From assembly GCA_903905455.1 (NCBI GenBank), contig CAIVGN010000046.1, positions 62,001 through 126,000 on the forward strand: a stretch of DNA of 64,000 nucleotides, in the 5' to 3' direction. The DNA comes from an uncultured Archangium sp. Its GTDB lineage: Bacteria > Myxococcota > Myxococcia > Myxococcales > Myxococcaceae. Positions within the stretch are counted from its first letter, which is position 1; each line of letters opens with the position of its first letter. Under the pieces are notes generated by a model. It did not search any database. It worked only from the letters and a program-made list of their open reading frames with translations, and had not been told where the DNA came from. Position numbers and translations under genes: made by a program. Positions 1 to 64,000 of the stretch are shown here, in pieces.

Positions 1-18
1 TCGAACGTTCGAGCTGAC

Positions 19-1719
19 GTGCCCATCGACTCACCCAAGGCGCTCCGCGCGCTCGACGAGGCCCAGTTGGCGGCGCTGTGCGCCGAGCTGCGCGAGGAGA
101 TCATCTCGGTCTGCGGGCGCGTCGGCGGGCACCTCGGGGCCTCGTTGGGCGCCGTCGAGCTGATCGTCAGCCTGCACCGGGTCTTCAAGTCGCCCGTCGA
201 TCGCCTGGTCTTCGACGTGGGCCACCAGGCCTACGCGCACAAGCTGCTCACGGGCCGCCGGGAGGGTTTCTCGACGCTGCGCCAGAAGGACGGCGTCGCG
301 CCGTTCCTCGACCCGACCGAGAGCGAGCACGACGCCTTCGGGGCGGGGCACGCCTGCACCGCGCTGTCGGCGGCGCTGGGCCTGCTCGAGGGCAAGCGCG
401 CCCAGGGCCAGCCGGGCGACGTGGTGGCCATCGTCGGTGACGGCGCGCTCACCGGTGGACCCACCTTCGAGGCGCTGAACAACGCGGGGGCCTCGTCGCT
501 GCCGGTCAAGCTGGTGCTCAACGACAACGGCATGAGCATCTCGAAGAACGTCGGCGCGGTGGAGCGGCTCCTGCGCGAAGGCGCGCGGCCCTTCTTCGAG
601 TCGCTGGGGTTCACCTACCTCGGCCCCGTCGACGGCCACGATCTCGAGGCGCTGCAGGCGGCCCTCACCGCCGCGCGGCGTTGCGCGAAGCCGGTGGTGG
701 TGCACGCGCGCACGCAGAAGGGCCGCGGGTTCGCGCCCGCCGAGCTCGACGCGCGCACCCGAGGCCACGCGATGGGCCCGTGGGAGTTGCGCGACGGCAA
801 GCTGGTGCGCAGCCGCCAGGGCCAACAGACGTGGAGCGACGCCTTCGCTTCGGCCCTCGAGGAGCGCATGGCGCGCGACCCGCTGGTGCACGTGGTGACC
901 CCGGCGATGATCGAGGGGAGCTCGCTGACGCGCCTGGTGCAGCGGTTCCCCGGGCGGGTGCACGACGTGGGCATCGCCGAGCAGCACGCGGTCACCTTCG
1001 CCGCGGGCCTCGCGCACGCGGGGCTGCGACCGGTGGTCTGCATCTATTCCACGTTCCTCCAGCGGGCCTACGACCAGGTGGTGCACGACGTGGCGCTCCC
1101 GGGGCTGCCGGTGGTGTTCGCGATCGATCGCGCGGGCCTGGTGGGCGCCGACGGGGCGACGCACCAGGGGGCCTTCGACGTGAGCTTCCTGCGGCCGCTG
1201 CCGGGGCTCACGCTCTACGCCCCGGTCTGGGGCGGCGACGTCGTCGAGGCCCTCGACCTCGCGCTCGCGGCAAGGGGGCCGACGGCCATCCGCTTTCCCC
1301 GGGGCACGCTGCCGGTGGCGCCGGCGCCCGCGCCGATGGGCGTGCGCTGGCTCCAGGACCCGCCCGACGCGCAGGTGCAGCTCGTCACCTTCGGGCACCT
1401 CACGCTCGCGGCGCTCGAAGCCGCGGAGGGCCGGCCGTGGGCCGTGGTGGACGTCGGCGCGCTGCCGCTGTCGGCCGAGGTGGTCGCCCGCCTCGCGCGC
1501 GACGTGCCCATCGTCACCATCGAGGAGGGCACCACGCACGGCGGGCTGGGGAGCGCGGTGCTCGAGGCCCTGGCCTCCGGCGCGATCCGCCCGCGGGTGA
1601 AGGTGCTGGGGTTGCCTGACCAGTTCGTGCGCCACGGCGAGGCCCGGGCGCAGCGCGCGGAGCTGGGCCTGGATGCCCCGGGCATCCGGCGGGCCGCGCT
1701 CGAGGTGATCGCCCCGTGA
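19..1719 (+). CDS. dxs: 1-deoxy-D-xylulose-5-phosphate synthase
   Basis: Thiamine-diphosphate enzyme that condenses pyruvate and glyceraldehyde-3-phosphate in the first step of the MEP isoprenoid pathway; cytosolic. The 566-residue product carries the Dxs signatures in order: GHQAYAHKLLTGR near residue 75, the ThDP/metal motif GDGALTGG with a following Asn near 140-155, LNDNGMSIS, HARTQKGRGFAP, and in the transketolase-like middle domain VGIAEQHAVTFAAGLA with STFLQRAYDQ. It is about 50-60 residues shorter than the usual 620-640, mostly between the N-terminal and pyrimidine-binding domains. The GTG at 19 follows a TGA in another frame at 15-17, which may be the end of an upstream gene outside the window. 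The stop overlaps tlyA by four bases. Confidence 0.95.
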   Translation: MPIDSPKALRALDEAQLAALCAELREEIISVCGRVGGHLGASLGAVELIVSLHRVFKSPVDRLVFDVGHQAYAHKLLTGRREGFSTLRQKDGVAPFLDPTESEHDAFGAGHACTALSAALGLLEGKRAQGQPGDVVAIVGDGALTGGPTFEALNNAGASSLPVKLVLNDNGMSISKNVGAVERLLREGARPFFESLGFTYLGPVDGHDLEALQAALTAARRCAKPVVVHARTQKGRGFAPAELDARTRGHAMGPWELRDGKLVRSRQGQQTWSDAFASALEERMARDPLVHVVTPAMIEGSSLTRLVQRFPGRVHDVGIAEQHAVTFAAGLAHAGLRPVVCIYSTFLQRAYDQVVHDVALPGLPVVFAIDRAGLVGADGATHQGAFDVSFLRPLPGLTLYAPVWGGDVVEALDLALAARGPTAIRFPRGTLPVAPAPAPMGVRWLQDPPDAQVQLVTFGHLTLAALEAAEGRPWAVVDVGALPLSAEVVARLARDVPIVTIEEGTTHGGLGSAVLEALASGAIRPRVKVLGLPDQFVRHGEARAQRAELGLDAPGIRRAALEVIAP

Positions 1720-2450
1720 AGAAGGAGCGCCTCGACGTGTTGGTGCAGGAGCGCGGGCTCGCCGAGTCGCTCAAGCGCGCCCAGGCGCTGATCCTCGCGG
1801 GCCAGGTGGTGGTCGACGACCAGCGCATCGACAAGCCCGGCACGAAGGTCGCGGTCGACTCGGAGCTCCGGCTCAAGGGCGAGGTGATGCCCTACGTCTC
1901 GCGCGGCGGGCTCAAGTTGAAGGGGGCGCTCGATGCGTTTGCCCTCGAGGTGCGCGGGGCGGTGTGCGCGGACATCGGCGCGAGCACCGGTGGGTTCACC
2001 GACTGCCTGCTGCAGGAAGGCGCCCTGCGCGTGCACGCCATCGACGTGGGGCGCGGGCAGCTGCATGAGAAGCTGCGCACGGACGCGCGGGTCATCAGCC
2101 GCGAGCGCGTCAACGCCCGGCACCTGACCGACGACGATCTCCCCGAGCCGGTGCAGGTGGTGGTGATCGACGTGAGCTTCATCTCGCTGGAGCTGGTGCT
2201 CCCCGCGGTGCTCCCGAAGCTCGCGGCTGGCGGGTTGCTCGTGGCGCTGGTGAAGCCGCAGTTCGAGGTGGGCCCCGGGGACATCGACCCGGGCGGGGTG
2301 GTGCGAGACCAGGTGGCGCGGCAAGCCGCCATCGACCGCATTCGCGCGTTCGTCGTGGCGCAGGGCCTCACCGAGCTGGGGGTGATCGACTCGCCGGTGC
2401 CGGGCCCCGCGGGGAACATCGAGGCCCTGCTGGTTTCCCGCCGTCCGTAA
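1716..2450 (+). CDS. tlyA: TlyA family rRNA 2'-O-methyltransferase (S4 + FtsJ-like)
   Basis: Predicted to methylate ribose 2'-OH of cytidines in rRNA using S-adenosylmethionine, the activity known for TlyA of mycobacteria; some homologues were called hemolysins. Residues 1-60 are an S4 RNA-binding domain (RLDVLVQERGLAES, then LILAGQVVVDD). From about residue 60 is an FtsJ/RrmJ-type Rossmann fold with the SAM loop DIGASTGGFTDCLL and the later VVIDVSFISLELVLP and LVKPQFEVGP motifs. The length of 244 residues is typical. The GTG start overlaps the dxs stop (GTGA), so the two are probably translationally coupled; dxs-tlyA adjacency is common in this group. The gene converges on the lipoprotein gene with only three bases between them. 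Confidence 0.93.
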   Translation: MKKERLDVLVQERGLAESLKRAQALILAGQVVVDDQRIDKPGTKVAVDSELRLKGEVMPYVSRGGLKLKGALDAFALEVRGAVCADIGASTGGFTDCLLQEGALRVHAIDVGRGQLHEKLRTDARVISRERVNARHLTDDDLPEPVQVVVIDVSFISLELVLPAVLPKLAAGGLLVALVKPQFEVGPGDIDPGGVVRDQVARQAAIDRIRAFVVAQGLTELGVIDSPVPGPAGNIEALLVSRRP

Positions 2451-2453
2451 CCC

Positions 2454-4097
2454 TCAGGGAACGGGCGTGGGGCCGCGGTCTGATCGGTACTCGGAGTTCG
2501 GCTTCGGCTTGACGAGATCGGTGCCGACGCGCAGCCACACCTGGGCGTTGCCATCGATGCCGATGTTCATCCCGTTGAGCGGGCTCTCGCCGGTGCCGTA
2601 GTCGAGGCGCCAGAGTTCGCCGGTCTGGGGCGAGTCGACGGCGATGATCTCCGTGGGGTACGAGGCGGCCCCTGCGCCGAAGGCGGGCCCCGCCAGCACG
2701 TAGAAGTCGGATCCTGCGCCCGGTTGGAGGCCCACGACCTGGAGGCTTCCGGTGGGCGTGATCGGCACCTCGCCCAGGTTCATGATCGTGCCGAGCTGCG
2801 CCGTGAGGAAGTACACCTGGTACGGGCCGACCACCGCGTAGATGTTGTTGTTCGAGAAGGGGACGATGAGGCGCAGCAGGCCGAAGAAGGTGGGGCTGGT
2901 CCACCTCCGCGCCGAGCCCTCACACAGGCCGCCGGTGGTCGAGCACGAGACCACGGTGGTGCGGATCTGGCCGTCGGGATCGTAGGAGAGCACGGGTAGG
3001 GAGAAGAGCTCGCCGTTGGGGCTGAAGAGGCCCTCGGGGATGATGGGCTCGCTCAGTTCGTTGCGGGGGTACTGCTGCGCGAGGAGCACCGCGGGGATGC
3101 CGTTGACCACCCCGTTGAGCACCGCGCTGGTGGTGAGGTCGTGCTTGTAGGGGACGATGCTCGCCAGGCGGGTGCCCATGTCGAATTCCCAGCGCGACAC
3201 CCAGATCGCCCCGCCCACCTCGTCGACGACCGGGTCGGCGTTCATGATGATGTCCGTCATGAAGCGGTGCTCCCAGCCGTTGTTGTCGTTGAGCGGAGGC
3301 AGCAGCTTGACGATGCGGTTGGCGGTGCCGGGTTCGTTGATCCACACCACGGCGGTGCCGTTCTTCCCCACGCCAATGCGCAGGGCGCGGGTGTTCTTGA
3401 TGCGGTTGCCGGGGACGAAGGTGCCCATGTGCAGCGCGAAGGCGCCGACGCCCGGCTCGAAGATCCACCGGTAGTTGTTCACCGTGCTCAGTTCGCTGAT
3501 CACCGTCGACAGCGAACAGTCGAAGGGCATCTGGGCGACGCGGTTGATCTCGGTGCCGTCCTTGCCGACGCGGACGATCGCGGTGCCGCCGATCTCGGTG
3601 CGCCCGCAGCCGATGAAGGTGTTGGCCGAGCCGCCCAGCCCTCCCTCGGCGATGAAGTTGTCGGGCACCACCTGGGTGCCGCTCGCCGTCGAGAAGCGCT
3701 GGGCGATGGGGAAGAAGGTCACGCCCACCGGTTGGGAGGTGTTGGTGCGGCCGTCGTCGCAGACCACCTTCGCCTTGAGGGTCAGCGAGGTCGCGATTCC
3801 CAGCTGCGAGTAGAAGGGCGCGAAGAAGCCGGCCTCGAGCGTGAACTCCGTGGGGCTCTGCACGTAGTCGATGGTCCGCAGCCGGGTGTTCTGCTGGAGC
3901 AGTTCGATGCCCGCGACCTTCTTGCACCCGCTGACGTTGACGTTCCCGTGCACCGCGTCGCCGATGACGTTGGCGTCGACCACGGTGAGGAAGACCTGCG
4001 GCGGGTTGGCGGGCAGGCCCCCGTCGGTGCCCGTTTCGGGGTCACACGACGAGAGCAGCGCCACCGCGACGACGAAGACGCACGCTGAACGCGCCAT
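2454..4097 (-). CDS. Lipoprotein of unknown function
   Basis: The product begins with Ala-Arg-Ser and a short hydrophobic stretch ending in the lipobox LLSSC, then an acidic linker DPETGTDGG, so it should be an acylated envelope protein. Residues 30-130 look like a beta-rich Ig-like domain (VDANVIGDAVHGNVNVSGC), and the rest (about 400 residues) is beta-strand and glycine rich with repeated value/date-like motifs, which could be a propeller. I recognise no catalytic motif. ATG at 4097 is preferred because GGAGAAG lies about 8 nt upstream; a TTG at 4100 is also in frame. It follows the OmpA-family gene directly, with the stop of that gene inside its leader, so both probably share one transcript. 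Confidence 0.8.
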   Translation of the reverse strand: MARSACVFVVAVALLSSCDPETGTDGGLPANPPQVFLTVVDANVIGDAVHGNVNVSGCKKVAGIELLQQNTRLRTIDYVQSPTEFTLEAGFFAPFYSQLGIATSLTLKAKVVCDDGRTNTSQPVGVTFFPIAQRFSTASGTQVVPDNFIAEGGLGGSANTFIGCGRTEIGGTAIVRVGKDGTEINRVAQMPFDCSLSTVISELSTVNNYRWIFEPGVGAFALHMGTFVPGNRIKNTRALRIGVGKNGTAVVWINEPGTANRIVKLLPPLNDNNGWEHRFMTDIIMNADPVVDEVGGAIWVSRWEFDMGTRLASIVPYKHDLTTSAVLNGVVNGIPAVLLAQQYPRNELSEPIIPEGLFSPNGELFSLPVLSYDPDGQIRTTVVSCSTTGGLCEGSARRWTSPTFFGLLRLIVPFSNNNIYAVVGPYQVYFLTAQLGTIMNLGEVPITPTGSLQVVGLQPGAGSDFYVLAGPAFGAGAASYPTEIIAVDSPQTGELWRLDYGTGESPLNGMNIGIDGNAQVWLRVGTDLVKPKPNSEYRSDRGPTPVP

Positions 4098-4100
4098 CAA

Positions 4101-6254
4101 TCACTTCTCCAGGACGATGAATTCCACGCGGCGATTGAGTTCGCGGCCCCGCGCAGTCAGGTTGGGTGCAATGGGTTTGGAATCACCATAGCCCAACGAC
4201 TCGAGGCGGGCCGCGTCGAGGCCCTGTGAGACGAGGTAGTCCTTCACCGCACGTGCGCGCTCGTCGGAGAGCGCCTGGTTGGCGGCCTTCACGCCGCGGT
4301 TGTCGGTGTGGCCCTCGACCCGAATGCGCTTCACGTTGTTCTTCACCACGGCGTCGACCACCTGCTGGAGGAGGTTGTACGACTCGGGGAGAATGGTCGC
4401 CTTGCCGGTGGCGAAGCGGACCTGCTGGAGGATCTCGATCTTGTCGCCCTTGAAGATCACCAGCACCTTCTTGGGCGAGGGCACCAGGTCGAAGGCCACG
4501 GCGAGCTTGCCGCCGGGCTGCACCTGCACGTCGCGGGTCTGGGCGAGGTAGCCGTCGGCGGTGGCGGTCAGGGTGTAGGTGCCCGCGGGGAGCTCGAGCT
4601 CGGCGGGGGCGGTGCCTTCGGCGGTCTGGGCCTTGGCCTCGGTCGTCCCGGTGAAGGTCACGTCGGCCTTGACCGGCTTCTTGTTCGAGGTGGCGGTGAG
4701 CTCGAACTTCGCCTTCTTCAGGTCGCTCTCGAGGGCCACGTCGGCCCGGGTGGGCTTGGCCGCGTCGACGGTGATCTCGCGCTCCATGGGCTTGTAGCCG
4801 TCGCGGGCGATGGAGAGCTTCACGCTCCTGGCGGTCAGCGGCAGAGACTCGTACTGGCCCTTGTCATCGGTGGCCGAGGGCTTGACGCCCGCGACGGCCA
4901 CCACGACGCCGGGCAGCGGCTTGCCGGTGTCCTTGTCGGTGACCACGCCTTCGAGGCGGGTGGTGCTGGCGGCCTTGGCGACCTCGAGCTTCTTCTCGCG
5001 CAGGGTGTCGACGAAGCGGGTCTCGCCGCGCTGGAAGGGGTCGATGGCGAAGGCGGCGCCGACGAAGAAGTTCCACGGCGGGGTCGCGGGAACGCCGTAG
5101 CCCACCGAGCGGGTGAGGCCGAGGTTGACGCCGGTGAGCAGCGTGAGGTCCTTGATCGCGGTGATCTTGAGGCCCAGGCCCAGCTGCTGCGCCATGGCGG
5201 CGGTGGCGTTGATGAACTTTCCGTCGGGGCCGGTGAGTTCACCGTTGGGCACGCCGAGGGGCGCGGCCAGCGAGTACTCGATGACCGGGGTGATGATGGG
5301 GAAGGGGAACTCCGCGGCGATGCCGAAGTTGAAGCGGTTGTAGGCGTTGACGTTGAGCGCGAACTCCTCGGAGGCGCTCAGGCGCTGCGTCTGCACCAGC
5401 TTGGACGTCGAGTCGATGGTGAACCCGAGGCCCACGGTGAGGATCGCCGGGAGGTACTTCGTCGCGGCGCGGAAGTCGTAGGTCGCCAGCAGGGTAGGCT
5501 TGAAGCCGAAGGCGAAGCGGTCGACGCCCTGGTTGCCGACGCCCGAGAAGGTGAGCAGCCGCAGGTCAGCGCCGGCGTGGAACCCCCTGGCCCATTCCTT
5601 CGAGAGCTTGATGCCCAGCGAGAGATCGCCCAGGGCCTGGATCAGGTTGGGCGAGGTGCGGTTGTTGGTGTTCGCGGCCGCCCCGTAGGACACGAAGATC
5701 TCGCCCCACTCGAAGGGCTGGAAGCTGGCGGCGAAGGTCACCCCGGAGCGGATGTTCTGCGAAGAGAGCACCGGGAAGTTGAGCTGGTTGAAGTACTCGC
5801 CGAGCACGGAGACCCGCAGCACGCCCCTGGGGCCGAGTCGGGCTGACGGTACGAAGAGGTTGCCCACGCCGACCTGCCCGACGGTGACGCGGCCGTTCTC
5901 CGGCGCGTCCCACGAGACACCCCAGGTCGACGGGCTGTGCGGCTCGGTCCCGGGGAGGAAGCGCTCCCTGGTGGAGATGACCCGCGTGTCGGCGTCGATC
6001 GCCTCGACGCCCGCGTCCGTCGCTGCCGGCGCCGGGGTCGCCGTGACCTTCGGGGGCGGTGACGCGCGTTCCGGGACCGCGGCGGGGGTCGGGGGCGGTG
6101 CGGCCTTGGGTTCCACGCGCGCCGGGGGCGGATCGGCCGGCTTCGTCGCGGGGGGCGGCGTAGGCGGGAACGTGTTCCATTCGTCGCCCGTTTGAGCGAA
6201 GGCAGGAGCGGCGGCCAGGACAGCGACGAAGGCGACGAACGAAGAACGGTGCAT
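4101..6254 (-). CDS. OmpA-family outer membrane protein with carboxypeptidase-regulatory and PEGA-like domains
   Basis: A 717-residue envelope protein. A signal peptide ends at AFA (residue 20), followed by a Pro/Ala-rich linker to about residue 90, then about 320 residues of beta-strand-rich sequence resembling an outer-membrane barrel. Around 430-510 is a carboxypeptidase-regulatory-like repeat (GVVTDKDTGKPLPGVVVAVAG), a second PEGA-like repeat lies at about 520-600, and residues 610-717 form an OmpA C-terminal peptidoglycan-binding domain (VEGHTDNRG, LSDERARAVKDYL, NRRVEFI). Inferred role: linking the outer membrane to the wall and possibly sensing or transport. It is the first gene of a two-gene minus-strand unit with the lipoprotein at 2454-4097. 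The ATG at 6254 gives the clean signal peptide. Confidence 0.9.
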   Translation of the reverse strand: MHRSSFVAFVAVLAAAPAFAQTGDEWNTFPPTPPPATKPADPPPARVEPKAAPPPTPAAVPERASPPPKVTATPAPAATDAGVEAIDADTRVISTRERFLPGTEPHSPSTWGVSWDAPENGRVTVGQVGVGNLFVPSARLGPRGVLRVSVLGEYFNQLNFPVLSSQNIRSGVTFAASFQPFEWGEIFVSYGAAANTNNRTSPNLIQALGDLSLGIKLSKEWARGFHAGADLRLLTFSGVGNQGVDRFAFGFKPTLLATYDFRAATKYLPAILTVGLGFTIDSTSKLVQTQRLSASEEFALNVNAYNRFNFGIAAEFPFPIITPVIEYSLAAPLGVPNGELTGPDGKFINATAAMAQQLGLGLKITAIKDLTLLTGVNLGLTRSVGYGVPATPPWNFFVGAAFAIDPFQRGETRFVDTLREKKLEVAKAASTTRLEGVVTDKDTGKPLPGVVVAVAGVKPSATDDKGQYESLPLTARSVKLSIARDGYKPMEREITVDAAKPTRADVALESDLKKAKFELTATSNKKPVKADVTFTGTTEAKAQTAEGTAPAELELPAGTYTLTATADGYLAQTRDVQVQPGGKLAVAFDLVPSPKKVLVIFKGDKIEILQQVRFATGKATILPESYNLLQQVVDAVVKNNVKRIRVEGHTDNRGVKAANQALSDERARAVKDYLVSQGLDAARLESLGYGDSKPIAPNLTARGRELNRRVEFIVLEK

Positions 6255-6283
6255 GGGGACCAGGGGGCGTGGCGGCCGCGCGC

Positions 6284-6367
6284 ACTGTACCCGACATGGT
6301 TTCGGGCAAGGCAGATTTCGTCGTGATTCTCCCTACATCCGCCATGTGGCGGGCAGAGAGCTAGAGT
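6284..6367. promoter_or_regulatory. Divergent promoter region (candidate -10 elements on both strands)
   Basis: On the minus strand TACAGT at 6289-6284 would be a -10 element for the OmpA-family gene, leaving a leader of about 25 nt. On the plus strand TAGAGT at 6362-6367 lies 7 nt before a GTG at 6375, fitting a leaderless start for the hybrid kinase. No convincing -35 boxes are seen. These are pattern matches only. Confidence 0.35.
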
Positions 6368-6374
6368 GATCGAC

Positions 6375-8699
6375 GTGGCGAACGCGACAGGACGGGTGCT
6401 CATCGTTGGGAGTCGGGCCGATGGCCTGGTGTCGCGCCTCGAGGCCCGCGGCTACGCCTGCGAGACGGCGATCGGTTCGGCAGCGCTCGAGCGACGAGAC
6501 TCGGCGGCGCGGCCCGATGCCGTGGTGCTCGCGTCGACGGCGCGCATCGCGCCCTCGTTGTTGGCCGAGGTGCGCAAGCGCCCGGAGTTGCGTCGCATTC
6601 CCGTGTTGATCGACGGCACCGAGGGCTGGCGCGCGTCGCTGCAACGCCTCGACGTCGACGGCGTGGCCGAGTCGTTCGACGGGCTGGAGCGCCAGCTCGC
6701 GGCGAGCCTCAAGGCCCGTCGCCACGTGGAGCGCGACGACCTGGTGCGCCAGCGGCTGGAGCTGATGCTCGAGGTGACGCGGTTGTCGGTGTCGGGCGCG
6801 TCGATCGAGGCGCTGCTGCGCCTGGTGTCGATGCGCATGAGCGAGGGCCTGGGCTGCGAGCGCGTGGCGGTGTTGCAGCTGCAGGGTGGGGTGACCTCGC
6901 GGGCCGCGTTGATCGACGAAGACGATCGCACGCCGATCGATCTCGCGGTCTCGCCCACCTTCCGGCGGGCCCTCGAGACGCGCCAGCCGGTGCAGACCGA
7001 CAGCGGTTGGGTCGTGCCGCTCACCCACGACGTGCGCGAGGTGGCCGCCCTGGTGGTGCGCCGCCGCCAGCCCCTCGAGCAGGAAGAGCTCGATTTCCTC
7101 CAGGCCGTCGGCCTCGCGCTGGCCAACGCCATCGAGCGCCAGCAGGTGCACGCCACCGCGGCGCGCAGCCAGGAGGCCCTCGAGGACGCCTACGTCGAGC
7201 GCTACAAGGAGCTCGTCGAGGCCAACAACCGGCTGCGCTCGCTCGACCGCAAGAAGAACGAGATCATGGCGGTGTTGAGCCACGACCTGCGCGCCCCGCT
7301 CAACGTGCTGCTGGGCTACGCGCACCTGCTGATCACCGACGAAGCGCTCTCGAAGACGCAGCGCGCGAGCTCCGAGGCGATCAACCGGGCAGGGAAGAAG
7401 GTGTTGTCGCTGGTGGAGAACCTCCTCGACCAGGCGCGGGGCTCGGACGGGCGCATCGCGCTCTTCTCGCGGGTGTTCGACGTGAGCGAGGCCGCCCAGG
7501 ACGCGGCGCGCGAGCTCCAGATCCTCGCCGGCGAGAAGGGCCTGGCCCTGCGGGCCGAGGCTCCGCTGAGCCTCGACGTGTTCGCCGACGACCAGAAGAT
7601 CCGCCAGGTGCTGCAGAACCTGATCACCAACGCGCTCACCCATTCGAAGGGGGGCAAGGAAGTGGTGGTGCGGGCCCGGCTGCGCAAGCGCCCCGACGGG
7701 GACGTGGCGCTGATCGAGGTGCGCGACGACGGGCAGGTCAGCGACCCCAACGACGTGCTGATGGCCTTCGATCGCTCGAACGGCCTGGGCCTGTCGATCT
7801 GCCGCGACTTCGTCGAGCGCCACGGTGGCGAGATCTGGGCCGAGGCGCCCGCGGAGGGCGGCGCGCTCTTCGCGTTCACCTTGCCCATGCCCGCCGGCCA
7901 GCACCGCGCGCTGCCCAGCCGGCAGAGCGAGCCGTTGGTGCTGCTGGTCGACGACGACCCGATCTTCAGCCGCATCGCCACGCTGGGGCTCTCGGGTCAC
8001 TACCGGGTCGAGCTGGCGCGCGACGGCAACGAGGCGGTGGCCCGGGCCCGGGCGCTGCTGCCCGACGTGATCATCATGGACGTCTTCATGCCCAACCGGG
8101 ACGGCCTCGACGCGCTGCGCGAGCTGCAGTCGCGGCCGGAGACCGAGGCGATCCCCGTCATCCTGCTCTCGGCGCGGCCCGAGCTGCCCGAGCGCATCAA
8201 GCCCTCCGAGCTGGGCGCCGCGGACTTCGTGGCCAAGCCCCTGCCGCCCAGCGTGCTGTTGGCGCGCGTGCAGGCCGCGGTGCAGCGCAGCCGGGGGCGC
8301 CCCAACCTCGGCGTCGGGCCGGGCAACGACCCGGAGACGGGGCTCTACGATCACATCGGCGTCGCCAACCAGCTCGAGCAGGAGATCAGCCGCAGCGTGC
8401 GCTACGGCCGGCCGCTGGTGCTGGCGGTGCTCAAGCCCCTGCAGCCCTCGGCCGAGAGCGTCGCGCGCTGCGCGGGGCTGGTGCGCAAGGAGCTCGAGCC
8501 CCCCGACTTCGTGGGGCACCTCGGGCAGGGCGTGTTCGTGGTGGTGATGCCCGAGACTGCGGCGCCCGAGGCCCAGTCCCTGATCGGGCGGTTGGTGGGG
8601 CTCCTCGCGGACGAGCGCGTGGCGTACCGTTCGCGCATGATCGACGTGAAGGACATCGAAGGTGGCGCCGAGCGGCTGCTCGAGAGGCTGCTCGCGTGA
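6375..8699 (+). CDS. Hybrid sensor histidine kinase with receiver and degenerate GGDEF-like C-terminus
   Basis: Soluble hybrid kinase; no membrane segment is seen. Order (from GTG 6375): a degenerate receiver-like domain (about 1-110, no clear phospho-acceptor Asp), a GAF-like domain (about 135-260), a short coiled segment, HisKA with LSHDLRAPLN (His303), HATPase with an N box (LQNLITNALTHS) but a shortened, altered ATP lid (DDGQVSDP then NGLGLSIC), then a full receiver (VDDDP, acceptor Asp569 in IIMDVFMP, Lys in AKPLPP). The tail from about 650 starts like GGDEF domains (DPETGLYDH, RYGRPL) but has GHLGQGVF where GGDEF should be, so it should not make c-di-GMP. GTG at 6366 is also in frame, but it lies inside the candidate -10. 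It overlaps the TPR gene by four bases. Confidence 0.85.
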   Translation: MANATGRVLIVGSRADGLVSRLEARGYACETAIGSAALERRDSAARPDAVVLASTARIAPSLLAEVRKRPELRRIPVLIDGTEGWRASLQRLDVDGVAESFDGLERQLAASLKARRHVERDDLVRQRLELMLEVTRLSVSGASIEALLRLVSMRMSEGLGCERVAVLQLQGGVTSRAALIDEDDRTPIDLAVSPTFRRALETRQPVQTDSGWVVPLTHDVREVAALVVRRRQPLEQEELDFLQAVGLALANAIERQQVHATAARSQEALEDAYVERYKELVEANNRLRSLDRKKNEIMAVLSHDLRAPLNVLLGYAHLLITDEALSKTQRASSEAINRAGKKVLSLVENLLDQARGSDGRIALFSRVFDVSEAAQDAARELQILAGEKGLALRAEAPLSLDVFADDQKIRQVLQNLITNALTHSKGGKEVVVRARLRKRPDGDVALIEVRDDGQVSDPNDVLMAFDRSNGLGLSICRDFVERHGGEIWAEAPAEGGALFAFTLPMPAGQHRALPSRQSEPLVLLVDDDPIFSRIATLGLSGHYRVELARDGNEAVARARALLPDVIIMDVFMPNRDGLDALRELQSRPETEAIPVILLSARPELPERIKPSELGAADFVAKPLPPSVLLARVQAAVQRSRGRPNLGVGPGNDPETGLYDHIGVANQLEQEISRSVRYGRPLVLAVLKPLQPSAESVARCAGLVRKELEPPDFVGHLGQGVFVVVMPETAAPEAQSLIGRLVGLLADERVAYRSRMIDVKDIEGGAERLLERLLA

Positions 8700-10558
8700 A
8701 GGCGCGCTGGGGGCTGCTGGTCGCGGGCCTTTCCTGCTGCGCGCTCGCCGGTCAGCCCAAGCGCCCGGCGGTCGATCTCTCGGCGATGCGCGAGGCGATG
8801 GGCGTGACCACCGACGAGACGGGCAGCCCGTTCCCCTCGGCGGCGTCGTACGCGCACTACCTGAGGGCCCGGCTCGCGCACCACGACGGCGATCACAAGG
8901 TGGCCCTCGACGAGCTGCGCCTCGCGCTCGCGTCCGACGACTCGAACCCGTACCTGATGACCGAGCTGGCCGAGCAGTACGCCCGCAGCTCGGAGTTGGA
9001 GCGCGCCGAGTTGCAGCTCAAGCGGGTGATCGAGCGTTACTCCGACTACCAGCCGGCGCAGCTGTTGATGGGCCGGGTGCTGTACGAGGGCCAGAAGACC
9101 ACCCGCGCGCGCACCCACCTGATGCGCGCCATCAAGCTGCGCCCCACCGAGCCCGACGCCTACCTCGTGCTCACCCAGCTCTGGCTCGACCAGGGGCGGG
9201 TGGACGACGCGGTGAAGGTCGTCGAGGAACTCGGTCTCGCCACGCCCGGCGACCCCGTCGGCTACCGGCGGCTCGGGCTGGCGCTCGCCGAGCGGGGTGA
9301 CGGCGTGCGCGCCGAGAAGCTGCTCACGCGGGCCGTGGAGCGCGACCCGGGCGACGTGGAGTCGTGGGGCGCGTTGGCGCACCTCGCCGAGACCGCGGGC
9401 CAGTACCAGAAGGCCCTCGAGCACTGGGAGCACGCCCTGGAGCGCGACCCGGAGAACCGCGACGTGTTGCTCAACGCGGGGCGCCTGGCGCTGCGGCTCA
9501 AGCGCATCGCCGAGGCGCGCGCCTACTTCGACGGGCTGCTCGCCCAGGGCCGCGACCCCGAGCTCGCCGTGAAGGTCTCGTTCAGCTACCTCGCCGCGCA
9601 CCAGCTCCAGCTGGCCGCCGAGGTGCTCGACCAGGCGCGGGCCACGGGCTCCGAGCCTCGACTCCACTTCTATGCGGGCCTGGTGCACGAGCGGGTGCGC
9701 AACTTCCAGAAGGCCGCCGAGGCCTTCGACGCGGTGCCCAGGGGCCTGGGCGACGTGAGCTTCGAGGCGCGCCTCCACCGGGGCCTGTCGCTCTCCTCGC
9801 TGGGACAGCACAAGGCGGCCCTCGAGACGATGCGCAGGTTGCAGGAAGAGAAGCCGGAGCTCTCGGGCCTCGACGCGGCCTTCGCCCGGGCCCTGGAGCG
9901 GGCGGGCCAGGCGAAGGACGCGGAGGCGATGCTGGTGCGCGCCCTGGGCCGTGGCGCCTCGCCCGACCTGCTCGAGGCGCTCTCGGGCTTCTACAGCCGC
10001 CAGAACCGACTGGGTGACGCGGTGGCGTTGCTCTCGGGCGCGCTGGCGAAGAACCCGCGCGACGAGACGGTGCTGTTCGCGCTGGCCGCCGTCTACGACA
10101 AGAAGGGCGAGTGGCAGCGGGCGATCGAGAAGATGCGCCAGCTGGTGGACAACGACCCGAAGAACGCCGCCGCGCTCAACTTCATGGCCTATTCCCTGGC
10201 CCAGAACGGGGGCGATCTCGACGAGGCCGAGCGCCTGGTGCGCCGTGCCCTGGAGGTCAAGCCGGAGAGCGCCGCGTTCCTCGACTCGCTGGGCTGGGTC
10301 CTCTTCAAGAAGGGCAAGGCCGAAGAAGGGGCGGAGGTGCTGGAGCGGGCCGTCGATTCCGGCCCCGAGGATCCCACGCTCTTCGAGCACCTGGGCGAGG
10401 TGTGCGTGAAGCTGGGGCGCAAAACGCGCGCCCAGGAGTGTTTCAGCCGCTCCGTCGAGCTGTTGCAGGGCAACCCCGACGACGCCGAGCGCCCCACCCA
10501 GCGGGTGGAACTCGAGCGAAAGTTGAAGTTGCTGTCCCCTGAACAGAAGGGCCGCTAG
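8696..10558 (+). CDS. Tetratricopeptide-repeat protein, exported
   Basis: A 620-residue protein with an N-terminal signal sequence (Lys-Ala-Arg then a hydrophobic core to CALAGQ, probable cleavage after ALA) followed almost wholly by TPR helices. Typical repeats include YLRARLAHHDGDHKVALDEL, LAEQYARSSELERAELQL and LGWVLFKKGKAEEGAEVLE. It should be a periplasmic or outer-membrane scaffold; no enzymatic domain is visible. The GTG start overlaps the stop of the hybrid kinase (GTGA), so the two are coupled, and the TPR protein may be a partner or target of that kinase (inference). The C-terminus is charged and ends PEQKGR. Confidence 0.88.
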   Translation: MKARWGLLVAGLSCCALAGQPKRPAVDLSAMREAMGVTTDETGSPFPSAASYAHYLRARLAHHDGDHKVALDELRLALASDDSNPYLMTELAEQYARSSELERAELQLKRVIERYSDYQPAQLLMGRVLYEGQKTTRARTHLMRAIKLRPTEPDAYLVLTQLWLDQGRVDDAVKVVEELGLATPGDPVGYRRLGLALAERGDGVRAEKLLTRAVERDPGDVESWGALAHLAETAGQYQKALEHWEHALERDPENRDVLLNAGRLALRLKRIAEARAYFDGLLAQGRDPELAVKVSFSYLAAHQLQLAAEVLDQARATGSEPRLHFYAGLVHERVRNFQKAAEAFDAVPRGLGDVSFEARLHRGLSLSSLGQHKAALETMRRLQEEKPELSGLDAAFARALERAGQAKDAEAMLVRALGRGASPDLLEALSGFYSRQNRLGDAVALLSGALAKNPRDETVLFALAAVYDKKGEWQRAIEKMRQLVDNDPKNAAALNFMAYSLAQNGGDLDEAERLVRRALEVKPESAAFLDSLGWVLFKKGKAEEGAEVLERAVDSGPEDPTLFEHLGEVCVKLGRKTRAQECFSRSVELLQGNPDDAERPTQRVELERKLKLLSPEQKGR

Positions 10559-10568
10559 AAGCCGCGTC

Positions 10569-11405
10569 ATGCCGCGACGCGACGAGGGCAATTTCGCTTC
10601 GAAGGACGGGACCCGTCTCTTCTGGCGCCAGGACGTCCCCGCCACCGAGCCGAAGGCCTGGCTGGGCGTGGTGCACGGTTACGGCGATCACTGCGGTCGC
10701 TACACCAGGCCGATCGCGGCCTGGGTCGAGGCCGGCTTCGGGGTGCTCTCGTTCGACTACCGCGGTCACGGCAAGGCCGCCGGCGCGCGGGCCGACTGCA
10801 ACCAGTGGGACGACTACCTCGACGACATGGCCGGCTTCTATGCCCGCCTGGTCGACGCGGCGCGCGGCAAGCCTGTCTTCCTCGTGGCGCATTCCCACGG
10901 GGCGCTGATCGCCACGCACTTCGCGGCCTCGGCCCCGCCGGAGCTCAAGGGCGTGGTGCTCACCGCGCCGTTCTATGCGCTCGCCTTCTCGCCCCCGGCG
11001 CTGACGTTGCTGGGCGCCAAGCTCATCAAGGGCGTGCTGCCGGGGTTCAAGATCAGCAACGCCCTCAAGCCCGAGCAGCTCTCGCGCGACCTCGCGTGGC
11101 AGGAAGAGACGAAGAACGACCCGCTGTACCTGCACACCACCACGCCTCGCTGGTTCTTCGAGTGCCAGGCGGCGCAGAAGCGGCTCGCGGGGCTGGGTGG
11201 GAAGATCACCTTGCCGCTGCTGATGCTGGCAGGCACGGCCGACCCGATCGCCTCGATGCCGGCCGCCAAGGCGTTCTTCGAGACGATTGGGTCCCGAGAC
11301 AAGACCTTCAAGGAGTACGGCGATTACCGCCACGAAGTGTTGATGGAGGTCGGCCGCGAGCAAGTATGGGCCGACATCTCTCAATGGATTTCCGCACATC
11401 TCTGA
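10569..11405 (+). CDS. Alpha/beta hydrolase, monoacylglycerol-lipase-like
   Basis: A 278-residue cytosolic alpha/beta hydrolase of the serine aminopeptidase S33/monoglyceride-lipase type. The oxyanion region is VVHGYGDH (33-41), with FDYRGHGKA near 62-70, the nucleophile elbow VAHSHGA gives Ser109, the acid is Asp225 in AGTADPIA and the base His255 in YRHEVLME. The nucleophile motif is HSHG rather than the usual HSMG. Substrate is likely a glycerol or fatty-acid ester; this is inferred from family only. It starts 10 nt after the TPR gene stop, so may be read from the same transcript, but TAGAAG 7 nt before its ATG could also act as a -10. Confidence 0.87.
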   Translation: MPRRDEGNFASKDGTRLFWRQDVPATEPKAWLGVVHGYGDHCGRYTRPIAAWVEAGFGVLSFDYRGHGKAAGARADCNQWDDYLDDMAGFYARLVDAARGKPVFLVAHSHGALIATHFAASAPPELKGVVLTAPFYALAFSPPALTLLGAKLIKGVLPGFKISNALKPEQLSRDLAWQEETKNDPLYLHTTTPRWFFECQAAQKRLAGLGGKITLPLLMLAGTADPIASMPAAKAFFETIGSRDKTFKEYGDYRHEVLMEVGREQVWADISQWISAHL

Positions 11406-11469
11406 CGTACGGTGCGCCGGCTTTTCCGGCGGCGGCTGAACCTAAGAAAGCTCCAGGAAGCACGCACAC

Positions 11470-11814
11470 ATGGCGAACACCGATCAGATCAACATCATCG
11501 GCAAGGGCATCACGATCCGCGGCAGCCTCACGGGCGGCGGCGGGCTGGTCATCGAAGGCCGGGTCGAGGGGCAGATCGCCCTCAAGAACCACCTGACCAT
11601 CGAGACCTCCGGCGTGGTCGAGGCCGACATCCGCGCTGACGAGCTGACCATCAATGGGACGGCGAGCGGCAACATCGACGCGTCGACCAAGGTGTCGATC
11701 AACCAGTCCGCGAGGGTCAACGGCGACGTGAAGGCGACGCGCGTGGTGATCGAGGACGGGGCGGTCTTCAACGGCTCCATCGAGATGGACGTCAAGCTGC
11801 CCGACGACATCTGA
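11470..11814 (+). CDS. Bactofilin (first of three)
   Basis: Cytoskeletal protein that self-assembles into nucleotide-free filaments through a right-handed beta-helix. The 114-residue product is nearly all bactofilin core: repeating strands such as GKGITIRGSLTGGGGLVIEG, GQIALKNHLTIE and INQSARVNGDVKATRVVIEDGA, with short polar ends. AGGAAG lies 9 nt before the ATG. It heads a cluster of three bactofilin genes followed by a PadC-like gene, the same order as bacN-bacO-bacP-padC of Myxococcus xanthus, where the filaments position the chromosome partition machinery in the subpolar zones. Which orthologue this one is cannot be fixed from the sequence alone. Confidence 0.93.
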   Translation: MANTDQINIIGKGITIRGSLTGGGGLVIEGRVEGQIALKNHLTIETSGVVEADIRADELTINGTASGNIDASTKVSINQSARVNGDVKATRVVIEDGAVFNGSIEMDVKLPDDI

Positions 11815-11856
11815 ACCAACACTCACGACTTTTAAAGCAGGGAAGGGGACATCAAC

Positions 11857-12180
11857 GTGGCGAACACCGTTATCGGCTCGAGCATCACCATCGACGGCGA
11901 GATCTCGGGTGACGAGGATCTCGTCATCCAGGGCACCGTGAAGGGCAAGATCAGCCTCAAGGAGAGCCTCTTCGTCGAGGCTTCCGCGTCGGTCGAGGCC
12001 GACATCGAGGTGCAGAACGTCGAGATCACCGGTCGCGTGACGGGCAACATCGCCGCCACCGACAAGGTCGAGCTCAAGGCCGACTGCCGTGTCGTGGGCG
12101 ACGTGCGCGCGCCGCGAATCCTCATTGCCGACGGGGCCAGCTTCAAGGGCAACGTCGACATGGACGTGAAGGAGCGCTGA
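11857..12180 (+). CDS. Bactofilin (second of three)
   Basis: A 107-residue bactofilin with the same beta-helix core (GSSITIDGEISGDEDLVIQG, GKISLKESLFVEASASVEAD, GDVRAPRILIADGASF) and very short termini. The start is GTG preceded by AAGGGG at 8 nt. It is closely similar to the first and third copies over the core, consistent with tandem duplication and hetero-filament formation as reported for BacN/O/P. It lies 42 nt after the first bactofilin and 5 nt before the third, within one probable operon. Confidence 0.93.
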   Translation: MANTVIGSSITIDGEISGDEDLVIQGTVKGKISLKESLFVEASASVEADIEVQNVEITGRVTGNIAATDKVELKADCRVVGDVRAPRILIADGASFKGNVDMDVKER

Positions 12181-12185
12181 TTCCA

Positions 12186-12794
12186 ATGGCGGCCACCAAG
12201 GATTTTTCGGGGACCGGCGAGTCGACCATCATCGGTCCGTCGATTCTCATCAGCGGCAAGCTCTCCGGCGACGAAGACCTCACGGTCCGCGGTCGCGTCG
12301 AGGGCGAGCTGAGCCTCACCAAGACGCTCATCGTCGAGCCGTCGGGCATCGTGAAGGCCAACGTGCAGGTCCGCAACGCGATCATCTCGGGCGTGGTGGT
12401 GGGGAACATCTCCGCTACCGAGTCGGTCGAGCTGACGCGCGAAGGCCGCATGGTGGGCGACATCAACTCGCCCCGCGTCATCATCGTGGACGGCGCGAGC
12501 TTCCGCGGTCGTGTCGACATGGGCAACGCCGAGCCGCGCCCCGCGTCGGAGCGCCCCGTGCAGCGCCAGGCGCCCGTCTCGCGCCCGGTGGTGCGGGCCC
12601 CCATCGCCGTCGCGCCTGCGCGCCCGGTGATCATCTCCCGGCCCCCGGTCAAGCCGCAGCCTCCCGCGGCCCCGGTGATCCCTTCGAAGGCAGAGCGCGC
12701 GGTGCCGTTCAAGCCCGCGCCCCCGCCGCCTCCTCAGCCCGTGCTCGTCGGTGAGGGTGGCAAGAAGAAGGTCCTCCTCAAGAAGAAGAAGTGA
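12186..12794 (+). CDS. Bactofilin with proline-rich, lysine-ended C-terminal tail (BacP-like)
   Basis: 202 residues. Positions 10-115 form the bactofilin beta-helix ([38 protein letters not shown]). From about 118 the protein becomes a disordered Pro/Ala/Val/Arg-rich tail ending in [13 protein letters not shown]. xanthus BacP also has an extended tail with a basic end, so this is the likely BacP counterpart; the tail may contact the membrane or partner proteins (inference). The stop overlaps the GTG start option of the downstream PadC-like gene, which supports joint expression of filament and partner. Confidence 0.9.
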
Positions 12795-13573
12795 CCATGT
12801 CGGAAGGTGTGAACAACGACACGCCGGCGACGACGGTCGAAGCAGAGGTCGCAGCCCCCGAGGCGCAAGCCCCGGTGGTGGAAGAGACCGCTGCTTTGCC
12901 CCCGCCTCCGTCGGCTCCATCGCTCCCGCAGGTCGAGGAGACGCCCGTCGTTCACAAGCACTTCGTCGCGCCGGCGCTCATCCCGCTCGATCGCGTCGAC
13001 GAAGAGGGGCTCTTCCTGGTGCGTGACGCGGCGGAACTCGAAGACGTGGCCGAGCTGGCCACGGACATCGCCCGCCTGGGCCAGCTGTTCCCCATCGACG
13101 TGCGCCTGAGCCCGCCCGATCGTTTCCAGGTCATCACCGGGTTCCGGCGGGTGGCGGCGTTGCGGTTTCTCCAGCGCGAGAAGGTGTTGGCGCGGCTGCA
13201 CACCGATCTCTCCGACGCCGACGCCACGCTGATGGCGCTGGCTTCGGCGATCCACTCGAAGAACGTGGGGCCCGAGGCGCTCGCGGCGACGCGGGCGGCG
13301 CTCGAGGAGGCCGGCCGGTTGCCTCCCGCGGCGAGGGACATGCTCGAGAAGGCGCTCTCGACAGGTGACGATCTCGCGCCGGAGCAGGTCGAAGAAGAGG
13401 TCGACGCCGACGAGCTCGCCGCCGACGTCACGGTGCGGCTGGGCCAGGCCAACCAGGACCTGTCGTTGCTCGCCGACGTCTTCGCGGAGCTCGACGACGT
13501 GCGCCGGGAAGAGCTGCTCAAGCAGCTGCGCTATTCCTCGGAGCTGGTGACGTTCCTGGAGAGCAAGCAGTGA
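12791..13573 (+). CDS. padC: PadC-like ParB/CTPase-fold protein
   Basis: 260 residues. The first 55 are Pro/Ala/Glu rich and disordered. About residues 58-140 resemble the ParB/Srx-type nucleotide-binding fold: [29 protein letters not shown] and [11 protein letters not shown], which matches the GxRRxxA CTP motif of ParB. No ParB helix-turn-helix or typical dimer domain follows, only acidic helices. In M. xanthus PadC has such a ParB-like domain and links ParA to the bactofilin scaffold; the gene order here supports the same role. GTG at 12791 overlaps the bactofilin stop; ATG at 12797 is an alternative. The C-terminal stop overlaps pyrE. Confidence 0.75.
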
Positions 13574-14148
13574 CCCTGGACGTCTCGCCTGCCGCGCTCG
13601 AGGCCGACCGGCGTCGGCTGCTGGCCATGCTCACCGAGCTCTCCTACGCCCGGAAGAAGATCGTGCTCTCATCGGGGCGAGAGTCTGACTTCTACATCGA
13701 CTGCAAGAAGACGGTGCTCAGCGCCGAGGGCCACTGGCTGACGGGCAAGCTGATGTTCGCGCTGGTGCGCGCGCAGTTCGCCGAGGCCGTGGCCGTGGGC
13801 GGGTTGACCATGGGCGCGGACCCGCTGGCGAGCGCGGTGTCCACCGTGAGCTTCCTGGGCGGCGTGCCGCTCTCGGCGTTCCTGGTGCGCAAGGAGCCCA
13901 AGGGCCACGGCACCGGCCAGTGGGTCGAAGGGCTCACGCTGCTGCCTGGCGGCGCGAAGGTGGTCATCCTCGAAGACGTGGTGACCACCGGCGCCAGCAC
14001 CATCAAGGCCATCGAGCGCGCGCGGGCCGAGGGGCTCACCCCCATCGGCGCCGTGACGTTGGTGGACCGGCAGGAAGGTGGTCGCGAAGCCATCGAGGCC
14101 ACCGGGGTGAAGGTCGTCTCGTTGTTCGCCCGGAGCGACTTCCCGTGA
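13570..14148 (+). CDS. pyrE: Orotate phosphoribosyltransferase
   Basis: Converts orotate and PRPP to orotidine 5'-phosphate in pyrimidine synthesis; cytosolic dimer. The 192-residue product has the family N-terminus ([18 protein letters not shown]), the loop [12 protein letters not shown] that carries catalytic lysines, and the PRPP-binding motif [14 protein letters not shown]. Length is normal. The GTG start overlaps the PadC-like stop by four bases and the gene's own stop overlaps the next lipoprotein (GTGA), so a housekeeping enzyme is embedded in the bactofilin operon. Confidence 0.95.
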
Positions 14149-14753
14149 GGCGCCTCGCCGTCACCGCCCTGCTGGTGTTGACGGCGTGCTCCACGGCGCG
14201 CATTCCCCGCATTCCCGGCGATCCGCCTCCCGCGGTGCGCGACGTCGACGCCGAGCGCGCGTACCAGGAGCTGCTCGAGAAGTTCTCCAGCGCGCGAGGG
14301 GTGTACGACAACCTCGACACCAAGGTCTTCTTCCAGGCCAGCTGGCAGTCGAAGACGTTCTCCGAGGCCCGTGTTCGCCGGGAAGGCCTGTTCAAGGCCT
14401 GGCCCGCGCCGGAGCTGGAGAAGAAGCTGGCCGCCGAGCAGGCGCGCCTGGCCGACGCCACGGAGTTCTTCTTCGCGGTGCACGCCAACGACTACCGCTT
14501 CGACGACTTCGATCGCCCCAACACCATGTGGCGCTTCGTGCTCGTGGTGGGCGACGAGGAGCTGGTCCCGGCGACGGTCGAGCGCCTCGGGCGCACCAAC
14601 ACCGAGATGCGCTCGTACTACTCGTACATGGAGAGCTTCTGGGTCGGCTACCGGGTGCGCTTCCCGAAGCGGGCGTTGAACCCCGGTCAGGGCTTCCGGC
14701 TCAAGCTGGCCTCGGCGCTTGGTCAGGCGGAGCTCCCCTTCACGGCGGACTGA
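14145..14753 (+). CDS. Predicted lipoprotein, unknown function
   Basis: 202 residues starting at a GTG that overlaps the pyrE stop. A signal sequence [14 protein letters not shown] ends in a lipobox (LTAC), followed by STARIPRIPGDPPP. The mature part is helical with charged residues (ERAYQELLEKFSSARGVYDN) then a beta-rich half (MWRFVLVVGDEELVP, YWVGYRVRFP-like stretch near 170). I do not recognise the family. Placement between pyrE and a membrane/HEAT/cNMP protein, with tight spacing on both sides, suggests co-expression. Confidence 0.85.
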   Translation: MRRLAVTALLVLTACSTARIPRIPGDPPPAVRDVDAERAYQELLEKFSSARGVYDNLDTKVFFQASWQSKTFSEARVRREGLFKAWPAPELEKKLAAEQARLADATEFFFAVHANDYRFDDFDRPNTMWRFVLVVGDEELVPATVERLGRTNTEMRSYYSYMESFWVGYRVRFPKRALNPGQGFRLKLASALGQAELPFTAD

Positions 14754-14756
14754 AGC

Positions 14757-17700
14757 ATGGCCCGCTCGTTGAGCGCCCGGCTGGGGCCCGCGGCGGCCTT
14801 CCAGTTCTGCTTCATCGGCGCGATCGCGATGCTCAAGCCGGGCGCCAACGCGCTCACGCTCTCTCGCTTCAACTCCAGCGCCTTGCCGTGGCTGTACATG
14901 GCGGCGGCCTTCATCGCCGCGGCGCTGGCGCTGCTGGGCGGCGAGGGCACGCGGCGCAGGAACCCCGGCTACCTCGCGCTCTTCGGGGCGCTGTGCGCGG
15001 CGGCCCTGGCGGTGGGCTTGTGGCTGCGCCTGCCGATGGTGGCGCTCGCCGCGTACCTGTTCTCGGAGGTCTTCGCGACGCAGGTCTCGCTCTCGTTCTG
15101 GGGCGCGATGGGCGAGGCCTTCGATGCCCGGGAGGCCCGCCGCGCGTTCAGCTGGATCAACGGCGTGGGCATGTCGGGGGCGATCGTCGGTGGCTTCCTC
15201 GCGCAGGTGCTGGCGCGCACGGCCGGCGCGGGGGCGCTGCTGGTGGGGGGCGCGTCGTTCCTGCTGATCGGCGTGGTCGCGTGGCGCTTTCACCGCGTCG
15301 ACGTGGACGTGGGGGCCGGGCGCGCGAAGCCCTCGGGGCGCACAGGCTGGCGCGAGGTGCTGTCCAAGCCCTACACGCAGTGGATGGGGGCGGTGGTGCT
15401 GGGCCTCTCGTTGCTCCAGCAGTTGACCGACTTCGTCTTTCGCCAACGCGCGGCCGAGCACCTCGTCGAGGCCGACATGGCCGACCTCTTCGCCTCGCAC
15501 CAGCTGTGGACGGGCGTGTTCTGCGTGATCTTCCAGTTCGCCCTGGCCGAGGTGCTGCTGCGCAAGCTGGGCATCCTCAAGTACGCGGCGCTGGTGCCGA
15601 TCACCCTCGCGGCGCTGACCATCGGCACCTGGCTCATCCCCTCGGTGTGGAGCGCGTGGGCGCTCAAGGTCTTCGAGGCCGCGTCGAGCTGGTCGCTGAT
15701 GCCGGTGGCCATGCAGTTGATGTACGCGCCGCTGCCCGACGACCTGCGCGACGGTGCGCGGCGGGTGATCGACGGCCTGGTGCGCAAGAGCGGCATGGCC
15801 ATCGCCGGGGTGCTGATCCTCGGGCTGGCCACGGCGGTGGGCGTGGACGGGGTGCTGATGCTGGTGCTCCTGGTGTGCGCCGGCGTGGGTTGGGCGCTGT
15901 GGAAGATCCGCCCGCGGTACGTGGAGGCCGTGCACGCGCGCGTGGCGGGCTTCGACGCGGCGGGCACCTTCGACGGCGAGGAGCGGTTGCTGACCGAGGC
16001 GATCAAGTCGAGCTCGCCGGAGCACGCGTTGCGCGCGGCCGACCTGCTGGAGCGCACGGGGCTGATGCAGGAGGCGCACGTGCGCTTGCTGCTCGCGCAC
16101 CCCCAGGAGCGCGTGCAGACCCGGGGCGTGGCGCTGGCCGAGTCGCTGAAGCTCACCGCGCTGGCCCGGCAGCTCGAGGCGTTGATCGTGCTCGGATCGC
16201 GACGGCCGCGAGACTCGGCGATCTGGGCGCTGGCGAAGCTCTCGGCCGAGCGGGCCCGGGTGGTGCTGCCCCCGCTGCTCAAGGAGACCGACATCGGCGT
16301 GCTCACTTCGGCCATCGGCGGCCTCCTGTCGTTGCCGGGCCCCGAAGACGCGTCGGCGCGGCAGATGCTCGACGCGCTGCTGGCCCGCGGGGTCGACGCG
16401 CCGCCCGCAGAGCGTCGCGAGGTCGCCCGGTTGGTCGGTCGGCTGGGCAAGCCGGAGCTGGCGCGGTTCCTCATCGCCTTTCTCGACGACAGCGACGTGT
16501 CGGTGCGCCGGGTGGCGATCGAGGCCACGGGGCAGGGGCGCTTCATCGAGCTGGCGCCGCGGCTGCTGCGGTTCCTCTCGTGGCGTGACGATCGCCGGGC
16601 GGCCCGCGAGTCGCTGGCGAGCCTGGGTGACGCGGCGGTGGGCCTCATCGCCGCGACGCTCGAAGATCGGAGCCGGGCGCGCACCTTGCGGCTGCAGTTG
16701 CCGCGCGTGCTGCGGTTGATCGCCACCCAGTCGGCCTTCGACGCGCTGCTCTTCTCGGGCCCGCAGGACGAACCGGCGCTGCACTACCGGGTGGGCATCG
16801 CGCTCGCCCAGTTGCACGACGAGCACCCCGAGTTCACCGTCGACGCGCAGCGCCAGCTCGAGGCGCTCCGGCGCCGCCGTGACGCCTCGGTGGCGCTGAT
16901 CGAGCCGTACCGCGACTGCCGGGCGGCGCTGGGCGAAGACTCGTTGCTGACGCGCGTGCTGTGCGACCGGCTCGACCAGTCCATGGAGCTCAGCTTCTGG
17001 CTGCTGGGGCTGCGGCACGACGCCCGGGCGTTGCGGCGCGCGCACGCGCAGTTGCTGGGCACCGACGGGCGTCGCCGGGCCTGGGCGCTCGAGCTGCTCG
17101 ACAACGTGCTCACCCTCGAGGAGCGCGAGCTCGTGTCGCACCACGTCGACGCGCACCACCGCTCGTTGCCCTTCGGTGCCGCATCGCGCATGCGCGATCA
17201 CCTGCTGGTGCTCAGCGCCTCTGACGACTTCATCGTGAAGGCCTGTGCGCGCACCGTCGGGCGGCGCCTCGGGCTGTGGACCCCGCTTCACCGGGAGGAC
17301 GAAATGAACGAGACCATCGTGAAGCGGCTCTTTGCGCTCGAGGGCGTGGAGATCTTCGCGCGCAGCGACGTGGACGACGTGGCCGCGGTGGCCGCCGTGG
17401 CGAAGGAGCAGTCGTTCGCCAAGGGGGCGCGCGTGTATTCCGAGGGAGACCCGGGCGACGCGCTCTACGTGATCGTCGAGGGCTCGATGGCCGCCCGCCG
17501 CGACGGCGAGACGGTGCTGACCATGAAGGCCAAGGAGTCGTTCGGCGAGACCTCGCTGTTCGACGGCGCCCCGCGCATCAACGAGGTGATCGCCACCTCG
17601 GACAGCCGCACCCTGGTGATCGACCGCCGCGACTTCCTGGACCTGCTGGCCGATCGCCCCGAGCTGTTGGCCGGCATGTTCCGGGTGCTTTCGCGGCAGC

Positions 17701-17783
17701 TCAAGTCGATGGTGGTCGAGGTGACCAACCGCCGGTCCACCACGGGGGAGCTGCCGGCCGTCGGTGGTCCGCCCGTTCGATGA
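14757..17783 (+). CDS. MFS/nucleotide-transporter-like membrane protein fused to HEAT repeats and a cyclic-nucleotide-binding domain
   Basis: 1008 residues in three parts. Residues 1-390 hold about 10-12 hydrophobic helices resembling major-facilitator or ATP/ADP-translocase-like carriers (FQFCFIGAIAMLKPGANAL at the start). Residues 410-840 are alpha-helical HEAT-type repeats (LLKETDIGVLTSAIGGLLSL, FLDDSDVSVRRVAIEA). Residues 860-1005 are a cNMP-binding domain with a phosphate cassette FGETSLFDGAPRINEV that keeps the arginine. Such combinations are seen in delta-group genomes and are often annotated as Npt1/Npt2-type transporters; transport activity is not shown by sequence. The stop overlaps the nadK ATG. 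Confidence 0.85.
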   Translation: MARSLSARLGPAAAFQFCFIGAIAMLKPGANALTLSRFNSSALPWLYMAAAFIAAALALLGGEGTRRRNPGYLALFGALCAAALAVGLWLRLPMVALAAYLFSEVFATQVSLSFWGAMGEAFDAREARRAFSWINGVGMSGAIVGGFLAQVLARTAGAGALLVGGASFLLIGVVAWRFHRVDVDVGAGRAKPSGRTGWREVLSKPYTQWMGAVVLGLSLLQQLTDFVFRQRAAEHLVEADMADLFASHQLWTGVFCVIFQFALAEVLLRKLGILKYAALVPITLAALTIGTWLIPSVWSAWALKVFEAASSWSLMPVAMQLMYAPLPDDLRDGARRVIDGLVRKSGMAIAGVLILGLATAVGVDGVLMLVLLVCAGVGWALWKIRPRYVEAVHARVAGFDAAGTFDGEERLLTEAIKSSSPEHALRAADLLERTGLMQEAHVRLLLAHPQERVQTRGVALAESLKLTALARQLEALIVLGSRRPRDSAIWALAKLSAERARVVLPPLLKETDIGVLTSAIGGLLSLPGPEDASARQMLDALLARGVDAPPAERREVARLVGRLGKPELARFLIAFLDDSDVSVRRVAIEATGQGRFIELAPRLLRFLSWRDDRRAARESLASLGDAAVGLIAATLEDRSRARTLRLQLPRVLRLIATQSAFDALLFSGPQDEPALHYRVGIALAQLHDEHPEFTVDAQRQLEALRRRRDASVALIEPYRDCRAALGEDSLLTRVLCDRLDQSMELSFWLLGLRHDARALRRAHAQLLGTDGRRRAWALELLDNVLTLEERELVSHHVDAHHRSLPFGAASRMRDHLLVLSASDDFIVKACARTVGRRLGLWTPLHREDEMNETIVKRLFALEGVEIFARSDVDDVAAVAAVAKEQSFAKGARVYSEGDPGDALYVIVEGSMAARRDGETVLTMKAKESFGETSLFDGAPRINEVIATSDSRTLVIDRRDFLDLLADRPELLAGMFRVLSRQLKSMVVEVTNRRSTTGELPAVGGPPVR

Positions 17784-18652
17784 CGGGTGTAATAGCGTCT
17801 GGGGCCTTGAAGACCATCGCGCTCATCGCCCGCCCGAAGAAAGACGAAGCCGTCGCCCTGGCGCGCGAGCTGATCGCCCAGTTCTCCGACCGGAAGTTCC
17901 TCGTCGAGCAGCACCTGGGCGAGTCGCTGGGCCTTCCCTGGGTGAGCGCCGCGGAGATCGCCCAGACGGCCGACCTGGCGATCATCCTCGGCGGTGACGG
18001 CACGCTCATCCACGGCGCCCGCGTGCTGCGGGGGCGCGCGGTGCCCATGCTGGGCGTCAACCTGGGCTCGCTGGGCTTCATGACCGAGATCCCCGTCAGC
18101 GAGGCGTCGGAGATGCTGCGCACGGTGCTCGCCGGCGAGGCGAAGCTCGACTCGCGCATGAAGCTGACGTGCCGGTTGTACCGCGAAGAGAGCGTGATCC
18201 TCGAAGACGAGGTGCTCAACGACGTGGTGATCAACAAGAGCGCGCTGGCCAAGGTGTCGACGCACGAGACGTGGCTCGACGGGGCCTACGTCGCCACCTA
18301 CCTCGCCGACGGGGTGATCTTCTCGACGCCCACGGGCTCGACGGCCTACTCGCTCTCGGCGGGCGGACCGATCATCCACCCCTCGGTCGACTGCGTGGTG
18401 GTGACGCCCATCTGTCCACACGCCTTGACCCAGCGCCCGGTGGTGGTGCCCGGAGACCAGGTGCTCAGCGTGCGGCTGACCAACGAGTTGCAGGACGTCT
18501 ACCTGACCGTCGACGGCCAGGTCGGCCACGCGCTCAAGAAGGGCGATCGCATCGAGGTGCAGAAGTCACCGCACCGGCTGCTGCTCGTGCGCAACCCGCG
18601 CCTCGACTACTTCGCGGTGCTCCGCCAGAAGCTGCACTGGGGCGAGCGCTAG
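17780..18652 (+). CDS. nadK: NAD kinase
   Basis: Phosphorylates NAD to NADP using ATP. The product (up to 290 residues) has the defining GGDGT motif (LGGDGTLIHGAR, about 70-81), NLGSLGFMTE, the NE/D-type segment LNDVVINKS, the second loop STPTGSTAYSLSAGGPI, and a beta-rich C-terminal half. ATG at 17780 overlaps the preceding stop (ATGA). A TTG at 17807 (Leu-Lys-Thr-Ile-Ala) is an alternative start that matches the usual N-terminus of the family better, and TAATAG 11 nt before it could be a -10 element. Confidence 0.94.
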   Translation: MTGVIASGALKTIALIARPKKDEAVALARELIAQFSDRKFLVEQHLGESLGLPWVSAAEIAQTADLAIILGGDGTLIHGARVLRGRAVPMLGVNLGSLGFMTEIPVSEASEMLRTVLAGEAKLDSRMKLTCRLYREESVILEDEVLNDVVINKSALAKVSTHETWLDGAYVATYLADGVIFSTPTGSTAYSLSAGGPIIHPSVDCVVVTPICPHALTQRPVVVPGDQVLSVRLTNELQDVYLTVDGQVGHALKKGDRIEVQKSPHRLLLVRNPRLDYFAVLRQKLHWGER

Positions 18653-19591
18653 TCAGTAGGGCAGGGTGGCGCTGCCGCCGGCGACGAAGGCGAAGGCGCC
18701 GAGATCCGCGGTGCCGCCGCGCAGCCGGGCACGCCCGTTGACGTCCTTGCTCGCCGCGCTGAAGGCCGTGACGTCTGCCGCGCCCACGGCCGGAGACTTC
18801 TCGGAGAGCAGGTAGGGCTCGGTGCCCGACATCACGAACAGCGCCTCGCCGAAGTGGTTGCCCACGCCGCCGAGCGCCTGGCACCAGGCTGGGAGCAGCG
18901 AGCGCGTGATGGTCAGCGCCGCGGGGAGCTTCGGGGAGTTGTAGACGCAGGCCGGGCCCTCGGTGCGCTCGGAGACCACGCAGTGGGTGAGGCTCACCGT
19001 GGGAGCGCGGGTGGTGGTGCCCGAAAGGTGCATCGCGCTGCCCGCGGCGCCGTCACCGACGACCTTGTTGTCGGCGAGGGTGCAGCCGATGAGCGTGGCC
19101 TTCGCGCCTTCCTTCACCTTCACGCCGCCGCCTTCGACCGCCGCGTTCTGGATCACCGTCGAGTCTTCGAGCCGCAGCTCGCCGACCCCATCGACGAGGA
19201 TCGCGCCGCCCTGGCGACCGGTGTTCGCCTCGAAGCGACAGCGGGTCACGGTGGCCTTGCCGTCGCGCACGTAGAGGCCGCCGCCGCCGTACTGGGGGGC
19301 CTGGTTGAAGCGCAGGGTGCAGTCGAGGAGTTCGAGCTGGCCGCCGAGGTGGCAGATGGCGCCGCCCGCCTCGGGCGCGCTGCCTCCGACGAGGGTGAAG
19401 CCCGAGAGCCGCACCAGGCCGTCGGTGGTGATGCGCACCACCGAGCCCGAGTGCACCCCGTCGAGCACCACCTGGCCCATGGCCAGCAGCGTGACGGGCT
19501 TCGAGAGCTCGAGGTTGACGGTGTAACGCCCCGCGGGGACCTTCACGGTCTCGTGGGGCTGGGCATCCTGGACGGCCTGGGCGAGATCCAT
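18653..19591 (-). CDS. Right-handed beta-helix repeat protein
   Basis: 312 residues with repeated short strands of the pectate-lyase-like beta-helix type: VNLELSKPVTLLAMGQVVLDG, GGGGLYVRDGKATVTRCRFE, GGAILVDGVGELRLEDSTV, GGGVKVKEGAKATLIGCTL. It ends like choice-of-anchor proteins (LRGGTADLGAFAF). No signal peptide or catalytic residues are visible; it starts MDLAQAVQDAQPHETVKVPAG. It is the last gene of a three-gene minus-strand unit, 9 nt after the second calpain-like protease, so may be a structural partner or substrate of those proteases (inference). Confidence 0.8.
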   Translation of the reverse strand: MDLAQAVQDAQPHETVKVPAGRYTVNLELSKPVTLLAMGQVVLDGVHSGSVVRITTDGLVRLSGFTLVGGSAPEAGGAICHLGGQLELLDCTLRFNQAPQYGGGGLYVRDGKATVTRCRFEANTGRQGGAILVDGVGELRLEDSTVIQNAAVEGGGVKVKEGAKATLIGCTLADNKVVGDGAAGSAMHLSGTTTRAPTVSLTHCVVSERTEGPACVYNSPKLPAALTITRSLLPAWCQALGGVGNHFGEALFVMSGTEPYLLSEKSPAVGAADVTAFSAASKDVNGRARLRGGTADLGAFAFVAGGSATLPY

Positions 19592-19600
19592 CGGGGAGAC

Positions 19601-20662
19601 TCAGTTACCGACGTCGACGCCCTGGTACAGCTTGGCGAAGTCATCGAGCTTCATCTTGAAGATGCCGTCGTTCTTGCCATCGCTGCCCGGCTCGGTGCTG
19701 CCCCAGGGGTTGCGCAGCTGCACGTACTTCGTGCCCGCCTCTTCGACGGCGCCCAGCACGGTGTAGACGTGCCACGCGTAGACGCCGGAGCCGCTGTAGT
19801 CGACGCCCGAGTCCTTGCCGTGGGTGGGCGCGGTCATCGCGCGGTGGTTGGTGGCGCCGGACTGGATGGTGCGGAACATGGTGTTCGCGTCGGTGTACTT
19901 GTTCGACGAGTAGCTGGTGGCCTTGCCGGTGAGGCCCGAGACGACGTCGCCGGAGAAGCCGCCGTTGCCGATCTTCTCGTAGTCGCCGCCCTTCCACTGC
20001 GTGTACGCCTTCTCGAGGAGCCCCACCCACAGTTCCTTGCCGTCACGGGACTTCGCGTAGCGCGCGCCGCCGAAGCTGCCCTGGGGCAGGTCACCGTCGA
20101 TGGTGATGTCGACCGGCTTCATCGCTCCGCTCGGCTGCTTCTCGTAGAAGCGCACGGTGTACGTGCCGTCGGCGTTCTCCTTGATGGCGTTCTTGATGGT
20201 CTCGGGGTTCGCCTGGGCCACGGCCGACAGGGCGCCGACGAGGTAGCAGTCGCCGATCGAGCCTTGCACCACGTCATCGAAGTTCACGCCGTCGACGAAG
20301 AGCTTCCCGTCCTGCACCGGCTTCCACGTGGTGTCGGTGGTGTGCTTGGTGAGCACCGTGGGGTCGGCGATCTGCCGCGGGCCGGTGGAGGTGGTCGTCG
20401 GCGCCGCGGGCACGCTGGGCGTCGTGGTGGTGGGCGCCGCGGGCGTGGTGAGCTTCACCGTGCCCAGGAAGGCCTGGAGATCGCGCTTGGCGACCGAGCC
20501 GAACTTGTCGGCGTGCTGGTCGAGGAGTCCCTGGAGCTGGGCCTTGGTCTCGGCGGTGATGGGCTGCGACTTCGCGGTGCTGATCAGCGTCTGCACTTCG
20601 CTGATGGAGACCTTGTTGTCGCGCAGGACGCGGGCGATCGAGTCGGAGATCTTGGTGGGCAT
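19601..20662 (-). CDS. Calpain-like (C2) cysteine protease B
   Basis: 353 residues. Residues 1-70 form a helical domain shared with the neighbouring paralogue (MPTK then IARVLRDNKVSISEVQTLIS). A Thr/Pro/Ala linker (71-97) follows, then a calpain-type papain fold with the triad Cys139 (QGSIGDCYLVGAL), His298 (VYAWHVYTV) and Asn318 (LRNPWG). The calpain calcium-binding C2-like domains are absent. No signal peptide is seen. The start ATG has GAGGAA about 10 nt upstream and lies 34 nt after the stop of copy A. Target proteins are unknown. Confidence 0.88.
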   Translation of the reverse strand: MPTKISDSIARVLRDNKVSISEVQTLISTAKSQPITAETKAQLQGLLDQHADKFGSVAKRDLQAFLGTVKLTTPAAPTTTTPSVPAAPTTTSTGPRQIADPTVLTKHTTDTTWKPVQDGKLFVDGVNFDDVVQGSIGDCYLVGALSAVAQANPETIKNAIKENADGTYTVRFYEKQPSGAMKPVDITIDGDLPQGSFGGARYAKSRDGKELWVGLLEKAYTQWKGGDYEKIGNGGFSGDVVSGLTGKATSYSSNKYTDANTMFRTIQSGATNHRAMTAPTHGKDSGVDYSGSGVYAWHVYTVLGAVEEAGTKYVQLRNPWGSTEPGSDGKNDGIFKMKLDDFAKLYQGVDVGN

Positions 20663-20696
20663 GGGCGGGGGTTCCTCGAGGCGAAGGCTGCGGAGT

Positions 20697-21692
20697 TTAG
20701 CCGCCGATGTTGACTGAGTTGTAGAGCTTCATGAAGTCGTCGAGCTTCATCTTGAAGACGCCGTCGTCCTTGCCATCGCTGCCCGGTTCGGTGCGACCCC
20801 AGGGGTTGCGCAGCTGGACGTACTTCACGCCGGCCTCTTCGCTGGTGCCGAGCATCGAGTAGGCGTGCCACGCGAAGACGCCGGTGCCGGTGTAGTCGAC
20901 GCCCGAGTCCTTGCCATGGGTGCCCGCGGTGACGGGCTTGTGGTCGGCGATGGCGGCGGTCATCTGCGAGAAGAGGCGCTCGGCGGGCGTGTAGGTGGTG
21001 GAGGTGAAGGTGGGCGACCTCCCGGTGAGCGCCTCGAAGACGTCGCCGGAGTTGCCGCCGTTGCCGATGGCCTCGTAGCCGCCCTTCCACTGCGCGTAGG
21101 CCTTCTCGAGCATCGAGACCCAGGCTTCCTTCGGGTCGCGGGCCTTGCCGTACTTCGCGGTGGGACCGAACTCGATGGGGAGATCGCTGTCGACCTTCAC
21201 CGTGACCTTCGTGTACTCGCCGTCGTCACCCAGCTCGAAGAAGCGCACGTCCCAGGTGCCGTCGTGGTTGTCGGTGATCGCCTGCTCGATGGCCGCGGGG
21301 TTCTGCTGCGCGAGCGAGGCAAAGGCACTGACCATGTAACAGTTGGCGATCGAGCCCTGCACCACGTCGTCGAAGTTGATGCCGTCGACGTAGAGCGAGC
21401 CGCCCGAGCCGACCGGGTTCCACGCCACCGACGTCGCGTGCTTGGTGAGCACCTGGGGATCGGCGAGATCGACGGTGGTGCTGGTGGACGAGAGGAAGGT
21501 CTCGAGGGCGCCGCGGGCCAGGGGCTCGAAGGCGTCGCGGTGCTGCGTGAGGAGCGCCTTCAGCTCGGCGCTCAGCTCCGGGGTGAACTTCTTCTCGGCC
21601 TTCGCGGCGCTGATCAACTCCGTGACGTCTTGCTGGCTGACCTTGCGATCGAGGAGCGCGCTGGTGATTCGTTCGCCGAGCTTCGTGGGCAT
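20697..21692 (-). CDS. Calpain-like (C2) cysteine protease A
   Basis: 331 residues, a paralogue of the next gene in the same operon. It shares the helical N-terminal domain (MPTKLGERITSALLDRKVSQ) but has almost no linker before the protease domain. Triad: Cys118 (GSIANCYMVSAF), His276 (VFAWHAYSM), Asn296 (LRNPWG). The conserved GDCY of calpains is ANCY here, which may change the oxyanion region. ATG 21692 was chosen because the paralogue starts with the same MPTK and GGAAGG lies upstream; an in-frame extension to 21734 exists. No signal peptide or calcium-binding EF hands are seen. Confidence 0.87.
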   Translation of the reverse strand: MPTKLGERITSALLDRKVSQQDVTELISAAKAEKKFTPELSAELKALLTQHRDAFEPLARGALETFLSSTSTTVDLADPQVLTKHATSVAWNPVGSGGSLYVDGINFDDVVQGSIANCYMVSAFASLAQQNPAAIEQAITDNHDGTWDVRFFELGDDGEYTKVTVKVDSDLPIEFGPTAKYGKARDPKEAWVSMLEKAYAQWKGGYEAIGNGGNSGDVFEALTGRSPTFTSTTYTPAERLFSQMTAAIADHKPVTAGTHGKDSGVDYTGTGVFAWHAYSMLGTSEEAGVKYVQLRNPWGRTEPGSDGKDDGVFKMKLDDFMKLYNSVNIGG

Positions 21693-21776
21693 GGTTTTGG
21701 TGAGTCCTTCCGCGAAGTTGAGCCGTCCGACCACATTGTCGTACCCGCCCCCCAGGGAGTTGCGTCACGAAGCAGG

Positions 21777-21782
21777 TAGAGT
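21777..21782 (+). promoter_or_regulatory. Candidate -10 element (TAGAGT)
   Basis: Lies 11 nt before the ATG of the six-repeat lipoprotein gene; would give a leader of only a few nucleotides. No -35 at normal spacing is evident. Confidence 0.35.
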
Positions 21783-21793
21783 CGCGAAACTCC

Positions 21794-24700
21794 ATGCGTC
21801 GCGCCCTGATCTTGAGTGTTTTCGGAATGTTGTACGCGGGCTGTCCCGGTGCGCCGAGCAACCCCCCGGCCGAGCGCTGTGCCGGGGTGCGCTGCACGGG
21901 CACCGCGTTGTGCAACGCCACGACCGGGTTGTGTGAGGCCCAGGTGGTCGACGCGGGCCGGGTCGACGCTGGCGCCCCCGACGCGGGCTTTGATGCCGGA
22001 ACGCGGGACGATGCGGGGATCGATGCGGGCGCGATCGACGCGGGGCCGGTGGACGCAGGCGTCGCCGATGCGGGGATCCCCGACGCGGGCGAGCCGGTCG
22101 ACGCGGGCTGCAGCTCCGATCTCGACTGCGGGGGCGCCCTCTCTCGCTGCGACCCGTCCACCCGGGACTGTGTCGAGTGCTTCTCGAACGCCCACTGCTT
22201 CTCGTCGGTGGTCCCGGTGTGCGATCTGCGCGTGCACCAGTGCGTGGGGTGCGTCGCGGGCTCTGATTGCGCCAACCCCACGCCGGTCTGCGATCAACAG
22301 CAGTGCCTGCCGTGCAACACGAGCGCGGAGTGTGGCCTGGGCCGGGAGTGCAGCCCCTTCACCTTCGAGTGCGTGCCGCTCAACGACACCTGCGCCACGG
22401 CGAAGGCGATCCTCGCGACGGGCACGGGCAACTACTCGGTCACCGCCGAGCCGGCGCAGGGCCTCGACGACACCGCCGGCAGCTGCAACGTCGCCGGCCC
22501 CGAGCTGGTCTATTCCTTCACCACCTCCGCGCCCCAGTTGCTCACGGTCTCGGTGACCGCGTTGACCGGCAGCGCGGCCCGGCCGGTGGTCTACCTCCGC
22601 GCGGCGTGCGCCACCCCGGAGCTCGCCTGCGATGCCCCGGTCAGCGGCGCCGCGGCCCTGACGGTGAGCTCGCTGCCCGCCGGCAGCTACTTCCTCTTCG
22701 TGGAGTCGGCCAACGCTTCGCCCGGCCGGGTGGCGCTCAACATCTCGCTGCAGGCGCCGCCGATGGGCGCGTCGAACGACACCTGCGCCACGGCCATCGC
22801 CCTGGGCGCGAATGGGGCCCAGCTCACCCGCTCGGTAGCGGTGGGCAACACCACGCTGGCGACGAACAACAACAGCACGGAGCCCGCCTGCAGCCCCTCG
22901 GCGCGCGGCGGCCCCGACGTGGTCTACAGCTACACGCTCGCCGCGCAGAGCACCGTGGCCATCGTGGCCCGGCCCATCTCGGGCTCGACGTTGCACCCCG
23001 TGGTGTCGGTGCGGGCTCCCTGCGAGCCGCCGAACACCGAGCTCGCCTGCCAGGCCGCGTCGGCCGCCGCCGCGGTGTCGGTGAACCTCCCGGGCCAGCA
23101 GCCGGGCACGTACTTCATCACCGTCGACTCGGCCGACGGCACCACCGGCGCCTTCCAGCTCGAGCTCGACGCCGTGCCCACCATCGCCAACGACACCTGC
23201 GCGAGCCCGGTCGCGCTCACGTTCTCGGGCAGCACCGCGACGTCGACCGGCGACACCACGTGGGCGACCAACGGCAACGTCACCGGCGACGCCTCGCCCA
23301 GCTGCAGTGACTCGGCCCGGGGCACGGGGCACGACGTCCTGTTCTCGTTCACGCTCGCCCAGGCGCAGGACGTCACCGTTTCAGTGACCCCGACGGGCGC
23401 CAGCCCCACCTTCCAGCCGGTGGTCTCGGTGCGGTCGACGACGTGCACCAGCGCGGCCGCGGCCAGCGAGCGCGGGTGCGTGAGCCCCCTTTCGGCCACC
23501 GAGGGGCGCCTGACCCTGGTGAACCAGCCCTCGGGCACCTACTTCGTGTGGGTCGACTCGGCGCAGGACACCAGCGGCCCGTTCCAACTCGAGGTGGTGA
23601 CGGGGCCCGCGACGCCGCCCCCGGCCAACGACTCGTGCGCGGCGCCGGAGGTGCTGACCTTCACCGGCGGAGTGGCCGCGGTGACCTCGTCGACCCAGCA
23701 GGCGGCCAACGACAACTACCCGGGAGACGTGTCGCCGACCTGCAACGCCAGCGCGAAGCAGAGCGGCCGCGACGTGGTCTACCAGTTCACCCTGGCCCAA
23801 CCGCAGGACGTGGCCCTCGAGCTGCTGCCCACCGCGGGCTCGGCGCTCATCCCCACGCTCTACGTGCGGCGCGCCAACTGCACGAGCCAGCTCCTCTCGG
23901 ACGAAGTGGTGTGCCTGGCGGCGGTGGGTGGGGTGCACAGCCTGCTCACGGCGCTGCCCGCGGGGACCTACTTCCTCTTCGTCGACTCGTCGGCGGGCAC
24001 CTCGGGCGGTTTCACCGCGCGGGTGACGCTCTCGGCCCCCACGGTGGCACCTGCGAACGACGCGTGTGCGGGTGCACAAGCGCTGGTGTTCACCAGCAAC
24101 ACGGCCACCGTCACCGGCACCACCTTCGGGGCGAGCAACTCGAACTCGCCGACGGACAACGCGCCGGCCTGCGGCACCGACTTCATTCCGCGGCGCTTCG
24201 GGCGCGATCTCGTCTACGCGTACACGCTGGGCGGCGCGCAAGACGTGGACATCACCGTCACTCCGGGGCCGACGAGCCTGCTGGTGCCCACGCTCTACGT
24301 GCGCGCCCCCAACCAGTGCGCGAGCTTCAGCGCGGGCTTCGAATTGGCCTGCGTCGCGGAAAGCACGCCGCGGCCGCTGCGCATCTACCTCCCCAACCAG
24401 GTCGCGGGGACCTACTTCCTCTTCGTCGACGCGAACTCCTACGACACGGGTGACTTCACGCTGTCGGTCACGAAACGGCCCGCGACGCTGCCCCCGGCCA
24501 ACGACACCTGCACCGCGCCCACGCCCATCACGGCGGGCCCCACGGGCGTGAGCGGAGACACCTCGGTGGCCACCGACAGCTATTCGGCGCTGACGTACCC
24601 GGCGGCCTGCCGGCGGTTGTTCTTCGACGGGCGCGATCTCGTCTACCAGTACACCGCGACGAGCACGGGCACGGTGACGGCCACCGTCTCACCCGAGGCC

Positions 24701-24901
24701 ACCTTCAACCCCGCGTTGCTGCTGCTGCAAAACGGCTGTGGTGCGGCGCAGTGCGTGCGCTTCGCAGACGCAGCAGGCGCGGGCGTGCCGGAGTCGTTCT
24801 CGTTCCCGGTGACGCAGGGCCAGACCTACTTCCTCGTCGTGGACAGCGCGAACCGCGAGCAGCCCAACGCCTTCGGTCACTTCACCCTGACCGTTCAGTA
24901 G
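21794..24901 (+). CDS. Large lipoprotein with Asp-Ala-Gly linker and six NDTCA repeats
   Basis: 1035 residues. A signal peptide ends in YAGC (lipobox). A Cys-rich segment follows (CAGVRCTGTALC), then a linker of VDAGAPDAG-type repeats (about 55-105), then Cys-rich modules to about 195. The rest is six repeats of 110-140 residues, each opening with NDTCA, NDSCA, NDACA or NDTCT and ending with a strand such as AGSYFLFVESA or GTYFLFVDS. These resemble bacterial pre-peptidase C-terminal-like beta domains. The protein is probably surface exposed on the outer membrane. No enzyme motif is seen. Its 3' end overlaps the convergent slyX gene by seven bases. Confidence 0.88.
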   Translation: MRRALILSVFGMLYAGCPGAPSNPPAERCAGVRCTGTALCNATTGLCEAQVVDAGRVDAGAPDAGFDAGTRDDAGIDAGAIDAGPVDAGVADAGIPDAGEPVDAGCSSDLDCGGALSRCDPSTRDCVECFSNAHCFSSVVPVCDLRVHQCVGCVAGSDCANPTPVCDQQQCLPCNTSAECGLGRECSPFTFECVPLNDTCATAKAILATGTGNYSVTAEPAQGLDDTAGSCNVAGPELVYSFTTSAPQLLTVSVTALTGSAARPVVYLRAACATPELACDAPVSGAAALTVSSLPAGSYFLFVESANASPGRVALNISLQAPPMGASNDTCATAIALGANGAQLTRSVAVGNTTLATNNNSTEPACSPSARGGPDVVYSYTLAAQSTVAIVARPISGSTLHPVVSVRAPCEPPNTELACQAASAAAAVSVNLPGQQPGTYFITVDSADGTTGAFQLELDAVPTIANDTCASPVALTFSGSTATSTGDTTWATNGNVTGDASPSCSDSARGTGHDVLFSFTLAQAQDVTVSVTPTGASPTFQPVVSVRSTTCTSAAAASERGCVSPLSATEGRLTLVNQPSGTYFVWVDSAQDTSGPFQLEVVTGPATPPPANDSCAAPEVLTFTGGVAAVTSSTQQAANDNYPGDVSPTCNASAKQSGRDVVYQFTLAQPQDVALELLPTAGSALIPTLYVRRANCTSQLLSDEVVCLAAVGGVHSLLTALPAGTYFLFVDSSAGTSGGFTARVTLSAPTVAPANDACAGAQALVFTSNTATVTGTTFGASNSNSPTDNAPACGTDFIPRRFGRDLVYAYTLGGAQDVDITVTPGPTSLLVPTLYVRAPNQCASFSAGFELACVAESTPRPLRIYLPNQVAGTYFLFVDANSYDTGDFTLSVTKRPATLPPANDTCTAPTPITAGPTGVSGDTSVATDSYSALTYPAACRRLFFDGRDLVYQYTATSTGTVTATVSPEATFNPALLLLQNGCGAAQCVRFADAAGAGVPESFSFPVTQGQTYFLVVDSANREQPNAFGHFTLTVQ

Positions 24902-25095
24902 TGCGGGGGCCGATCGTTACGGCTGGCGTCGACGATGCCGGGGTCGGTGGCGAGGCGGTCCTTGATGCCGCGGTAGGCCTCCTTGAGGGCGTCGAGCTCC
25001 TTCTGCTGCTTCCAGAGCACGTCTGAGAGCTCCAGGACGGTGCGCTCGAGGTAGGCGCACTTCACTTCGAGGTCGGCGAGGCGGAGGTCGGGCAT
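24895..25095 (-). CDS. slyX: SlyX family protein
   Basis: A 66-residue coiled coil: LADLEVKCAYLERTVLELSD and KQQKELDALKEAYRGIKDRL, ending in the family's typical C-terminal PPHY. SlyX is small, conserved and of unknown function. ATG at 25095 (Met-Pro-Asp-Leu) gives the family length; an in-frame extension to 25146 exists but lacks family features. Its last codons overlap the end of the convergent lipoprotein gene. Confidence 0.85.
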   Translation of the reverse strand: MPDLRLADLEVKCAYLERTVLELSDVLWKQQKELDALKEAYRGIKDRLATDPGIVDASRNDRPPHY

Positions 25096-25220
25096 TCCGC
25101 TCGCTCGTTTCACGGCGCGCTCGGAAAAACCAGCGTCGGCGTGCATCGAGACACCGCGTGCAGGCGATGCCGCGCCGTGTTAATGCACCGCTTTCCGTCT
25201 CGTAGTGCCCGAGTGCCCCA

Positions 25221-28436
<3,216 letters not shown>

Positions 28437-28443
28437 GCTGACG

Positions 28444-28467
28444 CGAGGGGGGACCGCTCCCCCCTCG
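28444..28467 (+). terminator. Hairpin terminator after the SNF2 gene
   Basis: A 10-bp perfect GC-rich stem (CGAGGGGGGA paired with TCCCCCCTCG) around a 4-nt loop starts 7 nt after the stop codon. There is no U-tract, so it may terminate inefficiently or protect the 3' end. Confidence 0.6.
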
Positions 28468-28532
28468 TGCAGATCCCCGAAGGCCTCCAGACTGGGCGGG
28501 CCGGGGTTCTCGCTTGCTGCTAGGTCTCGCCC

Positions 28533-29780
28533 ATGATCCTCGCTCTCGTGCTCGCCGCCTCTGCCGCCGACGTGACTGCGCAGGCCTTCATCACCGAGGT
28601 CCGCGAAGGACACACCGACACGGTGGCCGCGGCGCTCAGTGACCAGATGAAGGCGGCCATCTCGGCTGGCGGCCTCATCTCCGCGTGGAAGCAGGCCACT
28701 GCGTCCCTGGGCGCGTTCTCCACGCTGGAGCAGACGAAGGCCTTCGAGAAGAGTGGTCTCCAGGGGTTCGTCTTCGCCGCGAAGTTCGCCCGGGGCGCCC
28801 TCGAGGTGACGACCGCGGTGAACCCGCTCAACTCGAAGATCGAGGGCTTCTTCATGAAGCCGCTGCCGATGCCCCTCGCGACGCCCGGCCCGGTGAAGGC
28901 GGCCGAGTACGTGAAGGGCAACCTGTTCAGCGCGACGGAGATCTCGGTGGGGAAGGCGCCCTTCGTTCTCGGGGGCACGCTCGCGCTGCCGAAGGGCAAG
29001 GGCCCGTTCCCGGCGGTGGTGCTCGTGCACGGCTCAGGGCCGAATGATCGCGACGAGACCCTCGGCGCCAACAAGCCGTTCAAGGACCTCGCCGAAGGCC
29101 TCGCGTCGTCAGGTGTCGTGGTCGTCCGCTATGACAAGCGCACGCTGACCTACGGCGCGAAGTACGCCGGCAAGGAAATCACCTTCGACGAAGAGATCAT
29201 CGACGACGCGCGCGCTGCCATCGACCTCTTGAAGACCCGCCCCGAGGTCGACCCGAAGCGCATCTACGTCGTGGGCCACAGCCTCGGGGCGCTCTTCGCT
29301 CCCGCGGTGGCGGCGAAGGGGAAGGGGGTCGCGGGTCTCGCGCTGCTCGCGCCGTCCTCTCGCAAGCCCTGGGAGATCATCCCGCAGCAGATGAGATACC
29401 TCGGCGTGCCCGAGGCCCAGGTGGCGACGATCGAGAAGGCGTTTGCCGAGGTGAAGTCAGGCAAGGCGAAGGGGTTCGTGCTCAACGCACCTGCGTCGTA
29501 TTGGAAGGCGTGGGCCTCCTTCGATGGTCCGGCCCTCGCGAAGTCGTTGGCGATCCCCGTGCTCGTGCTGCACGGCACGCGCGATTACCAGGTCATCGAT
29601 GCGGACATCGAAGGGTGGAAGAAGGGGCTGGCCGGCGCGAAGAGCGCGGAGCTCACTGAGCTGCCCGGCTTGAACCACCTCTTCATCGCCGGCGAGGGCA
29701 CGCCGAGCCCGAAGGAATACGAGTTTCCCGGTCATGTCGCCCCGGAGGTCATCGCCCGGCTGGTGGCGTTCTGCCGTTGA
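28533..29780 (+). CDS. Exported alpha/beta hydrolase with N-terminal DUF3887-like domain
   Basis: 415 residues. The first 16 look like a short signal sequence (ILALVLAASAADV). Residues 17-105 resemble the NTF2-like/DUF3887 domain often fused to such hydrolases. The hydrolase domain has VLVHGSGPNDRDE (164-176), nucleophile Ser250 in GHSLGA, Asp351 in HGTRDYQV and His382 in LNHLF. It resembles dienelactone-hydrolase or acyl-CoA thioester-type enzymes; the substrate is unknown. TAGGTC lies 6 nt before the ATG and may be the -10 of a leaderless transcript. Confidence 0.85.
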   Translation: MILALVLAASAADVTAQAFITEVREGHTDTVAAALSDQMKAAISAGGLISAWKQATASLGAFSTLEQTKAFEKSGLQGFVFAAKFARGALEVTTAVNPLNSKIEGFFMKPLPMPLATPGPVKAAEYVKGNLFSATEISVGKAPFVLGGTLALPKGKGPFPAVVLVHGSGPNDRDETLGANKPFKDLAEGLASSGVVVVRYDKRTLTYGAKYAGKEITFDEEIIDDARAAIDLLKTRPEVDPKRIYVVGHSLGALFAPAVAAKGKGVAGLALLAPSSRKPWEIIPQQMRYLGVPEAQVATIEKAFAEVKSGKAKGFVLNAPASYWKAWASFDGPALAKSLAIPVLVLHGTRDYQVIDADIEGWKKGLAGAKSAELTELPGLNHLFIAGEGTPSPKEYEFPGHVAPEVIARLVAFCR

Positions 29781-29930
29781 CGTGAGGTGGCGCAACGACC
29801 GACGTCGCTCAGGCGGCTGCTGAGGGTCTCAGGGTTCACCCGGTTTACCTGGCCCCAGGCGCGGTGCTCCAGTGCCGGCTCCCGTACCCCCGCGCTCGAG
29901 TCAAAGGGCGCACAGCCAGGGATGCCACCC

Positions 29931-31166
29931 ATGCGTTTTCGACACCTGCTGGTGCTGATGCCACTCGTCGCCTGCGCTGGGACGGCGAGCGACGTGGAGC
30001 TCCAACCGGGGGCCGATCTCCCCGGCGATGCCGGGGCTGTGCTCCCGGTCGGTGGCAGCAGTGCAGATGCTGGCGGGCGCGACGGAGTTGCGGACGGCGG
30101 TGTCATCGACGCAGGGACCGGCGTGGGTGCCCTGGACGCCGGGACGAGCGTGGCTCCCCTGGACGCTGGGTTCCTGCCGTTGCGCACCTGCACCGTGCCG
30201 CAGGTCACGCGCTTCGCGCCGTCGGGACTGCCACTCATGGAGACCAATCCCGGCGCGCCCGTGGCCCTGTACATCGACTTCGCCGGCGGCCCCCACGACG
30301 GCACGGTCTTCGGGCCCTACAACCGCAACGGTTCGCCGACCACGTTCGACGCCCAGGAGCAGGCGGACATCATCGGCTCGGTCACGCGGCTGGGCCTGTA
30401 CTACGCGATGTTCGACGTCAACGTGACCACGGACCCGGTCGTGCGTCAGGCGGCGCGGGCCTACGGGTGGATCCTGGTGACCGAGGATGCGTCTGGGGGA
30501 TCGGCCTGGCTGTCCACCGACGCCGTTGGGCGGCCCACCGAGGCCCAGTCCTACTGCGGCGCCAGCAGCGTGCGCGACGCGGACAAGAGCCGGCGCATCG
30601 CCCATGAACTCGGGCACAACCTGATGCTCGAGCACTCCGGGGTCTGGGACCAGGGCGCCTTCTACAAGTGGGAGGACTGGCCCGCGTGGGACATGGTCTA
30701 CGGCCCGATCATGGGCGGCGGTGGCTACGGCCAGCGCAACGGCTGGGCCGTGGGCCACAACGAGGCGGACGCCGTCTCGATCCAGGACGACATGGAAGTG
30801 ATCCGCCAGCGCATCAGGGTCGCCGGGGGCTCGGCGACGGGCTGGCACGCCGACGACTTCCCCGACACGCAGTTGGCCGCGCTGTGCAGCGGCCCGAACG
30901 GAACCTTCGTCACCCCGGGCTCACTCGACCGGCCCGACGACGTCGACTTCTTCCAACTCGACTGGAGCGGCGGCGACCTCGTCCTCGAGGGCACCGCGCG
31001 CGACGTCTCCACCGCGATGCTGGTGGTGGACGTCCTCCAGGGCACCACCGTCGTCGGCGGCCTGGGCTCTACGCCCCAGCTGGCGGCCGGAACGTACGTC
31101 CTGCGCGTCAGGAGCCGGGGCGGGTACGCGGAGATCGGCGCGTACGATCTCCGGGCGCGGCACTGA
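29931..31166 (+). CDS. Secreted zinc metalloprotease lipoprotein
   Basis: 411 residues. Lipobox LVAC at Cys15, then an Asp/Ala/Gly linker (DAGTGVGALDAGTS) typical of myxobacterial surface lipoproteins. The catalytic domain from about 95 starts PVALYIDFAGG and contains HELGHNLMLEH with His225, Glu226, His229 and His235; it is an HExxHxxxxxH arrangement but lacks the Gly found at position 8 in classical metzincins. A YGPIMGGGGYG stretch may be the Met-turn. The C-terminal 100 residues (VDFFQLDWSGGDLVLEG) resemble a pre-peptidase C-terminal domain. ATG at 29922 is two residues upstream in frame and also possible. Confidence 0.85.
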   Translation: MRFRHLLVLMPLVACAGTASDVELQPGADLPGDAGAVLPVGGSSADAGGRDGVADGGVIDAGTGVGALDAGTSVAPLDAGFLPLRTCTVPQVTRFAPSGLPLMETNPGAPVALYIDFAGGPHDGTVFGPYNRNGSPTTFDAQEQADIIGSVTRLGLYYAMFDVNVTTDPVVRQAARAYGWILVTEDASGGSAWLSTDAVGRPTEAQSYCGASSVRDADKSRRIAHELGHNLMLEHSGVWDQGAFYKWEDWPAWDMVYGPIMGGGGYGQRNGWAVGHNEADAVSIQDDMEVIRQRIRVAGGSATGWHADDFPDTQLAALCSGPNGTFVTPGSLDRPDDVDFFQLDWSGGDLVLEGTARDVSTAMLVVDVLQGTTVVGGLGSTPQLAAGTYVLRVRSRGGYAEIGAYDLRARH

Positions 31167-31231
31167 AGGGTCCGCCGAGACCGCAAGGGGCGACCGTCGG
31201 AAGCCGCCCGGAACCCCAGCCGAAGGAGTGA

Positions 31232-31426
31232 TCGCGCGCGCGCGAGCTGGCTGGCCGCCTCGTCGCGGCGCGCCCCGGGCTCAAGGTGCTCTTCATCTCC
31301 GGATATACCGGGGAGGTCCTGTTCAACAGGGCGGGCCTCGATCATGGCGCGGCGTTCCTCGCCAAGCCGGTCATTCCGGAGCGCCTCCTGCGCAGCGTGA
31401 GGCAGGTCCTGGACGGCGTCAGCTGA
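31232..31426 (+). pseudogene. Fragment of a response-regulator receiver domain (copy 1)
   Basis: An open frame with no start codon encodes the C-terminal half of a receiver domain: a helix ELAGRLVAARPGLKV, the beta4 strand LFISGYTGE, and the beta5 motif AFLAKPVIPERLLRSVRQVL, then Gly-Val-Ser and a stop. The acceptor Asp and the kinase that should precede it are missing and an in-frame stop (31229-31231) lies just upstream. It matches the C-termini of hybrid histidine kinases. A second, internally deleted copy is at 33018-33182 and shares its last 61 bp. Confidence 0.7.
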
Positions 31427-31432
31427 AGCGCT

Positions 31433-31558
31433 TCACCGGAAGAAGAAGAACCAGATCAGCAGCACCGCGCCCAGGGGTACCCCGGCGAGCCCCAGCAAGA
31501 TCGGCACGAACACGCGGCCCTTCGCGTCACGACGCATCAATTCGACTTGTTTCTTCAT
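31433..31558 (-). CDS. 41-residue single-span membrane protein
   Basis: A short gene: MKKQVELMRRDAKGRVFVP, then a hydrophobic span (ILLGLAGVPLGAVLLIWFFFF) and a terminal Arg. The N-terminus is basic, so it should face the cytoplasm. It has a near-ideal ribosome-binding site, GGAGG with 8 nt before the ATG, which is the main reason to call it a gene. It sits 45 nt beyond the end of the sorbosone-dehydrogenase-like gene in the same direction, so may share its transcript. Function unknown. Confidence 0.6.
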   Translation of the reverse strand: MKKQVELMRRDAKGRVFVPILLGLAGVPLGAVLLIWFFFFR

Positions 31559-31603
31559 GTGGACAACCTCCAGTTACATTCGTGAGCAAGCACCGCGCCA
31601 CCG

Positions 31604-32911
31604 TCACTTCGACGCGCTGACGCGCCAGATCGAGTTCCCCACGTCGTCCGCCACGAGCAGCGCCCCGGTTTGATCGAGGGCCACGCCGACGGGCCGGCCG
31701 GACGCCGTGCCTGCTTCGCTGAGGAACCCGGTCAACACGTCCACCGGAAGGCCCACGGGCTTGCCGCCTTCGAAGGCGACGTAGACGACCTTGTAGCCAC
31801 TGCGAGGCGTGCGGTTCCACGAGCCGTGTTGGCCGATGAACATGCCGTGGGCCCAGGCCTCCGGCAGCGTGGTCCCCGCGGAAGAGGCGAGGCCCAGGCA
31901 GGCGGTGTGTGCGCCCAGCGCGTAGTCGGGCGCGATCGCCGTGGCGACCAGGTCAGGCCGCGGCGGCGTCACCCTCGAGTCGACGTGAGCGCCGTAATAG
32001 CTGTACGGCCAGCCGTAGAACGCGCCCTCGCGGACCGAGGTCAGGTAGTCGGGCACCAGGTCATCACCGAGCTCGTCGCGCTCGTTGACCACCGCCCACA
32101 GGGCTCCGCTGTGCGGCTCCCAGGCGAGCCCGACGGGGTTGCGCAGGCCCGTCGCGTAGACGCGGTGCGCACCGCTGGCGAGGTCGAGCTCCCAGATGGA
32201 GGCGCGACCTGCTTCCACGTCCATGCCCCGCTCCGCGGCGTTGCTGTTCGAGCCCACGGTCACGTAGAGCTTCCGACCGCCAGCGCTCGCGATGACGTTC
32301 TTGGTCCAGTGGTGGTTGATGGGTCCCGCCGGGAGCTCCAGCACGCGGGTCCCGGGCCCGTCGAGGTGCGTTGCGCCCGCGGTGTAGGGGAAGCGCAAGA
32401 CGGCGTCGGAGGCCGCCACGTAGAGCGCGCCGTCCACCAGCGTCATGCCGAACGGGGAGTTGATGCCCTCGAGGAACGGCGCGCGCAGGTCCGCGACGCC
32501 GTCCCCGTCGCGGTCGCGCAGGAGGGTGATGCGGTTGGCGCTGGGCACGGCCGCGCCCGAGCTCTTCATCAGCAGGCCGGTCACCCACCCCTTGAGGTTC
32601 TTCCCGTCGTCAGGCCGCGGGGGCGCGTTGGTCTCCGCCACCAGCACGTCCCCGTTGGGCAGCACCAGGAGCCAGCGGGGGTGGTCGAGGTCGCGAGCAA
32701 ACGCCGCGACGCGCAGCCCCGGTGCCGCCACCGGTCCCGCGCCGGCGCTCCAGCCCGTGGCCTTCGCGATGTTCACGTTCGGGATGAGCGCCTGGCGAGG
32801 CGAGACCAGCGTCGGCTCGGGGCCGATGGTCTGGGAAAGCGGCAGCGAGGCACTCGCGCAGGAGGCAAGCGAAAGGGACACCACGGCCTGTACGAGCTGC
32901 AGACGCATCAT
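31604..32911 (-). CDS. L-sorbosone-dehydrogenase-like PQQ-type beta-propeller lipoprotein
   Basis: 435 residues from ATG 32911 (ATG 32908 and GTG 32926 are also in frame). A signal sequence ends in SLASC (lipobox). The rest is a six-bladed propeller of the soluble glucose/sorbosone dehydrogenase type: [97 protein letters not shown]. The GQHGSWNR and HPRWL-type motifs are typical of this family, which oxidises sugars with pyrroloquinoline quinone in the periplasm. Whether PQQ is made by this organism cannot be seen here. Confidence 0.88.
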
Positions 32912-33017
32912 CGAAGGCGAGTCCACAGCAGCATTCGGGCCGGGGGCGGGCCGTCCTGATTCCGAGGCTCTTGGCGCTGCCGCCCATCAAGATGAACCCG
33001 TCTGACCGTCAGCTTGA
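32912..33017. other. Non-coding stretch upstream of the sorbosone-dehydrogenase-like gene
   Basis: No gene, RNA or convincing promoter is seen. Together with the fragment at 33018-33182 and the following 125 bases it forms a 396-base stretch without an intact gene. Confidence 0.5.
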
Positions 33018-33182
33018 TGGATCGGCCTGGGCTGCTCAGAGGGCAGGGTACGACGCGACGAACTCGTCCATCGCGTGCTCGAGCTGCCTCGAACCCATCA
33101 AGTCGACGAGGCGATCGTCGAGCCGGTCATTCCGGAGCGCCTCCTACGCAGCGGCTGCCAGGTCCTGGACGGCGTCAGCTGA
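33018..33182 (+). pseudogene. Internally deleted receiver-domain fragment (copy 2)
   Basis: An open frame without a start codon. The end reads PVIPERLLRS, a diverged Gly-Cys, then QVLDGVS and stop, the same as copy 1 at 31232-31426. Upstream, DELVHRVLELPRTHQ and DEAIVE correspond to the helix and the SGYTDEAIV strand of other receivers, but about 25 residues between them and the PVIP motif, and part of the beta4 strand, are gone. The last 61 bp (33122-33182) differ from 31366-31426 at about five positions. It is a decayed paralogue. Confidence 0.6.
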
Positions 33183-33307
33183 GGCGCCTGGTGCCCCTCG
33201 CGCTGGCCACCGTCGACGCGAAAGGTGACGAGACGACCCGCCTGCAGAAAGCCGCCGCGGCGACCGGCGTACCGACGGTGTCGCCCCTGCGTCCCCTCGG
33301 GGAATGA
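33183..33307. other. Intergenic remainder next to the receiver relic
   Basis: A short frame on the plus strand reads LVPLALATVDAKGDETTRL and continues to a TGA at 33307, but it has no convincing start or ribosome-binding site and I do not recognise it. It may be a remnant of another lost gene. Confidence 0.3.
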
Positions 33308-33700
33308 TCATCTGCGCAGGAGGATCAGCGGCGCGTCCTCCACGACGATCATCGTCTCTTCGCCCAGGAGTTGGAGTTCCTCGAGCGCGCGCCTGATCCG
33401 CGGCACGTCGGCGGCGAGCAGCGCGTCACCGCACGACCCATTGCGAATGGTGTTCACCTTGTGCTGCGGGTCGAGCACGAGGCTCCACCAGCGCGTCTCG
33501 AGGGAGTCCTTCCCCGGCCATACCGTCCTGGCGAGGCGGATGTGGCTGCGTCCCACGACGTGGGCCCGCTCGGCGAACACGGCGCGGCAGCTCCCGTCGG
33601 CCTTGATCTCGAGGACACCGATCAACTGCTCGGCAGGAATCTCGTCCGCGCCGTGGACCCAGGTGATTCGCGCATCGGCCATATGAAAAGCGGGGAGCAT
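33308..33700 (-). CDS. Hypothetical protein, 130 residues
   Basis: A compact soluble protein with no signal or membrane segment: ITWVHGADEIPAEQLIGVLE, ARTVWPGKDSLETRWWSLV, then RRALEELQLLGEETMIVVED and a basic end LLRR. I do not recognise the family. ATG at 33700 has GGAAA close upstream; ATG at 33682 (Met-Ala-Asp-Ala-Arg) is an alternative. Base use is a little less GC-rich than in its neighbours and the gene lies in the accessory-looking region. Confidence 0.55.
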   Translation of the reverse strand: MLPAFHMADARITWVHGADEIPAEQLIGVLEIKADGSCRAVFAERAHVVGRSHIRLARTVWPGKDSLETRWWSLVLDPQHKVNTIRNGSCGDALLAADVPRIRRALEELQLLGEETMIVVEDAPLILLRR

Positions 33701-33820
33701 ACGCTTTCCGCTTCGGTGATCACGGCGGGTGCGGCGGCGGTGGCACGGGTGGAGCTCGTCAGGCGCATGCGCCGACTGGGCTTTTCAGCGCGAGCCTCGT
33801 TCCGTGCTACTCGCCCCGGC

Positions 33821-34459
33821 ATGACCTCGAGCCTCCGCATCGCGCTCTCGCTGCTCGCTCTCTCTTCCTGCGCCACCGGCAACTACGCCCGCAGCGTCAA
33901 CGGCACCGAGGGCGGCTACAGCCTCGCCAACGCCAGGCCGAAGGTCATGAGCCTCATGGTCGCCCGCAAGACCGACCGCCCGCTCTACCTCGTGCTCGAC
34001 GCCGCCCGCGTGAAGGACACCTGGCCGCTCGAGACCCGCGCGTGCGCCATCCCCGACGCCAGGGGCTGTGAGCGCTTCAACCTGCTGGCCGTGCAGACCT
34101 TCGTGCGTCGCGATCTCAAGGCCGCGATGGAGAACTACTTCTCCCGCGTCGAGGTCGTCGACTCCGCCGCCGCGTTGCCGTCCACGCCGCACGTCGTCGC
34201 CGACGTGAAGATCGACGACGTCCGCCTCAACGACCTCGTGCGTGGCGCGTACACGTACACGCTCATCGAGCTCACCTGGGGCTTCGCCATGCGCAAGAGC
34301 GAGCAGGCCGACTACGCGTACTCGTTCGCCGGCACCGCCGCGAGCAACGACTCGTACCCCACCTTCGAGGCCGGTCTCGGCACGCTCGTGGAGAACGCCA
34401 TCCCGCCCATGCTCAAGAAGTGGGCGGAAGACGCCGGCGGGCTCGAGGCGCTGCGCTGA
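33821..34459 (+). CDS. Predicted lipoprotein, unknown function
   Basis: 212 residues. The signal peptide SSLRIALSLLALSSC ends in a lipobox (LSSC), then ATGNYARSVNG. The mature part has strands such as DRPLYLVLDAARVKDT and HVVADVKIDDVRL and a helical end (LGTLVENAIPPMLKKWAED). It resembles small outer-membrane lipoproteins that assemble with transport or polar complexes, but no specific family is recognised. TACTCG 7 nt before the ATG resembles the leaderless -10 pattern seen elsewhere. It converges on the TetR gene; the 102 bases between them hold no feature I can support. Confidence 0.8.
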   Translation: MTSSLRIALSLLALSSCATGNYARSVNGTEGGYSLANARPKVMSLMVARKTDRPLYLVLDAARVKDTWPLETRACAIPDARGCERFNLLAVQTFVRRDLKAAMENYFSRVEVVDSAAALPSTPHVVADVKIDDVRLNDLVRGAYTYTLIELTWGFAMRKSEQADYAYSFAGTAASNDSYPTFEAGLGTLVENAIPPMLKKWAEDAGGLEALR

Positions 34460-34561
34460 CCGCCCGCGCGAATCGCGTCGGGTAGTCCGTATCGAAGGTC
34501 CAGGTCGGGGTTCGACACCCCAGACGGCTCGAGCCTCGAGACCACGGAGGTCGCTACGCCG

Positions 34562-35146
34562 TCAGCCACCGACCGCCGACTGAAAGTAGAAGTCGAGCAT
34601 CGCGGTCAGCGGCGCGGCGTTTCCCTGCAACCGGCTGCGCAGCGCCGCCCCCTCCCAGCAGTCGACCAGCAAGCCGGCCAGGTGCTGGGGGTTCGCGGTG
34701 GAGGGCAGGTCGCCCTTCTCCCGGGCCTCCTCGAGGCAGACGGCGAGCCGCTCGGCGATGACGCCAAAGCAGTCGGAGATCTTGCGGCGGAACACGGCGC
34801 TGATGCCCGACAGTTCCTGGCCCAGGCCACCCAGCAGGCAACCCATGTAGCCCTGCTGCCGGTAGCTCTCCTGGGTCATCTCGAAGAAGCGGCGCACCCG
34901 CTGGAGCGGCGGGCGGCCCTCGTCAGTCAAGCAGGCGTCGAGGCCCGCGTGCACCTGCACCATGTACGCATCCACGACCTGGAGGGCGAAGTCCTCCTTG
35001 TCCTTGAAGTGATGGTAAAACGACCCCTTCGGCGTCTGCGTGGCGGTCAGCAGGGCCTGGATGCCGAGGTCGTTGTAGCCATGCGCCAGCAGCATCCCCA
35101 ACCCGGTCTCGAGCAGGCGTTGCTTGGTGGGGTGCGTCGTCTGCAT
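34562..35146 (-). CDS. TetR-family repressor, NemR-like
   Basis: 194 residues. The helix-turn-helix is at about 25-47 (LGIQALLTATQTPKGSFYHH). The ligand domain contains GYMGCLLGGLGQE with Cys103, which is close in position to the redox-active Cys106 of E. coli NemR. Inferred role: an electrophile- or oxidant-responsive repressor. A palindrome TAGACC-N4-GGTCTA, the NemR-box pattern as I recall it, lies before the cupin gene upstream, and this gene follows the cupin by 11 nt in the same direction, so it probably regulates its own operon. ATG 35146 is used; the frame remains open upstream. Confidence 0.85.
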   Translation of the reverse strand: MQTTHPTKQRLLETGLGMLLAHGYNDLGIQALLTATQTPKGSFYHHFKDKEDFALQVVDAYMVQVHAGLDACLTDEGRPPLQRVRRFFEMTQESYRQQGYMGCLLGGLGQELSGISAVFRRKISDCFGVIAERLAVCLEEAREKGDLPSTANPQHLAGLLVDCWEGAALRSRLQGNAAPLTAMLDFYFQSAVGG

Positions 35147-35157
35147 GCCCGGGCAGG

Positions 35158-35544
35158 TTAGCTCTTCGTTTTCTCGATCATGTGGTTGATGACGTGGGTG
35201 TGTTCCCGCTGGGGGCTGAACATCACGATCTCCGCGTCGGCCTCGACCTTCACGTTGTGCCCGGGCGGCCAATAAAAGAGGTCATTGGCGCTGACCGTTT
35301 CCATCGTGCCGTTGGCCGCCGTGGTGGTGAGCCGGCCGCGCACCACGAAGCCCCAATGCGGGCACTGGCACAGGTTGCCCTCCAGCCCCTGGAAGAGCGG
35401 AGTGGTGTCCACGCCCGCCGAGAGAGAGAAGTACTCGCCGCTGATCTGGTCGAAGCCGGTCACCGTGCCGAACTCGGTCCGCTGCCGGATCACCGCTCCC
35501 GGAATCTGCATCTTCACGTCTACGTCGTCTTTGGCTACGCGCAT
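35158..35544 (-). CDS. Cupin-domain protein of the NemR-type operon
   Basis: 128 residues. A double-stranded beta-helix is indicated by CPHWGFVVRGRLTTT (first cupin motif region, His and the later Gly) and DLFYWPPGHNVKVEADAEIV (second motif, PPGH). Metal ligands are therefore incomplete compared with classical cupins (HxH is replaced by CPHW). It may bind or modify a small molecule that signals through the downstream TetR protein. ATG 35544 has GGGGGA 7 nt upstream; GTG 35559 is an alternative. The promoter and operator are immediately upstream. Confidence 0.75.
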   Translation of the reverse strand: MRVAKDDVDVKMQIPGAVIRQRTEFGTVTGFDQISGEYFSLSAGVDTTPLFQGLEGNLCQCPHWGFVVRGRLTTTAANGTMETVSANDLFYWPPGHNVKVEADAEIVMFSPQREHTHVINHMIEKTKS

Positions 35545-35574
35545 GGTCGTGTCCCCCACTTGGATTGAACGGCG

Positions 35575-35592
35575 CTAGACCGATTGGTCTAG
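35575..35592 (-). promoter_or_regulatory. TetR-type operator palindrome (NemR box pattern)
   Basis: CTAGACC and GGTCTAG arms (7 bp, perfect) separated by GATT. The core TAGACC-N4-GGTCTA equals the NemR box of E. coli as I recall it. It sits downstream of the candidate -10 of the cupin promoter, where a bound repressor would block the start of transcription. Confidence 0.75.
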
Positions 35593-35599
35593 TGGCCCA

Positions 35600-35627
35600 G
35601 AAATATCGTTCTGGAGCGGGATGTCAA
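35600..35627 (-). promoter_or_regulatory. Sigma-70-type promoter of the cupin-TetR operon
   Basis: On the minus strand TTGACA (35627-35622) and TATTTC (35605-35600) are separated by 16 nt. The -35 is a perfect consensus. The operator palindrome begins 7 nt downstream of the -10. Confidence 0.65.
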
Positions 35628-35756
35628 GCCGGGTGGGCTCGAGGCATTTCACGCTCGAGGGCGCTGGCGAGAGGGAAGAAGGAGCCCCTCGGCCTGCAGA
35701 TCCCCCAGGGCTTTCCGCCCTTTGCCTCACGGCGTCCCCCCACTTGTCGGTGGGTA

Positions 35757-35773
35757 CTGATAGGGTGTTCAGT
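35757..35773 (+). promoter_or_regulatory. Candidate LexA box upstream of recN
   Basis: CTGATAGGGTGTTCAGT has the CTG-N7-GTTCAG form. It fits the M. xanthus LexA consensus CTRHAMRYBYGTTCAGS, as I recall it, with about three mismatches in the variable part and the last base. It ends 22 nt before the recN ATG. recN is a classic SOS gene. Confidence 0.6.
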
Positions 35774-35795
35774 GCCCCCATCGGAGGGACCAGGG

Positions 35796-37523
35796 ATGCT
35801 GATCACACTCAGACTCAAGAACTTCGCAGTCGTAGAAGAGGCAGAGGTCGGCTTTGGCGCCGGCCTCACGGTGCTCACCGGCGAGACAGGGGCGGGCAAG
35901 TCGATCTTGATCGACGCGCTCAGCCTGCTGGTCGGCGGGCGGGCCGAGGCAGACGTCATTCGTGCGGGCGCCGAAGAAGCGGCCATCGAGGGGCTGTTCG
36001 AGCGCACTGCGACGTTGGGGGCGCGCCTCGACGAGCTGGGGTTGCCCGACGATGGCCCCGAGGTCAGCGTGCGCCGCGCCTTCGGGCGCCAGGGTCGCGG
36101 GCGGGTCCACGTCAACGGCGCGCTGGTGACGGTGGGGGTGCTCCAGCGCCTGATGAAGGGGCAGGTCGACATCGCCGGGCAGCACGAGCACATGGCCCTG
36201 CTCGACGCGGGGCAGCACCTGGGGCTCGTCGATCGCTTCGGCGCCGTGGCCGAAGAGGCGGCGATGAACCGGTACCGCGAGGCCTGGGACCGGCTGCGCG
36301 ACGCCAGCGCCCGGCTCCAGTCCCTGGGGGGGGACGAGAGCCAGGTCGCTGGGCGCATCGACTTCCTCACCTTTCAACTCGAGGAGATCGAGCGCGTGGC
36401 GCCCCAGCCGGGTGAGGACCTCGCGCTGGAGATCGAGCGCAAGCGCCTCTCTTCTTCCCAGCGGCTGCGCAACACCGTGGGCGGGGCCGAGGAGCTCGTG
36501 TCGACCCGCGACGGGGCGGCCATCGAGCTGCTGGGGCGCGCCATTCAAATGGTGGGGGAGGGCGAGAAGCTCGACCCCTCGCTCGACAAGGTGCGCGCCG
36601 CACTGGTGACCGCCCAGGCCGAGCTCGACGAGGCGGCCCGGGGATTGTCGCGGTACTTGAGCGGCCTCGACTCCGACCCGCGGCGGCTCGAGGAGGTCGA
36701 CGATCGCCTCGACGCCATCCGAAGGCTCTGCCGCAAGCACGCCGCGCCCCTCGAGGGGGTGCTCGGCAAGCGGGCCGCCCTCGCCGCGGAGCTCGACGAG
36801 CTGGTGCACCGCACCGAGCGCCGCGCCGAGGTCGAGGCCGAGCGCGTCCAGGCCGAGGCCGAGGCATTGGCCGCCGCTGGCGTCCTGACGGCCGCGCGCA
36901 CCCGGGCCGCGGGCAAGCTCACCCTCGCAGTCGCCGACGGGCTCGAGCGCCTGGCCATGGGGCGGGCGCAGTTCGAGGTGCAGTTCGAGGCCGCGCCGCT
37001 CTCGGCCTCGGGCGCCGACGGGGTGCAGTTCCTCTTCACCGCCAACGCCGGCGAGGCGCTGCGGCCCTTGGCCAAGGTGGCCTCCGGCGGCGAAGCGTCG
37101 CGGGTGATGCTGGCCATGAAGGCCGCGCTCGCGGGGAGCGACGCCTGCGTGTGCTCGGTGTTCGACGAGGCCGACGCGGGCATCGGCGGGGCCGTGGCCG
37201 ACGTGGTGGGCCGGCTCATCAAGGACATCTCGGCCCACCGCCAGGTCCTCTGTATTACCCATCTGCCCCAGGTGGCCGCCCACGCCGACGCGCACCTGCG
37301 CATCGAGAAGGGCGAGGTGCGCGGCCGAACCCGCTCGGTGGTGCAGGCCCTCGACGCGGGCGAAGAGCGCACCCACGAGCTGGCGCGCATGCTCTCGGGC
37401 GTCGAAGTCACCCGCGAGGCGCTGGGCGCGGCCGAGGCGCTGCTCCGGTCGGCCCTGCGCCATGTGAAGGCGAAGCGTCAACGAAAGAAGACGCCCACGG
37501 CCGACGAGCGACGCACCGCGTGA
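35796..37523 (+). CDS. recN: DNA repair protein RecN
   Basis: SMC-like ATPase for double-strand-break repair. 575 residues from the ATG at 35796 with GGAGGGACC upstream. Walker A GETGAGKS at 29-36, QHEHMALLDAGQHLGLVD near 130-150, a long coiled coil (about 160-385), the ABC signature KVASGGEASRVMLAMK and Walker B VFDEADAGIGG at about 455. The tail is basic (RQRKKTPTADERR). A candidate LexA box lies 22 nt before the start, consistent with SOS induction. Confidence 0.95.
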   Translation: MLITLRLKNFAVVEEAEVGFGAGLTVLTGETGAGKSILIDALSLLVGGRAEADVIRAGAEEAAIEGLFERTATLGARLDELGLPDDGPEVSVRRAFGRQGRGRVHVNGALVTVGVLQRLMKGQVDIAGQHEHMALLDAGQHLGLVDRFGAVAEEAAMNRYREAWDRLRDASARLQSLGGDESQVAGRIDFLTFQLEEIERVAPQPGEDLALEIERKRLSSSQRLRNTVGGAEELVSTRDGAAIELLGRAIQMVGEGEKLDPSLDKVRAALVTAQAELDEAARGLSRYLSGLDSDPRRLEEVDDRLDAIRRLCRKHAAPLEGVLGKRAALAAELDELVHRTERRAEVEAERVQAEAEALAAAGVLTAARTRAAGKLTLAVADGLERLAMGRAQFEVQFEAAPLSASGADGVQFLFTANAGEALRPLAKVASGGEASRVMLAMKAALAGSDACVCSVFDEADAGIGGAVADVVGRLIKDISAHRQVLCITHLPQVAAHADAHLRIEKGEVRGRTRSVVQALDAGEERTHELARMLSGVEVTREALGAAEALLRSALRHVKAKRQRKKTPTADERRTA

Positions 37524-37576
37524 ACAGAAAGCGCGTTTCTCGAAAGAGGTTTGTTGCCGGGTGCCGTCCGTGCGCC

Positions 37577-37582
37577 TAACCT
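37577..37582 (+). promoter_or_regulatory. Candidate -10 element (TAACCT)
   Basis: Eight nucleotides before the GTG at 37591 of the PP2C gene; would give a leaderless transcript. No -35 seen. Confidence 0.35.
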
Positions 37583-37590
37583 CCCCGGCC

Positions 37591-38376
37591 GTGTCGAAGA
37601 CGGCTGGCGCGCGACTCAAGGCAATGTCGGCTGGGCTCACCGACGTAGGTCGGAAGCGCAACCACAACGAAGACAGTTACCTCATTGACGAGGAGCTGCA
37701 GTTGTACGTTGTGGCCGACGGTATGGGTGGTCATGCAGGCGGCGGTACGGCGTCGCGCATTGCGGTCGAGACGATCGATCAGCAGATGCGCGGAGCCAAG
37801 AAGGCCCCGGAGGATCCCTTCGGGCCCGAGACCCCGCTGCAAGACTCCCCACTTCCCGAATTCCTGCGGACGGCCGTGGAGAAGGCGTGTGCCGCCATCT
37901 TCAAGACGGCCCAGGAAGACCCGCGCCTGGCCGGCATGGGCACCACGGTGATCACCCTGTGCATCAAGGGCGAGAACGCGCTCTTCGCGCACGTCGGCGA
38001 CAGCCGGGCGTACCTGGTGCGCGGCGATCTGATTCAGCAGGTCAGCGAGGATCACTCGCTGGTCAACGAGCAGATCAAGGCCGGGATGATCACGCCTGAA
38101 GAGGCGAAGCACTCCCGGTACAAGAACATCATCACCCGCTCCGTGGGCTTCGAAGAGGAAGTCCAGGTGGACGTGATGGGCCTGGTGGCGCTGCCGGGTG
38201 ACTTCTTCGTGCTGTGTTCAGACGGGCTCGCGAACCTGGTGGAAGACAAAGAGATCCGCGAGATCGTCTCGAACCACTCGCTGAAGGACGCGCCCAGGAA
38301 GCTGATCGAGCTGGCGAACGAGCGTGGCGGTGACGACAACATCACGGTGATCGTCGCCACCATGGTCGCGGCGTAA
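37591..38376 (+). CDS. PP2C-family Ser/Thr protein phosphatase
   Basis: 261 residues from GTG 37591 (ATG 37624 is an alternative that starts just before the domain). Metal-dependent phosphatase motifs occur in order: DVGRKRNHNED, VVADGMGGHAGGGTAS, MGTTVITL, HVGDSRAYL, ITRSVGF, FVLCSDGLANLVED and GGDDNITVI. All four metal-binding acidic positions appear to be present, so it should be active. No membrane segment. It probably reverses phosphorylation by Hanks-type kinases, of which one is encoded at 53080-54651. Confidence 0.93.
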   Translation: MSKTAGARLKAMSAGLTDVGRKRNHNEDSYLIDEELQLYVVADGMGGHAGGGTASRIAVETIDQQMRGAKKAPEDPFGPETPLQDSPLPEFLRTAVEKACAAIFKTAQEDPRLAGMGTTVITLCIKGENALFAHVGDSRAYLVRGDLIQQVSEDHSLVNEQIKAGMITPEEAKHSRYKNIITRSVGFEEEVQVDVMGLVALPGDFFVLCSDGLANLVEDKEIREIVSNHSLKDAPRKLIELANERGGDDNITVIVATMVAA

Positions 38377-38484
38377 GCCCGAACAAAATCAAGTTTTCTG
38401 TTGCCAGTGAGCGACCTGATCGACGAGGGTTCGCGCCGATTTCCGGTCCCTTTGGGCCCGGGCGCATTTTCCCAAGGGGCGCGA

Positions 38485-39402
38485 TTGTCTTCGAACGAGA
38501 GCTTTACCCTCATCGTCGTTCCCGACCGGCACGCCGAGGTGAAGCGGTACCACCTCCGTAAGGTCTGGCTGTTCCAGGCGCTCGCCGCGGTGGCGACCGT
38601 GATGCTCGTCGGCTTCGTGATGGCCGGCCACTATTTCTCCGTGGTGTCTGAGGCGCACGAGAACCCGGCGCTCCGCGAAGAGAACCTCAAGCTCAAGAGC
38701 GAGCTGGCGGTCATTCGCGAGCAGCTCCAGCACGTGGGGCAGACCCTCGATCGCGTCGAGCGCTTCGACCAGAAGCTGCGCGCCATCACCCTGCTCAGCG
38801 ACCCGCAGCGCAACCTCGCCATGGGCCCCACCGAGCAGCAGCCCCTGGCGGCCAACGGCGACAACCAGTTCATCCGCAGCAAGGACGGCGAAGGCCTGCC
38901 GGTGCTCGCGCAGAAGCTCGACAAGCTCTCGGCCGAGGCCACCCGCCAGGAACAGAGCCTCCAGGAACTGCAGGCCTACTTCCAGGACCAGAAGTCGCTG
39001 CTCGCCTCCGTGCCTTCGGTGTGGCCCACGCGCGGTTGGGTGACCTCCGACTTCGGTTCGCGCCTCGACCCGTACACTTCCGAGCGCGTGATGCACGCGG
39101 GCCTCGACATCGCCGGCCCCCACGGCAAGGAAATCGTCGCTCCGGCGGACGGCACGGTGGTGTTCGCCGGCCTCGAAGGCGGCTACGGCAACGTGCTGGT
39201 GATCGACCACGGCTACGGCATCAAGACCCGCTACGGCCACCTCTCGGCGATCAAGGTGAAGGCCGGCGAGCGCGTGAAGCGCGGTGACGAGGTCGCGGCC
39301 ATGGGCAACACCGGCCGCTCCACGGGCCCGCACGTGCACTACGAAGTCCGCGTCAACGGCATCGCGCAGAACCCCCGCAAGTTCATCCTCGACGAGTGGT
39401 GA
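38485..39402 (+). CDS. M23 (LytM-type) peptidoglycan endopeptidase, membrane anchored
   Basis: 305 residues from a TTG at 38485, which has AAGGGG 5 nt upstream and puts FTLIVVPDRHAEVKRYHL at the N-terminus, as in related proteins; the frame is open to a TTG at 38401. One membrane span (LFQALAAVATVMLVGFVMAG) is followed by a coiled coil, then the peptidase: SRLDPYTSERVMHAGLDIAG with the first zinc His and Asp, GYGNVLVIDHGYG and the HxH motif GPHVHYEVR. The zinc ligands are intact, so it should cut cell-wall peptide cross-links or activate other hydrolases. It faces the periplasm. Confidence 0.88.
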   Translation: MSSNESFTLIVVPDRHAEVKRYHLRKVWLFQALAAVATVMLVGFVMAGHYFSVVSEAHENPALREENLKLKSELAVIREQLQHVGQTLDRVERFDQKLRAITLLSDPQRNLAMGPTEQQPLAANGDNQFIRSKDGEGLPVLAQKLDKLSAEATRQEQSLQELQAYFQDQKSLLASVPSVWPTRGWVTSDFGSRLDPYTSERVMHAGLDIAGPHGKEIVAPADGTVVFAGLEGGYGNVLVIDHGYGIKTRYGHLSAIKVKAGERVKRGDEVAAMGNTGRSTGPHVHYEVRVNGIAQNPRKFILDEW

Positions 39403-39421
39403 TGCGGTAGACCCCGTCACC

Positions 39422-39895
39422 ATGAAGATGGTGGACGTGGGTGGCAAGCAGAAGACCGAGCGCATCGCTGTCGCAACCGGCCGCGTGCGCATGGGCGCCG
39501 AGGCGCTCGAGAAGATCCGCAAGGGCAAGGTCGAGAAGGGTGACGTCATCGCCGCCGCGAGGTTGGCGGGCATCATGGCGACCAAGCGCACGCCCGATCT
39601 CATTCCCCTGTGTCACCCCATCAGCCTCTCGGCCGTCGAGGTCGAGGTGAAGCCGGTGGTGGTGGGGGTGGAGATCCGCGCCACGGTGAAGACCGTCGAT
39701 CGGACGGGCGTGGAGATGGAGGCCCTCACGGCCGTCTGCGCCGCCGCGCTCACCGTCTACGACATGCTCAAGTCGACGGATCGCGGCATGGTGATCGAGG
39801 CCGTGCAGCTCGACCACAAGGCAGGCGGCCGCTCGGGCGTGTGGACGCGGGCCCCGGCTGGCGCCGCCTCGCTCAAGAAGAAGCGCAAGTCGTGA
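39422..39895 (+). CDS. moaC: Cyclic pyranopterin monophosphate synthase MoaC
   Basis: Completes formation of cPMP in molybdenum-cofactor synthesis. 157 residues with the family signatures MVDVGGK, KGDVIAAARLAGIMATKRT, DLIPLCHPISLS, TGVEMEALTAV and the C-terminal HKAGGRSG. TAGACC 8 nt before the ATG may be a -10. No other moa gene is in the window. The stop overlaps the WD40-repeat gene (GTGA). Confidence 0.95.
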   Translation: MKMVDVGGKQKTERIAVATGRVRMGAEALEKIRKGKVEKGDVIAAARLAGIMATKRTPDLIPLCHPISLSAVEVEVKPVVVGVEIRATVKTVDRTGVEMEALTAVCAAALTVYDMLKSTDRGMVIEAVQLDHKAGGRSGVWTRAPAGAASLKKKRKS

Positions 39896-40824
39896 CGCTC
39901 GCGCTCAGCCTGCTGCTGGCCCTGGGGGCCTTCGAGCCCGACCCGCTGCTCCCCGGTACGCCGTGGGCGCTCAAGGGCCACACCGACGCCATCACCGCCA
40001 TCGCCTTTCGCCCCGACTCGCAGGGCCTCGCCAGCGCCGGCCGGGATCACACGGTCAAGCTGTGGGACCTCAAGACCGGGCAGGTCACCCGCTCCATCAC
40101 CCTGGGCCCCGACTCGTTGACCGCGCTCGCCTTCTCGGCCGACGGCCAGCGGCTGGCGGTCGGTGACCTGGGGTTGCAGGTGCGGGTGCTCGACACGGCG
40201 AGCGGCGAGGTGCTCAAGGCCTTCGCCCACCCCGACGCGGTGGGCGAGGTCGCGCTGAGCCCGGATGGCGCGCAGCTCGCGGTCGCCGGCCTCACCGACA
40301 CCGGCGCGGTCTACGACTGGGCAACCCAGAAGAAGCGCTTCGCCTTTCGCGGGCGCACGGCGCGGTTCTCGGCCGACGGCCAGGCGCTGCTGGTGGCCAA
40401 CGGCGCGGGGAGCTTCTCGGTGCTCGACGCCAAGACCGGCAAGGTGAAGAAGCGCGTCGACGTCACCCCCGACCAGCCGCTGGCGACCTGGACCGCCGAC
40501 GGCGCGCGCATCGCCACCTGGCACCTGGGTGGCATCGACGTGAGGCTCTGGAGCCGCGAGGGCAAGGCCCAGGCGACGCTCAAGGGCCCGGTCGCCGAGG
40601 TCGAGCGACGCCGTGCGCAGGTCACCGGGGTCGCGCTCACGCCTGACGGCCGGCGGGTGATCGTCGGCGGGGCTGACGGCCTGGTGCGCGCGTGGTCGGT
40701 GGCCGAGGCGAAGGTCACCCAGACCTGGCTCGCGGACAAGAACACCGGCGTGGCCGTCTCCCCCGACGGCGCGTGGTTGGCGGTCACCGACCAGGGCCTG
40801 GTGAAGCTGTGGAAGCTGCCCTGA
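39892..40824 (+). CDS. WD40-repeat protein, exported
   Basis: 310 residues starting with a hydrophobic segment (TLALSLLLALGAFE) that may be a signal sequence. About six to seven WD-type blades follow, e.g. LKGHTDAITAIAFRPDSQGL, HTVKLWDLKTG, LALSADGQRLAVGDLG-like and GADGLVRAWSVAE, ending LVKLWKLP. It should form a propeller used as a protein-interaction scaffold; no enzyme motif is seen. The GTG start overlaps the moaC stop, so the two are co-translated although no functional link is known. Confidence 0.85.
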   Translation: MTLALSLLLALGAFEPDPLLPGTPWALKGHTDAITAIAFRPDSQGLASAGRDHTVKLWDLKTGQVTRSITLGPDSLTALAFSADGQRLAVGDLGLQVRVLDTASGEVLKAFAHPDAVGEVALSPDGAQLAVAGLTDTGAVYDWATQKKRFAFRGRTARFSADGQALLVANGAGSFSVLDAKTGKVKKRVDVTPDQPLATWTADGARIATWHLGGIDVRLWSREGKAQATLKGPVAEVERRRAQVTGVALTPDGRRVIVGGADGLVRAWSVAEAKVTQTWLADKNTGVAVSPDGAWLAVTDQGLVKLWKLP

Positions 40825-40832
40825 GCCTCGCC

Positions 40833-41384
40833 CTACCGCCGGTGCAGCACGTCGAAGAGCAGGGTGGCGAGCACCAGCGAGTGCGTGATGCTGCCATCGC
40901 GCACCAGTCCGGGGAGCTCGGCGCGCGGCACCAGCACCACCTGGATGTCCTCGCTCCCGTCCTGCTTTCCCGCGTGCACCCGGGCGCAGCCCTCGGCGAG
41001 GTAGCTGTGGAGCCGGTTGCCGAAGATCGCCGGGTTGGGGTGCGAGACGCCCAGGGGGATGACGCGGGCCGGACGAAAGCCGGTCTCCTCCTCGAGCTCC
41101 CGCCCCGCGGCGCCCAGCGCGTCTTCGCCGGGGTCGAGCATGCCGCCGGGGATCTCCAGGGTGTTGCTCCAGGTGCCGAAGCGGAACTGGCGCACCAGCA
41201 CCACCTGGTCGTCGGTGGTCACCGGCACCACGTTGACCCAGTCGGGGGCGTCGATCACCGTGCGCACGTACGGGGCCCCGTTGCGGGGGTCGAGCACGTC
41301 CAGGGTGCGAGCGCGGAAGATGCGGTAGTCCTTCTCGGAGCGCACGGCGACCTGGGTCCACGGGCGGGGGGCTTCGTCGGCCAT
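40833..41384 (-). CDS. Nudix hydrolase, ADP-ribose-pyrophosphatase-like
   Basis: 183 residues. The Nudix box reads GGMLDPGEDALGAAGRELEEET, with the REXXEE catalytic core and a preceding EIPGG, and an N-terminal domain typical of ADP-ribose pyrophosphatases (YRIFRARTLDVLDPRNG, VVPVTTDDQVVLVRQFRFG). It should hydrolyse ADP-ribose or a related nucleoside diphosphate; substrate not provable here. It converges on the WD40 gene with 8 nt between stops. Confidence 0.92.
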   Translation of the reverse strand: MADEAPRPWTQVAVRSEKDYRIFRARTLDVLDPRNGAPYVRTVIDAPDWVNVVPVTTDDQVVLVRQFRFGTWSNTLEIPGGMLDPGEDALGAAGRELEEETGFRPARVIPLGVSHPNPAIFGNRLHSYLAEGCARVHAGKQDGSEDIQVVLVPRAELPGLVRDGSITHSLVLATLLFDVLHRR

Positions 41385-41422
41385 GGGGTGCTTGTATCGC
41401 GCAGCTTGGGTATGAACGAGCC

Positions 41423-42376
41423 ATGACGCCGCTCGAAGCAGCCGCGTCCGTCGTGCTCCTCGAGTTCCAGCAGTCGTATGGGCTGGGTTTCGTGGCTCCG
41501 AATGGGCGCATCGTCACGTGTTTCCACGTGGTGGCCGACGAGCGCGAGATCACCGCGCACCTCGCCGATGGCCGGGTGCTGCCGGTGCAGGGCGTGTGCG
41601 CCGTGGACACCCGGCGCGATCTCGCGGTGCTCGACGTGGGCCTGCTCGACGCCACGCCGGTGAAGCCCGGCAGCCCGAAGTTCGCCCAGGAAGGCCAGGA
41701 CGTCTTCATCTTCGGCATGGTGGCCGGCGAGGGGCGCGCGCGGTGGGTGGACGCGCGGCTGACCGCGGTGCAGGTCGTCGGCGCGTCGCTCACCGTGTAC
41801 TCGCTTACGGGCCAGGTGCCGGCCGACGCGTCCGGCGGCCCGTTGATCGGCCCCGACGGCACCGCGCTGGGCGTGGTGACGGTGGCCGAGACCGAAGAGG
41901 GCGTGGTGACGCTGTGCGTCCCCTGGCGCTACGTCGAGCCGTTGCTGCACCAGAACCAGGAGCTGCCGCTCACGGTGCTGACCTCCGACCAGCGCAAGCC
42001 GCCGCGCCGCGAGGTGCCCGACCACCCCCTCGCGCTGCTGCAGGGCTCGGTGGTGTCGGGTCTCGAGGCCACGGCCGAGGGACTCGCCGAGGCGATCCGG
42101 GTCGGGGCGCCGGCCTACAACGAGGGGGACATCGCGCGTTGCTACGCGGTCTACGCCGCCATGGCTCGGCAGCTCATCGACACCCGCGACGACTGCCCGG
42201 GCGTGCAGACGGCGCTGCGCGCGGGGCTCAAGCGGGCCTCGGGGCTGGGCGACGTCGACCACCAGGCCTGGGCCATGCGCGACGCCTTCGATGGGCTCTT
42301 GCTGGTGATCGAGAAGTACCTGCGGGTGCACCCCGGGCACGGCCGCAAGCCCGGCAAGCCGACGCTGCTCAACTGA
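41423..42376 (+). CDS. Trypsin-like serine protease without export signal
   Basis: 317 residues. The chymotrypsin fold is indicated by His35 (TCFHVVADE), Asp66 (RRDLAVLDV) and Ser137 (ADASGGPLIG) in DegP/HtrA-like context, but no PDZ domain follows; the last 120 residues are helical (GDIARCYAVYAAMARQLI). No signal peptide or membrane span is seen, so it should act in the cytoplasm. TATGAA 6 nt before the ATG resembles a leaderless -10. Target unknown. Confidence 0.85.
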   Translation: MTPLEAAASVVLLEFQQSYGLGFVAPNGRIVTCFHVVADEREITAHLADGRVLPVQGVCAVDTRRDLAVLDVGLLDATPVKPGSPKFAQEGQDVFIFGMVAGEGRARWVDARLTAVQVVGASLTVYSLTGQVPADASGGPLIGPDGTALGVVTVAETEEGVVTLCVPWRYVEPLLHQNQELPLTVLTSDQRKPPRREVPDHPLALLQGSVVSGLEATAEGLAEAIRVGAPAYNEGDIARCYAVYAAMARQLIDTRDDCPGVQTALRAGLKRASGLGDVDHQAWAMRDAFDGLLLVIEKYLRVHPGHGRKPGKPTLLN

Positions 42377-42379
42377 TCT

Positions 42380-42973
42380 TCAGGGGCTGCCGGCGTCGAC
42401 CGCTTCGGTGGCCGGCGAAGGCACCGGCGCCGGGGGCAGCGCGGGCGGGGGCAGGGCCTCGACGAGGACCTTGAGCTTCTGCAGGCCGGTCGCGAGGTGG
42501 GCGCTGAGCCGGGTCTCGACCGTGCCCTTGAAGAACCCGCCCACCATCAGCGGCAGCGTGCCCTCGTCGGTCCACGTGACGCGGGTCTGCGCGCCCTCGC
42601 GGGTGAAGCGAATGCGGGCCCGGGCGTTCTCCGTCGGCGACTCGAGGGCCTCCGAGAGCGCGATGCCCTGCGTGGGGTCTGACTCGACGATCTCGATGCG
42701 GCCCTGGCCCATCTTCGGGCCGAGCCACGACCAGCGCGCGCCGACGCCGTCCTGGGGCCCCTCGAACATGTTGCGCAGCTGGGGGTCGAGCGCGCGGGTC
42801 CACGGCGACCATTCCTGCCAGCGCTTGAGATCGTTCAAGAAGGGGTGAATGCGCTCGGGGCTCGAGGCGATCACCACCTGCTGCTCGACGCGCCACGTCC
42901 GCGGGAGCGCCGCGGCGCCGACGCCGACGAGCAGCACGAGCGCGATGAGCGCGATGGCGATCTTCTTGATCAC
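42380..42973 (-). CDS. SRPBCC-family protein with N-terminal membrane anchor
   Basis: 197 residues. An N-terminal hydrophobic segment (KKIAIALIALVLLVGVGAAAL) anchors the protein, then a START/polyketide-cyclase-like fold: VEQQVVIASSPERIHPFLND, WQEWSPWTRALDP, GVGARWSWLG, RVTWTDEGTLPLMVGGFF. The C-terminus is Pro/Ala rich. The pocket should bind a hydrophobic ligand; which one is unknown. The GTG start is 9 nt downstream of TAGAGC, and the gene is divergent from the YceI gene with 30 nt between the starts. It converges on the serine protease gene. Confidence 0.82.
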   Translation of the reverse strand: MIKKIAIALIALVLLVGVGAAALPRTWRVEQQVVIASSPERIHPFLNDLKRWQEWSPWTRALDPQLRNMFEGPQDGVGARWSWLGPKMGQGRIEIVESDPTQGIALSEALESPTENARARIRFTREGAQTRVTWTDEGTLPLMVGGFFKGTVETRLSAHLATGLQKLKVLVEALPPPALPPAPVPSPATEAVDAGSP

Positions 42974-42982
42974 GAGGGGAGG

Positions 42983-42992
42983 GCTCTATGCC
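42983..42992. promoter_or_regulatory. Overlapping divergent -10 elements
   Basis: GCTCTATGCC holds TAGAGC on the minus strand (9 nt before the SRPBCC GTG) and TATGCC on the plus strand (11 nt before the YceI ATG). The two hexamers share bases, so polymerase could serve only one direction at a time. Pattern-based. Confidence 0.35.
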
Positions 42993-43003
42993 AGACACCA
43001 CCC

Positions 43004-43495
43004 ATGGCGCGCTACGACGCATCGACCGCGGAGATCCTCGTCTTCACTTTCAAGGAAGGCCTGCTCTCGGCCGTGGCCCACGACCTGAAGCTGCGCGTCT
43101 CGACGGGCACCGTCGAGGTCGAGGGCACGCAGGTGCGCGCCGACTTCGACGCCGGCTCGCTGCGCCTGGTGGCGCCGATGAAGGACGGGGCGGAGAACCC
43201 GACGGCGATCCCCCGCCTGGTCTACGGGGAGGTCGAGAAGAACACCGCCAAGGACGTGCTCGACGCGAAGCGCTACCCGGCCATCACCTTCACCTCGAGC
43301 CAGATCACCGACACCGAGGTGGTGGGCCAACTGACGCTCCACGGGCAGACGCGGGAGGTGCGCGGGCGCCGGTCGGGACGCACCGCCGAGTTCTCGCTCG
43401 ACCAGCGCGACTTCGGCATCAAGCCGTTCTCCGCGATGCTGGGCACGCTCAAGGTCAAGCCGGTGATCACCGTGAAGGTGACGCTGCCCGCCTAG
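43004..43495 (+). CDS. YceI-family lipocalin-like protein without signal peptide
   Basis: 163 residues of an eight-strand beta-barrel: ARYDASTAEILVFTFKEG, LSAVAHDLKLRV, VYGEVEKNTAKDVLDAKRYP, ITFTSSQITD, GQLTLHGQTREVR and FGIKPFSAMLGTLKVKP. YceI proteins usually are periplasmic and bind isoprenoid-like lipids; this one lacks a leader, so it may be cytoplasmic. ATG 43004 has no clear ribosome-binding site. It faces the SRPBCC gene across a shared promoter region, and both are lipid-pocket proteins, which suggests a related role (inference). Confidence 0.85.
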   Translation: MARYDASTAEILVFTFKEGLLSAVAHDLKLRVSTGTVEVEGTQVRADFDAGSLRLVAPMKDGAENPTAIPRLVYGEVEKNTAKDVLDAKRYPAITFTSSQITDTEVVGQLTLHGQTREVRGRRSGRTAEFSLDQRDFGIKPFSAMLGTLKVKPVITVKVTLPA

Positions 43496-44001
43496 CGCTT
43501 GACCGCCGGGCGAATCAGCGTGCGCTCGTCGTCGTCGTGCTCGGAGGCCATGTCCTGGAGGCGCTGGTTGGTGACCCGCAACCGGCGCGAGAGTTCGCGG
43601 CAGATGTTCTGGAGCACCATCACGTAACCGGCGACGTCCTCCTGGTAGAGCCGGTAGAGGTCGCGGTTGCCCAGCGAGAAGAGCAGCGACGCCTGCTCGG
43701 CCACCACCGTCGCCGAGCGCTTCTGGATGTCGATGAGCGTCATCTCGCCGAAGAACTCGCCGGGCCCCAGGCGGATCATCTTCATGCGGCGACCCTCCTC
43801 GTTGTCACGGCAGACCACGACCTCGCCGTGGCGCACGAGGAACATCGCGCGGCCCGCGTCGCCCTGCTTGCACACCTCTTCGCCCGGCTCGACGCGGTGC
43901 TCCCCGAGCAGCCCCACGAGGCGCTCGAGCGTGTCTTCCTCCAGCCCTCCGAAGATGGCGATCGACGGCAGCCAGTGCATGAGATCGGCTTCGTTCTTCA
44001 T
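43492..44001 (-). CDS. Cyclic-nucleotide-binding domain protein
   Basis: 169 residues. A single cNMP domain fills most of the protein: LPSIAIFGGLEEDTLERLVG, GEEVCKQGDAGRAMFLVRHG, and the phosphate cassette FFGEMTLIDIQKRSATV with its Arg. No DNA-binding helix-turn-helix follows; the last 50 residues are helical. It is the third gene of a MoxR-VWA operon, overlapping the VWA stop by four bases (ATGA). It may make that ATPase system respond to cAMP, cGMP or another nucleotide (inference). Confidence 0.88.
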   Translation of the reverse strand: MKNEADLMHWLPSIAIFGGLEEDTLERLVGLLGEHRVEPGEEVCKQGDAGRAMFLVRHGEVVVCRDNEEGRRMKMIRLGPGEFFGEMTLIDIQKRSATVVAEQASLLFSLGNRDLYRLYQEDVAGYVMVLQNICRELSRRLRVTNQRLQDMASEHDDDERTLIRPAVKR

Positions 44002-45176
44002 GCGACCCTCGCCTTCGTGAGCTGGTGCACCGCGTCTCCGAGGCCCTCGAGGGTCAGGGGGTGCATCGGGAAGATACGCCGAAGTACGTCGATGGTGCTC
44101 TGCCACCAGCTCGAAGGCTGTTCCGGGTTGAGCCAGGCCGCCGAGGGGTAGTGCTCCCGCAGGCGCATCATCCACATCACGCCCTCGACGCCCTCGTCTT
44201 CCTGCCAGCCCGAGACGCTCATCAGTTCCCAGGGGGCCATGAGCGCGTCGCCGACGACGATCAGCTTGTACTTGCGGTCGGTCTCCGAGAAGAGCTGCGA
44301 GAGCTTCACCGCGTCGCCCAGCCGCGCGTCCTTGTAGACCCGGCCGTAGATGCAGTTGTGGAAGTAGTAGGTGCGCAGCTCCTTGAAGTGCGTGGCCTTC
44401 TTCGCTGCGGTGAAGAGCCGCGAGACGAGGTGGGCATAGGGGTCCATGGACCCACCGACGTCCATCAGGAGGATCACCCGGGTGTTGGACTTGCGCGGGG
44501 GCCGCGTCACCACCTCGAGATCGCCCAGGTTCTTCGCGGTCTTGTCGATGGTGCCGTCGAGGTCGAGCTCGTCGGGTTGCCCTTCGCGGGTGAACGCGCG
44601 CAGCTTGCGCAGCGCGAGCTGGAGCTGCCGCACGTCGAGCACGAGGTCGTCGCGGTACTCGCGGAAGTTGCGCTGGCCGGCCACCGAGACGGCGCTGCGC
44701 ATGCCCCCGCCGCCTCCGATGCGCATGCCCGGCCGCGCGGCCCGCCCGGAGTTGCCGAAGGGGGAGGTGCCGCCGGTGCCGATCCACTTGTTGCCGCCGT
44801 CGTGGCGTTCCTTCTGCTCGCGCAGGCGCTGCTCGAAGCGCTTCTCGAGCTCGGCGCGGTCGAACTGTTCGAGCAGGGCGCGCTCTTCGGCGCTGAGGGT
44901 AGGCCGGCGCTGGTCGGCGGCCTTGAGCCAGTCCAGGAGCTGCTCGTGGATCTCCAGCGCCTTCGCCTCGAGGCCCTCGAAGATCGTGCCGAAGGCCTCA
45001 TCGAAGGCGTCGAGGTGCTTCTCGTCGTGCACCAGGAGCGCGCGGGCCACGTGGTAGAACCCGTCCAGCGAGCTGTCGTGCAGGCCGGCCTTGAGGGCGC
45101 CGGCGAGGGCGACGGCCTCCTGGGTGCCCACGGGGACCTTGCGGGCCCGCAGCGCGTAGAGGAACGGGATGAACAT
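43998..45176 (-). CDS. VWA-domain protein (CoxE-like)
   Basis: 392 residues. The VWA fold begins near 230 with the MIDAS motif DVGGSM (LLMDVGGSMDP). The first 190 residues are helical and charged (FDRAELEKRFEQRLREQKER) and a Gly-rich stretch GIGGGGGM follows. It pairs with the MoxR ATPase in the usual way: AAA protein plus VWA partner acting as a chaperone for insertion of cofactors or for complex assembly. The start overlaps the MoxR stop by one base (TGATG), and the stop overlaps the cNMP protein's start. Confidence 0.9.
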   Translation of the reverse strand: MFIPFLYALRARKVPVGTQEAVALAGALKAGLHDSSLDGFYHVARALLVHDEKHLDAFDEAFGTIFEGLEAKALEIHEQLLDWLKAADQRRPTLSAEERALLEQFDRAELEKRFEQRLREQKERHDGGNKWIGTGGTSPFGNSGRAARPGMRIGGGGGMRSAVSVAGQRNFREYRDDLVLDVRQLQLALRKLRAFTREGQPDELDLDGTIDKTAKNLGDLEVVTRPPRKSNTRVILLMDVGGSMDPYAHLVSRLFTAAKKATHFKELRTYYFHNCIYGRVYKDARLGDAVKLSQLFSETDRKYKLIVVGDALMAPWELMSVSGWQEDEGVEGVMWMMRLREHYPSAAWLNPEQPSSWWQSTIDVLRRIFPMHPLTLEGLGDAVHQLTKARVA

Positions 45177-46003
45177 CAGGCCCTCGTGCGCTTCGGCCCG
45201 CCGAAGGTCTCGGAGAACGCCAGCAGGTCCTGCTCGCGCTTGAGCAGCGCCCCCAGGAAGGGGAGGTTCTCGTCGAGCTTGAGCGTGGAGACCCCGGAGG
45301 CCTTGAGCGCCGCGATCCAGTCGACCAGCTCGCTCGTCGAGGGGCGCTTGCGCAGCCGCGTCAGGGCGCGCAGCTCGTAGAAGATCTGCAGCGACTGCTC
45401 GACCATGCGGTCCGAGAGATCGGGGTGGTGCACCGCCACGATGCGCTTCATCAGGTCCTGGTCGGGGAAGTCGATGAAGTGGAACACGCAGCGGCGCAGG
45501 AAGGCGTCGGGCAGGTCCTTCTCGTTGTTGGAGGTGATGATCACCACCGGGCGATCCTTCGCCACCACCTCGCGGTCGGTCTCGACCACCCGGAAGCGCA
45601 TGCGGTCGAGTTCGTGGAGCAGGTCGTTGGGGAACTCGAGGTCGGCCTTGTCGATCTCGTCGATCAACAGCACCCGGCGTTCGGGCGCCGAGAACGACTC
45701 GCCCAGCGGCCCGAGCTTGATGTACTTCTCGATGTCCTTCACGTCGTGGTCGTTGAACCGCGAGTCGTGGAGCCGCTGCACGGCGTCGTACACGTACAAC
45801 CCGTCCTGGGCGCGCGTGGTGCTCTTGACGTGCCAGGTCAACAGCTTGAGGCCCAGGGCCTTGGAGACGGCCTCCGCGAGCAGCGTCTTGCCGGTGCCGG
45901 GCTCACCCTTGACCAGCAGGGGGCGCTGCAGCACCAGCGCGCAATCGACGGCCGAGCGCAGGCTCTCGCTCGTCAGGTAGGAATCGGTGCCCTTGAATCG
46001 CAT
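45176..46003 (-). CDS. MoxR-family AAA ATPase
   Basis: 275 residues. Walker A GEPGTGKT at 33-40, Walker B LLIDEIDK at 121-128, the sensor VVIITSNNEKDLPDAFLRRC, and the arginine finger region RRCVFHFIDFP. It should act with the downstream VWA protein as an ATP-driven chaperone on an unidentified client. TAACGT on the minus strand ends 6 nt before the ATG, which fits a leaderless start. First gene of the MoxR-VWA-cNMP unit. Confidence 0.93.
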   Translation of the reverse strand: MRFKGTDSYLTSESLRSAVDCALVLQRPLLVKGEPGTGKTLLAEAVSKALGLKLLTWHVKSTTRAQDGLYVYDAVQRLHDSRFNDHDVKDIEKYIKLGPLGESFSAPERRVLLIDEIDKADLEFPNDLLHELDRMRFRVVETDREVVAKDRPVVIITSNNEKDLPDAFLRRCVFHFIDFPDQDLMKRIVAVHHPDLSDRMVEQSLQIFYELRALTRLRKRPSTSELVDWIAALKASGVSTLKLDENLPFLGALLKREQDLLAFSETFGGPKRTRA

Positions 46004-46009
46004 GGCTCG

Positions 46010-46015
46010 ACGTTA
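46010..46015 (-). promoter_or_regulatory. Candidate -10 element (TAACGT)
   Basis: Ends 6 nt before the ATG of the MoxR gene on the minus strand, leaving room for a leaderless start only. No -35 is clear. Confidence 0.35.
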
Positions 46016-46059
46016 ACGCCGAGTGCGGTAGCCTGCCCCGGGCTTTCGAGGGAGGAACT

Positions 46060-46830
46060 TTGGTCAAGTGGAAGTTGATGCTGACGACGTTGCCGTTCGT
46101 GGCGCTCGTCACGGGGATCAAGTGCTTCCTCGAGTTCGGGGTGCAGTTCACCGGCGTGGTGGAGTTCGGTGACTTCGGCATCGTGCTGACGGGCGCCGTG
46201 TTCCTGACCGGCTTCCTGCTCGCGGGGACGATGGCCGACTACAAGGAGAGCGAGAAGCTCCCGGGCGATCTCTCGACCACGCTGGCCACGCTGGAGGACC
46301 AGCTGGCCCTGGTGGCGGCGCAGAAGCCGGGCGTCGAGCTGAAGGCCCTGCAGCACGGGGTGCTGACCCTGACCGATGCCATTCGCGGCTGGCTGGTGAA
46401 GCGGCTGACCACCCAGCAGGTCTTCGAGGCCCTGAGCGCGATGAGCGCGACGTTGGTGGAGCTCGAGAAGGCCGGCGCCGGCGCCTACGTCTCGCGCGCG
46501 GTGTCCGAGTTGGTGAACGTGCGCAAGGCGATCTCCCGCATCGACGTGATCAGCCGCACCGGGTTCCTGCCTCCGGCCTACGCGCTGCTCGAGGTGCTGC
46601 TGGCGATGATCCTGCTGCTGCTCATGGTGGCGAAGTTCAAGACCACGGTGGCCGAGGTAGTGCTGGTGCCCTTCGTGTCGCTGGTGAACATCTACATGCT
46701 GCGGTTGATCCGCGACATCGACGACCCTTTCGACTTCGCGCCTGATGGCTCGAAGCGGGGCGGGGCGGAGGTCGACCTGTTCCCCATCGAGGAGTACCGG
46801 GCCCGGCTCGCGGCACGCATGGGCGTCTGA
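46060..46830 (+). CDS. Multi-span membrane protein, bestrophin-like candidate
   Basis: 256 residues. Hydrophobic spans at about 8-25, 38-57, 172-195 and 197-215, separated by a long charged helical segment (LPGDLSTTLATLEDQLALV). This two-plus-two layout resembles bestrophin/DUF4239-type channels but I see no decisive motif. The C-terminus is DLFPIEEYRARLAARMGV. The start is TTG with GGAGG 4 nt upstream, spacing a little short, and an in-frame ATG lies at 46078. TAGCCT at 46029-46034 may be the -10. It abuts the convergent oxygenase gene end to end. Confidence 0.75.
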   Translation: MVKWKLMLTTLPFVALVTGIKCFLEFGVQFTGVVEFGDFGIVLTGAVFLTGFLLAGTMADYKESEKLPGDLSTTLATLEDQLALVAAQKPGVELKALQHGVLTLTDAIRGWLVKRLTTQQVFEALSAMSATLVELEKAGAGAYVSRAVSELVNVRKAISRIDVISRTGFLPPAYALLEVLLAMILLLLMVAKFKTTVAEVVLVPFVSLVNIYMLRLIRDIDDPFDFAPDGSKRGGAEVDLFPIEEYRARLAARMGV

Positions 46831-47532
46831 TCAGCGGTCGACCTCGAACGAGGAAGGCGGCCGCGCGGCGTGGTGCTGGAGGAAGGCGCCGAAGCCCGCA
46901 CGCGACTCGAGCTGGAAGTCGGGCAGGCGCTCCAGCGCCTCGGGATCGAAGTGGTACTGCTCGATGACGAGGCTCGCGCGCAGGGTGCCACTGCCGGCCT
47001 CGAAGGCGCGGACCTCGTGCGCGAGATCACCGCGAAAGTGCACCGCGTGGTTGGCGCGGGGCGAGATGCGGCCGAGATCGTTGGGGCCGTCCCACAGTTG
47101 GAGTTCTCCACCGCGCGCCTGGGGCACGGCCAGGTAGAGCACGCTGACCATCTCGGGCAGCGCCTCGTCGGCTGAGGCCGGCTTGCGCAGCGTGGCGTCG
47201 ACGTGCCGGGCGACGGTGCCCCCCTCCGAGACGAGCAGCACGTTGAGGTACCACGCGTTGGGAATGCGCTCGAGGCGGCGTCGCCACCACGGGGTCAGCG
47301 CGCGCACGGTCGGGGCGCCGAGCGTGAGGTCGAACCACGGCGCGAGGGACGGGAAGCGCTCCAGCACCTCGTCGCGGCCCGCGGCGCGGAAGGTCACGCC
47401 GAAGCCGCGGCTCGCCTCGAAGGGCCCCGCCAGCGTGCTGCCGCCGACCAGCGGCGAGCCGAGCAACGCATCGCGAAGCGCCTCGAACTGCGGGGTTGGG
47501 AGCGCGCCCCTCTGGATGCGAAACTCACGCAC
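46831..47532 (-). CDS. 2-oxoglutarate/Fe(II)-dependent oxygenase
   Basis: 233 residues from GTG 47532 (GTG 47550 is also in frame). Iron ligands His110, Asp112 (ARHVDATL) and His172 (LAHEVRAFEAG) with Arg185 in RASLVIEQY to hold 2-oxoglutarate. The core resembles prolyl-4-hydroxylase-type double-stranded beta-helix proteins (VLYLAVPQARGGELQL). It should hydroxylate or otherwise oxidise a protein or small molecule; the substrate is unknown. It starts 63 nt from the divergent PilZ-AMIN gene and ends next to the membrane protein. Confidence 0.85.
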   Translation of the reverse strand: MREFRIQRGALPTPQFEALRDALLGSPLVGGSTLAGPFEASRGFGVTFRAAGRDEVLERFPSLAPWFDLTLGAPTVRALTPWWRRRLERIPNAWYLNVLLVSEGGTVARHVDATLRKPASADEALPEMVSVLYLAVPQARGGELQLWDGPNDLGRISPRANHAVHFRGDLAHEVRAFEAGSGTLRASLVIEQYHFDPEALERLPDFQLESRAGFGAFLQHHAARPPSSFEVDR

Positions 47533-47595
47533 GGCGTCATGCTGCCGCACCCGCAGGAAACTTGCCTGTGTCTTCCTGTAGCGGAGACTTCCGGG

Positions 47596-49068
47596 GTGCT
47601 GATCGAACGGCAGAAACGCGCGTCGCGGGTTCGTTTCCGGCATCCGGTGCGCGTGGTCACGCTCGGAGGGCAACAGCGGGTCATCCGCACGTTGACCGCC
47701 AACGTCTCTCACGACGGGCTCTTCCTGCTCATGCCCGAACCGCTGCCGCATGGGACGAAGGTGGCGCTCTCGCTCGAGGCAGGGGGGCGCGCGCTCGCCC
47801 TGGCCCAGGCCGAGGTGGTGTGGGACCGGACGGACCAGAGCGAACTGCCGGACCACGCGCCGGGGTGCGGGGTGCGTTTCACCGAGTTCATGCACCCGCG
47901 AGCGAAGGAACTGGTGAACTACCTCGTCGACAACCTCGACCAGGGCAGGCCGCTGGCCCTCGCGCCGCCTGAACGACGTTGGCGCAAGGCGTTGCCGTGG
48001 GTCGCCGCTGCGGCCGCCGTGGCCACGGTCATCGTCATCGCGGTGATTTCCCTCTCCGCCCTGGGCGGCGAGGGGCAGGGTGAGGACGCGAGCGAACTCG
48101 AGGACGCCGAGGCCGCGATCGCCGCTGAGCGCAGAGAGGTCGTGCCCGCCAGCGCCTCCGCCGTCCCGACGCTCGCTCCCTCGGATTCACCCGCACCGGG
48201 CGCGTCCAACTCGCACGTCGAGGAGCCCGTCGCCGCCGCACCCGTCGCCGCCGCACCTGTCGCCGCCGCACCTGTCGCCGCCGCACCTGTCGCCGCCGCA
48301 CCTGTCGCCGAGCCTGTCGCTGCCGCACCCGTTGCCGCCGAACCCGTCGTCGCTGCACCTGCCTCCGTGCCTGACGCCGTCGGACCTGTCGCCACCGCAC
48401 CTACTGCCGCGCCTAAAGCTGCCGCACCCGTCGCCGATCCTGTCGTCGTCGCACCCGTCGCCGCACCCGTTGCCGCCGCACCCGTTGCCGCCGCACCTAC
48501 TGCCGCGCCTGAAGCCGTCGGACCTGTCGCCGAGCCTGTCGCTGCCGCACCCGTCGCCGTCGCACCCGTCGCCGTCGGACCCGTCACCGCCGCACCCGTC
48601 ACCGCCGCACCCGTCACCGCCGCACCTGCCGCTGCCGGCCCTGTCGCCACGCGCAAGGGCATCGCCTCCGAGGTCCCCGCGGCACGGGGGGCCACCGCGT
48701 CGATCGCCCAGCCCAAGGCGACCCCGACCCGGCGAGACGCCGCGGCGCGCTCCGGCCCCGAGCGCGGCACCGTGCACCTCCCCTCCGGAGCCGCGTCCAA
48801 GCTGACGTGGGTCCTCTCCGGCACCGAGTTGCGCCTCTCCCCTGACGGCAACGTGAGCCGCGCCTTCCTCCTCGCCAGCCCCGCGCGCGCGGTCTTCGAT
48901 CTCGATGGTCGAGCGCCCGACCGCAGTCGCCAGCTCGCCGGGTCGATCCCCCACGCGACCGGCGTGCGGCTCGGCAAGCAGGGCAAGGGCACGCGCATCG
49001 TGGTCGATCTCGACCGTGCCCCGAGCCGCTCGAGCCAGGACGGCTCCGCGCTCGTGCTCTCGTTCTGA
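47596..49068 (+). CDS. PilZ domain, membrane span, Ala/Pro/Val repeat and AMIN domain fusion
   Basis: 490 residues. Residues 1-115 are a PilZ domain with RVRFR (11-15) and NVSHDG (37-42), the RxxxR and NxSxxG motifs for c-di-GMP. One membrane span follows at about 134-156 (VAAAAAVATVIVIAVISLSAL). About 165-370 is a low-complexity Ala-Pro-Val region with PVAAA repeats, and from about 393 an AMIN-type beta domain (LRLSPDGNVSRAFLLASPARA, GVRLGKQGKGTRIVVDLD) like those of PilQ and AmiC. Topology implies a cytoplasmic c-di-GMP sensor tied to a periplasmic wall- or pilus-binding domain. GTG 47596 lies 11 nt after TAGCGG. Confidence 0.88.
   Translation: MLIERQKRASRVRFRHPVRVVTLGGQQRVIRTLTANVSHDGLFLLMPEPLPHGTKVALSLEAGGRALALAQAEVVWDRTDQSELPDHAPGCGVRFTEFMHPRAKELVNYLVDNLDQGRPLALAPPERRWRKALPWVAAAAAVATVIVIAVISLSALGGEGQGEDASELEDAEAAIAAERREVVPASASAVPTLAPSDSPAPGASNSHVEEPVAAAPVAAAPVAAAPVAAAPVAAAPVAEPVAAAPVAAEPVVAAPASVPDAVGPVATAPTAAPKAAAPVADPVVVAPVAAPVAAAPVAAAPTAAPEAVGPVAEPVAAAPVAVAPVAVGPVTAAPVTAAPVTAAPAAAGPVATRKGIASEVPAARGATASIAQPKATPTRRDAAARSGPERGTVHLPSGAASKLTWVLSGTELRLSPDGNVSRAFLLASPARAVFDLDGRAPDRSRQLAGSIPHATGVRLGKQGKGTRIVVDLDRAPSRSSQDGSALVLSF
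48226..48300 (+). repeat. Five tandem 15-bp units encoding PVAAA
   Basis: The unit is CCCGTCGCCGCCGCA or CCTGTCGCCGCCGCA, repeated five times without gaps, followed by diverged versions to about 48636. It encodes the periplasmic linker of the PilZ-AMIN protein; copy number may vary by slippage without changing frame. Confidence 0.9.
48580..48624 (+). repeat. Three tandem 15-bp units encoding PVTAA
   Basis: CCCGTCACCGCCGCA three times in a row, within the same linker and likely derived from the PVAAA unit by one base change. Confidence 0.85.
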
Positions 49069-49103
49069 CCCTCGCCGCGCCCGCGGTGTAAGAGCCCCAC
49101 CCC

Positions 49104-49871
49104 GTGGAGCTCTCGCCCCTGACCATCGCCGGCCTCTCCCTCGTCGCGCTCGTGGCGGGGCTGGTCGACGCCATTGCCGGGGGCGGCGGGTTGCTCACGG
49201 TGCCCGCGCTGTTGGCGACCGGCATCCCCACGCCCATGGTCTTCGGCACCAACAAGGGCTCCGCAGTCTTCGGCAGCGGCGCGTCGTTGCTGCGCTTCTG
49301 GCGGGCCGGCCTGGTGGACGTGCGCCGGGCGCGGCTGCTGTTCCCGCTGGGGTTCCTCGGCTCGTGCGCGGGGGCGCTGCTGCTGACGGTCCTCGACCCG
49401 AAGGTGCTCCGGCCGTTGGTGCTGGTGCTGCTGGTCGCGGCGGGCTTCATCGTGGCCTTCGTTCGTCCCCCGGCCGTCCGCGAAGGGGGGCCGGGGGCGC
49501 GTGCCGGGCTGAAGACCGCCGTGCTCGCGTTGCTCATCGGGGCCTACGACGGCTTCTTCGGTCCGGGCACCGGCACGTTCCTGATCATCGGCTTCGTGAT
49601 GCTGCTCCACCTCTCGCTGCAGCACGCTTCGGCGAACGCCAAGGTGGTGAACTTCGCGTCGAACCTCGCGGCGATGCTCTTCCTGGCGTGGAAGGGCCTG
49701 GTGATCTGGCAAGTCTCGCTGCCCATGGCGGCCGGTCAGTTCATCGGGGGAACCATCGGCGCGCACCTCGCGGTGAAGGGCGGCGACACGCTGGTGCGCC
49801 GGGTGGTGCTCCTGGTGGTCTTGGCGCTGGTGACGCGACTCGGTTACGACGTGCTCCATCCCACGAGCTGA
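49104..49871 (+). CDS. TSUP (TauE/SafE) family anion transporter
   Basis: 255 residues, about eight membrane spans. The signature VDAIAGGGGLLTVPALLATG near the start and its second-half counterpart GAYDGFFGPGTGTFLIIGF are diagnostic of the 4-toluene sulfonate uptake permease family, which moves sulfite, sulfonates or other sulfur-containing anions. TAAGAG is 9 nt before the GTG start. The downstream selenoprotein begins 12 nt after the stop, with AAGGAG between, so both should be on one transcript. A role in sulfur or selenium handling is an inference. Confidence 0.92.
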   Translation: MELSPLTIAGLSLVALVAGLVDAIAGGGGLLTVPALLATGIPTPMVFGTNKGSAVFGSGASLLRFWRAGLVDVRRARLLFPLGFLGSCAGALLLTVLDPKVLRPLVLVLLVAAGFIVAFVRPPAVREGGPGARAGLKTAVLALLIGAYDGFFGPGTGTFLIIGFVMLLHLSLQHASANAKVVNFASNLAAMLFLAWKGLVIWQVSLPMAAGQFIGGTIGAHLAVKGGDTLVRRVVLLVVLALVTRLGYDVLHPTS

Positions 49872-49882
49872 AGGAGCACCCC

Positions 49883-50125
49883 ATGGCGAAGGTCACGATC
49901 ACCTACTGCACGGCCTGAGGCTACAGGCCCAAGGCTGCCCGGGCGGCAGCTGCGCTGAAAGACGAACTCGATTTGGAGGTGGAGCTGGTGCTCGGCTCGG
50001 GCGGGATCTTCGAGGTGGCCGTGGACGGCCGCGTGGTGGCGAAGAAGCAGCTCGGCTCCTTCCCCTCGGACAAGGACGTCGTCGACGCGGTGTCGGTGGC
50101 GTTGGAGGGCCTGGGCCCGCAATGA
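49883..50125 (+). CDS. SelW-like (Rdx family) selenoprotein with UGA-encoded selenocysteine
   Basis: 80 residues if TGA at 49916-49918 is read as selenocysteine. Residues 1-13 read MAKVTITYCTAUG, giving the CxxU redox motif (Cys9, Sec12) after a beta strand, exactly as in SelW/SelT/SelH proteins. The frame then continues: KAARAAAALKDELDLEVELV, GSGGIFEVAVDGRVVAKKQ, GSFPSDKDVVDAVSVAL, all matching the Rdx fold with its typical Gly-Gly-Phe-Glu-Val. AAGGAG precedes the ATG by 6 nt. A hairpin starts 15 nt after the TGA. The proper stop is TGA at 50123-50125, followed directly by a terminator. Likely a thiol-redox protein; partner unknown. Confidence 0.85.
49916..49950 (+). promoter_or_regulatory. 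Bacterial SECIS-like element for the SelW-like gene
   Basis: After the TGA, GCTGCC (49934-49939) pairs with GGCAGC (49945-49950) around a 5-nt loop CGGGC. The loop starts 21 nt after the TGA and has a G in its second position, within the usual limits for bacterial selenocysteine insertion hairpins. Confidence 0.65.
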
Positions 50126-50127
50126 AA

Positions 50128-50155
50128 AAGGCCCGCGAGGCGACTCGCGGGCCTT
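50128..50155 (+). terminator. Intrinsic terminator, bidirectional
   Basis: A 12-bp perfect stem AAGGCCCGCGAG with CTCGCGGGCCTT around a GCGA loop begins 2 nt after the selenoprotein stop and serves both this transcript and the convergent lipoprotein gene. A short A-run precedes it, giving a T-run for the minus strand. Confidence 0.85.
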
Positions 50156-50178
50156 GAAGCGGTCCTTCGTGGTTCAGC

Positions 50179-50682
50179 TCAGCGGGCGCAGACGAGCGAC
50201 GCGGGCGCGTCGGGCTGCTGCGCGCGGGCGATCAGCTGGCTGTGCGCCTCGGCCGTGAGCTCGACGACCGTCCAGTGGCCGTCATCACCCAGGCCGAGCG
50301 CGCTGTTGGGCGTCAGCTTCTTCTCGGTGATCAGCTGCTTCAGCTCGGCGCGGGCGATGATCTGCTCGGCCTCACCCAGCTGGTTGAAGCGCGAGTTGTC
50401 GAGCATCGCGGTCAGCTGCTTGAGCGAGTCGATCTGATCGGTGAACGGGAAGTTGTCCCCGAGGATCACGACGAGCAGCGCCTGGATGGGAAAGGTCGCG
50501 ACGTCGATCACGAAGGTGAAGGGCAGCAGGAAGACGCCCGTGGTCTTGCGATCGATGTACGACGGGCGGCGCACCGTGATGCCGAGGAATGCGCGATCGA
50601 CGAGCCGGGACATCATGCAGCCAGTGGAGAAGAGGACGGTCACCATGGCCATGGCCAGGGTACGGAAGAGGCGGTGTTTCAT
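50179..50682 (-). CDS. Small lipoprotein, YceK/YidQ-like
   Basis: 167 residues from ATG 50682 with AAGGAG 5 nt upstream. The signal peptide ends in FSTGC (lipobox). The mature part has GVFLLPFTFVIDVATFPIQALLVVILGDNFPF, a pattern of a P-x-x-x-x-I-D-x-x-x-x-P loop like YceK/YidQ lipoproteins, then a helical half (LGEAEQIIARAELKQLI). Function unknown. It ends near a terminator shared with the selenoprotein operon. Confidence 0.8.
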   Translation of the reverse strand: MKHRLFRTLAMAMVTVLFSTGCMMSRLVDRAFLGITVRRPSYIDRKTTGVFLLPFTFVIDVATFPIQALLVVILGDNFPFTDQIDSLKQLTAMLDNSRFNQLGEAEQIIARAELKQLITEKKLTPNSALGLGDDGHWTVVELTAEAHSQLIARAQQPDAPASLVCAR

Positions 50683-50793
50683 GAGGGCTCCTTGTCGGCG
50701 AAGGCTTCGGAGTGATTGTGAGAGCCGGATCGAGGTGGGATCAAGCAAATCGCCCACGATTCTGGGGTGTCACACAGGCTGCTACAGGGTGTT

Positions 50794-51855
50794 TCAGGCT
50801 CGCTGCTCGCGGGTCGGGTCGACGCTGGGGGTCTCTCCGGTGGTCGGTTTCTCGGCCTTGGTCTTCAAGCCGTAGCGGCTCGCCGCCGAGTCGATGATCT
50901 GCTCGATGAGCTGCACGTAGTTGAGCCCGCGGTGCTCGGCGGCCATCGCCAGCTCGCTGTCCTTCTCGAGGTACGGGTTGGGGTTCACCTCGAGCACGAA
51001 GGGCTCGCCCGTCTTGTTCGAGATGCGGAAGTCGACGCGCGCGTAGTCGCGGATCTTGAGGGCCCGGTAGGCCAGCAGTGCGCTGCGCTCGATGCGCGCC
51101 TTGAGCTCGGGCGAGATGTCCTCGGCGATCACCAGGTGTGGGTGGTCCTCGCCGATGTCTCCGAACTTCACCACGCGGTCGCTCACCTTGGGAATGTTGG
51201 CGTCCCAGGCGCCCCAGTTCAGCTCGACGATGGGCAACACGTCGGGGCGGTTGGGGGTCCCGATGACCCCGACATACACCTCGCGACCGTCGATGAACTC
51301 CTCGGCGAGCGCCTCGTCGTTGAGCGTCTTGCGGATCTCGCGCACCCGCTTGGTCAGCTCGTCCCAGTCCTTGACCACCGAGTGCTGGCCGATGCCGATC
51401 GACGCGTCGCTGCGCGCCGGCTTGACGATCAACGGGAAGTTCATGCGTCCGAACGCCTCGAATGCCTCGCCATCGAAGGTGAGGAAGTTGGGCGTGTTGA
51501 CCTCGTGGTACTCGAGCAGTTGCTTGGTGAGGATCTTGTCCTGGGCCAGCAGCAGCCCCGCCGTGCCCGAACCGGTGAAGCGCACCCCGGCCATCTCGAG
51601 CACCGCGGCGACGTTCACCTCGAGCCGGTAATCGTCGGCGAAGGTCTCGCAGACGTTGAACACCAGATCGGGCTTCTGCTTCTCGATCTGCGTGAGCAGG
51701 TCGAAGACCCGGTCATGCACGTCGATCAGCGTGGGCGTGTGCCCCAGCGCGGTGAGGGCATCGACGACATCCTGGACCACGGGGTCCATGGGATCGCCAG
51801 AGGGTTGATAATGGAGAACGGAGATCTTCAGCGATGGGACTGTGGCGGCTGCCAT
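50794..51855 (-). CDS. ATP-grasp ligase, D-Ala-D-Ala-ligase-like
   Basis: 353 residues. The ATP-grasp core is clear: FTGSGTAGLLLAQDKILTK, FPLIVKPARSDASIGIGQHS (phosphate loop), AEEFIDGREVYVGVIG, YARVDFRISNKTGEPFVLEVNPNP (metal-binding Asp, Glu and Asn). The N-terminal domain (LKISVLHYQPSGDPMDPVV) lacks the GGxSxE motif of standard Ddl enzymes, so it may join other amino acids or acids. It is 25 nt downstream of the zinc metallopeptidase gene, but TACAGT 8 nt before its ATG may also drive it alone. Confidence 0.85.
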   Translation of the reverse strand: MAAATVPSLKISVLHYQPSGDPMDPVVQDVVDALTALGHTPTLIDVHDRVFDLLTQIEKQKPDLVFNVCETFADDYRLEVNVAAVLEMAGVRFTGSGTAGLLLAQDKILTKQLLEYHEVNTPNFLTFDGEAFEAFGRMNFPLIVKPARSDASIGIGQHSVVKDWDELTKRVREIRKTLNDEALAEEFIDGREVYVGVIGTPNRPDVLPIVELNWGAWDANIPKVSDRVVKFGDIGEDHPHLVIAEDISPELKARIERSALLAYRALKIRDYARVDFRISNKTGEPFVLEVNPNPYLEKDSELAMAAEHRGLNYVQLIEQIIDSAASRYGLKTKAEKPTTGETPSVDPTREQRA

Positions 51856-51863
51856 GCAGCGCC

Positions 51864-51869
51864 ACTGTA
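51864..51869 (-). promoter_or_regulatory. Candidate -10 element (TACAGT)
   Basis: Ends 8 nt before the ATP-grasp gene's ATG on the minus strand, in the short gap after the metallopeptidase gene. Confidence 0.35.
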
Positions 51870-51880
51870 GATCCGTTCGC

Positions 51881-52945
51881 TCACGCCACGTCGAAGAACT
51901 TGTCCGTGTAGAGGAAGTTCATCGCGAGCGTGGTGAGCAGCGCGGTCAAGCGCGTCATGTATTCGCGCGCGTTCTCGCGGTGCACGGTGAGCTTCATCGC
52001 GCTGACGCGCTCGAGCAGGTGATCGAGCACCGACTTCACCACGCTGCGTGAAACGCCCGAGTACTGCGTGACGGACTGGATGAGCGCCTGTCGCTCGGCG
52101 CGCAGCAGCGTGTCGGCGGCGGTGTTGCCCACGTTCTCCGACTCGAAGAGCGCCGCGAGATCCTGGTCGAGCTGGTCACCGATGGAGAGATCGATCTTCT
52201 CCTCGATCGCGCGCTGCCGGTAGTGATCGAGCACCGTCTCTTCCATCTCGCCGACGTCCATGTCGCGTTCGTCGAGGGTGACGGGGGCCACCGCGCGGCC
52301 CAGGGTGGTGCCCACCTCCTGCATGTACTGGAGCTTCTTGATCGCGCCCCAGCCCTTGTAGCGCTCCGCCCAGTTCGAGTTGGGCGTCAGCCACACCGCG
52401 AAGGTCTCGGCGAAGTCTTCGTCGGGGTGCTTCTGCGCGTACCAGCCCGACAGGTGCGCCACGTACTTCCGGCTGAAGGGGTGCGGCTTGTAGGTGTCGA
52501 GGTACGGCTTGCCGAAGTCGCCGAACAGCCGCTTCCAGTCTTCCGCCTCGTACAGCTTGTAGGCGTAGTTGAACGCGTGCCCTGCTTCGTGGCGCAGGTA
52601 CATCATGATGTCCCGCTCGGTCTCGGCGCCGGCGCCCAGCGCGTCTTCGATCTGCAGCAGGTTCTGGTCCGCCAGGTAGAAGGGGATGCCGATCACCGGC
52701 ACGCCCGACGGGCACCCCCACTGATCCGAGAGGTAACACTCGGGGCGGAGCGAAACGCCACGGGCCTCGAGCTCCTCGTAGAGCTGGTGGATGAACTTCT
52801 CGAGCCGCGTGCCTTCGAGGTGGAGCTTGAGATCCTTGATTCGGGCCTGGAGCAGCAACGCGCTGGCCGGCGGAAGCCCGTCACCGAAGTGCGGTTCGGG
52901 GGGCTTCTCCTTGAAGGCTGCGGGGCTGGCGAGGGCGGTGCTCAT
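51881..52945 (-). CDS. Putative zinc-binding metallopeptidase
   Basis: 354 residues, no signal peptide. Zinc ligands His119 and His123 in RHEAGHAFNYA with catalytic Glu120, and Glu180 in DEDFAETFAVWL as third ligand (gluzincin-like). The segment PRECYLSDQWGCPSGVPVIG-like near 67-88 has Cys residues typical of this family of bacterial zinc peptidases. The last 150 residues are helical. Such peptidases are repeatedly found next to ATP-grasp ligases, as here; together they may make and cleave a peptide bond in a small product or tag (inference). Confidence 0.85.
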   Translation of the reverse strand: MSTALASPAAFKEKPPEPHFGDGLPPASALLLQARIKDLKLHLEGTRLEKFIHQLYEELEARGVSLRPECYLSDQWGCPSGVPVIGIPFYLADQNLLQIEDALGAGAETERDIMMYLRHEAGHAFNYAYKLYEAEDWKRLFGDFGKPYLDTYKPHPFSRKYVAHLSGWYAQKHPDEDFAETFAVWLTPNSNWAERYKGWGAIKKLQYMQEVGTTLGRAVAPVTLDERDMDVGEMEETVLDHYRQRAIEEKIDLSIGDQLDQDLAALFESENVGNTAADTLLRAERQALIQSVTQYSGVSRSVVKSVLDHLLERVSAMKLTVHRENAREYMTRLTALLTTLAMNFLYTDKFFDVA

Positions 52946-52969
52946 GGGCTCTTGGGGACGGTCGCGGTG

Positions 52970-52997
52970 ACCATACCCGACGAAGCCAACGCGCCAA
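52970..52997 (-). promoter_or_regulatory. Promoter of the metallopeptidase/ATP-grasp pair
   Basis: TTGGCG (52997-52992) and TATGGT (52975-52970) separated by 16 nt on the minus strand, with the start codon about 25 nt downstream. No clear ribosome-binding site follows. Confidence 0.5.
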
Positions 52998-53079
52998 GAG
53001 CCCGGCGCGTTCCTCTCTCGAACCCACTGAATTCACATCAAAAACAGTCAGACAGGGTCGGACCTCACCCCAGCTAGAC

Positions 53080-54651
53080 CTACTCGAAGGCCCCCATCTC
53101 GGGGTCCTTTTTCGGCGGTGGCTTTTTCCCGACCCCCGTGCCTCCCGGGTTTCGGGGAGCCAGCGGCTCGAGCGGGAAGTCGAAGGATTGATCAGCCTCC
53201 GATCGCAGCACCTTGCTGAGCTCCTTGTGACCCGCGAGCTTGAAGATCAGCGTGCGCGTCGTGCCCCGTGGCCACTCGATCGCCAGCGGCGTGTTGCCGA
53301 TGGTCACCCCGTCCTCGGAAACCTCGGCGCCGTCGGGTGTGGTCTTGATGGTCACCTTCACCGTGCTGGGCTCGACGGCCTTCGGGGCGCGCACCGGCTG
53401 CTCGGGGGGCGCCACCACGAGCGGGGCCGGCGCTTCGAGGGGCGGCGGTGGCTTCGAGAGCAACTTCCAGGCGACGGCGCCGCCCAGCGCGATCACGACG
53501 AGGGCGGCGATGCCCACCAGGGCCGCGAGGGGGGCGGGCTGCTTCGCCGTCGGGGCCGCTTCAGGCACGGGCACCGGCGCCGGGGCCGGCTCGATGCGCG
53601 AGGCCGACTTCGGCAGCGGCCGAGAGACCGACGAGATGGCCTTCGAGGGCACCCGGGAATTGGCGCGGCTCCCCGACTTCCGGGAGGCCGACGACGAGCC
53701 GCTCCCCGGTTCGCGGTCCCCCGGCTCGGGGGTGAAGGCGGGGAGGGCGTCGAGCACCGAGTCGGGCGCCCCGGAGAGCGCCGCGTGGAGCGACTGGAGG
53801 AAATCCTCCGCCGTCTGAAAGCGGTCTTCCTTCTCGGGCATCAGGCCCTTGACCATGAACTCGTCGATGGACTTCGGCACCGGCGCGCCCTGGCGGTAGG
53901 TCGAGATGGGCGGGACGTGGCCGGCGAGCGCCAGGGTCAGCGCCTTGCGCACCGAGTTGGCGCCGTAGGGGCTGTGGCCGGTGAGGCAGTAATAGAAGAC
54001 GCCCGTCAGCGAGAAGAGGTCGGAGCGCTGGTCGACGACCTCGCCGCCGGCCTGCTCCGGGGGCATGTACTGCGGGGTTCCCAGCACCTGCCCGGTGGAG
54101 GTGAGCTGCTCCTCTTCTTCCTGCTCCAGCGCCTTGACCAGGCCGAAGTCGAGCACCTTGACGTACTCGTTGCCGTCGACCGAGGTGACCATGATGTTGT
54201 GCGGCTTCAGGTCACGGTGGATGACGAGCTGGTGGTGCGCGTGGGCCACGCCGGCCACGGTCTGCTCGATGACCGCCGCGGCCTGGCGCAGGGTGAAGGG
54301 GCCGTCGCGCTTGATGCGCTGGCGCAGCGACTCGCCCTCCAGCAACTCCATCACGTAGTAGCAGTGGCCGTCGGCGGTCCGCCCGAAATCGAAGATGGTG
54401 ATGATGTTCGGGTGGTGCAGGCGGCTGGCGATCTCCGCCTCGCGCCTGAAGCGCTCGAAGAAGGTGGGCGCCATGGCCAACTGCGGGTGCAGCGTCTTGA
54501 GGGCGATGGGGCGCCCCATGCTGGTCTGCACGCCCCGAAAGACCATGCCCATGCCGCCCTGGCCGAGCACCGACTCGACCTTGTATCGGCCGTCGAGGAC
54601 CTGGCCGATCAGGTCCTGGGCGTTGACGGCCTCGAACAGTTCCTTCGCCAT
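53080..54651 (-). CDS. Hanks-type Ser/Thr protein kinase with membrane span and PEGA domain
   Basis: 523 residues. Kinase domain 22-290: glycine loop GQGGMGMV (30-37), Lys52 in ALKTL, HRDLKPHN with Asp147, DFG at 168-170, and MPPEQ in place of APE. A Ser/Arg-rich juxtamembrane region follows, then one span (about 383-402, LAALVGIAALVVIALGGAV), a Pro-rich stretch and a C-terminal PEGA domain (VKVTIKTTPDGAEVSEDG). Topology: kinase inside, PEGA in the periplasm as a possible sensor. TAAACT lies 12 nt before the ATG. Divergent from the ABC-F gene with 58 nt between starts. Confidence 0.93.
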   Translation of the reverse strand: MAKELFEAVNAQDLIGQVLDGRYKVESVLGQGGMGMVFRGVQTSMGRPIALKTLHPQLAMAPTFFERFRREAEIASRLHHPNIITIFDFGRTADGHCYYVMELLEGESLRQRIKRDGPFTLRQAAAVIEQTVAGVAHAHHQLVIHRDLKPHNIMVTSVDGNEYVKVLDFGLVKALEQEEEEQLTSTGQVLGTPQYMPPEQAGGEVVDQRSDLFSLTGVFYYCLTGHSPYGANSVRKALTLALAGHVPPISTYRQGAPVPKSIDEFMVKGLMPEKEDRFQTAEDFLQSLHAALSGAPDSVLDALPAFTPEPGDREPGSGSSSASRKSGSRANSRVPSKAISSVSRPLPKSASRIEPAPAPVPVPEAAPTAKQPAPLAALVGIAALVVIALGGAVAWKLLSKPPPPLEAPAPLVVAPPEQPVRAPKAVEPSTVKVTIKTTPDGAEVSEDGVTIGNTPLAIEWPRGTTRTLIFKLAGHKELSKVLRSEADQSFDFPLEPLAPRNPGGTGVGKKPPPKKDPEMGAFE

Positions 54652-54709
54652 GCGCAGCGCGAGAGTTTACGCGGATCGCTGCGGGCGTGCGTGCTAATCG
54701 CCGCGGTTC

Positions 54710-56659
<1,950 letters not shown>

Positions 56660-56662
56660 GCG

Positions 56663-57322
56663 TCAGATCATCTTGCGGTACACGCCGACGACCCGCCCGA
56701 GGATCATCGTCTGCTTGAAGTCGGACTTGGCCACGTAGATGGGGCTCATGTCCTTGTTGGCAGGCTGGAAGCGGATGCGGTCCCCCTCGGGGAAGTAGCG
56801 CTTCACCGTGGCCTCGTCTTCGATCAGCGCCACGACGATCTCGCCCACCGCGGCGTTGGGCGCCTTCTTGACGAAGATGAAGTCCCCGTCGTGAATGCCA
56901 TCGTCGATCATCGAGCTGCCCTTGACCCGCAGGGCGAAGACCTCCTTGCCGTTGCCGCCGAGCAGGAAGCTGTCGATGCGCACCGTGTCTTCGACGTTCT
57001 CCTGCGCGAGGATCGGTGCGCCGGCGGCGACCCGGCCCAGCAGCGGGATCTCGAGCATCGTGGAGTCCGAGGGCATGCGCTTGGCGCCCAGGCCGAGGAT
57101 CATCCGCGCCCGCTTGGTGGGCACCAGCGACCGGCTCTGCTGCTCGCCGCGCGTCAGGTACCCCTTGCGCTCGAGGGCCTTGAGGTGATCGTTCACCCCG
57201 TTGGTCGACTTGATGTCCATCTCCTCGCCGATCTCGCGGATCGTCGGGGGGAAGCCCCGGTCCTCAGTCGTTCGCTGAATGAAAGTGAGGATTTCCTTCT
57301 GTCGGTCGGTGATCTCGTCCAT
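56663..57322 (-). CDS. lexA: LexA repressor
   Basis: SOS transcriptional repressor. 219 residues from ATG 57322 with AAGGAG 6 nt upstream (the frame stays open to 57505). Winged helix at 1-65 with PPTIREIGEEMDIKSTNGVNDHLKAL as recognition region (in part). Cleavage site Ala100-Gly101 (RVAAGAPILA), nucleophile Ser137 in VKGSSMIDDG and general base Lys174 in TVKRYF, so self-cleavage should be intact. Two LexA boxes lie in its promoter, so it represses itself; recN also has one. Confidence 0.96.
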   Translation of the reverse strand: MDEITDRQKEILTFIQRTTEDRGFPPTIREIGEEMDIKSTNGVNDHLKALERKGYLTRGEQQSRSLVPTKRARMILGLGAKRMPSDSTMLEIPLLGRVAAGAPILAQENVEDTVRIDSFLLGGNGKEVFALRVKGSSMIDDGIHDGDFIFVKKAPNAAVGEIVVALIEDEATVKRYFPEGDRIRFQPANKDMSPIYVAKSDFKQTMILGRVVGVYRKMI

Positions 57323-57341
57323 GGCTGACTCCTTCAAAACG

Positions 57342-57387
57342 CTGGATCTCTGTTCAGTATGGTTCCTGAACAGACGTGCAGAGTCAA
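57342..57387 (-). promoter_or_regulatory. lexA promoter with two opposed LexA boxes
   Basis: On the minus strand TTGACT (57387-57382) is a -35 box, and the next 17 nt (57381-57365, CTGCACGTCTGTTCAGG) match the M. xanthus LexA consensus at every position as I recall it. The opposite strand has a second box, CTGGATCTCTGTTCAGT at 57342-57358. The two share a perfect inverted repeat, CTGTTCAG-N8-CTGAACAG (57350-57373). The first box fills the -35/-10 spacer, so bound LexA would block polymerase. Confidence 0.8.
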
Positions 57388-57431
57388 ATTCTTCATTCGC
57401 GACGTAGGCTTGCGGGCACACTGGGCCACAC

Positions 57432-57935
57432 ATGCTGCGCAGCGTCATCATGTTGGGGGTGGTTGCGGGGCTCGCCGGCTGTCGCGGCGGGCTGGCGGGC
57501 GGCATGTACCAGCGCGACGACGGCCTGCGCTACGCGGTGGTCGAGCCGCCGGGCGGAGACTGGCGCCGGGTGAACTTCGCGGACAACGACCTGGCGTGGG
57601 TGACCTCGAAGACCGGGCACCTCATCGCGCTCAACGCCACCTGCACCGGCCACGAAGATCCCCCGCTCGACGTGCTCACCAACCACCTGGTGATCGGCTT
57701 CACCGACCGCCAGTGGGTGAGCAAGACGCCGTTTCAGCTCGATGGCCGTGACGCCCTGCGCTCGGTGGTGAAGGCGAAGCTCGACGGCGTGCCCACCTCG
57801 CTGGAGCTGGTGGTGCTCAAGAAGAACGGCTGCGTGCACGACTTCACCTACGTGAGCCCGGTGGGCCAGGAAGCCACCTGGCAGCGGGCCTTCGATGCCC
57901 TGGTCGCAGGCTTCCGCCAGGAGCGCGCGCCGTGA
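57432..57935 (+). CDS. Lipoprotein at the head of the Mla operon
   Basis: 167 residues. The signal ends in LAGC (lipobox) followed by RGGLAGG. The mature part is a single globular domain (YAVVEPPGGDWRRVNFADND, NHLVIGFTDRQWVSKTPFQL, LELVVLKKNGCVHDFTYVSP) unrelated to MlaA or MlaC that I can recognise. Its stop overlaps the MlaE-type permease start by four bases (GTGA), which strongly suggests a function with that transporter, perhaps as the outer-membrane partner. TAGGCT at 57405-57410 may be the -10. Confidence 0.8.
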   Translation: MLRSVIMLGVVAGLAGCRGGLAGGMYQRDDGLRYAVVEPPGGDWRRVNFADNDLAWVTSKTGHLIALNATCTGHEDPPLDVLTNHLVIGFTDRQWVSKTPFQLDGRDALRSVVKAKLDGVPTSLELVVLKKNGCVHDFTYVSPVGQEATWQRAFDALVAGFRQERAP

Positions 57936-58780
57936 ACGCCGAGGCGCCGCACCCCGAAGGCGAGCCGGTCGATCCGCCGGAGTTCACCGACATCGTGCAG
58001 CAGGAGCTGAGGGCGATCATCCCCTTCACCGCGCGCGTGCAGGAGGCCTTCGGCGCCTTCGGTGGGTTGATGGTGATGCTGGTGCGCGCGTTTCGCCGGG
58101 CCTTCACGCGGCCCTTCGCGTTCGGCGCGGTCGCCTACCAGATCGAGATGCTGGGCACGCGCTCGCTGTCGATCGCCACGCTGACGGCCGTGTTCGCGGG
58201 CCTGGTGATGACCCTGCAGTTCGCCTTCTTCATGGCGCGCTTCGGCATCGAGCACACCGTGGGCAAGGTGGTGGTGCTCACCCTGTTTCGCGAGCTGGGG
58301 CCGGTGTTGACCGCGCTGACGGTGGGCGCGCGCATCGGCTCGGGCATCACCGCGGAGTTGGGCTCGATGAAGGTGACCGAGCAGATCGACGCCATCTCCG
58401 CGCTGGGCGCCGACCCCATCAAGAAGCTGGTCACCCCGCGGCTGCTGGCCTGCATCCTGGTGATGCCGGCGCTCACCGCCCTGGCCGACGTCTTCGGGCT
58501 GGTGGCCGGATCGGTCGTCGCCGCCACGCAGTACGACATCCCCATGCAGCAGTTCTTCCGCTCGGCGGTGGAGACGGCGGACATCGTCGACTTCACCTCG
58601 GGCATCGGGAAGAGCGCGGTGTTCGGGCTGATCATCGCCATCGTCGGTTGTTTCAAGGGCTTCGGCGTGTCCGGTGGCACCGAGGGCGTGGGCAAGGCGA
58701 CCACCGAGACGGTGGCCATCACCTCGGTGTCGGTGCTGTTGTCCGACTTCTTCCTCACCAAGCTGTTCCTCGCCCTGTGA
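57932..58780 (+). CDS. MlaE-type ABC transporter permease
   Basis: 282 residues, five to six spans, with the permease signatures FRELGPVLTALTVGARIGSG, ITAELGSMKVTEQIDAISAL, and GFGVSGGTEGVGKATTETVA. MlaE family permeases move phospholipids between the inner and outer membranes. The N-terminal 60 residues (PEFTDIVQQELRAIIPFTAR) are cytosolic. It overlaps both neighbours by four bases, so lipoprotein, permease and ATPase are translated as one unit. Confidence 0.94.
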   Translation: MNAEAPHPEGEPVDPPEFTDIVQQELRAIIPFTARVQEAFGAFGGLMVMLVRAFRRAFTRPFAFGAVAYQIEMLGTRSLSIATLTAVFAGLVMTLQFAFFMARFGIEHTVGKVVVLTLFRELGPVLTALTVGARIGSGITAELGSMKVTEQIDAISALGADPIKKLVTPRLLACILVMPALTALADVFGLVAGSVVAATQYDIPMQQFFRSAVETADIVDFTSGIGKSAVFGLIIAIVGCFKGFGVSGGTEGVGKATTETVAITSVSVLLSDFFLTKLFLAL

Positions 58781-59535
58781 GCGCGACCGCCGACGGTGAG
58801 GTGCTCATTCGCTGGGAAGGCCTGTGGAAGGCCTTCGGCGCCAAGCGCGTGTTCGAGGGGCTGGACCTCGAGGTGCGCAAGGGCGAGACGCTGACGATCA
58901 TCGGCGGCTCGGGCTCGGGCAAGAGCGTGATGCTCAAGTGCCTCATCGGCCTGCTGTACCCCGACCGCGGGCACATCTACTTCGAGGGCCAGGACGTCAC
59001 GACCTTCGGCGAGAAGGAGATCCGCGACGTGCGCAAGCGCGTGGCCATGGTCTTCCAGAGCGCGGCGCTCTTCGACTCGCTCACCGTGGCCGAGAACATC
59101 GCCTACCCCCTGCGCGAGCACCTCAAGGACCTGACCGAGGCGGAGATCGCCGACCGGGTGGCGAAGAACCTCAAGATGGTGAACCTGCCGGGCATCGAGC
59201 AGATGCGCCCCTCGGATCTCTCGGGCGGCATGCGCAAGCGCGTGGGCCTGGCGCGGGCCATCGCCATCGAGCCCGAGGTGATCCTCTACGACGAGCCCAC
59301 CACCGGCCTCGACCCCATCAGCGTGCGCATCATCGACGAGTTGATCATCTCCATGAAGAAGCAGCTGGGCTGCACCTCGATCGTCGTCACCCACGACATG
59401 GACAGCGCGTTCCGGGTGAGCGATCGCATGGCGATGCTGGCGCGGCGGAAGATCGTCGCCACCGGAACGGTCAAAGAGATGCAGGCCTCGACGAACCCCG
59501 ACGTGCGCGCGTTCTTCGACGCGAGGAAAGACTGA
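58777..59535 (+). CDS. MlaF-type ABC transporter ATP-binding protein
   Basis: 252 residues. Walker A GGSGSGKSVMLKC, Q loop VFQSAALFDSLTV, signature PSDLSGGMRKRVGLARA, Walker B LYDEPTTGLDP, switch His in VVTHDMDSAF. The conserved FQ(S)xALFDSxTV is typical of the lipid-transport (Mla/TTG2) subfamily. It powers the permease encoded just upstream, with a GTGA overlap, and is followed by the MlaD-type protein after 3 nt. Confidence 0.95.
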   Translation: MSATADGEVLIRWEGLWKAFGAKRVFEGLDLEVRKGETLTIIGGSGSGKSVMLKCLIGLLYPDRGHIYFEGQDVTTFGEKEIRDVRKRVAMVFQSAALFDSLTVAENIAYPLREHLKDLTEAEIADRVAKNLKMVNLPGIEQMRPSDLSGGMRKRVGLARAIAIEPEVILYDEPTTGLDPISVRIIDELIISMKKQLGCTSIVVTHDMDSAFRVSDRMAMLARRKIVATGTVKEMQASTNPDVRAFFDARKD

Positions 59536-59538
59536 CCC

Positions 59539-60672
59539 ATGGCACCACCTCCCATGAACCCCGCCGAGCGTGAAAAGCGGGTCATCATCCGTGCCGGGCT
59601 CTTCATCGCGCTCGGCCTGGCGCTGGCCGCCATCGTCGTCTTCGTGATCGGCAAGGAGCGGCGGCTCTTCGAGCAGCAGAACGTCTACACCGGCGCCTTC
59701 GAGAACGTCGACGGCCTGGCCCTCGACTCGCCCGTGCGGCTCGGCGGCCTGACCGCGGGCAAGGTCTCGAAGATCAGCTTCGCGCCGGAGATCGGTGACA
59801 AGCGCATCATGGTCACGATGGAGATCAGCAACCGCTTCCAGGAGCGCGTGCGGGCCGACTCCGTGGCGCGCATCACCGGCCGCGGCATCCTCGGCGACAA
59901 GGCCATCGACATCTCGCTGGGCTCCCCCGAGAAGGCCGTGGTGCCCAACAAGGGCGAGCTGCAGACCGGCACCTCGGGCGACATCAGCTCGCTGCTCAAG
60001 GCGACCGGCGAGGTGATCGACAACGCGGTGAACATCACCCGCGACCTGCGCTCGGGCGTGCAGTCGTACACCACCGTCGAGATCCGCGACGACGTCACCC
60101 AGTTCATCCGCTCCGCGCGCAACATCGCGATGGAGGTCGAGGCGGGCAAGGGCGTCGCCCACACCATCATCTACGACAAGAAGGTCAGCGATGACCTCAA
60201 GGGCCTGCTCTCGCGCGCCTCCGACGTGGCGCTGCGGCTCGATGGCGCGGTGGCCAAGGTCGACGGCCTTTTGGGCGACATCAAGACCGGCGAGGGCTCG
60301 CTGCACGCGCTGATCTACGACAAGAAGATCGCCAACGCGGTGACCGATCTCGGCGAGGCGGCCGACGAGCTGGCCAAGCTCATCCACGACGCCAAGACCA
60401 CCAAGGACGGGGCGATCTACCAGCTGGTCTACGGCGACGCGAAGACGCTGCTGGCCGACCTCGCCACCGCGGCCAACGACATCAAGACCATCACCACCAA
60501 GATCAAGGCCGGCGAGGGCTCCCTGGGCGCGGTGATCAACGACCCCACGGTGTACGAGGATCTCAAGGAGATCCTGGGGAACATCAAGCGCAACCGCGTG
60601 CTCCGCGAGCTGGTTCGGCTGTCGATCAGCAACGGCGACAAGGTCGACGCGGCGGGCAAGCCGCAGAAGTGA
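59539..60672 (+). CDS. MlaD-family substrate-binding protein
   Basis: 377 residues. A membrane span at about 16-40 (IIRAGLFIALGLALAAIVV) is followed by the MCE domain (YTGAFENVDGLALDSPVRLG, GKVSKISFAPE, ARITGRGILGDKAIDISLG). The remainder is a long helical part with repeated motifs (GEGSLHALIYDKKIANAV, GEGSLGAVINDP), as in the extended members of this family that form a hydrophobic tunnel. It should collect lipids in the periplasm for the Mla transporter. ATG 59539 lies 3 nt after the ATPase stop. Confidence 0.93.
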   Translation: MAPPPMNPAEREKRVIIRAGLFIALGLALAAIVVFVIGKERRLFEQQNVYTGAFENVDGLALDSPVRLGGLTAGKVSKISFAPEIGDKRIMVTMEISNRFQERVRADSVARITGRGILGDKAIDISLGSPEKAVVPNKGELQTGTSGDISSLLKATGEVIDNAVNITRDLRSGVQSYTTVEIRDDVTQFIRSARNIAMEVEAGKGVAHTIIYDKKVSDDLKGLLSRASDVALRLDGAVAKVDGLLGDIKTGEGSLHALIYDKKIANAVTDLGEAADELAKLIHDAKTTKDGAIYQLVYGDAKTLLADLATAANDIKTITTKIKAGEGSLGAVINDPTVYEDLKEILGNIKRNRVLRELVRLSISNGDKVDAAGKPQK

Positions 60673-60709
60673 GGGGATGTCGGTTTTTCGACGCGCCCTC
60701 GCGGGGGCC

Positions 60710-60715
60710 TAGAGT
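60710..60715 (+). promoter_or_regulatory. Candidate -10 element (TAGAGT)
   Basis: Nine nucleotides before the GTG at 60725 of the large multi-receiver kinase, giving at most a very short leader. Confidence 0.35.
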
Positions 60716-60724
60716 CCCTCCAGC

Positions 60725-63700
60725 GTGCCTCTGAAGCCCATCATTCTCTGCGTAGACGACGAGCAGAACGTGCTCGACGTGTTGTGCCGGATGTTCGATC
60801 GCATGGCGACCGTGCTGACGGCGAAGTCGGGGCCCGAGGCGCTCGACATCCTCCGGTCGCGACCCGTCGACCTGATGATCACCGATCAGAAGATGCCCGA
60901 CATGACCGGCATCGAGCTGGTGCGGGCGGCGCGCAAGGAGGGGATGGGGATCACCACCATCCTGCTCACCGCGTACACCAACCCCAACGACCTGATCGCG
61001 GCCATCAACGACGGGCAGGTGTTCCGCTACGTCACCAAGCCGTGGGACATCAACGATCTCACGATGACCGTGCGCAACGCGCTGTCGGTCGCCCAGCTGC
61101 GCAAGGAGAAGGAGCGGCTGCTCGAGTCGCTGCACAAGCGCATCGAGGCACTCAACGTCATGTACGAGGTCAGCCGCCAGAGCGCGACGGACGCCCCCTC
61201 GCTCGACGCCATCGTCGACCGGCTGCTCTCGACCATCGGCCGGGTGCTGCCCCACGACGCCAGCGCGGTGCTCATCGAGGCCAGCGACGCCCAGACCGCG
61301 GCGCTGCGCATTCGCTGCACGACGGGCCTGACCGAGACCGCCCTGCTGCACGTGAAGGACTCGGTGCTCGGCTCGCACCGCAAGGCCGCGGGCGTGGTGC
61401 TGACCGAAGACCGGGTGATCACCAACGTCGCCGGCCACGTGGGCGCGGTGGCCGACGGGCTGTCGACCTTCGCCTGCGCCATCTCCGTGCCGCTGGTCTC
61501 GCAGCAGCAGACCGTGGGCACGCTCTCGCTCTTCTCGACGCGGCCCGACTCGTACAGCACCGAGGACGGCGAGCTGCTCGACCTGCTGGTCAACCAGACC
61601 ACCGACGCCATCACCCACGTGCGCGCGGCCGAGCGCGAGGCCCGCCTGCGCATCGAGCAGATGGTCGAGGCCATGGGCGACGGGGTGATCCTCACCGACG
61701 CGAAGGGCGGGGTGGTGGTGGTCAACGGCGCCGCCCGCACCTACCTGCACCTCCCGCAGGGCGAGCCCCGGCCCACCTTCGACCAGCTCACCACCGCCCT
61801 GGGGCTCTCGCCCTTCGACCTGGTGCGCGGCTGGGAATACGGCGGCACCAAGACCATGCGGGAGGAGCTGAAGTTCGGCGACCGCGACCTGGAGCTGGTG
61901 GTCACGCCCGTTGCCACCCCCGCCAAGGAACTCAAGGGCCTGGTGCTGGTGCTGCGCGACGTCAGCGAGCAGAAGCTGCTGACGCAGCGCAAGGACGAGT
62001 TCGTGGGCGTCATCAGCCACGAGCTGCGCACCCCCCTGACGAGCATCGCCGGCGCCCTCGACCTGGTGCTCAACCGCCTCGCCGGCGACGTCACCGAGAA
62101 GCAGAGGCGCTTCCTCACCATGGCCCGCGATTCGACCGAGCGGCTCAACCTCCTGGTCGACGACCTCCTCGATCTCGCGAAGTTCGAGCAGGGCGCGATG
62201 CGCATGGACTTCCAGTTGATGCGGCTCGACGAGCTGGTGAAGACCGCGGTCGAGCGCTACGGGCCGTCGTTCGCGGAGCGCGGCGTGGAGGTCGCGCTCG
62301 AGACCACCGCCACCGACGTGAAGCTGCTGGCGGACCCCAACCGGCTCAACCAGGTGATCAACAACCTCCTGACCAACGCGGTGAAGTTCACGGCCGGCGG
62401 GGGCCAGGTGAAGGTCGTCGTGGGGCGCTCGACCGAGGCGCCCGGCAGCGCGGTGCTCTCGGTGTGGAACTCCGGCGAGCCCATCGCCGAGGCCGACCTC
62501 GAGCGCATCTTCGACCGCTTCGAGCAGGCCCGCACCGCCAAGACCCGCAGCGTGCCCGGCACCGGCCTGGGGCTGTCGATCTGCAAGACCATCGTGGAAG
62601 CGCACGGCGGGCGTATCTGGGCCGAGCCGTCACCCGATGGCGCGCGCTTCGTCGCCGTCTTCCCCGAGCAGCCGCCCGAGCAGGTGCCGGCCCCCGACGA
62701 CCAGGTGAGACCCTCGCGCGGCACGGTGTTGATCGTCGAGGACGAGCCGCAGTTGGCGTGGCTGCTCAAGGCGCAGTTGCTCAACGCCGGGCTCAAGGTG
62801 GTGGTCGCCGGCCGGGCCGAGGAGGCGCTCACGGTCGCGCGCAAGCTCCGCCCCGACGTGATCACCCTCGACCACCGGCTCCCCGACGTCGAGGGCCTCA
62901 AGCTGCTCGAGATCTTCCGCCACGACCCCGAGACCAAGGCCGCGCGAACCATCGTGGTGTCCGGGCTCGACGTGCGGGCCGAGGCGGTGCGCGCCGGGGC
63001 GAGCGGGTTTCTGCAGAAGCCGGTCACCGCGGCCAGCTTCCTCTCGAGCGTCGAGGCGGCCCTCAAGGAACGCCACGGAGGGCGCGGGCGCGTGCTGGTG
63101 GTGGACGACGATCCGCAGATCACCGCCATCTGCGCCGAGGTGCTGGCCAACCAGGGCTTCGACGTCGCGTCCGCGGGCTCGATCGCCGAGGCGAAGCTGA
63201 GCATCTCGCGGAAGCGGCCCGAGCTGCTGCTGCTCGACGTGGCGCTGCCCGATGGGGACGGCTTCCAGTTCTTCGAGGCGCTCAAGGCCGATCGCGCGGG
63301 TGGCCCGCTGTCGGTGATCTTCATCTCGGCGCGCAGCGACACCTCGGCCAAGGTGCGCGCGCTGAAGCTGGGCGGCGACGACTACCTCACCAAGCCCTTC
63401 GACGCGCTCGAGCTGGGCGCCCGGGTGGAGTCGGTGCTTCGCCGCCGCACCTCGGACACCAGCGCCAGCCCCACCACCCAGCTGCCGGGCTCGGCGGCCA
63501 TCGAGCGCGAGGTGCAGCGCCGGCTCGGGGAGCGCTCGCCCTTCGCGTTCTGCTACCTCGATCTCGACAACCTCAAGGCGTTCAACGACTTCTACGGCTT
63601 CGCCAAGGCCGACGGGGTGGTGCGCCAGACCGCCGACATCCTGCGCGAGGTGGTGGCGCAGGTCGGAGACGGCTCGGAGTTCGTCGGCCATGTCGCCGGC

Positions 63701-64000
63701 GACGACTTCGTGTTCATCGTGCGGCCCGACCAGGTCGACGCGATCTGCCAGCGGGTCATCGACTCGTTCGATCGCATCATCCCCCTCTATTACGAGCGGG
63801 CCGATCGCGAGCGCGGCTACATCGAGGCGGACGATCGGTACGGCCAGCGCCGGCGTTTCCCGGTGATGAGCGTGTCCATCGCCGCGGTGATGAACGACGG
63901 CACCATCGATCACCCCGAGCTCGCCCAGAAGGCCGCGGAGCTGAAGAAGCGCGCCAAGGCGATCAGCGGGAGCGTGGTGTTGCGCAGCGACCAGGCCGAG
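60725..64000 (+). CDS. Large hybrid histidine kinase with three receivers and a GGDEF-like domain (continues past window)
   Basis: 1092 codons are visible and the frame has no stop before the window end. No membrane span. Order: receiver 1 with Asp54 (MITDQKMPD) and TKPWD; a GAF domain (about 150-290); a PAS domain (about 305-415, VEAMGDGVILTDAKGGVVV); HisKA with His432 (VISHELRTPL); HATPase with NQVINNLLTNAVKF and GTGLGLSICK intact; receiver 2 with Asp716 (ITLDHRLPD); receiver 3 with Asp838 (LLLDVALPD). The last part is GGDEF-like (LDLDNLKAFNDFYGFAK) with AGDDF at 991-995 in place of GGDEF. The start is GTG; there is no Shine-Dalgarno. Confidence 0.92.
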   Translation, partial: MPLKPIILCVDDEQNVLDVLCRMFDRMATVLTAKSGPEALDILRSRPVDLMITDQKMPDMTGIELVRAARKEGMGITTILLTAYTNPNDLIAAINDGQVFRYVTKPWDINDLTMTVRNALSVAQLRKEKERLLESLHKRIEALNVMYEVSRQSATDAPSLDAIVDRLLSTIGRVLPHDASAVLIEASDAQTAALRIRCTTGLTETALLHVKDSVLGSHRKAAGVVLTEDRVITNVAGHVGAVADGLSTFACAISVPLVSQQQTVGTLSLFSTRPDSYSTEDGELLDLLVNQTTDAITHVRAAEREARLRIEQMVEAMGDGVILTDAKGGVVVVNGAARTYLHLPQGEPRPTFDQLTTALGLSPFDLVRGWEYGGTKTMREELKFGDRDLELVVTPVATPAKELKGLVLVLRDVSEQKLLTQRKDEFVGVISHELRTPLTSIAGALDLVLNRLAGDVTEKQRRFLTMARDSTERLNLLVDDLLDLAKFEQGAMRMDFQLMRLDELVKTAVERYGPSFAERGVEVALETTATDVKLLADPNRLNQVINNLLTNAVKFTAGGGQVKVVVGRSTEAPGSAVLSVWNSGEPIAEADLERIFDRFEQARTAKTRSVPGTGLGLSICKTIVEAHGGRIWAEPSPDGARFVAVFPEQPPEQVPAPDDQVRPSRGTVLIVEDEPQLAWLLKAQLLNAGLKVVVAGRAEEALTVARKLRPDVITLDHRLPDVEGLKLLEIFRHDPETKAARTIVVSGLDVRAEAVRAGASGFLQKPVTAASFLSSVEAALKERHGGRGRVLVVDDDPQITAICAEVLANQGFDVASAGSIAEAKLSISRKRPELLLLDVALPDGDGFQFFEALKADRAGGPLSVIFISARSDTSAKVRALKLGGDDYLTKPFDALELGARVESVLRRRTSDTSASPTTQLPGSAAIEREVQRRLGERSPFAFCYLDLDNLKAFNDFYGFAKADGVVRQTADILREVVAQVGDGSEFVGHVAGDDFVFIVRPDQVDAICQRVIDSFDRIIPLYYERADRERGYIEADDRYGQRRRFPVMSVSIAAVMNDGTIDHPELAQKAAELKKRAKAISGSVVLRSDQAE

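What the first reader, a model, noticed from the sequence alone, without database searches (positions are those of the whole stretch)
18653..21692. Tandem calpain-like proteases with shared helical N-terminus and a beta-helix partner
Two paralogous C2-type cysteine proteases, each with an intact Cys-His-Asn triad and the same N-terminal helical domain but no signal peptide, are encoded with a beta-helix protein. Copy A has ANCY where calpains have GDCY, and only copy B has a Thr/Pro linker. The arrangement could be an effector or delivery system (N-terminal domain as export or docking tag) or a cell-lysis module; I know of no described function.
Basis: partly seen in the sequence, partly recalled or inferred. 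Interest (0 to 1): 0.65.

Follow-up and report, generated by a model that had tools for sequence, protein, structure and literature searches.

The report
Leaderless calpain pair sharing modular tag
A myxobacterium carries two neighbouring calpain-type protease genes whose shared front end also sits on many other, unrelated enzymes in related bacteria, which suggests a common docking or delivery tag; their small beta-helix partner gene stays beside them in many species.

Summary
In detail: window 18653-21692 (minus strand) encodes calpain A (331 aa), calpain B (353 aa) and a beta-helix protein (312 aa). The Cys-His-Asn triad is intact; both calpains share a ~70-residue helical N-terminus; neither shows a signal peptide. 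ANCY is not special: that position is N in 11 and D in 8 of 19 relatives. (1) The N-terminus is a mobile module: 119 matches in 25 of 96 family genomes, fused to calpains, a caspase-like His-Cys family, TGase-elicitor enzymes, peptidoglycan-binding proteins, a zincin, a pyroglutamyl-peptidase-like protein and a subtilase; also in 16 of 116 sampled genomes of the phylum. (2) The beta-helix gene adjoins the calpain in 13 of 17 A/B-type loci, even where other neighbours differ, and beside 5 calpains without a detected module. A third calpain of this genome lies beside FtsH-ternary-system genes. Type VI sheath genes are absent from 22 of 25 module-bearing genomes; Phage_sheath_1 is over cut-off in none of 22. 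Best reading: the N-terminus is a recruitment or delivery tag for leaderless hydrolases, the beta-helix a dedicated partner. Route, target and activity are not shown.

The parts
20697..21692 (-). Calpain A: N-terminal module plus Peptidase_C2 core, 331 aa; catalytic C118, H276, N296
21483..21692 (-). N-terminal four-helix module of A, residues 1-70
   Evidence: Profile A1 and models
20787..21398 (-). Peptidase_C2 core match of A, residues 99-302
19601..20662 (-). Calpain B: module, Thr/Pro linker, Peptidase_C2 core, 353 aa; catalytic C139, H298, N318
20456..20662 (-). N-terminal module of B, residues 1-69
20378..20455 (-). Thr/Pro-rich linker of B, about residues 70-95
   Evidence: read by eye
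19691..20314 (-). Peptidase_C2 core match of B, residues 117-324
18653..19591 (-). Beta-helix partner protein, 312 aa, no leader seen

Best explanation
A and B are hydrolytic effector enzymes. Their N-terminal ~70-residue four-helix module is a recruitment tag, used across Myxococcota to bring many unrelated leaderless hydrolases to one common machine or site; the calpain core does the cutting, probably with calcium at site 1. The beta-helix protein, made from the same operon, is the calpain's own partner: an inhibitor or immunity protein, or a scaffold. Shown: active-site conservation, module mobility, conserved beta-helix pairing, and absence of type VI and Phage_sheath_1-type sheaths in most module-bearing genomes. 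Inferred: that the module docks, that the cargo leaves the cytoplasm, calcium use, and the partner's role. I put export or delivery slightly ahead of purely intracellular recruitment.
For: The module is on many unrelated C-termini (119 matches in 25 of 96 genomes; clusters of 25, 21, 19, 6, 4, 2, 2, 2 and six singles among 87 ORFs; Pfam on 20 chosen proteins) and in 16 of 116 sampled phylum genomes. None of 87 module proteins has a strongly hydrophobic start. Several cargo families suit work outside the cytoplasm: PG_binding_1, TGase_elicitor, Peptidase_S8, ATLF. Beta-helix neighbour in 13 of 17 A/B-type loci and 19 of 80 loci in all, also where none of six tested flanking genes is retained. 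Triad invariant in 37 of 37, calcium site 1 intact in A and B.
Against: No export machine was identified. Module genes in this genome are scattered and not beside secretion genes that I could recognise by eye. In five genomes of the genus a module calpain adjoins FtsH-ternary-type genes. Four of 17 A/B-type loci lack the beta-helix gene nearby. Cytosolic functions exist for some cargo families (Peptidase_C15). Starts of the 87 ORFs were set at the Met nearest the module, so leaders further upstream could be missed.
Confidence: 0.45

Rival explanations
1. Intracellular conflict effectors. The module works like the effector-associated domains described for ternary conflict systems: it recruits proteases to an NTPase hub that unleashes them inside the cell after invasion, and the beta-helix protein restrains them.
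For: A third module-bearing calpain adjoins a Fer4_12/radical-SAM gene in 5 of 5 fetched genomes of the genus and a full run with fvmX6, fvmX5, FtsH and fvmX3-analog in two. Effector-associated domains are small, mostly helical, N- or C-terminal, and coupled to many effectors (PMC8195603, passages).
Against: No module was seen on an NTPase among the 87 ORFs by cluster and representative Pfam scans. In 7 of 7 group-C loci of other genera these fvm genes are not near. The window pair has no such neighbours. PADLOC has no hit to A, B or the beta-helix protein. Cargo such as peptidoglycan-binding proteins fits poorly.
Confidence: 0.25
2. The module is a local regulator: an inhibitory prodomain or a calcium- or metal-sensing cap of each enzyme, without any shared machine.
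For: The modelled topology (four helices, bridges near residues 18 and 56) resembles a degenerate pair of helix-loop-helix units; Asp15 and Glu/Asp22 are conserved in A2; weak DUF533/TerB matches.
Against: A prodomain fitted to one active site would hardly suit calpain, caspase-like, TGase, zincin, subtilase and peptidoglycan-binding proteins alike; canonical EF-hand positions 1 and 3 are not acidic in A or B (my reading). Some calpains of the family lack a detected module.
Confidence: 0.2
3. The beta-helix protein is a substrate or co-delivered surface binder, not a regulator of the calpain.
For: It matches surface-type families: POMP repeat over cut-off, choice-of-anchor Q below it. Co-transcription would suit a joint product.
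Against: No leader in P0003; strong conservation (56% mean column identity over 15 rows); a mere substrate need not stay in the operon across rearranged neighbourhoods.
Confidence: 0.15

Closest known systems
Calpain family (MEROPS C2, PF00648), including bacterial calpains (Rawlings 2015, PMC4631099, passages read)
   Same: Catalytic core, triad, calcium site 1 residues by alignment
   Different: Short proteins ending after the core, with an N-terminal module and a beta-helix operon partner; the term 'Myxo' has no match in that paper's text
Effector-associated domains of ternary conflict systems (Kaur 2020, PMC7159879; PMC8195603; passages read)
   Same: Small helical N-terminal domain repeated on many unrelated effectors; one module calpain beside FtsH-ternary-type genes
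   Different: No copy seen on a hub NTPase, link to fvm genes in one genus only, and 'calpain' has no match in the main text of either paper
Polymorphic toxins / marker-domain secreted effectors (recalled, not from a call)
   Same: One leader module, many enzyme C-termini, a partner gene downstream of the calpain
   Different: Type VI sheath missing from 22 of 25 module genomes; no carrier identified; most other module genes have no recognised partner gene
DUF533/TerB-like domains
   Same: Weak sequence matches, one just over cut-off (L090, 29.9 against 29.6 bits)
   Different: Most modules score below cut-off or not at all

Membership tests
Peptidase family C2 (calpain core) | Pfam PF00648 match over cut-off | tested here: met
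   118.7 and 105.8 bits, cut-off 23.8
Peptidase family C2 (calpain core) | Cys-His-Asn triad | tested here: met
   Present in A and B, invariant in 37 of 37 relatives
Peptidase family C2 (calpain core) | Proteolytic activity, calcium dependence | not testable with these tools
   Only residues were checked: site 1 intact, site 2 lacks one acidic ligand
Classical calpain | C-terminal C2-like and penta-EF-hand domains | tested here: not met
   A and B end after the core; no such Pfam hits at E up to 1
FtsH ternary conflict system | FtsH and fvm genes next to the gene | tested here: not met
   Not seen around the window pair in the gene calls (by eye); found beside the group-C calpain in G010 and G011
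Effector-associated domain (EAD) | Match to a known EAD model | tested here: inconclusive
   Only L112 hits EAD9, E 0.024, below cut-off
Effector-associated domain (EAD) | A copy fused to the hub NTPase or ternary component | tested here: inconclusive
   None recognised among 87 module ORFs; not every ORF was scanned on its own
Type VI effector | Type VI sheath (VipB) in the genome | tested here: not met
   Absent from G000 and from 22 of 25 module genomes
Contractile injection (eCIS) cargo | Phage_sheath_1 sheath in the genome | tested here: not met
   0 of 22 over cut-off; one sub-threshold match in G044
TerB/DUF533 domain | Pfam gathering score, structural match | tested here: inconclusive
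   One module just over cut-off (L090), others below; structure search without significant rows

The most novel reading that the evidence does not exclude
The module is an undescribed phylum-wide address tag of Myxococcota: a folded N-terminal domain that loads chemically unrelated leaderless hydrolases onto one unknown delivery or assembly machine, abundant in Myxococcaceae lineages that lack type VI secretion, with the calpain held safe by a beta-helix protein as a new kind of protease inhibitor.
Probability: 0.25. Interest if true: 0.85.

Novelty: new variant of a known kind. Interest (0 to 1): 0.6.

Why it matters
If the module is a tag, one sequence profile would reveal the hydrolytic effector set of many uncultured myxobacteria and make its carrier findable. 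A beta-helix protein that controls a calpain would be a new regulator type for this protease family. Calpain beside FtsH-ternary genes would add an effector class to those systems.

Tried and rejected
Type VI secretion as the route: VipB is present in 65 of 96 family genomes but in only 3 (G018, G020, G040, one module each) of the 25 with the module. Contractile injection: no Phage_sheath_1 over cut-off in 22 genomes. Type III gate (FHIPEP): in 21 of 22 module genomes but also in 34 of 35 comparison genomes, three of which (G018, G020, G040) carry one module each, so it does not discriminate; a third gate copy is frequent in module genomes but missing from G043 and G044. N-module structure search: no Foldseek row at E <= 0.001 and VIA Z at most 5.8, uninformative for a small helical model built without an alignment. 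Caspase-like family against PDB sequences: no relevant hit. Viral contigs: 5 distant calpain relatives only. ANCY as a functional mark of copy A: rejected. Group-C calpain as a fixed part of FtsH-ternary systems: seen in one genus only. Paper searches gave no description of this module or of a calpain/beta-helix operon that I could see in the listings; the library lacks most subscription journals.

Full report
What is there. Three minus-strand genes fill 18653-21692: calpain A (20697-21692), calpain B (19601-20662) and a beta-helix protein (18653-19591), spaced 34 and 9 bp. Both calpains exceed the PF00648 cut-off, keep Cys, His, Asn and the oxyanion Gln, and A is modelled confidently (pLDDT 89.3, pTM 0.85) with calpain cores as best PDB matches. 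A and B are 51% identical. In a tree of 78 calpain cores, A groups with the first copy in L203 (G009) and the single copy in L210, while B groups with L201, L202 and the second copy in L203; so A and B are old paralogues, and the tandem was seen only in G000 and G009 among the A/B-type family loci examined.

The residue before the catalytic Cys is N in 11 and D in 8 of 19 relatives, so ANCY is ordinary here. Calcium site 1 (residues as named by Rawlings 2015, PMC4631099, read in passages) is intact in A and B by alignment; site 2 lacks one acidic ligand. Rawlings reports that bacterial calpains lack calcium sites, some keeping only site 1.

The N-terminal module. A 10-row profile (A1) gave 119 matches in 25 of 96 family genomes (14 of 26 genera) at E <= 0.01. 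I fetched 60 stretches around chosen places besides loci from searches; these held 87 distinct module ORFs, which cluster by C-terminus as 25, 21, 19, 6, 4, 2, 2, 2 and six singles. The first cluster is calpain. The second has an invariant His and Cys in a caspase-like pattern in 12 of 12 aligned but no Pfam hit for its one tested member and no PDB relative, so 'caspase-like' is my reading. The third has TGase_elicitor in 4 of 6 tested members; L106 and L159 gave no hit. Others carry PG_binding_1, ATLF, Peptidase_C15 or Peptidase_S8. A 16-row profile found the module in 16 of 116 sampled Myxococcota genomes, in several families; the proteins read there include calpains, a caspase-like and a TGase-type one. 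In this genome the other module genes are scattered singletons. None of the 87 has a strongly hydrophobic start, with the caveat that starts were set at the Met nearest the module. The module is modelled as four helices with bridges near residues 18 and 56. Sequence hints point to TerB/DUF533 (L090 just over cut-off), but the fold search was uninformative.

The beta-helix partner. Homologues lie next to the calpain in 13 of 15 A/B-type family loci; in 13 of 17 A/B-type loci among the 80 kept of 219 relatives found in the species-genome collection; and in 19 of those 80 loci in all. The other six are L263, where the calpain is a fragment, and five loci whose calpain has no detected module (L220, L226, L233, L278, L279). 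All are on the same strand; the gene is downstream in 18 and upstream in L278. The two counts overlap, since many named records are the same genomes as the unnamed ones. In genus g26 none of six tested flanking genes is retained, yet the beta-helix gene is. It has no paralogue in this genome at E <= 0.001. The tree needs four changes of the partner label, and starred branches force only one. This argues for a dedicated functional pair that does not depend on the module. One of the 15 aligned beta-helix rows has a more hydrophobic start (2.47), so absence of a leader is not proved for all.

A third calpain and conflict systems. The group-C calpain (L058 here) has the same module. In all five genomes of this genus where it was fetched it is next to a Fer4_12/radical-SAM gene; in G010 and G011 it heads a run with fvmX6, fvmX5, FtsH and fvmX3-analog. 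In 7 of 7 loci of other genera none of these genes is near. Kaur 2020 (PMC7159879; passages and section 21) names NEFF1 and a radical-SAM enzyme as effectors of the simpler FtsH systems; 'calpain' does not occur in its main text. PMC8195603 (passages) describes small, mostly helical effector-associated domains as recruiters.

Which machine. VipB is in 65 of 96 family genomes but in only 3 of the 25 with the module; the pattern follows lineages, so it excludes a route rather than proving a link. Phage_sheath_1 is over cut-off in 0 of 22. Type III export-gate proteins are nearly universal in both sets. No machine is thus identified. In 4 of 29 distinct caspase-like loci a calpain gene adjoins on the same strand; many of these loci are cut by contig or fetch ends.

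Judgement. The calpains are members of family C2. The broader novelty is a mobile N-terminal module on many leaderless hydrolases and a conserved calpain/beta-helix pair. I favour a recruitment or delivery tag (0.45 for the whole reading) over intracellular conflict recruitment (0.25) and local regulation (0.2). Nothing here shows proteolysis, calcium use, export or the partner's role.

Noticed in passing
window 14757-17783 (+): A 1008-residue protein with a cNMP-binding domain over cut-off and HEAT_2 and TLC ATP/ADP-transporter matches just under theirs: possibly a nucleotide transporter fused to a cyclic-nucleotide sensor.
   Followed up: partly
window 21794-24901 (+): Divergent lipoprotein-like gene upstream of calpain A with PPC and GBD_T9SS_assoc matches; its homologue lies by the calpain in L044, L045, L046 and L054 but was not found in the g26 loci.
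   Followed up: partly
L144, L139, L131, L128, L119, L122: Proteins of one genus (g26) with several module-like units and a long low-complexity tail; they could be scaffolds for the tagged enzymes.
   Followed up: no
G000, G009, G010, G011, G046, G049, G052, G087, G089-G092, G095; also G050, G093: A third FHIPEP export-gate copy is common in module-bearing genomes, against one or two in most comparison genomes; flagellar or type III was not decided.
   Followed up: partly
L226:5155-8100 (-), L220:6988-8928 (-): ClpB/ClpA-like AAA genes lie beyond the calpain/beta-helix pairs of two related species, on the other strand.
   Followed up: no
L262:4740-6635 (+): A distant calpain relative with a lipoprotein-like start, so some relatives appear to be surface proteins (by eye).
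   Followed up: no
L105, L109, L222, L031: A module-bearing caspase-like gene directly upstream of a long-form calpain on the same strand, 115-220 bp apart, in 4 of 29 distinct caspase-like loci.
   Followed up: partly

Follow-up and report, generated by a model that had tools for sequence, protein, structure and literature searches.

A family of PilZ–membrane helix–AMIN proteins in the Myxococcota: candidate wall-anchored tethers that may read a cyclic dinucleotide

A gene of an uncultured Archangium species encodes a protein in which a PilZ domain is followed by one membrane helix, a long disordered linker and an AMIN domain, and the same order is found across the phylum Myxococcota. The gene lies in the window, by which we mean the whole 64,000-nucleotide stretch of DNA that was analysed. 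The order and folds of the domains, their predicted topology, the disorder of the linker, the phylum-wide conservation and the common ancestry of the PilZ domains were all obtained by computation (Table 1). As far as our searches go the family is real, conserved and unstudied in the open-licence literature. No characterised PilZ–helix–AMIN protein was found there, nor, judging by titles and the beginnings of abstracts, any fusion of a c-di-GMP receptor that binds peptidoglycan. An earlier sequence-only reading of the window had described this architecture, with a linker of 200 residues, had known of no characterised protein with this order, and had proposed a direct coupling of c-di-GMP to the envelope. 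The architecture was borne out at each point, as was the lack of a characterised example in the literature searched, and the coupling idea survives in a weaker form. The reading that we prefer, and to which we give about even weight, is that the protein is a single-pass tether of the inner membrane, serving as a wall-anchored landmark or adaptor, and a member of a phylum-wide myxobacterial family.

Table 1. Features of the gene, in positions of the window
Feature	Position	Strand	Basis or remark
Whole gene	47596..49068	+	GTG start, 490 aa; PilZ - membrane helix - linker - AMIN
PilZ domain, residues 8-118	47617..47949	+	Pfam 8-110; fold
R8-A-S-R11, invariant RxxR at the expected place of RxxxR	47617..47628	+	Alignments, in-register count
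[D/N]xSxxG motif, N36-V-S-H-D-G41	47701..47718	+	Sequence, in-register count
Membrane helix, residues 128-156, N-terminus predicted inside (charge rule)	47977..48063	+	Hydropathy, AlphaFold
Disordered Ala/Pro/Val-rich linker, residues 157-387	48064..48756	+	AlphaFold
15-bp tandem repeat (five codons), 29.6 copies, within the linker	48226..48648	+	Repeat analysis
AMIN domain, residues 388-490	48757..49065	+	Pfam, family profile, AlphaFold, VIA-align

The N-terminal domain is identified as PilZ by both sequence and fold. Pfam PilZ (PF07238) scores 38.5 bits, against a cut-off of 22.5, and AlphaFold models the region as a PilZ barrel. Using VIA-align the model matches MotI (Z 12.2), PP4397 (11.7) and Alg44 (11.2), with MapZ also in the range of Z 11-12, and the best Foldseek match is Alg44 with c-di-GMP (E 3.5e-4). 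These closest structures are ligand-bound receptors, and to that extent the model tends to support the tether. Searches of the PDB by sequence gave another result. The single window sequence returned a chance match alone at E <= 10, and a profile of the subfamily gave no match at E <= 0.01. A profile combining the subfamily with distant members placed PilZ chains of the Xanthomonas type IV pilus at the top (E 5.3e-06); it matched 4f48, 3cnr and 7lkm-7lko with E 5e-6 to 6e-5, some of which were solved with PilB, and one matched Xanthomonas structure carries a title stating trivial c-di-GMP binding. That the best sequence matches are of this kind would weigh against the tether.

The sequence-only reading had credited the domain with both binding motifs. 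One of these is present, i.e. [D/N]xSxxG, while no in-register RxxxR is found in the window protein when it is aligned with other members. R8 and R11 are invariant in 20/20 aligned members while position 15 is not, and in register the N-terminal motif reads K7-R8-A-S-R11, that is RxxR. The sequence R11-V-R-F-R15 was considered as a candidate RxxxR, and was rejected as being out of register with these conserved arginines. RxxR is found in all 24 members of the window subfamily (families f1 and f2), counted in register. By contrast, RxxxR is present in 12/12 members of families f11, f24 and f25 (two of them cut by contig ends), and was read by eye in the relatives in G183, G185 and G171. It is also present in 54/54 other PilZ domains examined, comprising 28 of the 38 in the window genome (G000) and 26 of 122 matches in G063 and G065; these were among the best-scoring domains and so are biased toward canonical motifs, and the count leaves aside rows belonging to the family itself and one from G000 whose N-terminus is missing. 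[D/N]xSxxG is kept in 24/24 members of the subfamily and in 12/12 members of f11, f24 and f25.

In a profile alignment R11 coincides with the second RxxxR arginine of MotI. Structural matching to Alg44 by VIA starts at position 5 of the model and 15 of the chain; if it is ungapped there, R11 would correspond to R21 of Alg44, and K7 to R17. In Alg44, according to the text of a review, R21 is essential for binding and the dimeric form of the ligand requires R17 (PMC8461298), and the R17A substitution is reported to abolish binding (PMC12564702). Binding of c-di-GMP by the window PilZ domain is plausible. It is uncertain here because members of the window subfamily invariably have RxxR where the canonical RxxxR would be expected, and the protein may perhaps bind a ligand in altered stoichiometry, or bind none. 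The lack of an in-register RxxxR in all members of the subfamily would count against a receptor role in the tether. We note that such a conserved change of motif provides a natural experiment on ligand choice and stacking by PilZ domains.

The PilZ domain might have ceased to read c-di-GMP altogether, and bind a partner constitutively that the AMIN domain anchors at the wall. We consider this doubtful, though a serious possibility. The PilZ protein of type IV pili binds the motor PilB in a like manner, and both the replacement of RxxxR and the matches to Xanthomonas chains, some with PilB, are in keeping with it. However, the invariant arginines and [D/N]xSxxG are kept in every subfamily member, which would be odd if nothing were bound, both canonical motifs are complete in the 12 members from other families that were checked, and the PilZ model aligns best with PilZ domains that bind ligand.

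At the other end of the chain, Pfam AMIN (PF11741) matches residues 409-475. The whole protein scores 20.4 bits, marginally below the cut-off of 20.5, and the C-terminal 122 residues alone reach 23.2 bits; in the genome scan the score was 22.9 bits. The domain search that had been suggested by the earlier reading thus gave a PilZ match over its cut-off and an AMIN match at the border. Structure prediction, which it had also suggested, gave an AMIN fold at the C-terminus and one helix for the hydrophobic stretch. In the whole-chain AlphaFold model residues ~388-490 form a domain of ten strands (pLDDT near 96), and the domain folded alone has pLDDT 96.9 and pTM 0.89. VIA-align matches the C-terminal part of the whole-chain model to AmiC (Z 8.3) and PilQ (7.5), and the domain folded alone to AmiC (8.4) and PilQ (7.7 and 7.0), above small heat-shock proteins (6.4). 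Foldseek alone gave weak matches to the AMIN model: AmiC (E 0.16) and PilQ (0.18) both ranked below a virus fibre that is unrelated (0.09). A profile of the family AMIN domains searched against the PDB matched PilQ of M. xanthus (E 9.2e-07), other PilQ chains and AmiC of E. coli (3.7e-04). On the basis of the models, we take the C-terminus to be an AMIN fold. AMIN domains are described as binding peptidoglycan and bringing PilQ and amidases to the septum and poles (PMC10653833), and by analogy residues 388-490 would be expected to bind peptidoglycan.

A first tree grouped the family AMIN domains with the second AMIN domain of PilQ (support 100/99), apart from the first AMIN domain of PilQ and one other AMIN protein; a single origin of the AMIN domains of the fusion had support of 74/0 in the same tree. 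On adding more AMIN proteins the split with the second PilQ domain fell to 81/66, and we therefore do not claim descent of the family AMIN domain from PilQ. The protein could alternatively respond to c-di-GMP by regulating wall remodelling or division, acting for example on amidases and having no link to pili. AMIN domains also target amidases to septal wall (PMC10653833), by structure the AMIN model matches AmiC best, and the gene is not near pilus genes. We nevertheless think this unlikely, given that the family AMIN profile matches PilQ ahead of AmiC by sequence, and that one tree places the domain with the second AMIN of PilQ, more weakly when rows are added.

The two domains are connected by a single helix and a flexible linker. 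There is one strong hydrophobic stretch, residues 136-154 (Kyte-Doolittle mean 2.56), lying within a single helix in the AlphaFold model. It has four Lys or Arg residues on the preceding side and none on the following. Such an excess on the N-terminal side is found in 19 of 20 members, the reverse occurring in L085 (one before and four after). Since positive charge thus precedes the helix in nearly all members, the PilZ domain is predicted to lie inside and the AMIN domain in the periplasm. AlphaFold leaves about residues 160-385 unstructured, i.e. a disordered linker of some 225-230 residues rich in Ala, Pro and Val, and the length of the linker in relatives ranges from 75 to 279 residues (setting aside L069, which is cut by a contig end). 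As the linker is disordered and its length is not conserved, conformational signalling through it is unlikely, and tethering or positioning is the likelier function. There are precedents for signalling from the inside outward, in which c-di-GMP on the PilZ domain would reshape the periplasmic part and switch AMIN on or off: in Alg44 a receptor in the cytoplasm is described as joined across the membrane to an output in the periplasm (PMC8461298), and an inside-out c-di-GMP effector system is reported in P. fluorescens (PMC3032545). Yet a linker of this nature can hardly carry a conformational change, and we regard such a mechanism as highly improbable.

The frame is uninterrupted, and a GGAG sequence lies at 47583-47586, nine bases 5′ of the GTG start. 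Comparison with three relatives gave pN/pS of 0.27-0.29 for the PilZ domain and 0.48-0.71 for AMIN, so purifying selection acts on both domains; together with the same architecture in relatives this supports the frame as coding. The whole-chain AlphaFold prediction (20 sequences) has a mean pLDDT of 69.1 and pTM of 0.35. A 646-aa frame at 47919-49859 on the opposite strand is also open, kept so by the low-complexity repeat. Despite that repeat, an artefact of misassembly, a chance frame or a decaying gene can be dismissed, being refuted by the same order in separate genomes, purifying selection on both domains and the confident folds of both.

The window genome (8.6 Mb in 251 contigs, with 38 PilZ and 7 AMIN matches) contains a second gene having both domains, a 378-aa frame at G000:C55 with the order PilZ–helix–AMIN (G000:C55:45407-46333; L079:6875-7834). 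This second type is found in 6 of 18 genomes, and has Asp, Glu or Ala instead of Lys preceding the RxxR. Strong relatives of the window gene occur in its own genus and in other genera of its family (60 related genomes). In the alignment of 19 full members, AMIN was detected in 19/19 and PilZ in 18/19 at E <= 0.01. Among 195 Myxococcota genomes the PilZ profile gave 24 matches of at least 139.8 bits, in 18 genomes, followed by a gap to 72.3. The AMIN profile behaved similarly in 193 genomes, with 26 matches of at least 101.6 bits in 20 genomes and then a gap to 47.1. The search beyond Myxococcota was a genome scan using close-subfamily patterns, in which 185 stretches matched and 20 encoded relatives. 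All 20 of these loci from named genomes are metagenome-assembled, under the titles Archangium sp., Archangiaceae, Myxococcus sp., Myxococcaceae or Myxococcales.

Overall the order PilZ–helix–AMIN occurs in six families of Myxococcota, four of them beyond the f1 and f2 of the window subfamily. In f11 it is found in 9/9 genomes among the matches listed, AMIN being visible in seven and two being cut by contig ends, and it recurs in f24 (G182), f21 (G171) and f25 (G183, G184, G185). The relatives in these four families are more diverged and score below the gap, and in them the helix is often set further from the PilZ domain by an intervening cytoplasmic linker. In a PilZ phylogeny, a branch with support 98/92 separates 26 domains belonging to members from 46 others; two of the 26 come from contigs that end before an AMIN domain is reached, and the 46 comprise 20 of G000, 25 of G063 and G065, and one PilZ-DnaK protein. 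The rows fell from 84 to 81 on dropping three shorter than 60 residues, and to 72 on dropping nine long-branched rows from outside the family; a quick tree of the 81 had the same split with support 90. The contig-cut L069 was left out of alignment A1 and the AMIN alignments, L088 (the same contig under its public name) was left out of A5, and of L175 and L182, also cut, the PilZ part alone entered the analysis. From the single clade of 26 PilZ domains we infer that a single early origin of the fusion is most likely, followed by loss in many lineages. No strong PilZ match was found in 27 genomes of genus g23 (best 54.0 bits) or 16 of g26, and an AMIN search of one genome from each (G143 and G110) gave only a three-match frame of PilQ length and one two-match frame.

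These searches brought up several other proteins having PilZ or AMIN domains. After the members themselves, the nearest PilZ relatives in several families include PilZ-DnaK fusions (L186, L136, L263 and L269-L273), which are of a kind reported in M. xanthus (PMC10313047). G063 holds 69 PilZ matches and G065 53, and both encode frames of ~410-480 aa with three consecutive PilZ matches (G063:C67, C289, C318 and C3; G065:C6 and C26). A 653-aa frame of the window genome (L035, G000:C103) has an AMIN domain near each end and a long, probably helical middle rich in Ala, Glu, Lys and Arg, with no amidase motif. Similar two-AMIN proteins are L251 (G143), L254 (G110), L255 and L258, so that they are present in fusion-free genomes too. 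AMIN lies beside an amidase-like motif in L252 (G063:C375), preceded by a region resembling helical repeats, and in L253 (G065:C2), a very long frame of 1630 aa.

The surroundings of the gene contribute little. About 15 myxococcal loci of the window type are syntenic, with a 2OG oxygenase, the PilZ-AMIN gene and TauE, and a MoxR/CoxE pair nearby, which looks like the backbone of the chromosome. The loci of the second copy share no neighbour except antisense frames of the gene itself, and those of f11 have a convergent VKOR-DsbA-like gene and a coiled-coil gene. By reading, the former resembles a VKOR-DsbA-type fusion and is present in 7/10 f11 loci (L167:9154-10752(-), L168:8004-9413(-) and relatives). 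No gene for a pilus, for division or for a c-di-GMP enzyme adjoins any of the copies examined; with synteny resembling backbone and nothing toward these functions, the neighbourhood was dropped as a clue. The window also encodes a MoxR-type AAA and CoxE-type VWA pair (44001-46003), a bestrophin-like protein below threshold (46060-46830; 23.5 bits, cut-off 32) and an ATP-grasp protein resembling D-Ala-D-Ala ligase (50794-51855). Near its end a 1097-aa frame has a weak, partial GGDEF match (63494-63736, i.e. G000:C46:125494-125736; 42.8 bits).

PilQ is found in 31/31 genomes that have a whole or partial fusion (27 over the cut-off), and the PilQ frame of the window genome has three AMIN matches. 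This co-occurrence says little, since the fusion-free G143 and G110 also have three-AMIN frames of PilQ length. A link to pili had been part of the sequence-only reading; the kinship of the AMIN domain with PilQ and the co-occurrence are in its favour, and the gene neighbourhood lends it none. The organism very probably makes c-di-GMP, as its genome has 30 GGDEF matches in addition to those to PilZ.

The binding of peptidoglycan and of a ligand, the positioning role and the client of the proposed tether are inferred, and we suggest that they might be combined in the following way. The AMIN domain, carried on its long and flexible periplasmic arm, would bind peptidoglycan, most likely of septal or polar kind, and this contact would fix the place of the protein. 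The cytoplasmic PilZ domain would read a cyclic dinucleotide, ancestrally c-di-GMP, and recruit or release a cytoplasmic partner at the place set by the wall. The wall would thus determine where, and the PilZ side when and with whom. If PilZ domains pair or cluster on binding ligand, several AMIN domains could grip the wall together, so that the messenger would tune the anchoring by avidity, and not by a change of shape across the membrane. As such a landmark or adaptor the protein would plausibly serve either the type IV pilus machine or the site of division. Of the direct coupling proposed earlier, the order of domains, the membrane span and the AMIN fold stand, while the missing RxxxR and a linker ill suited to a conformational signal do not favour it.

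Such a protein is of the kind sought in M. xanthus. In that organism a burst of c-di-GMP made by DmxA at cytokinesis is reported to be needed for symmetric incorporation of PilQ, and the text of that study suggests a landmark 'which possibly binds peptidoglycan' between the burst and the placement of PilQ (PMC11255338). The PilZ–helix–AMIN order has the parts predicted for that landmark; the match is of kind, and not of gene. M. xanthus itself appears to lack the fusion, because the available text of a survey of its 24 PilZ proteins describes PilZ-only proteins and combinations with signalling domains or DnaK/DnaJ and mentions no fusion to a membrane helix or AMIN (PMC8316039), and because no strong matches were found in the large genera g23 and g26. 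Both this apparent absence and the lack of neighbouring pilus or division genes are evidence against a landmark. We put forward with considerable reserve, as a rather doubtful possibility, that outside M. xanthus the family is a c-di-GMP-reading peptidoglycan landmark by which the type IV pilus machine is positioned at the new pole or the site of division. On this view the shift to RxxR in the myxococcal subfamily would alter how the messenger is read, with a single c-di-GMP bound instead of a stacked pair, or with a different cyclic dinucleotide as ligand. If true, one protein would grip the cell wall and at the same time sense a second messenger inside the cell, giving a direct physical link from c-di-GMP to the site at which an envelope machine is built. 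That PilZ and AMIN occur fused in nature, and have stayed so in six families, is a Rosetta-stone hint of joint function; the fusion also offers a ready reagent for testing the landmark idea.

Comparison with known systems places the protein among several that share some of its parts. In M. xanthus, PlpA, PixA and PixB are PilZ proteins of the same bacterial group that act on motility; PlpA is a single PilZ domain, to which PixA adds a receiver and PixB an acetyltransferase, and for these the available text mentions neither a membrane helix nor AMIN (PMC8316039). PilQ, the secretin of the type IVa pilus, has the AMIN fold and provides the closest AMIN sequence matches in the PDB, and the division amidase AmiC shares the fold as the best structural match. 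PilQ is however an outer-membrane secretin, and AmiC has an amidase domain, while FimV binds the wall through a LysM domain and has no PilZ domain; a Pfam scan of the window protein found no secretin, amidase or LysM domain. The likeness to FimV is that of a polar, peptidoglycan-binding membrane protein tied to c-di-GMP and type IV pili, whose cytosolic region is reported to bind the cyclase DgcP (PMC7033161). The nearest in plan is Alg44, the alginate co-polymerase of Pseudomonas aeruginosa, described as having an N-terminal cytoplasmic PilZ domain, one helix and a periplasmic C-terminal domain, and as being encoded in the alginate operon and acting on the polymerase (PMC8461298). Alg44 has RxxxR where the window protein has RxxR, and its C-terminus is a membrane-fusion domain. 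The plan of PilZ, membrane helix and periplasmic domain is thus already known from Alg44, and it is the AMIN domain at the C-terminus that, as far as our searches go, is new.

Follow-up and report, generated by a model that had tools for sequence, protein, structure and literature searches.

A myxobacterial SelW-like (Rdx) selenoprotein gene with an in-frame TGA very probably decoded as selenocysteine

The analysed window, a 64,000-nucleotide stretch of DNA from an uncultured Archangium sp., carries on its plus strand a SelW-like (Rdx) selenoprotein gene (49883..50125, terminal TGA stop included), which encodes 80 amino acids with selenocysteine (Sec) as residue 12. The open reading frame starts with the ATG at 49883, passes an in-frame TGA at 49916..49918 (plus strand), placed as the Sec12 codon by alignment with homologues, and ends at a second stop, TGA, at 50123-50125. 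With the internal TGA read as Sec, positions 49883-50122 of the plus strand give the product MAKVTITYCTAUGYRPKAARAAAALKDELDLEVELVLGSGGIFEVAVDGRVVAKKQLGSFPSDKDVVDAVSVALEGLGPQ, in which the SelW-like motif is C9-x-x-U12 (Cys9 codon at 49907-49909, plus strand). The Shine–Dalgarno sequence AAGGAG, seen in the sequence at 49871..49876 (plus strand), lies 6 nt 5' of the ATG, in agreement with the good ribosome-binding site proposed in a preliminary description of this DNA. Standard gene calling would end the gene at its eleventh codon and probably overlook it, as tends to happen with this selenoprotein family. A genome search showed it to be the sole Rdx gene of its genome, and a comparison with the plasmid collection gave no match.

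Immediately upstream is a gene for a TSUP/TauE-SafE family transporter (49104..49871, plus strand; PF01925, E 3.3e-48). The SelW-like gene begins 11 nt past the TSUP stop codon, the last base of which is shared with the Shine–Dalgarno sequence, and the two genes are likely co-transcribed here. The preliminary description had placed the SelW-like gene second after the transporter; it is in fact the very next gene. The pairing suggested there as a link to anion uptake does exist at this locus; it is, however, lineage-restricted, since a search of mostly 1.2-1.5 kb of upstream DNA per sequence found TSUP upstream of Rdx in 16 of 90 related sequences, mostly belonging to the genus of the window or to one of a few others, and such an adjacency argues only weakly for a functional link. 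The genes upstream of Rdx differ among lineages (for example RlmH-like or cysteine-synthase-like, named by eye from the sequence), so that there is no shared operon context. Further upstream, at 48226-48648, about 30 copies of a 15-bp tandem repeat encode an Ala/Pro/Val linker (VAAAPVAAAP) inside an open reading frame ending at 49068.

Downstream of the second stop codon lies a strong terminator hairpin (50128..50155, minus strand; 12-bp stem, z -4.9), as had been described. With its T-tract on the minus strand, it serves chiefly to terminate the convergent gene 50179-50757 (minus strand). We therefore set it aside as the SelW-like gene's own terminator; possibly, the hairpin is used in both directions.

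The product belongs to the Rdx family. Pfam PF10262 (Rdx) matches residues 3-70, spanning the TGA, with E 9.3e-15 and 55 bits (cut-off 22.6), and TIGR02174 (SelT/W/H) is passed with 50.3 against a cut-off of 34.2, so that the protein match across the TGA greatly exceeds what chance would give. The NCBIfam equivalog NF041051 SelTWH_Campy gives 74.3 bits, below its cut-off of 88, and the product is therefore related to SelTWH_Campy while representing a different equivalog. Its closest sequence matches in the PDB are MIEN1 and bacterial SelW-related proteins. An AlphaFold2 model built from 24 relatives (pLDDT 83), in all 24 sequences of which Cys9 and residue 12 are invariant, predicts a strand at 4-8 followed by a helix at 15-29, which places CxxU after the first beta strand. 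When this model was submitted to Foldseek, 23 of the 23 top matches were Rdx/SelW structures, the bacterial ones ranking best and MIEN1 and mouse SelW coming next. The model thus assigns to the product the thioredoxin-like Rdx/SelW fold. Translation, the Pfam match and the fold model agree with the 80-residue CxxU protein initially proposed, and the coherence of the frame on both sides of the TGA is borne out by the Rdx match across it and by protein conservation on either side.

The internal TGA is conserved far beyond this genome. An Rdx gene was found in 87 of 145 genomes of the order, with exactly one TGA inside it in 86 of them, and the same holds for the Rdx matches of 97 of the 99 Rdx-bearing Myxococcota genomes searched. 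Among 105 aligned locus matches, 102 have TGA at the identical codon; the remaining three rows have TGC and represent a Cys paralogue in genome G086 and, twice, genome G038, whose locus is covered by two overlapping entries. A third Cys form, with TGT at the Sec position, occurs in the more remote genome G159. TGA thus recurs at this codon in dozens of homologues, and the Cys versions align with it; this is the comparison the preliminary description had proposed. In G086 (L076, G086:C44:127685-128259) the Rdx genes are arranged in tandem, one with Sec (TGA) and one with Cys (TGC). In the Cys-only genomes G038 and G159, searches matched neither SelA nor SelB, and no tRNA-Sec scored above threshold. 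This pattern agrees with the published observation that Sec-containing organisms seldom, if ever, have Cys homologues (PMC1794560).

Within the order, the presence of Sec-Rdx tracks that of SelA (84:2 against 44:15, Fisher p 3e-5, phylogeny ignored). Two genomes of the order, G050 and G124 (80% and 87% complete), have Sec-Rdx without a SelA match, with SelB present in both. At the phylum level, G155 has Sec-Rdx and a tRNA-Sec above threshold, with no SelA or SelB match. Since the Fisher tests and the codon permutations given below disregard phylogeny, their p-values are inflated.

The genome of the window (8.6 Mb in 251 contigs, 98% complete), the nearest named relatives of which are Myxococcaceae and Archangium-type assemblies, possesses the machinery for Sec insertion. 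It has SelA (E 4.5e-139), SelB, SelD and one tRNA-Sec above the Rfam threshold with the anticodon UCA (selC), so that all four of the genes for which a search had been suggested were found. The same genome encodes a second selenoprotein outside the window, FdhA (L119, G000:C133:141536-143407), with an in-frame TGA within CNRT-TGA-HAP, the classical UHxP site, and a hairpin with a GGUCU loop lies 3' of this TGA.

The preliminary description also proposed a SECIS-like hairpin, which we locate at 49933..49951 (plus strand) by in-register pairing and synonymous covariation in relatives. Its stem comprises 7 bp (49933-49939 with 49945-49951), its loop is CGGGC (49940-49944), and it lies 21 nt past the TGA. 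Published rules for bSECIS elements call for a loop of 3-9 nt with G in its first two positions, a stem of 4-16 bp, a distance of 16-37 nt from UGA and an MFE <= -7.5 (PMC13188914). The hairpin agrees with them, having a 5-nt loop with G at position 2, 7 bp, a distance of 21 nt and, in its 21-nt form, an energy of -11.8 kcal/mol; the loop-G and energy rules hold in 67 of 67 distinct sequences. Folding of the single sequence gives no gain over dinucleotide shuffles (z about -0.2 to +1), which is uninformative because the region is GC-rich. We consider the SECIS established by conservation and covariation in relatives and not by folding energy.

Of the 67 distinct sequences, 55 have every stem position paired and 7 are one pair short. 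Paired stem cells amount to 94.7%, compared with 90.3% (sd 0.4) when codons were shuffled among sequences sharing the amino acid, which preserves the protein, and 0 of 2000 such permutations, which ignore phylogeny, did as well. At two of the pairs both partners are third codon positions, and these covary: in one, Ala GCT goes with GCA and GCC with GCG (p 3e-7), while in the other a codon ending in A goes with T and one ending in G goes with C (p 3e-8), phylogeny being ignored in both values. Among 11 Sec homologues at the phylum level, the stem sequences differ, with 6-7 of 7 pairs in register and loops that fit xG[G/U]xx. Three distant relatives (family f3) have the stem shifted by one base, at about -11 to -12 kcal/mol, with the loop GGUCU in the same place. 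The remote Cys form of G159 has 0 of 7 stem pairs at this register. The proposed hairpin is thus upheld, its register persisting in most of the phylum, where compensatory changes fall at synonymous third positions.

Taken together, the computational checks suggested at the outset, on the sel genes, the homologues and the SECIS with its covariation, all favour the initial reading of a SelW-like selenoprotein with a CxxU motif, masked by an in-frame TGA. Judging from the sequence, the internal stop is very probably decoded as Sec, and we hold it as nearly certain that this is a genuine myxobacterial SelW-like (Rdx) selenoprotein gene, whose product is probably a small thiol/peroxide redox protein. 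We suggest that SelB-GTP-Sec-tRNA(Sec), once docked on the hairpin 21 nt downstream, would place Sec at UGA-12. In the resulting 80-residue thioredoxin-like protein, Cys9 and Sec12 are located between strand 1 and helix 1, as in SelW, which makes a reversible selenenyl-sulfide likely, and the two residues probably alternate between this and the reduced form. Membership of the family and fold does not by itself imply a redox reaction; the redox cycle and a thiol/peroxide substrate are suggested by CxxU together with the known biology of SelW/Rdx proteins.

If the TGA were a true stop, the locus would be a decayed Rdx pseudogene or would contain a sequencing error for TGC or TGT. The failure of single-sequence SECIS folding to exceed shuffles would fit this, but the TGA of the 97 genomes mentioned above, the protein conserved on both sides of it and the SECIS covariation speak against it; conservation across genomes has already largely refuted such a stop, to which we leave the smallest chance of all. 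Readthrough of the TGA by a near-cognate tRNA (Trp or Cys) in place of Sec insertion seems hardly more probable: we found no point in its support, and it is opposed by the dedicated Sec machinery and the second selenoprotein of the genome, by a SelB-type hairpin with its G[G/U] loop, and by the occurrence of Cys forms where the Sec machinery is missing.

The third alternative concerns function and would have the selenoprotein serve the neighbouring TSUP specifically in selenium or sulfur anion uptake and not in general thiol/peroxide redox. It draws on the 11-nt gap, on the overlap of the Shine–Dalgarno sequence with the TSUP stop and on the 16 related sequences sharing the pair; against it stand the other 74 of the 90, which have no detectable TSUP in the upstream DNA searched, and the diversity of TSUP substrates. 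We regard this role as improbable, though less so than either of the former explanations, and prefer the SelB-dependent selenoprotein with a general redox role.

Bacterial SelW-like selenoproteins with a CxxU motif have long been described in Geobacter, Desulfotalea and others (PMC1794560), Geobacter sulfurreducens and Desulfotalea being among the examples (PMC1794560, PMC13188914), and they are given elsewhere as a bacterial selenoprotein family (PMC13188914) with 35 listed (PMC5029168); the present gene therefore adds to a known family. In the part of the literature covered by our search, we found no treatment of Myxococcota SelW-like selenoproteins and nothing relevant on myxobacterial selenoproteins in general. 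The mildly new part is Sec as the apparent default Rdx form in Myxococcota. We see an even chance that Sec was this default ancestrally and that Cys replaced it upon loss of Sec decoding, with G038 representing a state after the switch that retains a SECIS fossil. Indeed, the Cys (TGC) Rdx of G038 (L016/L118) has a SECIS-like stem with 7 of 7 positions paired and the loop GGUCU; however, 7% of synonymous recodings of G038 match the 7 pairs (3.7% with a G[G/U] loop as well), so that the fossil is only a lead. Through this gene the selenoprotein family gains a well-supported member found across a phylum, the phylum-wide SECIS set with synonymous covariation offers a clean natural data set on the requirements of SelB, and the Cys-only genomes provide a test case for how Sec gets lost.

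With the bacterial SelW-like selenoproteins (PF10262) the gene shares the Rdx domain, CxxU with Sec as the second redox residue, the in-frame UGA and a Sec-decoding host, whereas its SECIS sequence and its first helix, rich in Ala and Arg, are particular to the lineage. Animal selenoprotein W and MIEN1 (PDB 2npb, 2ljk) have in common with the product the Rdx fold and the position of the redox motif, with identities of about 27-32% in the fold alignment; in eukaryotic SelW, unlike the bacterial case, the SECIS sits in the 3'-UTR. The Cys-type bacterial Rdx proteins (PDB 2fa8, 3dex, 2ojl, 2obk, 2p0g) possess the same fold (TM about 0.8), and in the sequence alignment 2fa8 has CxxC where the product described here has CxxU.
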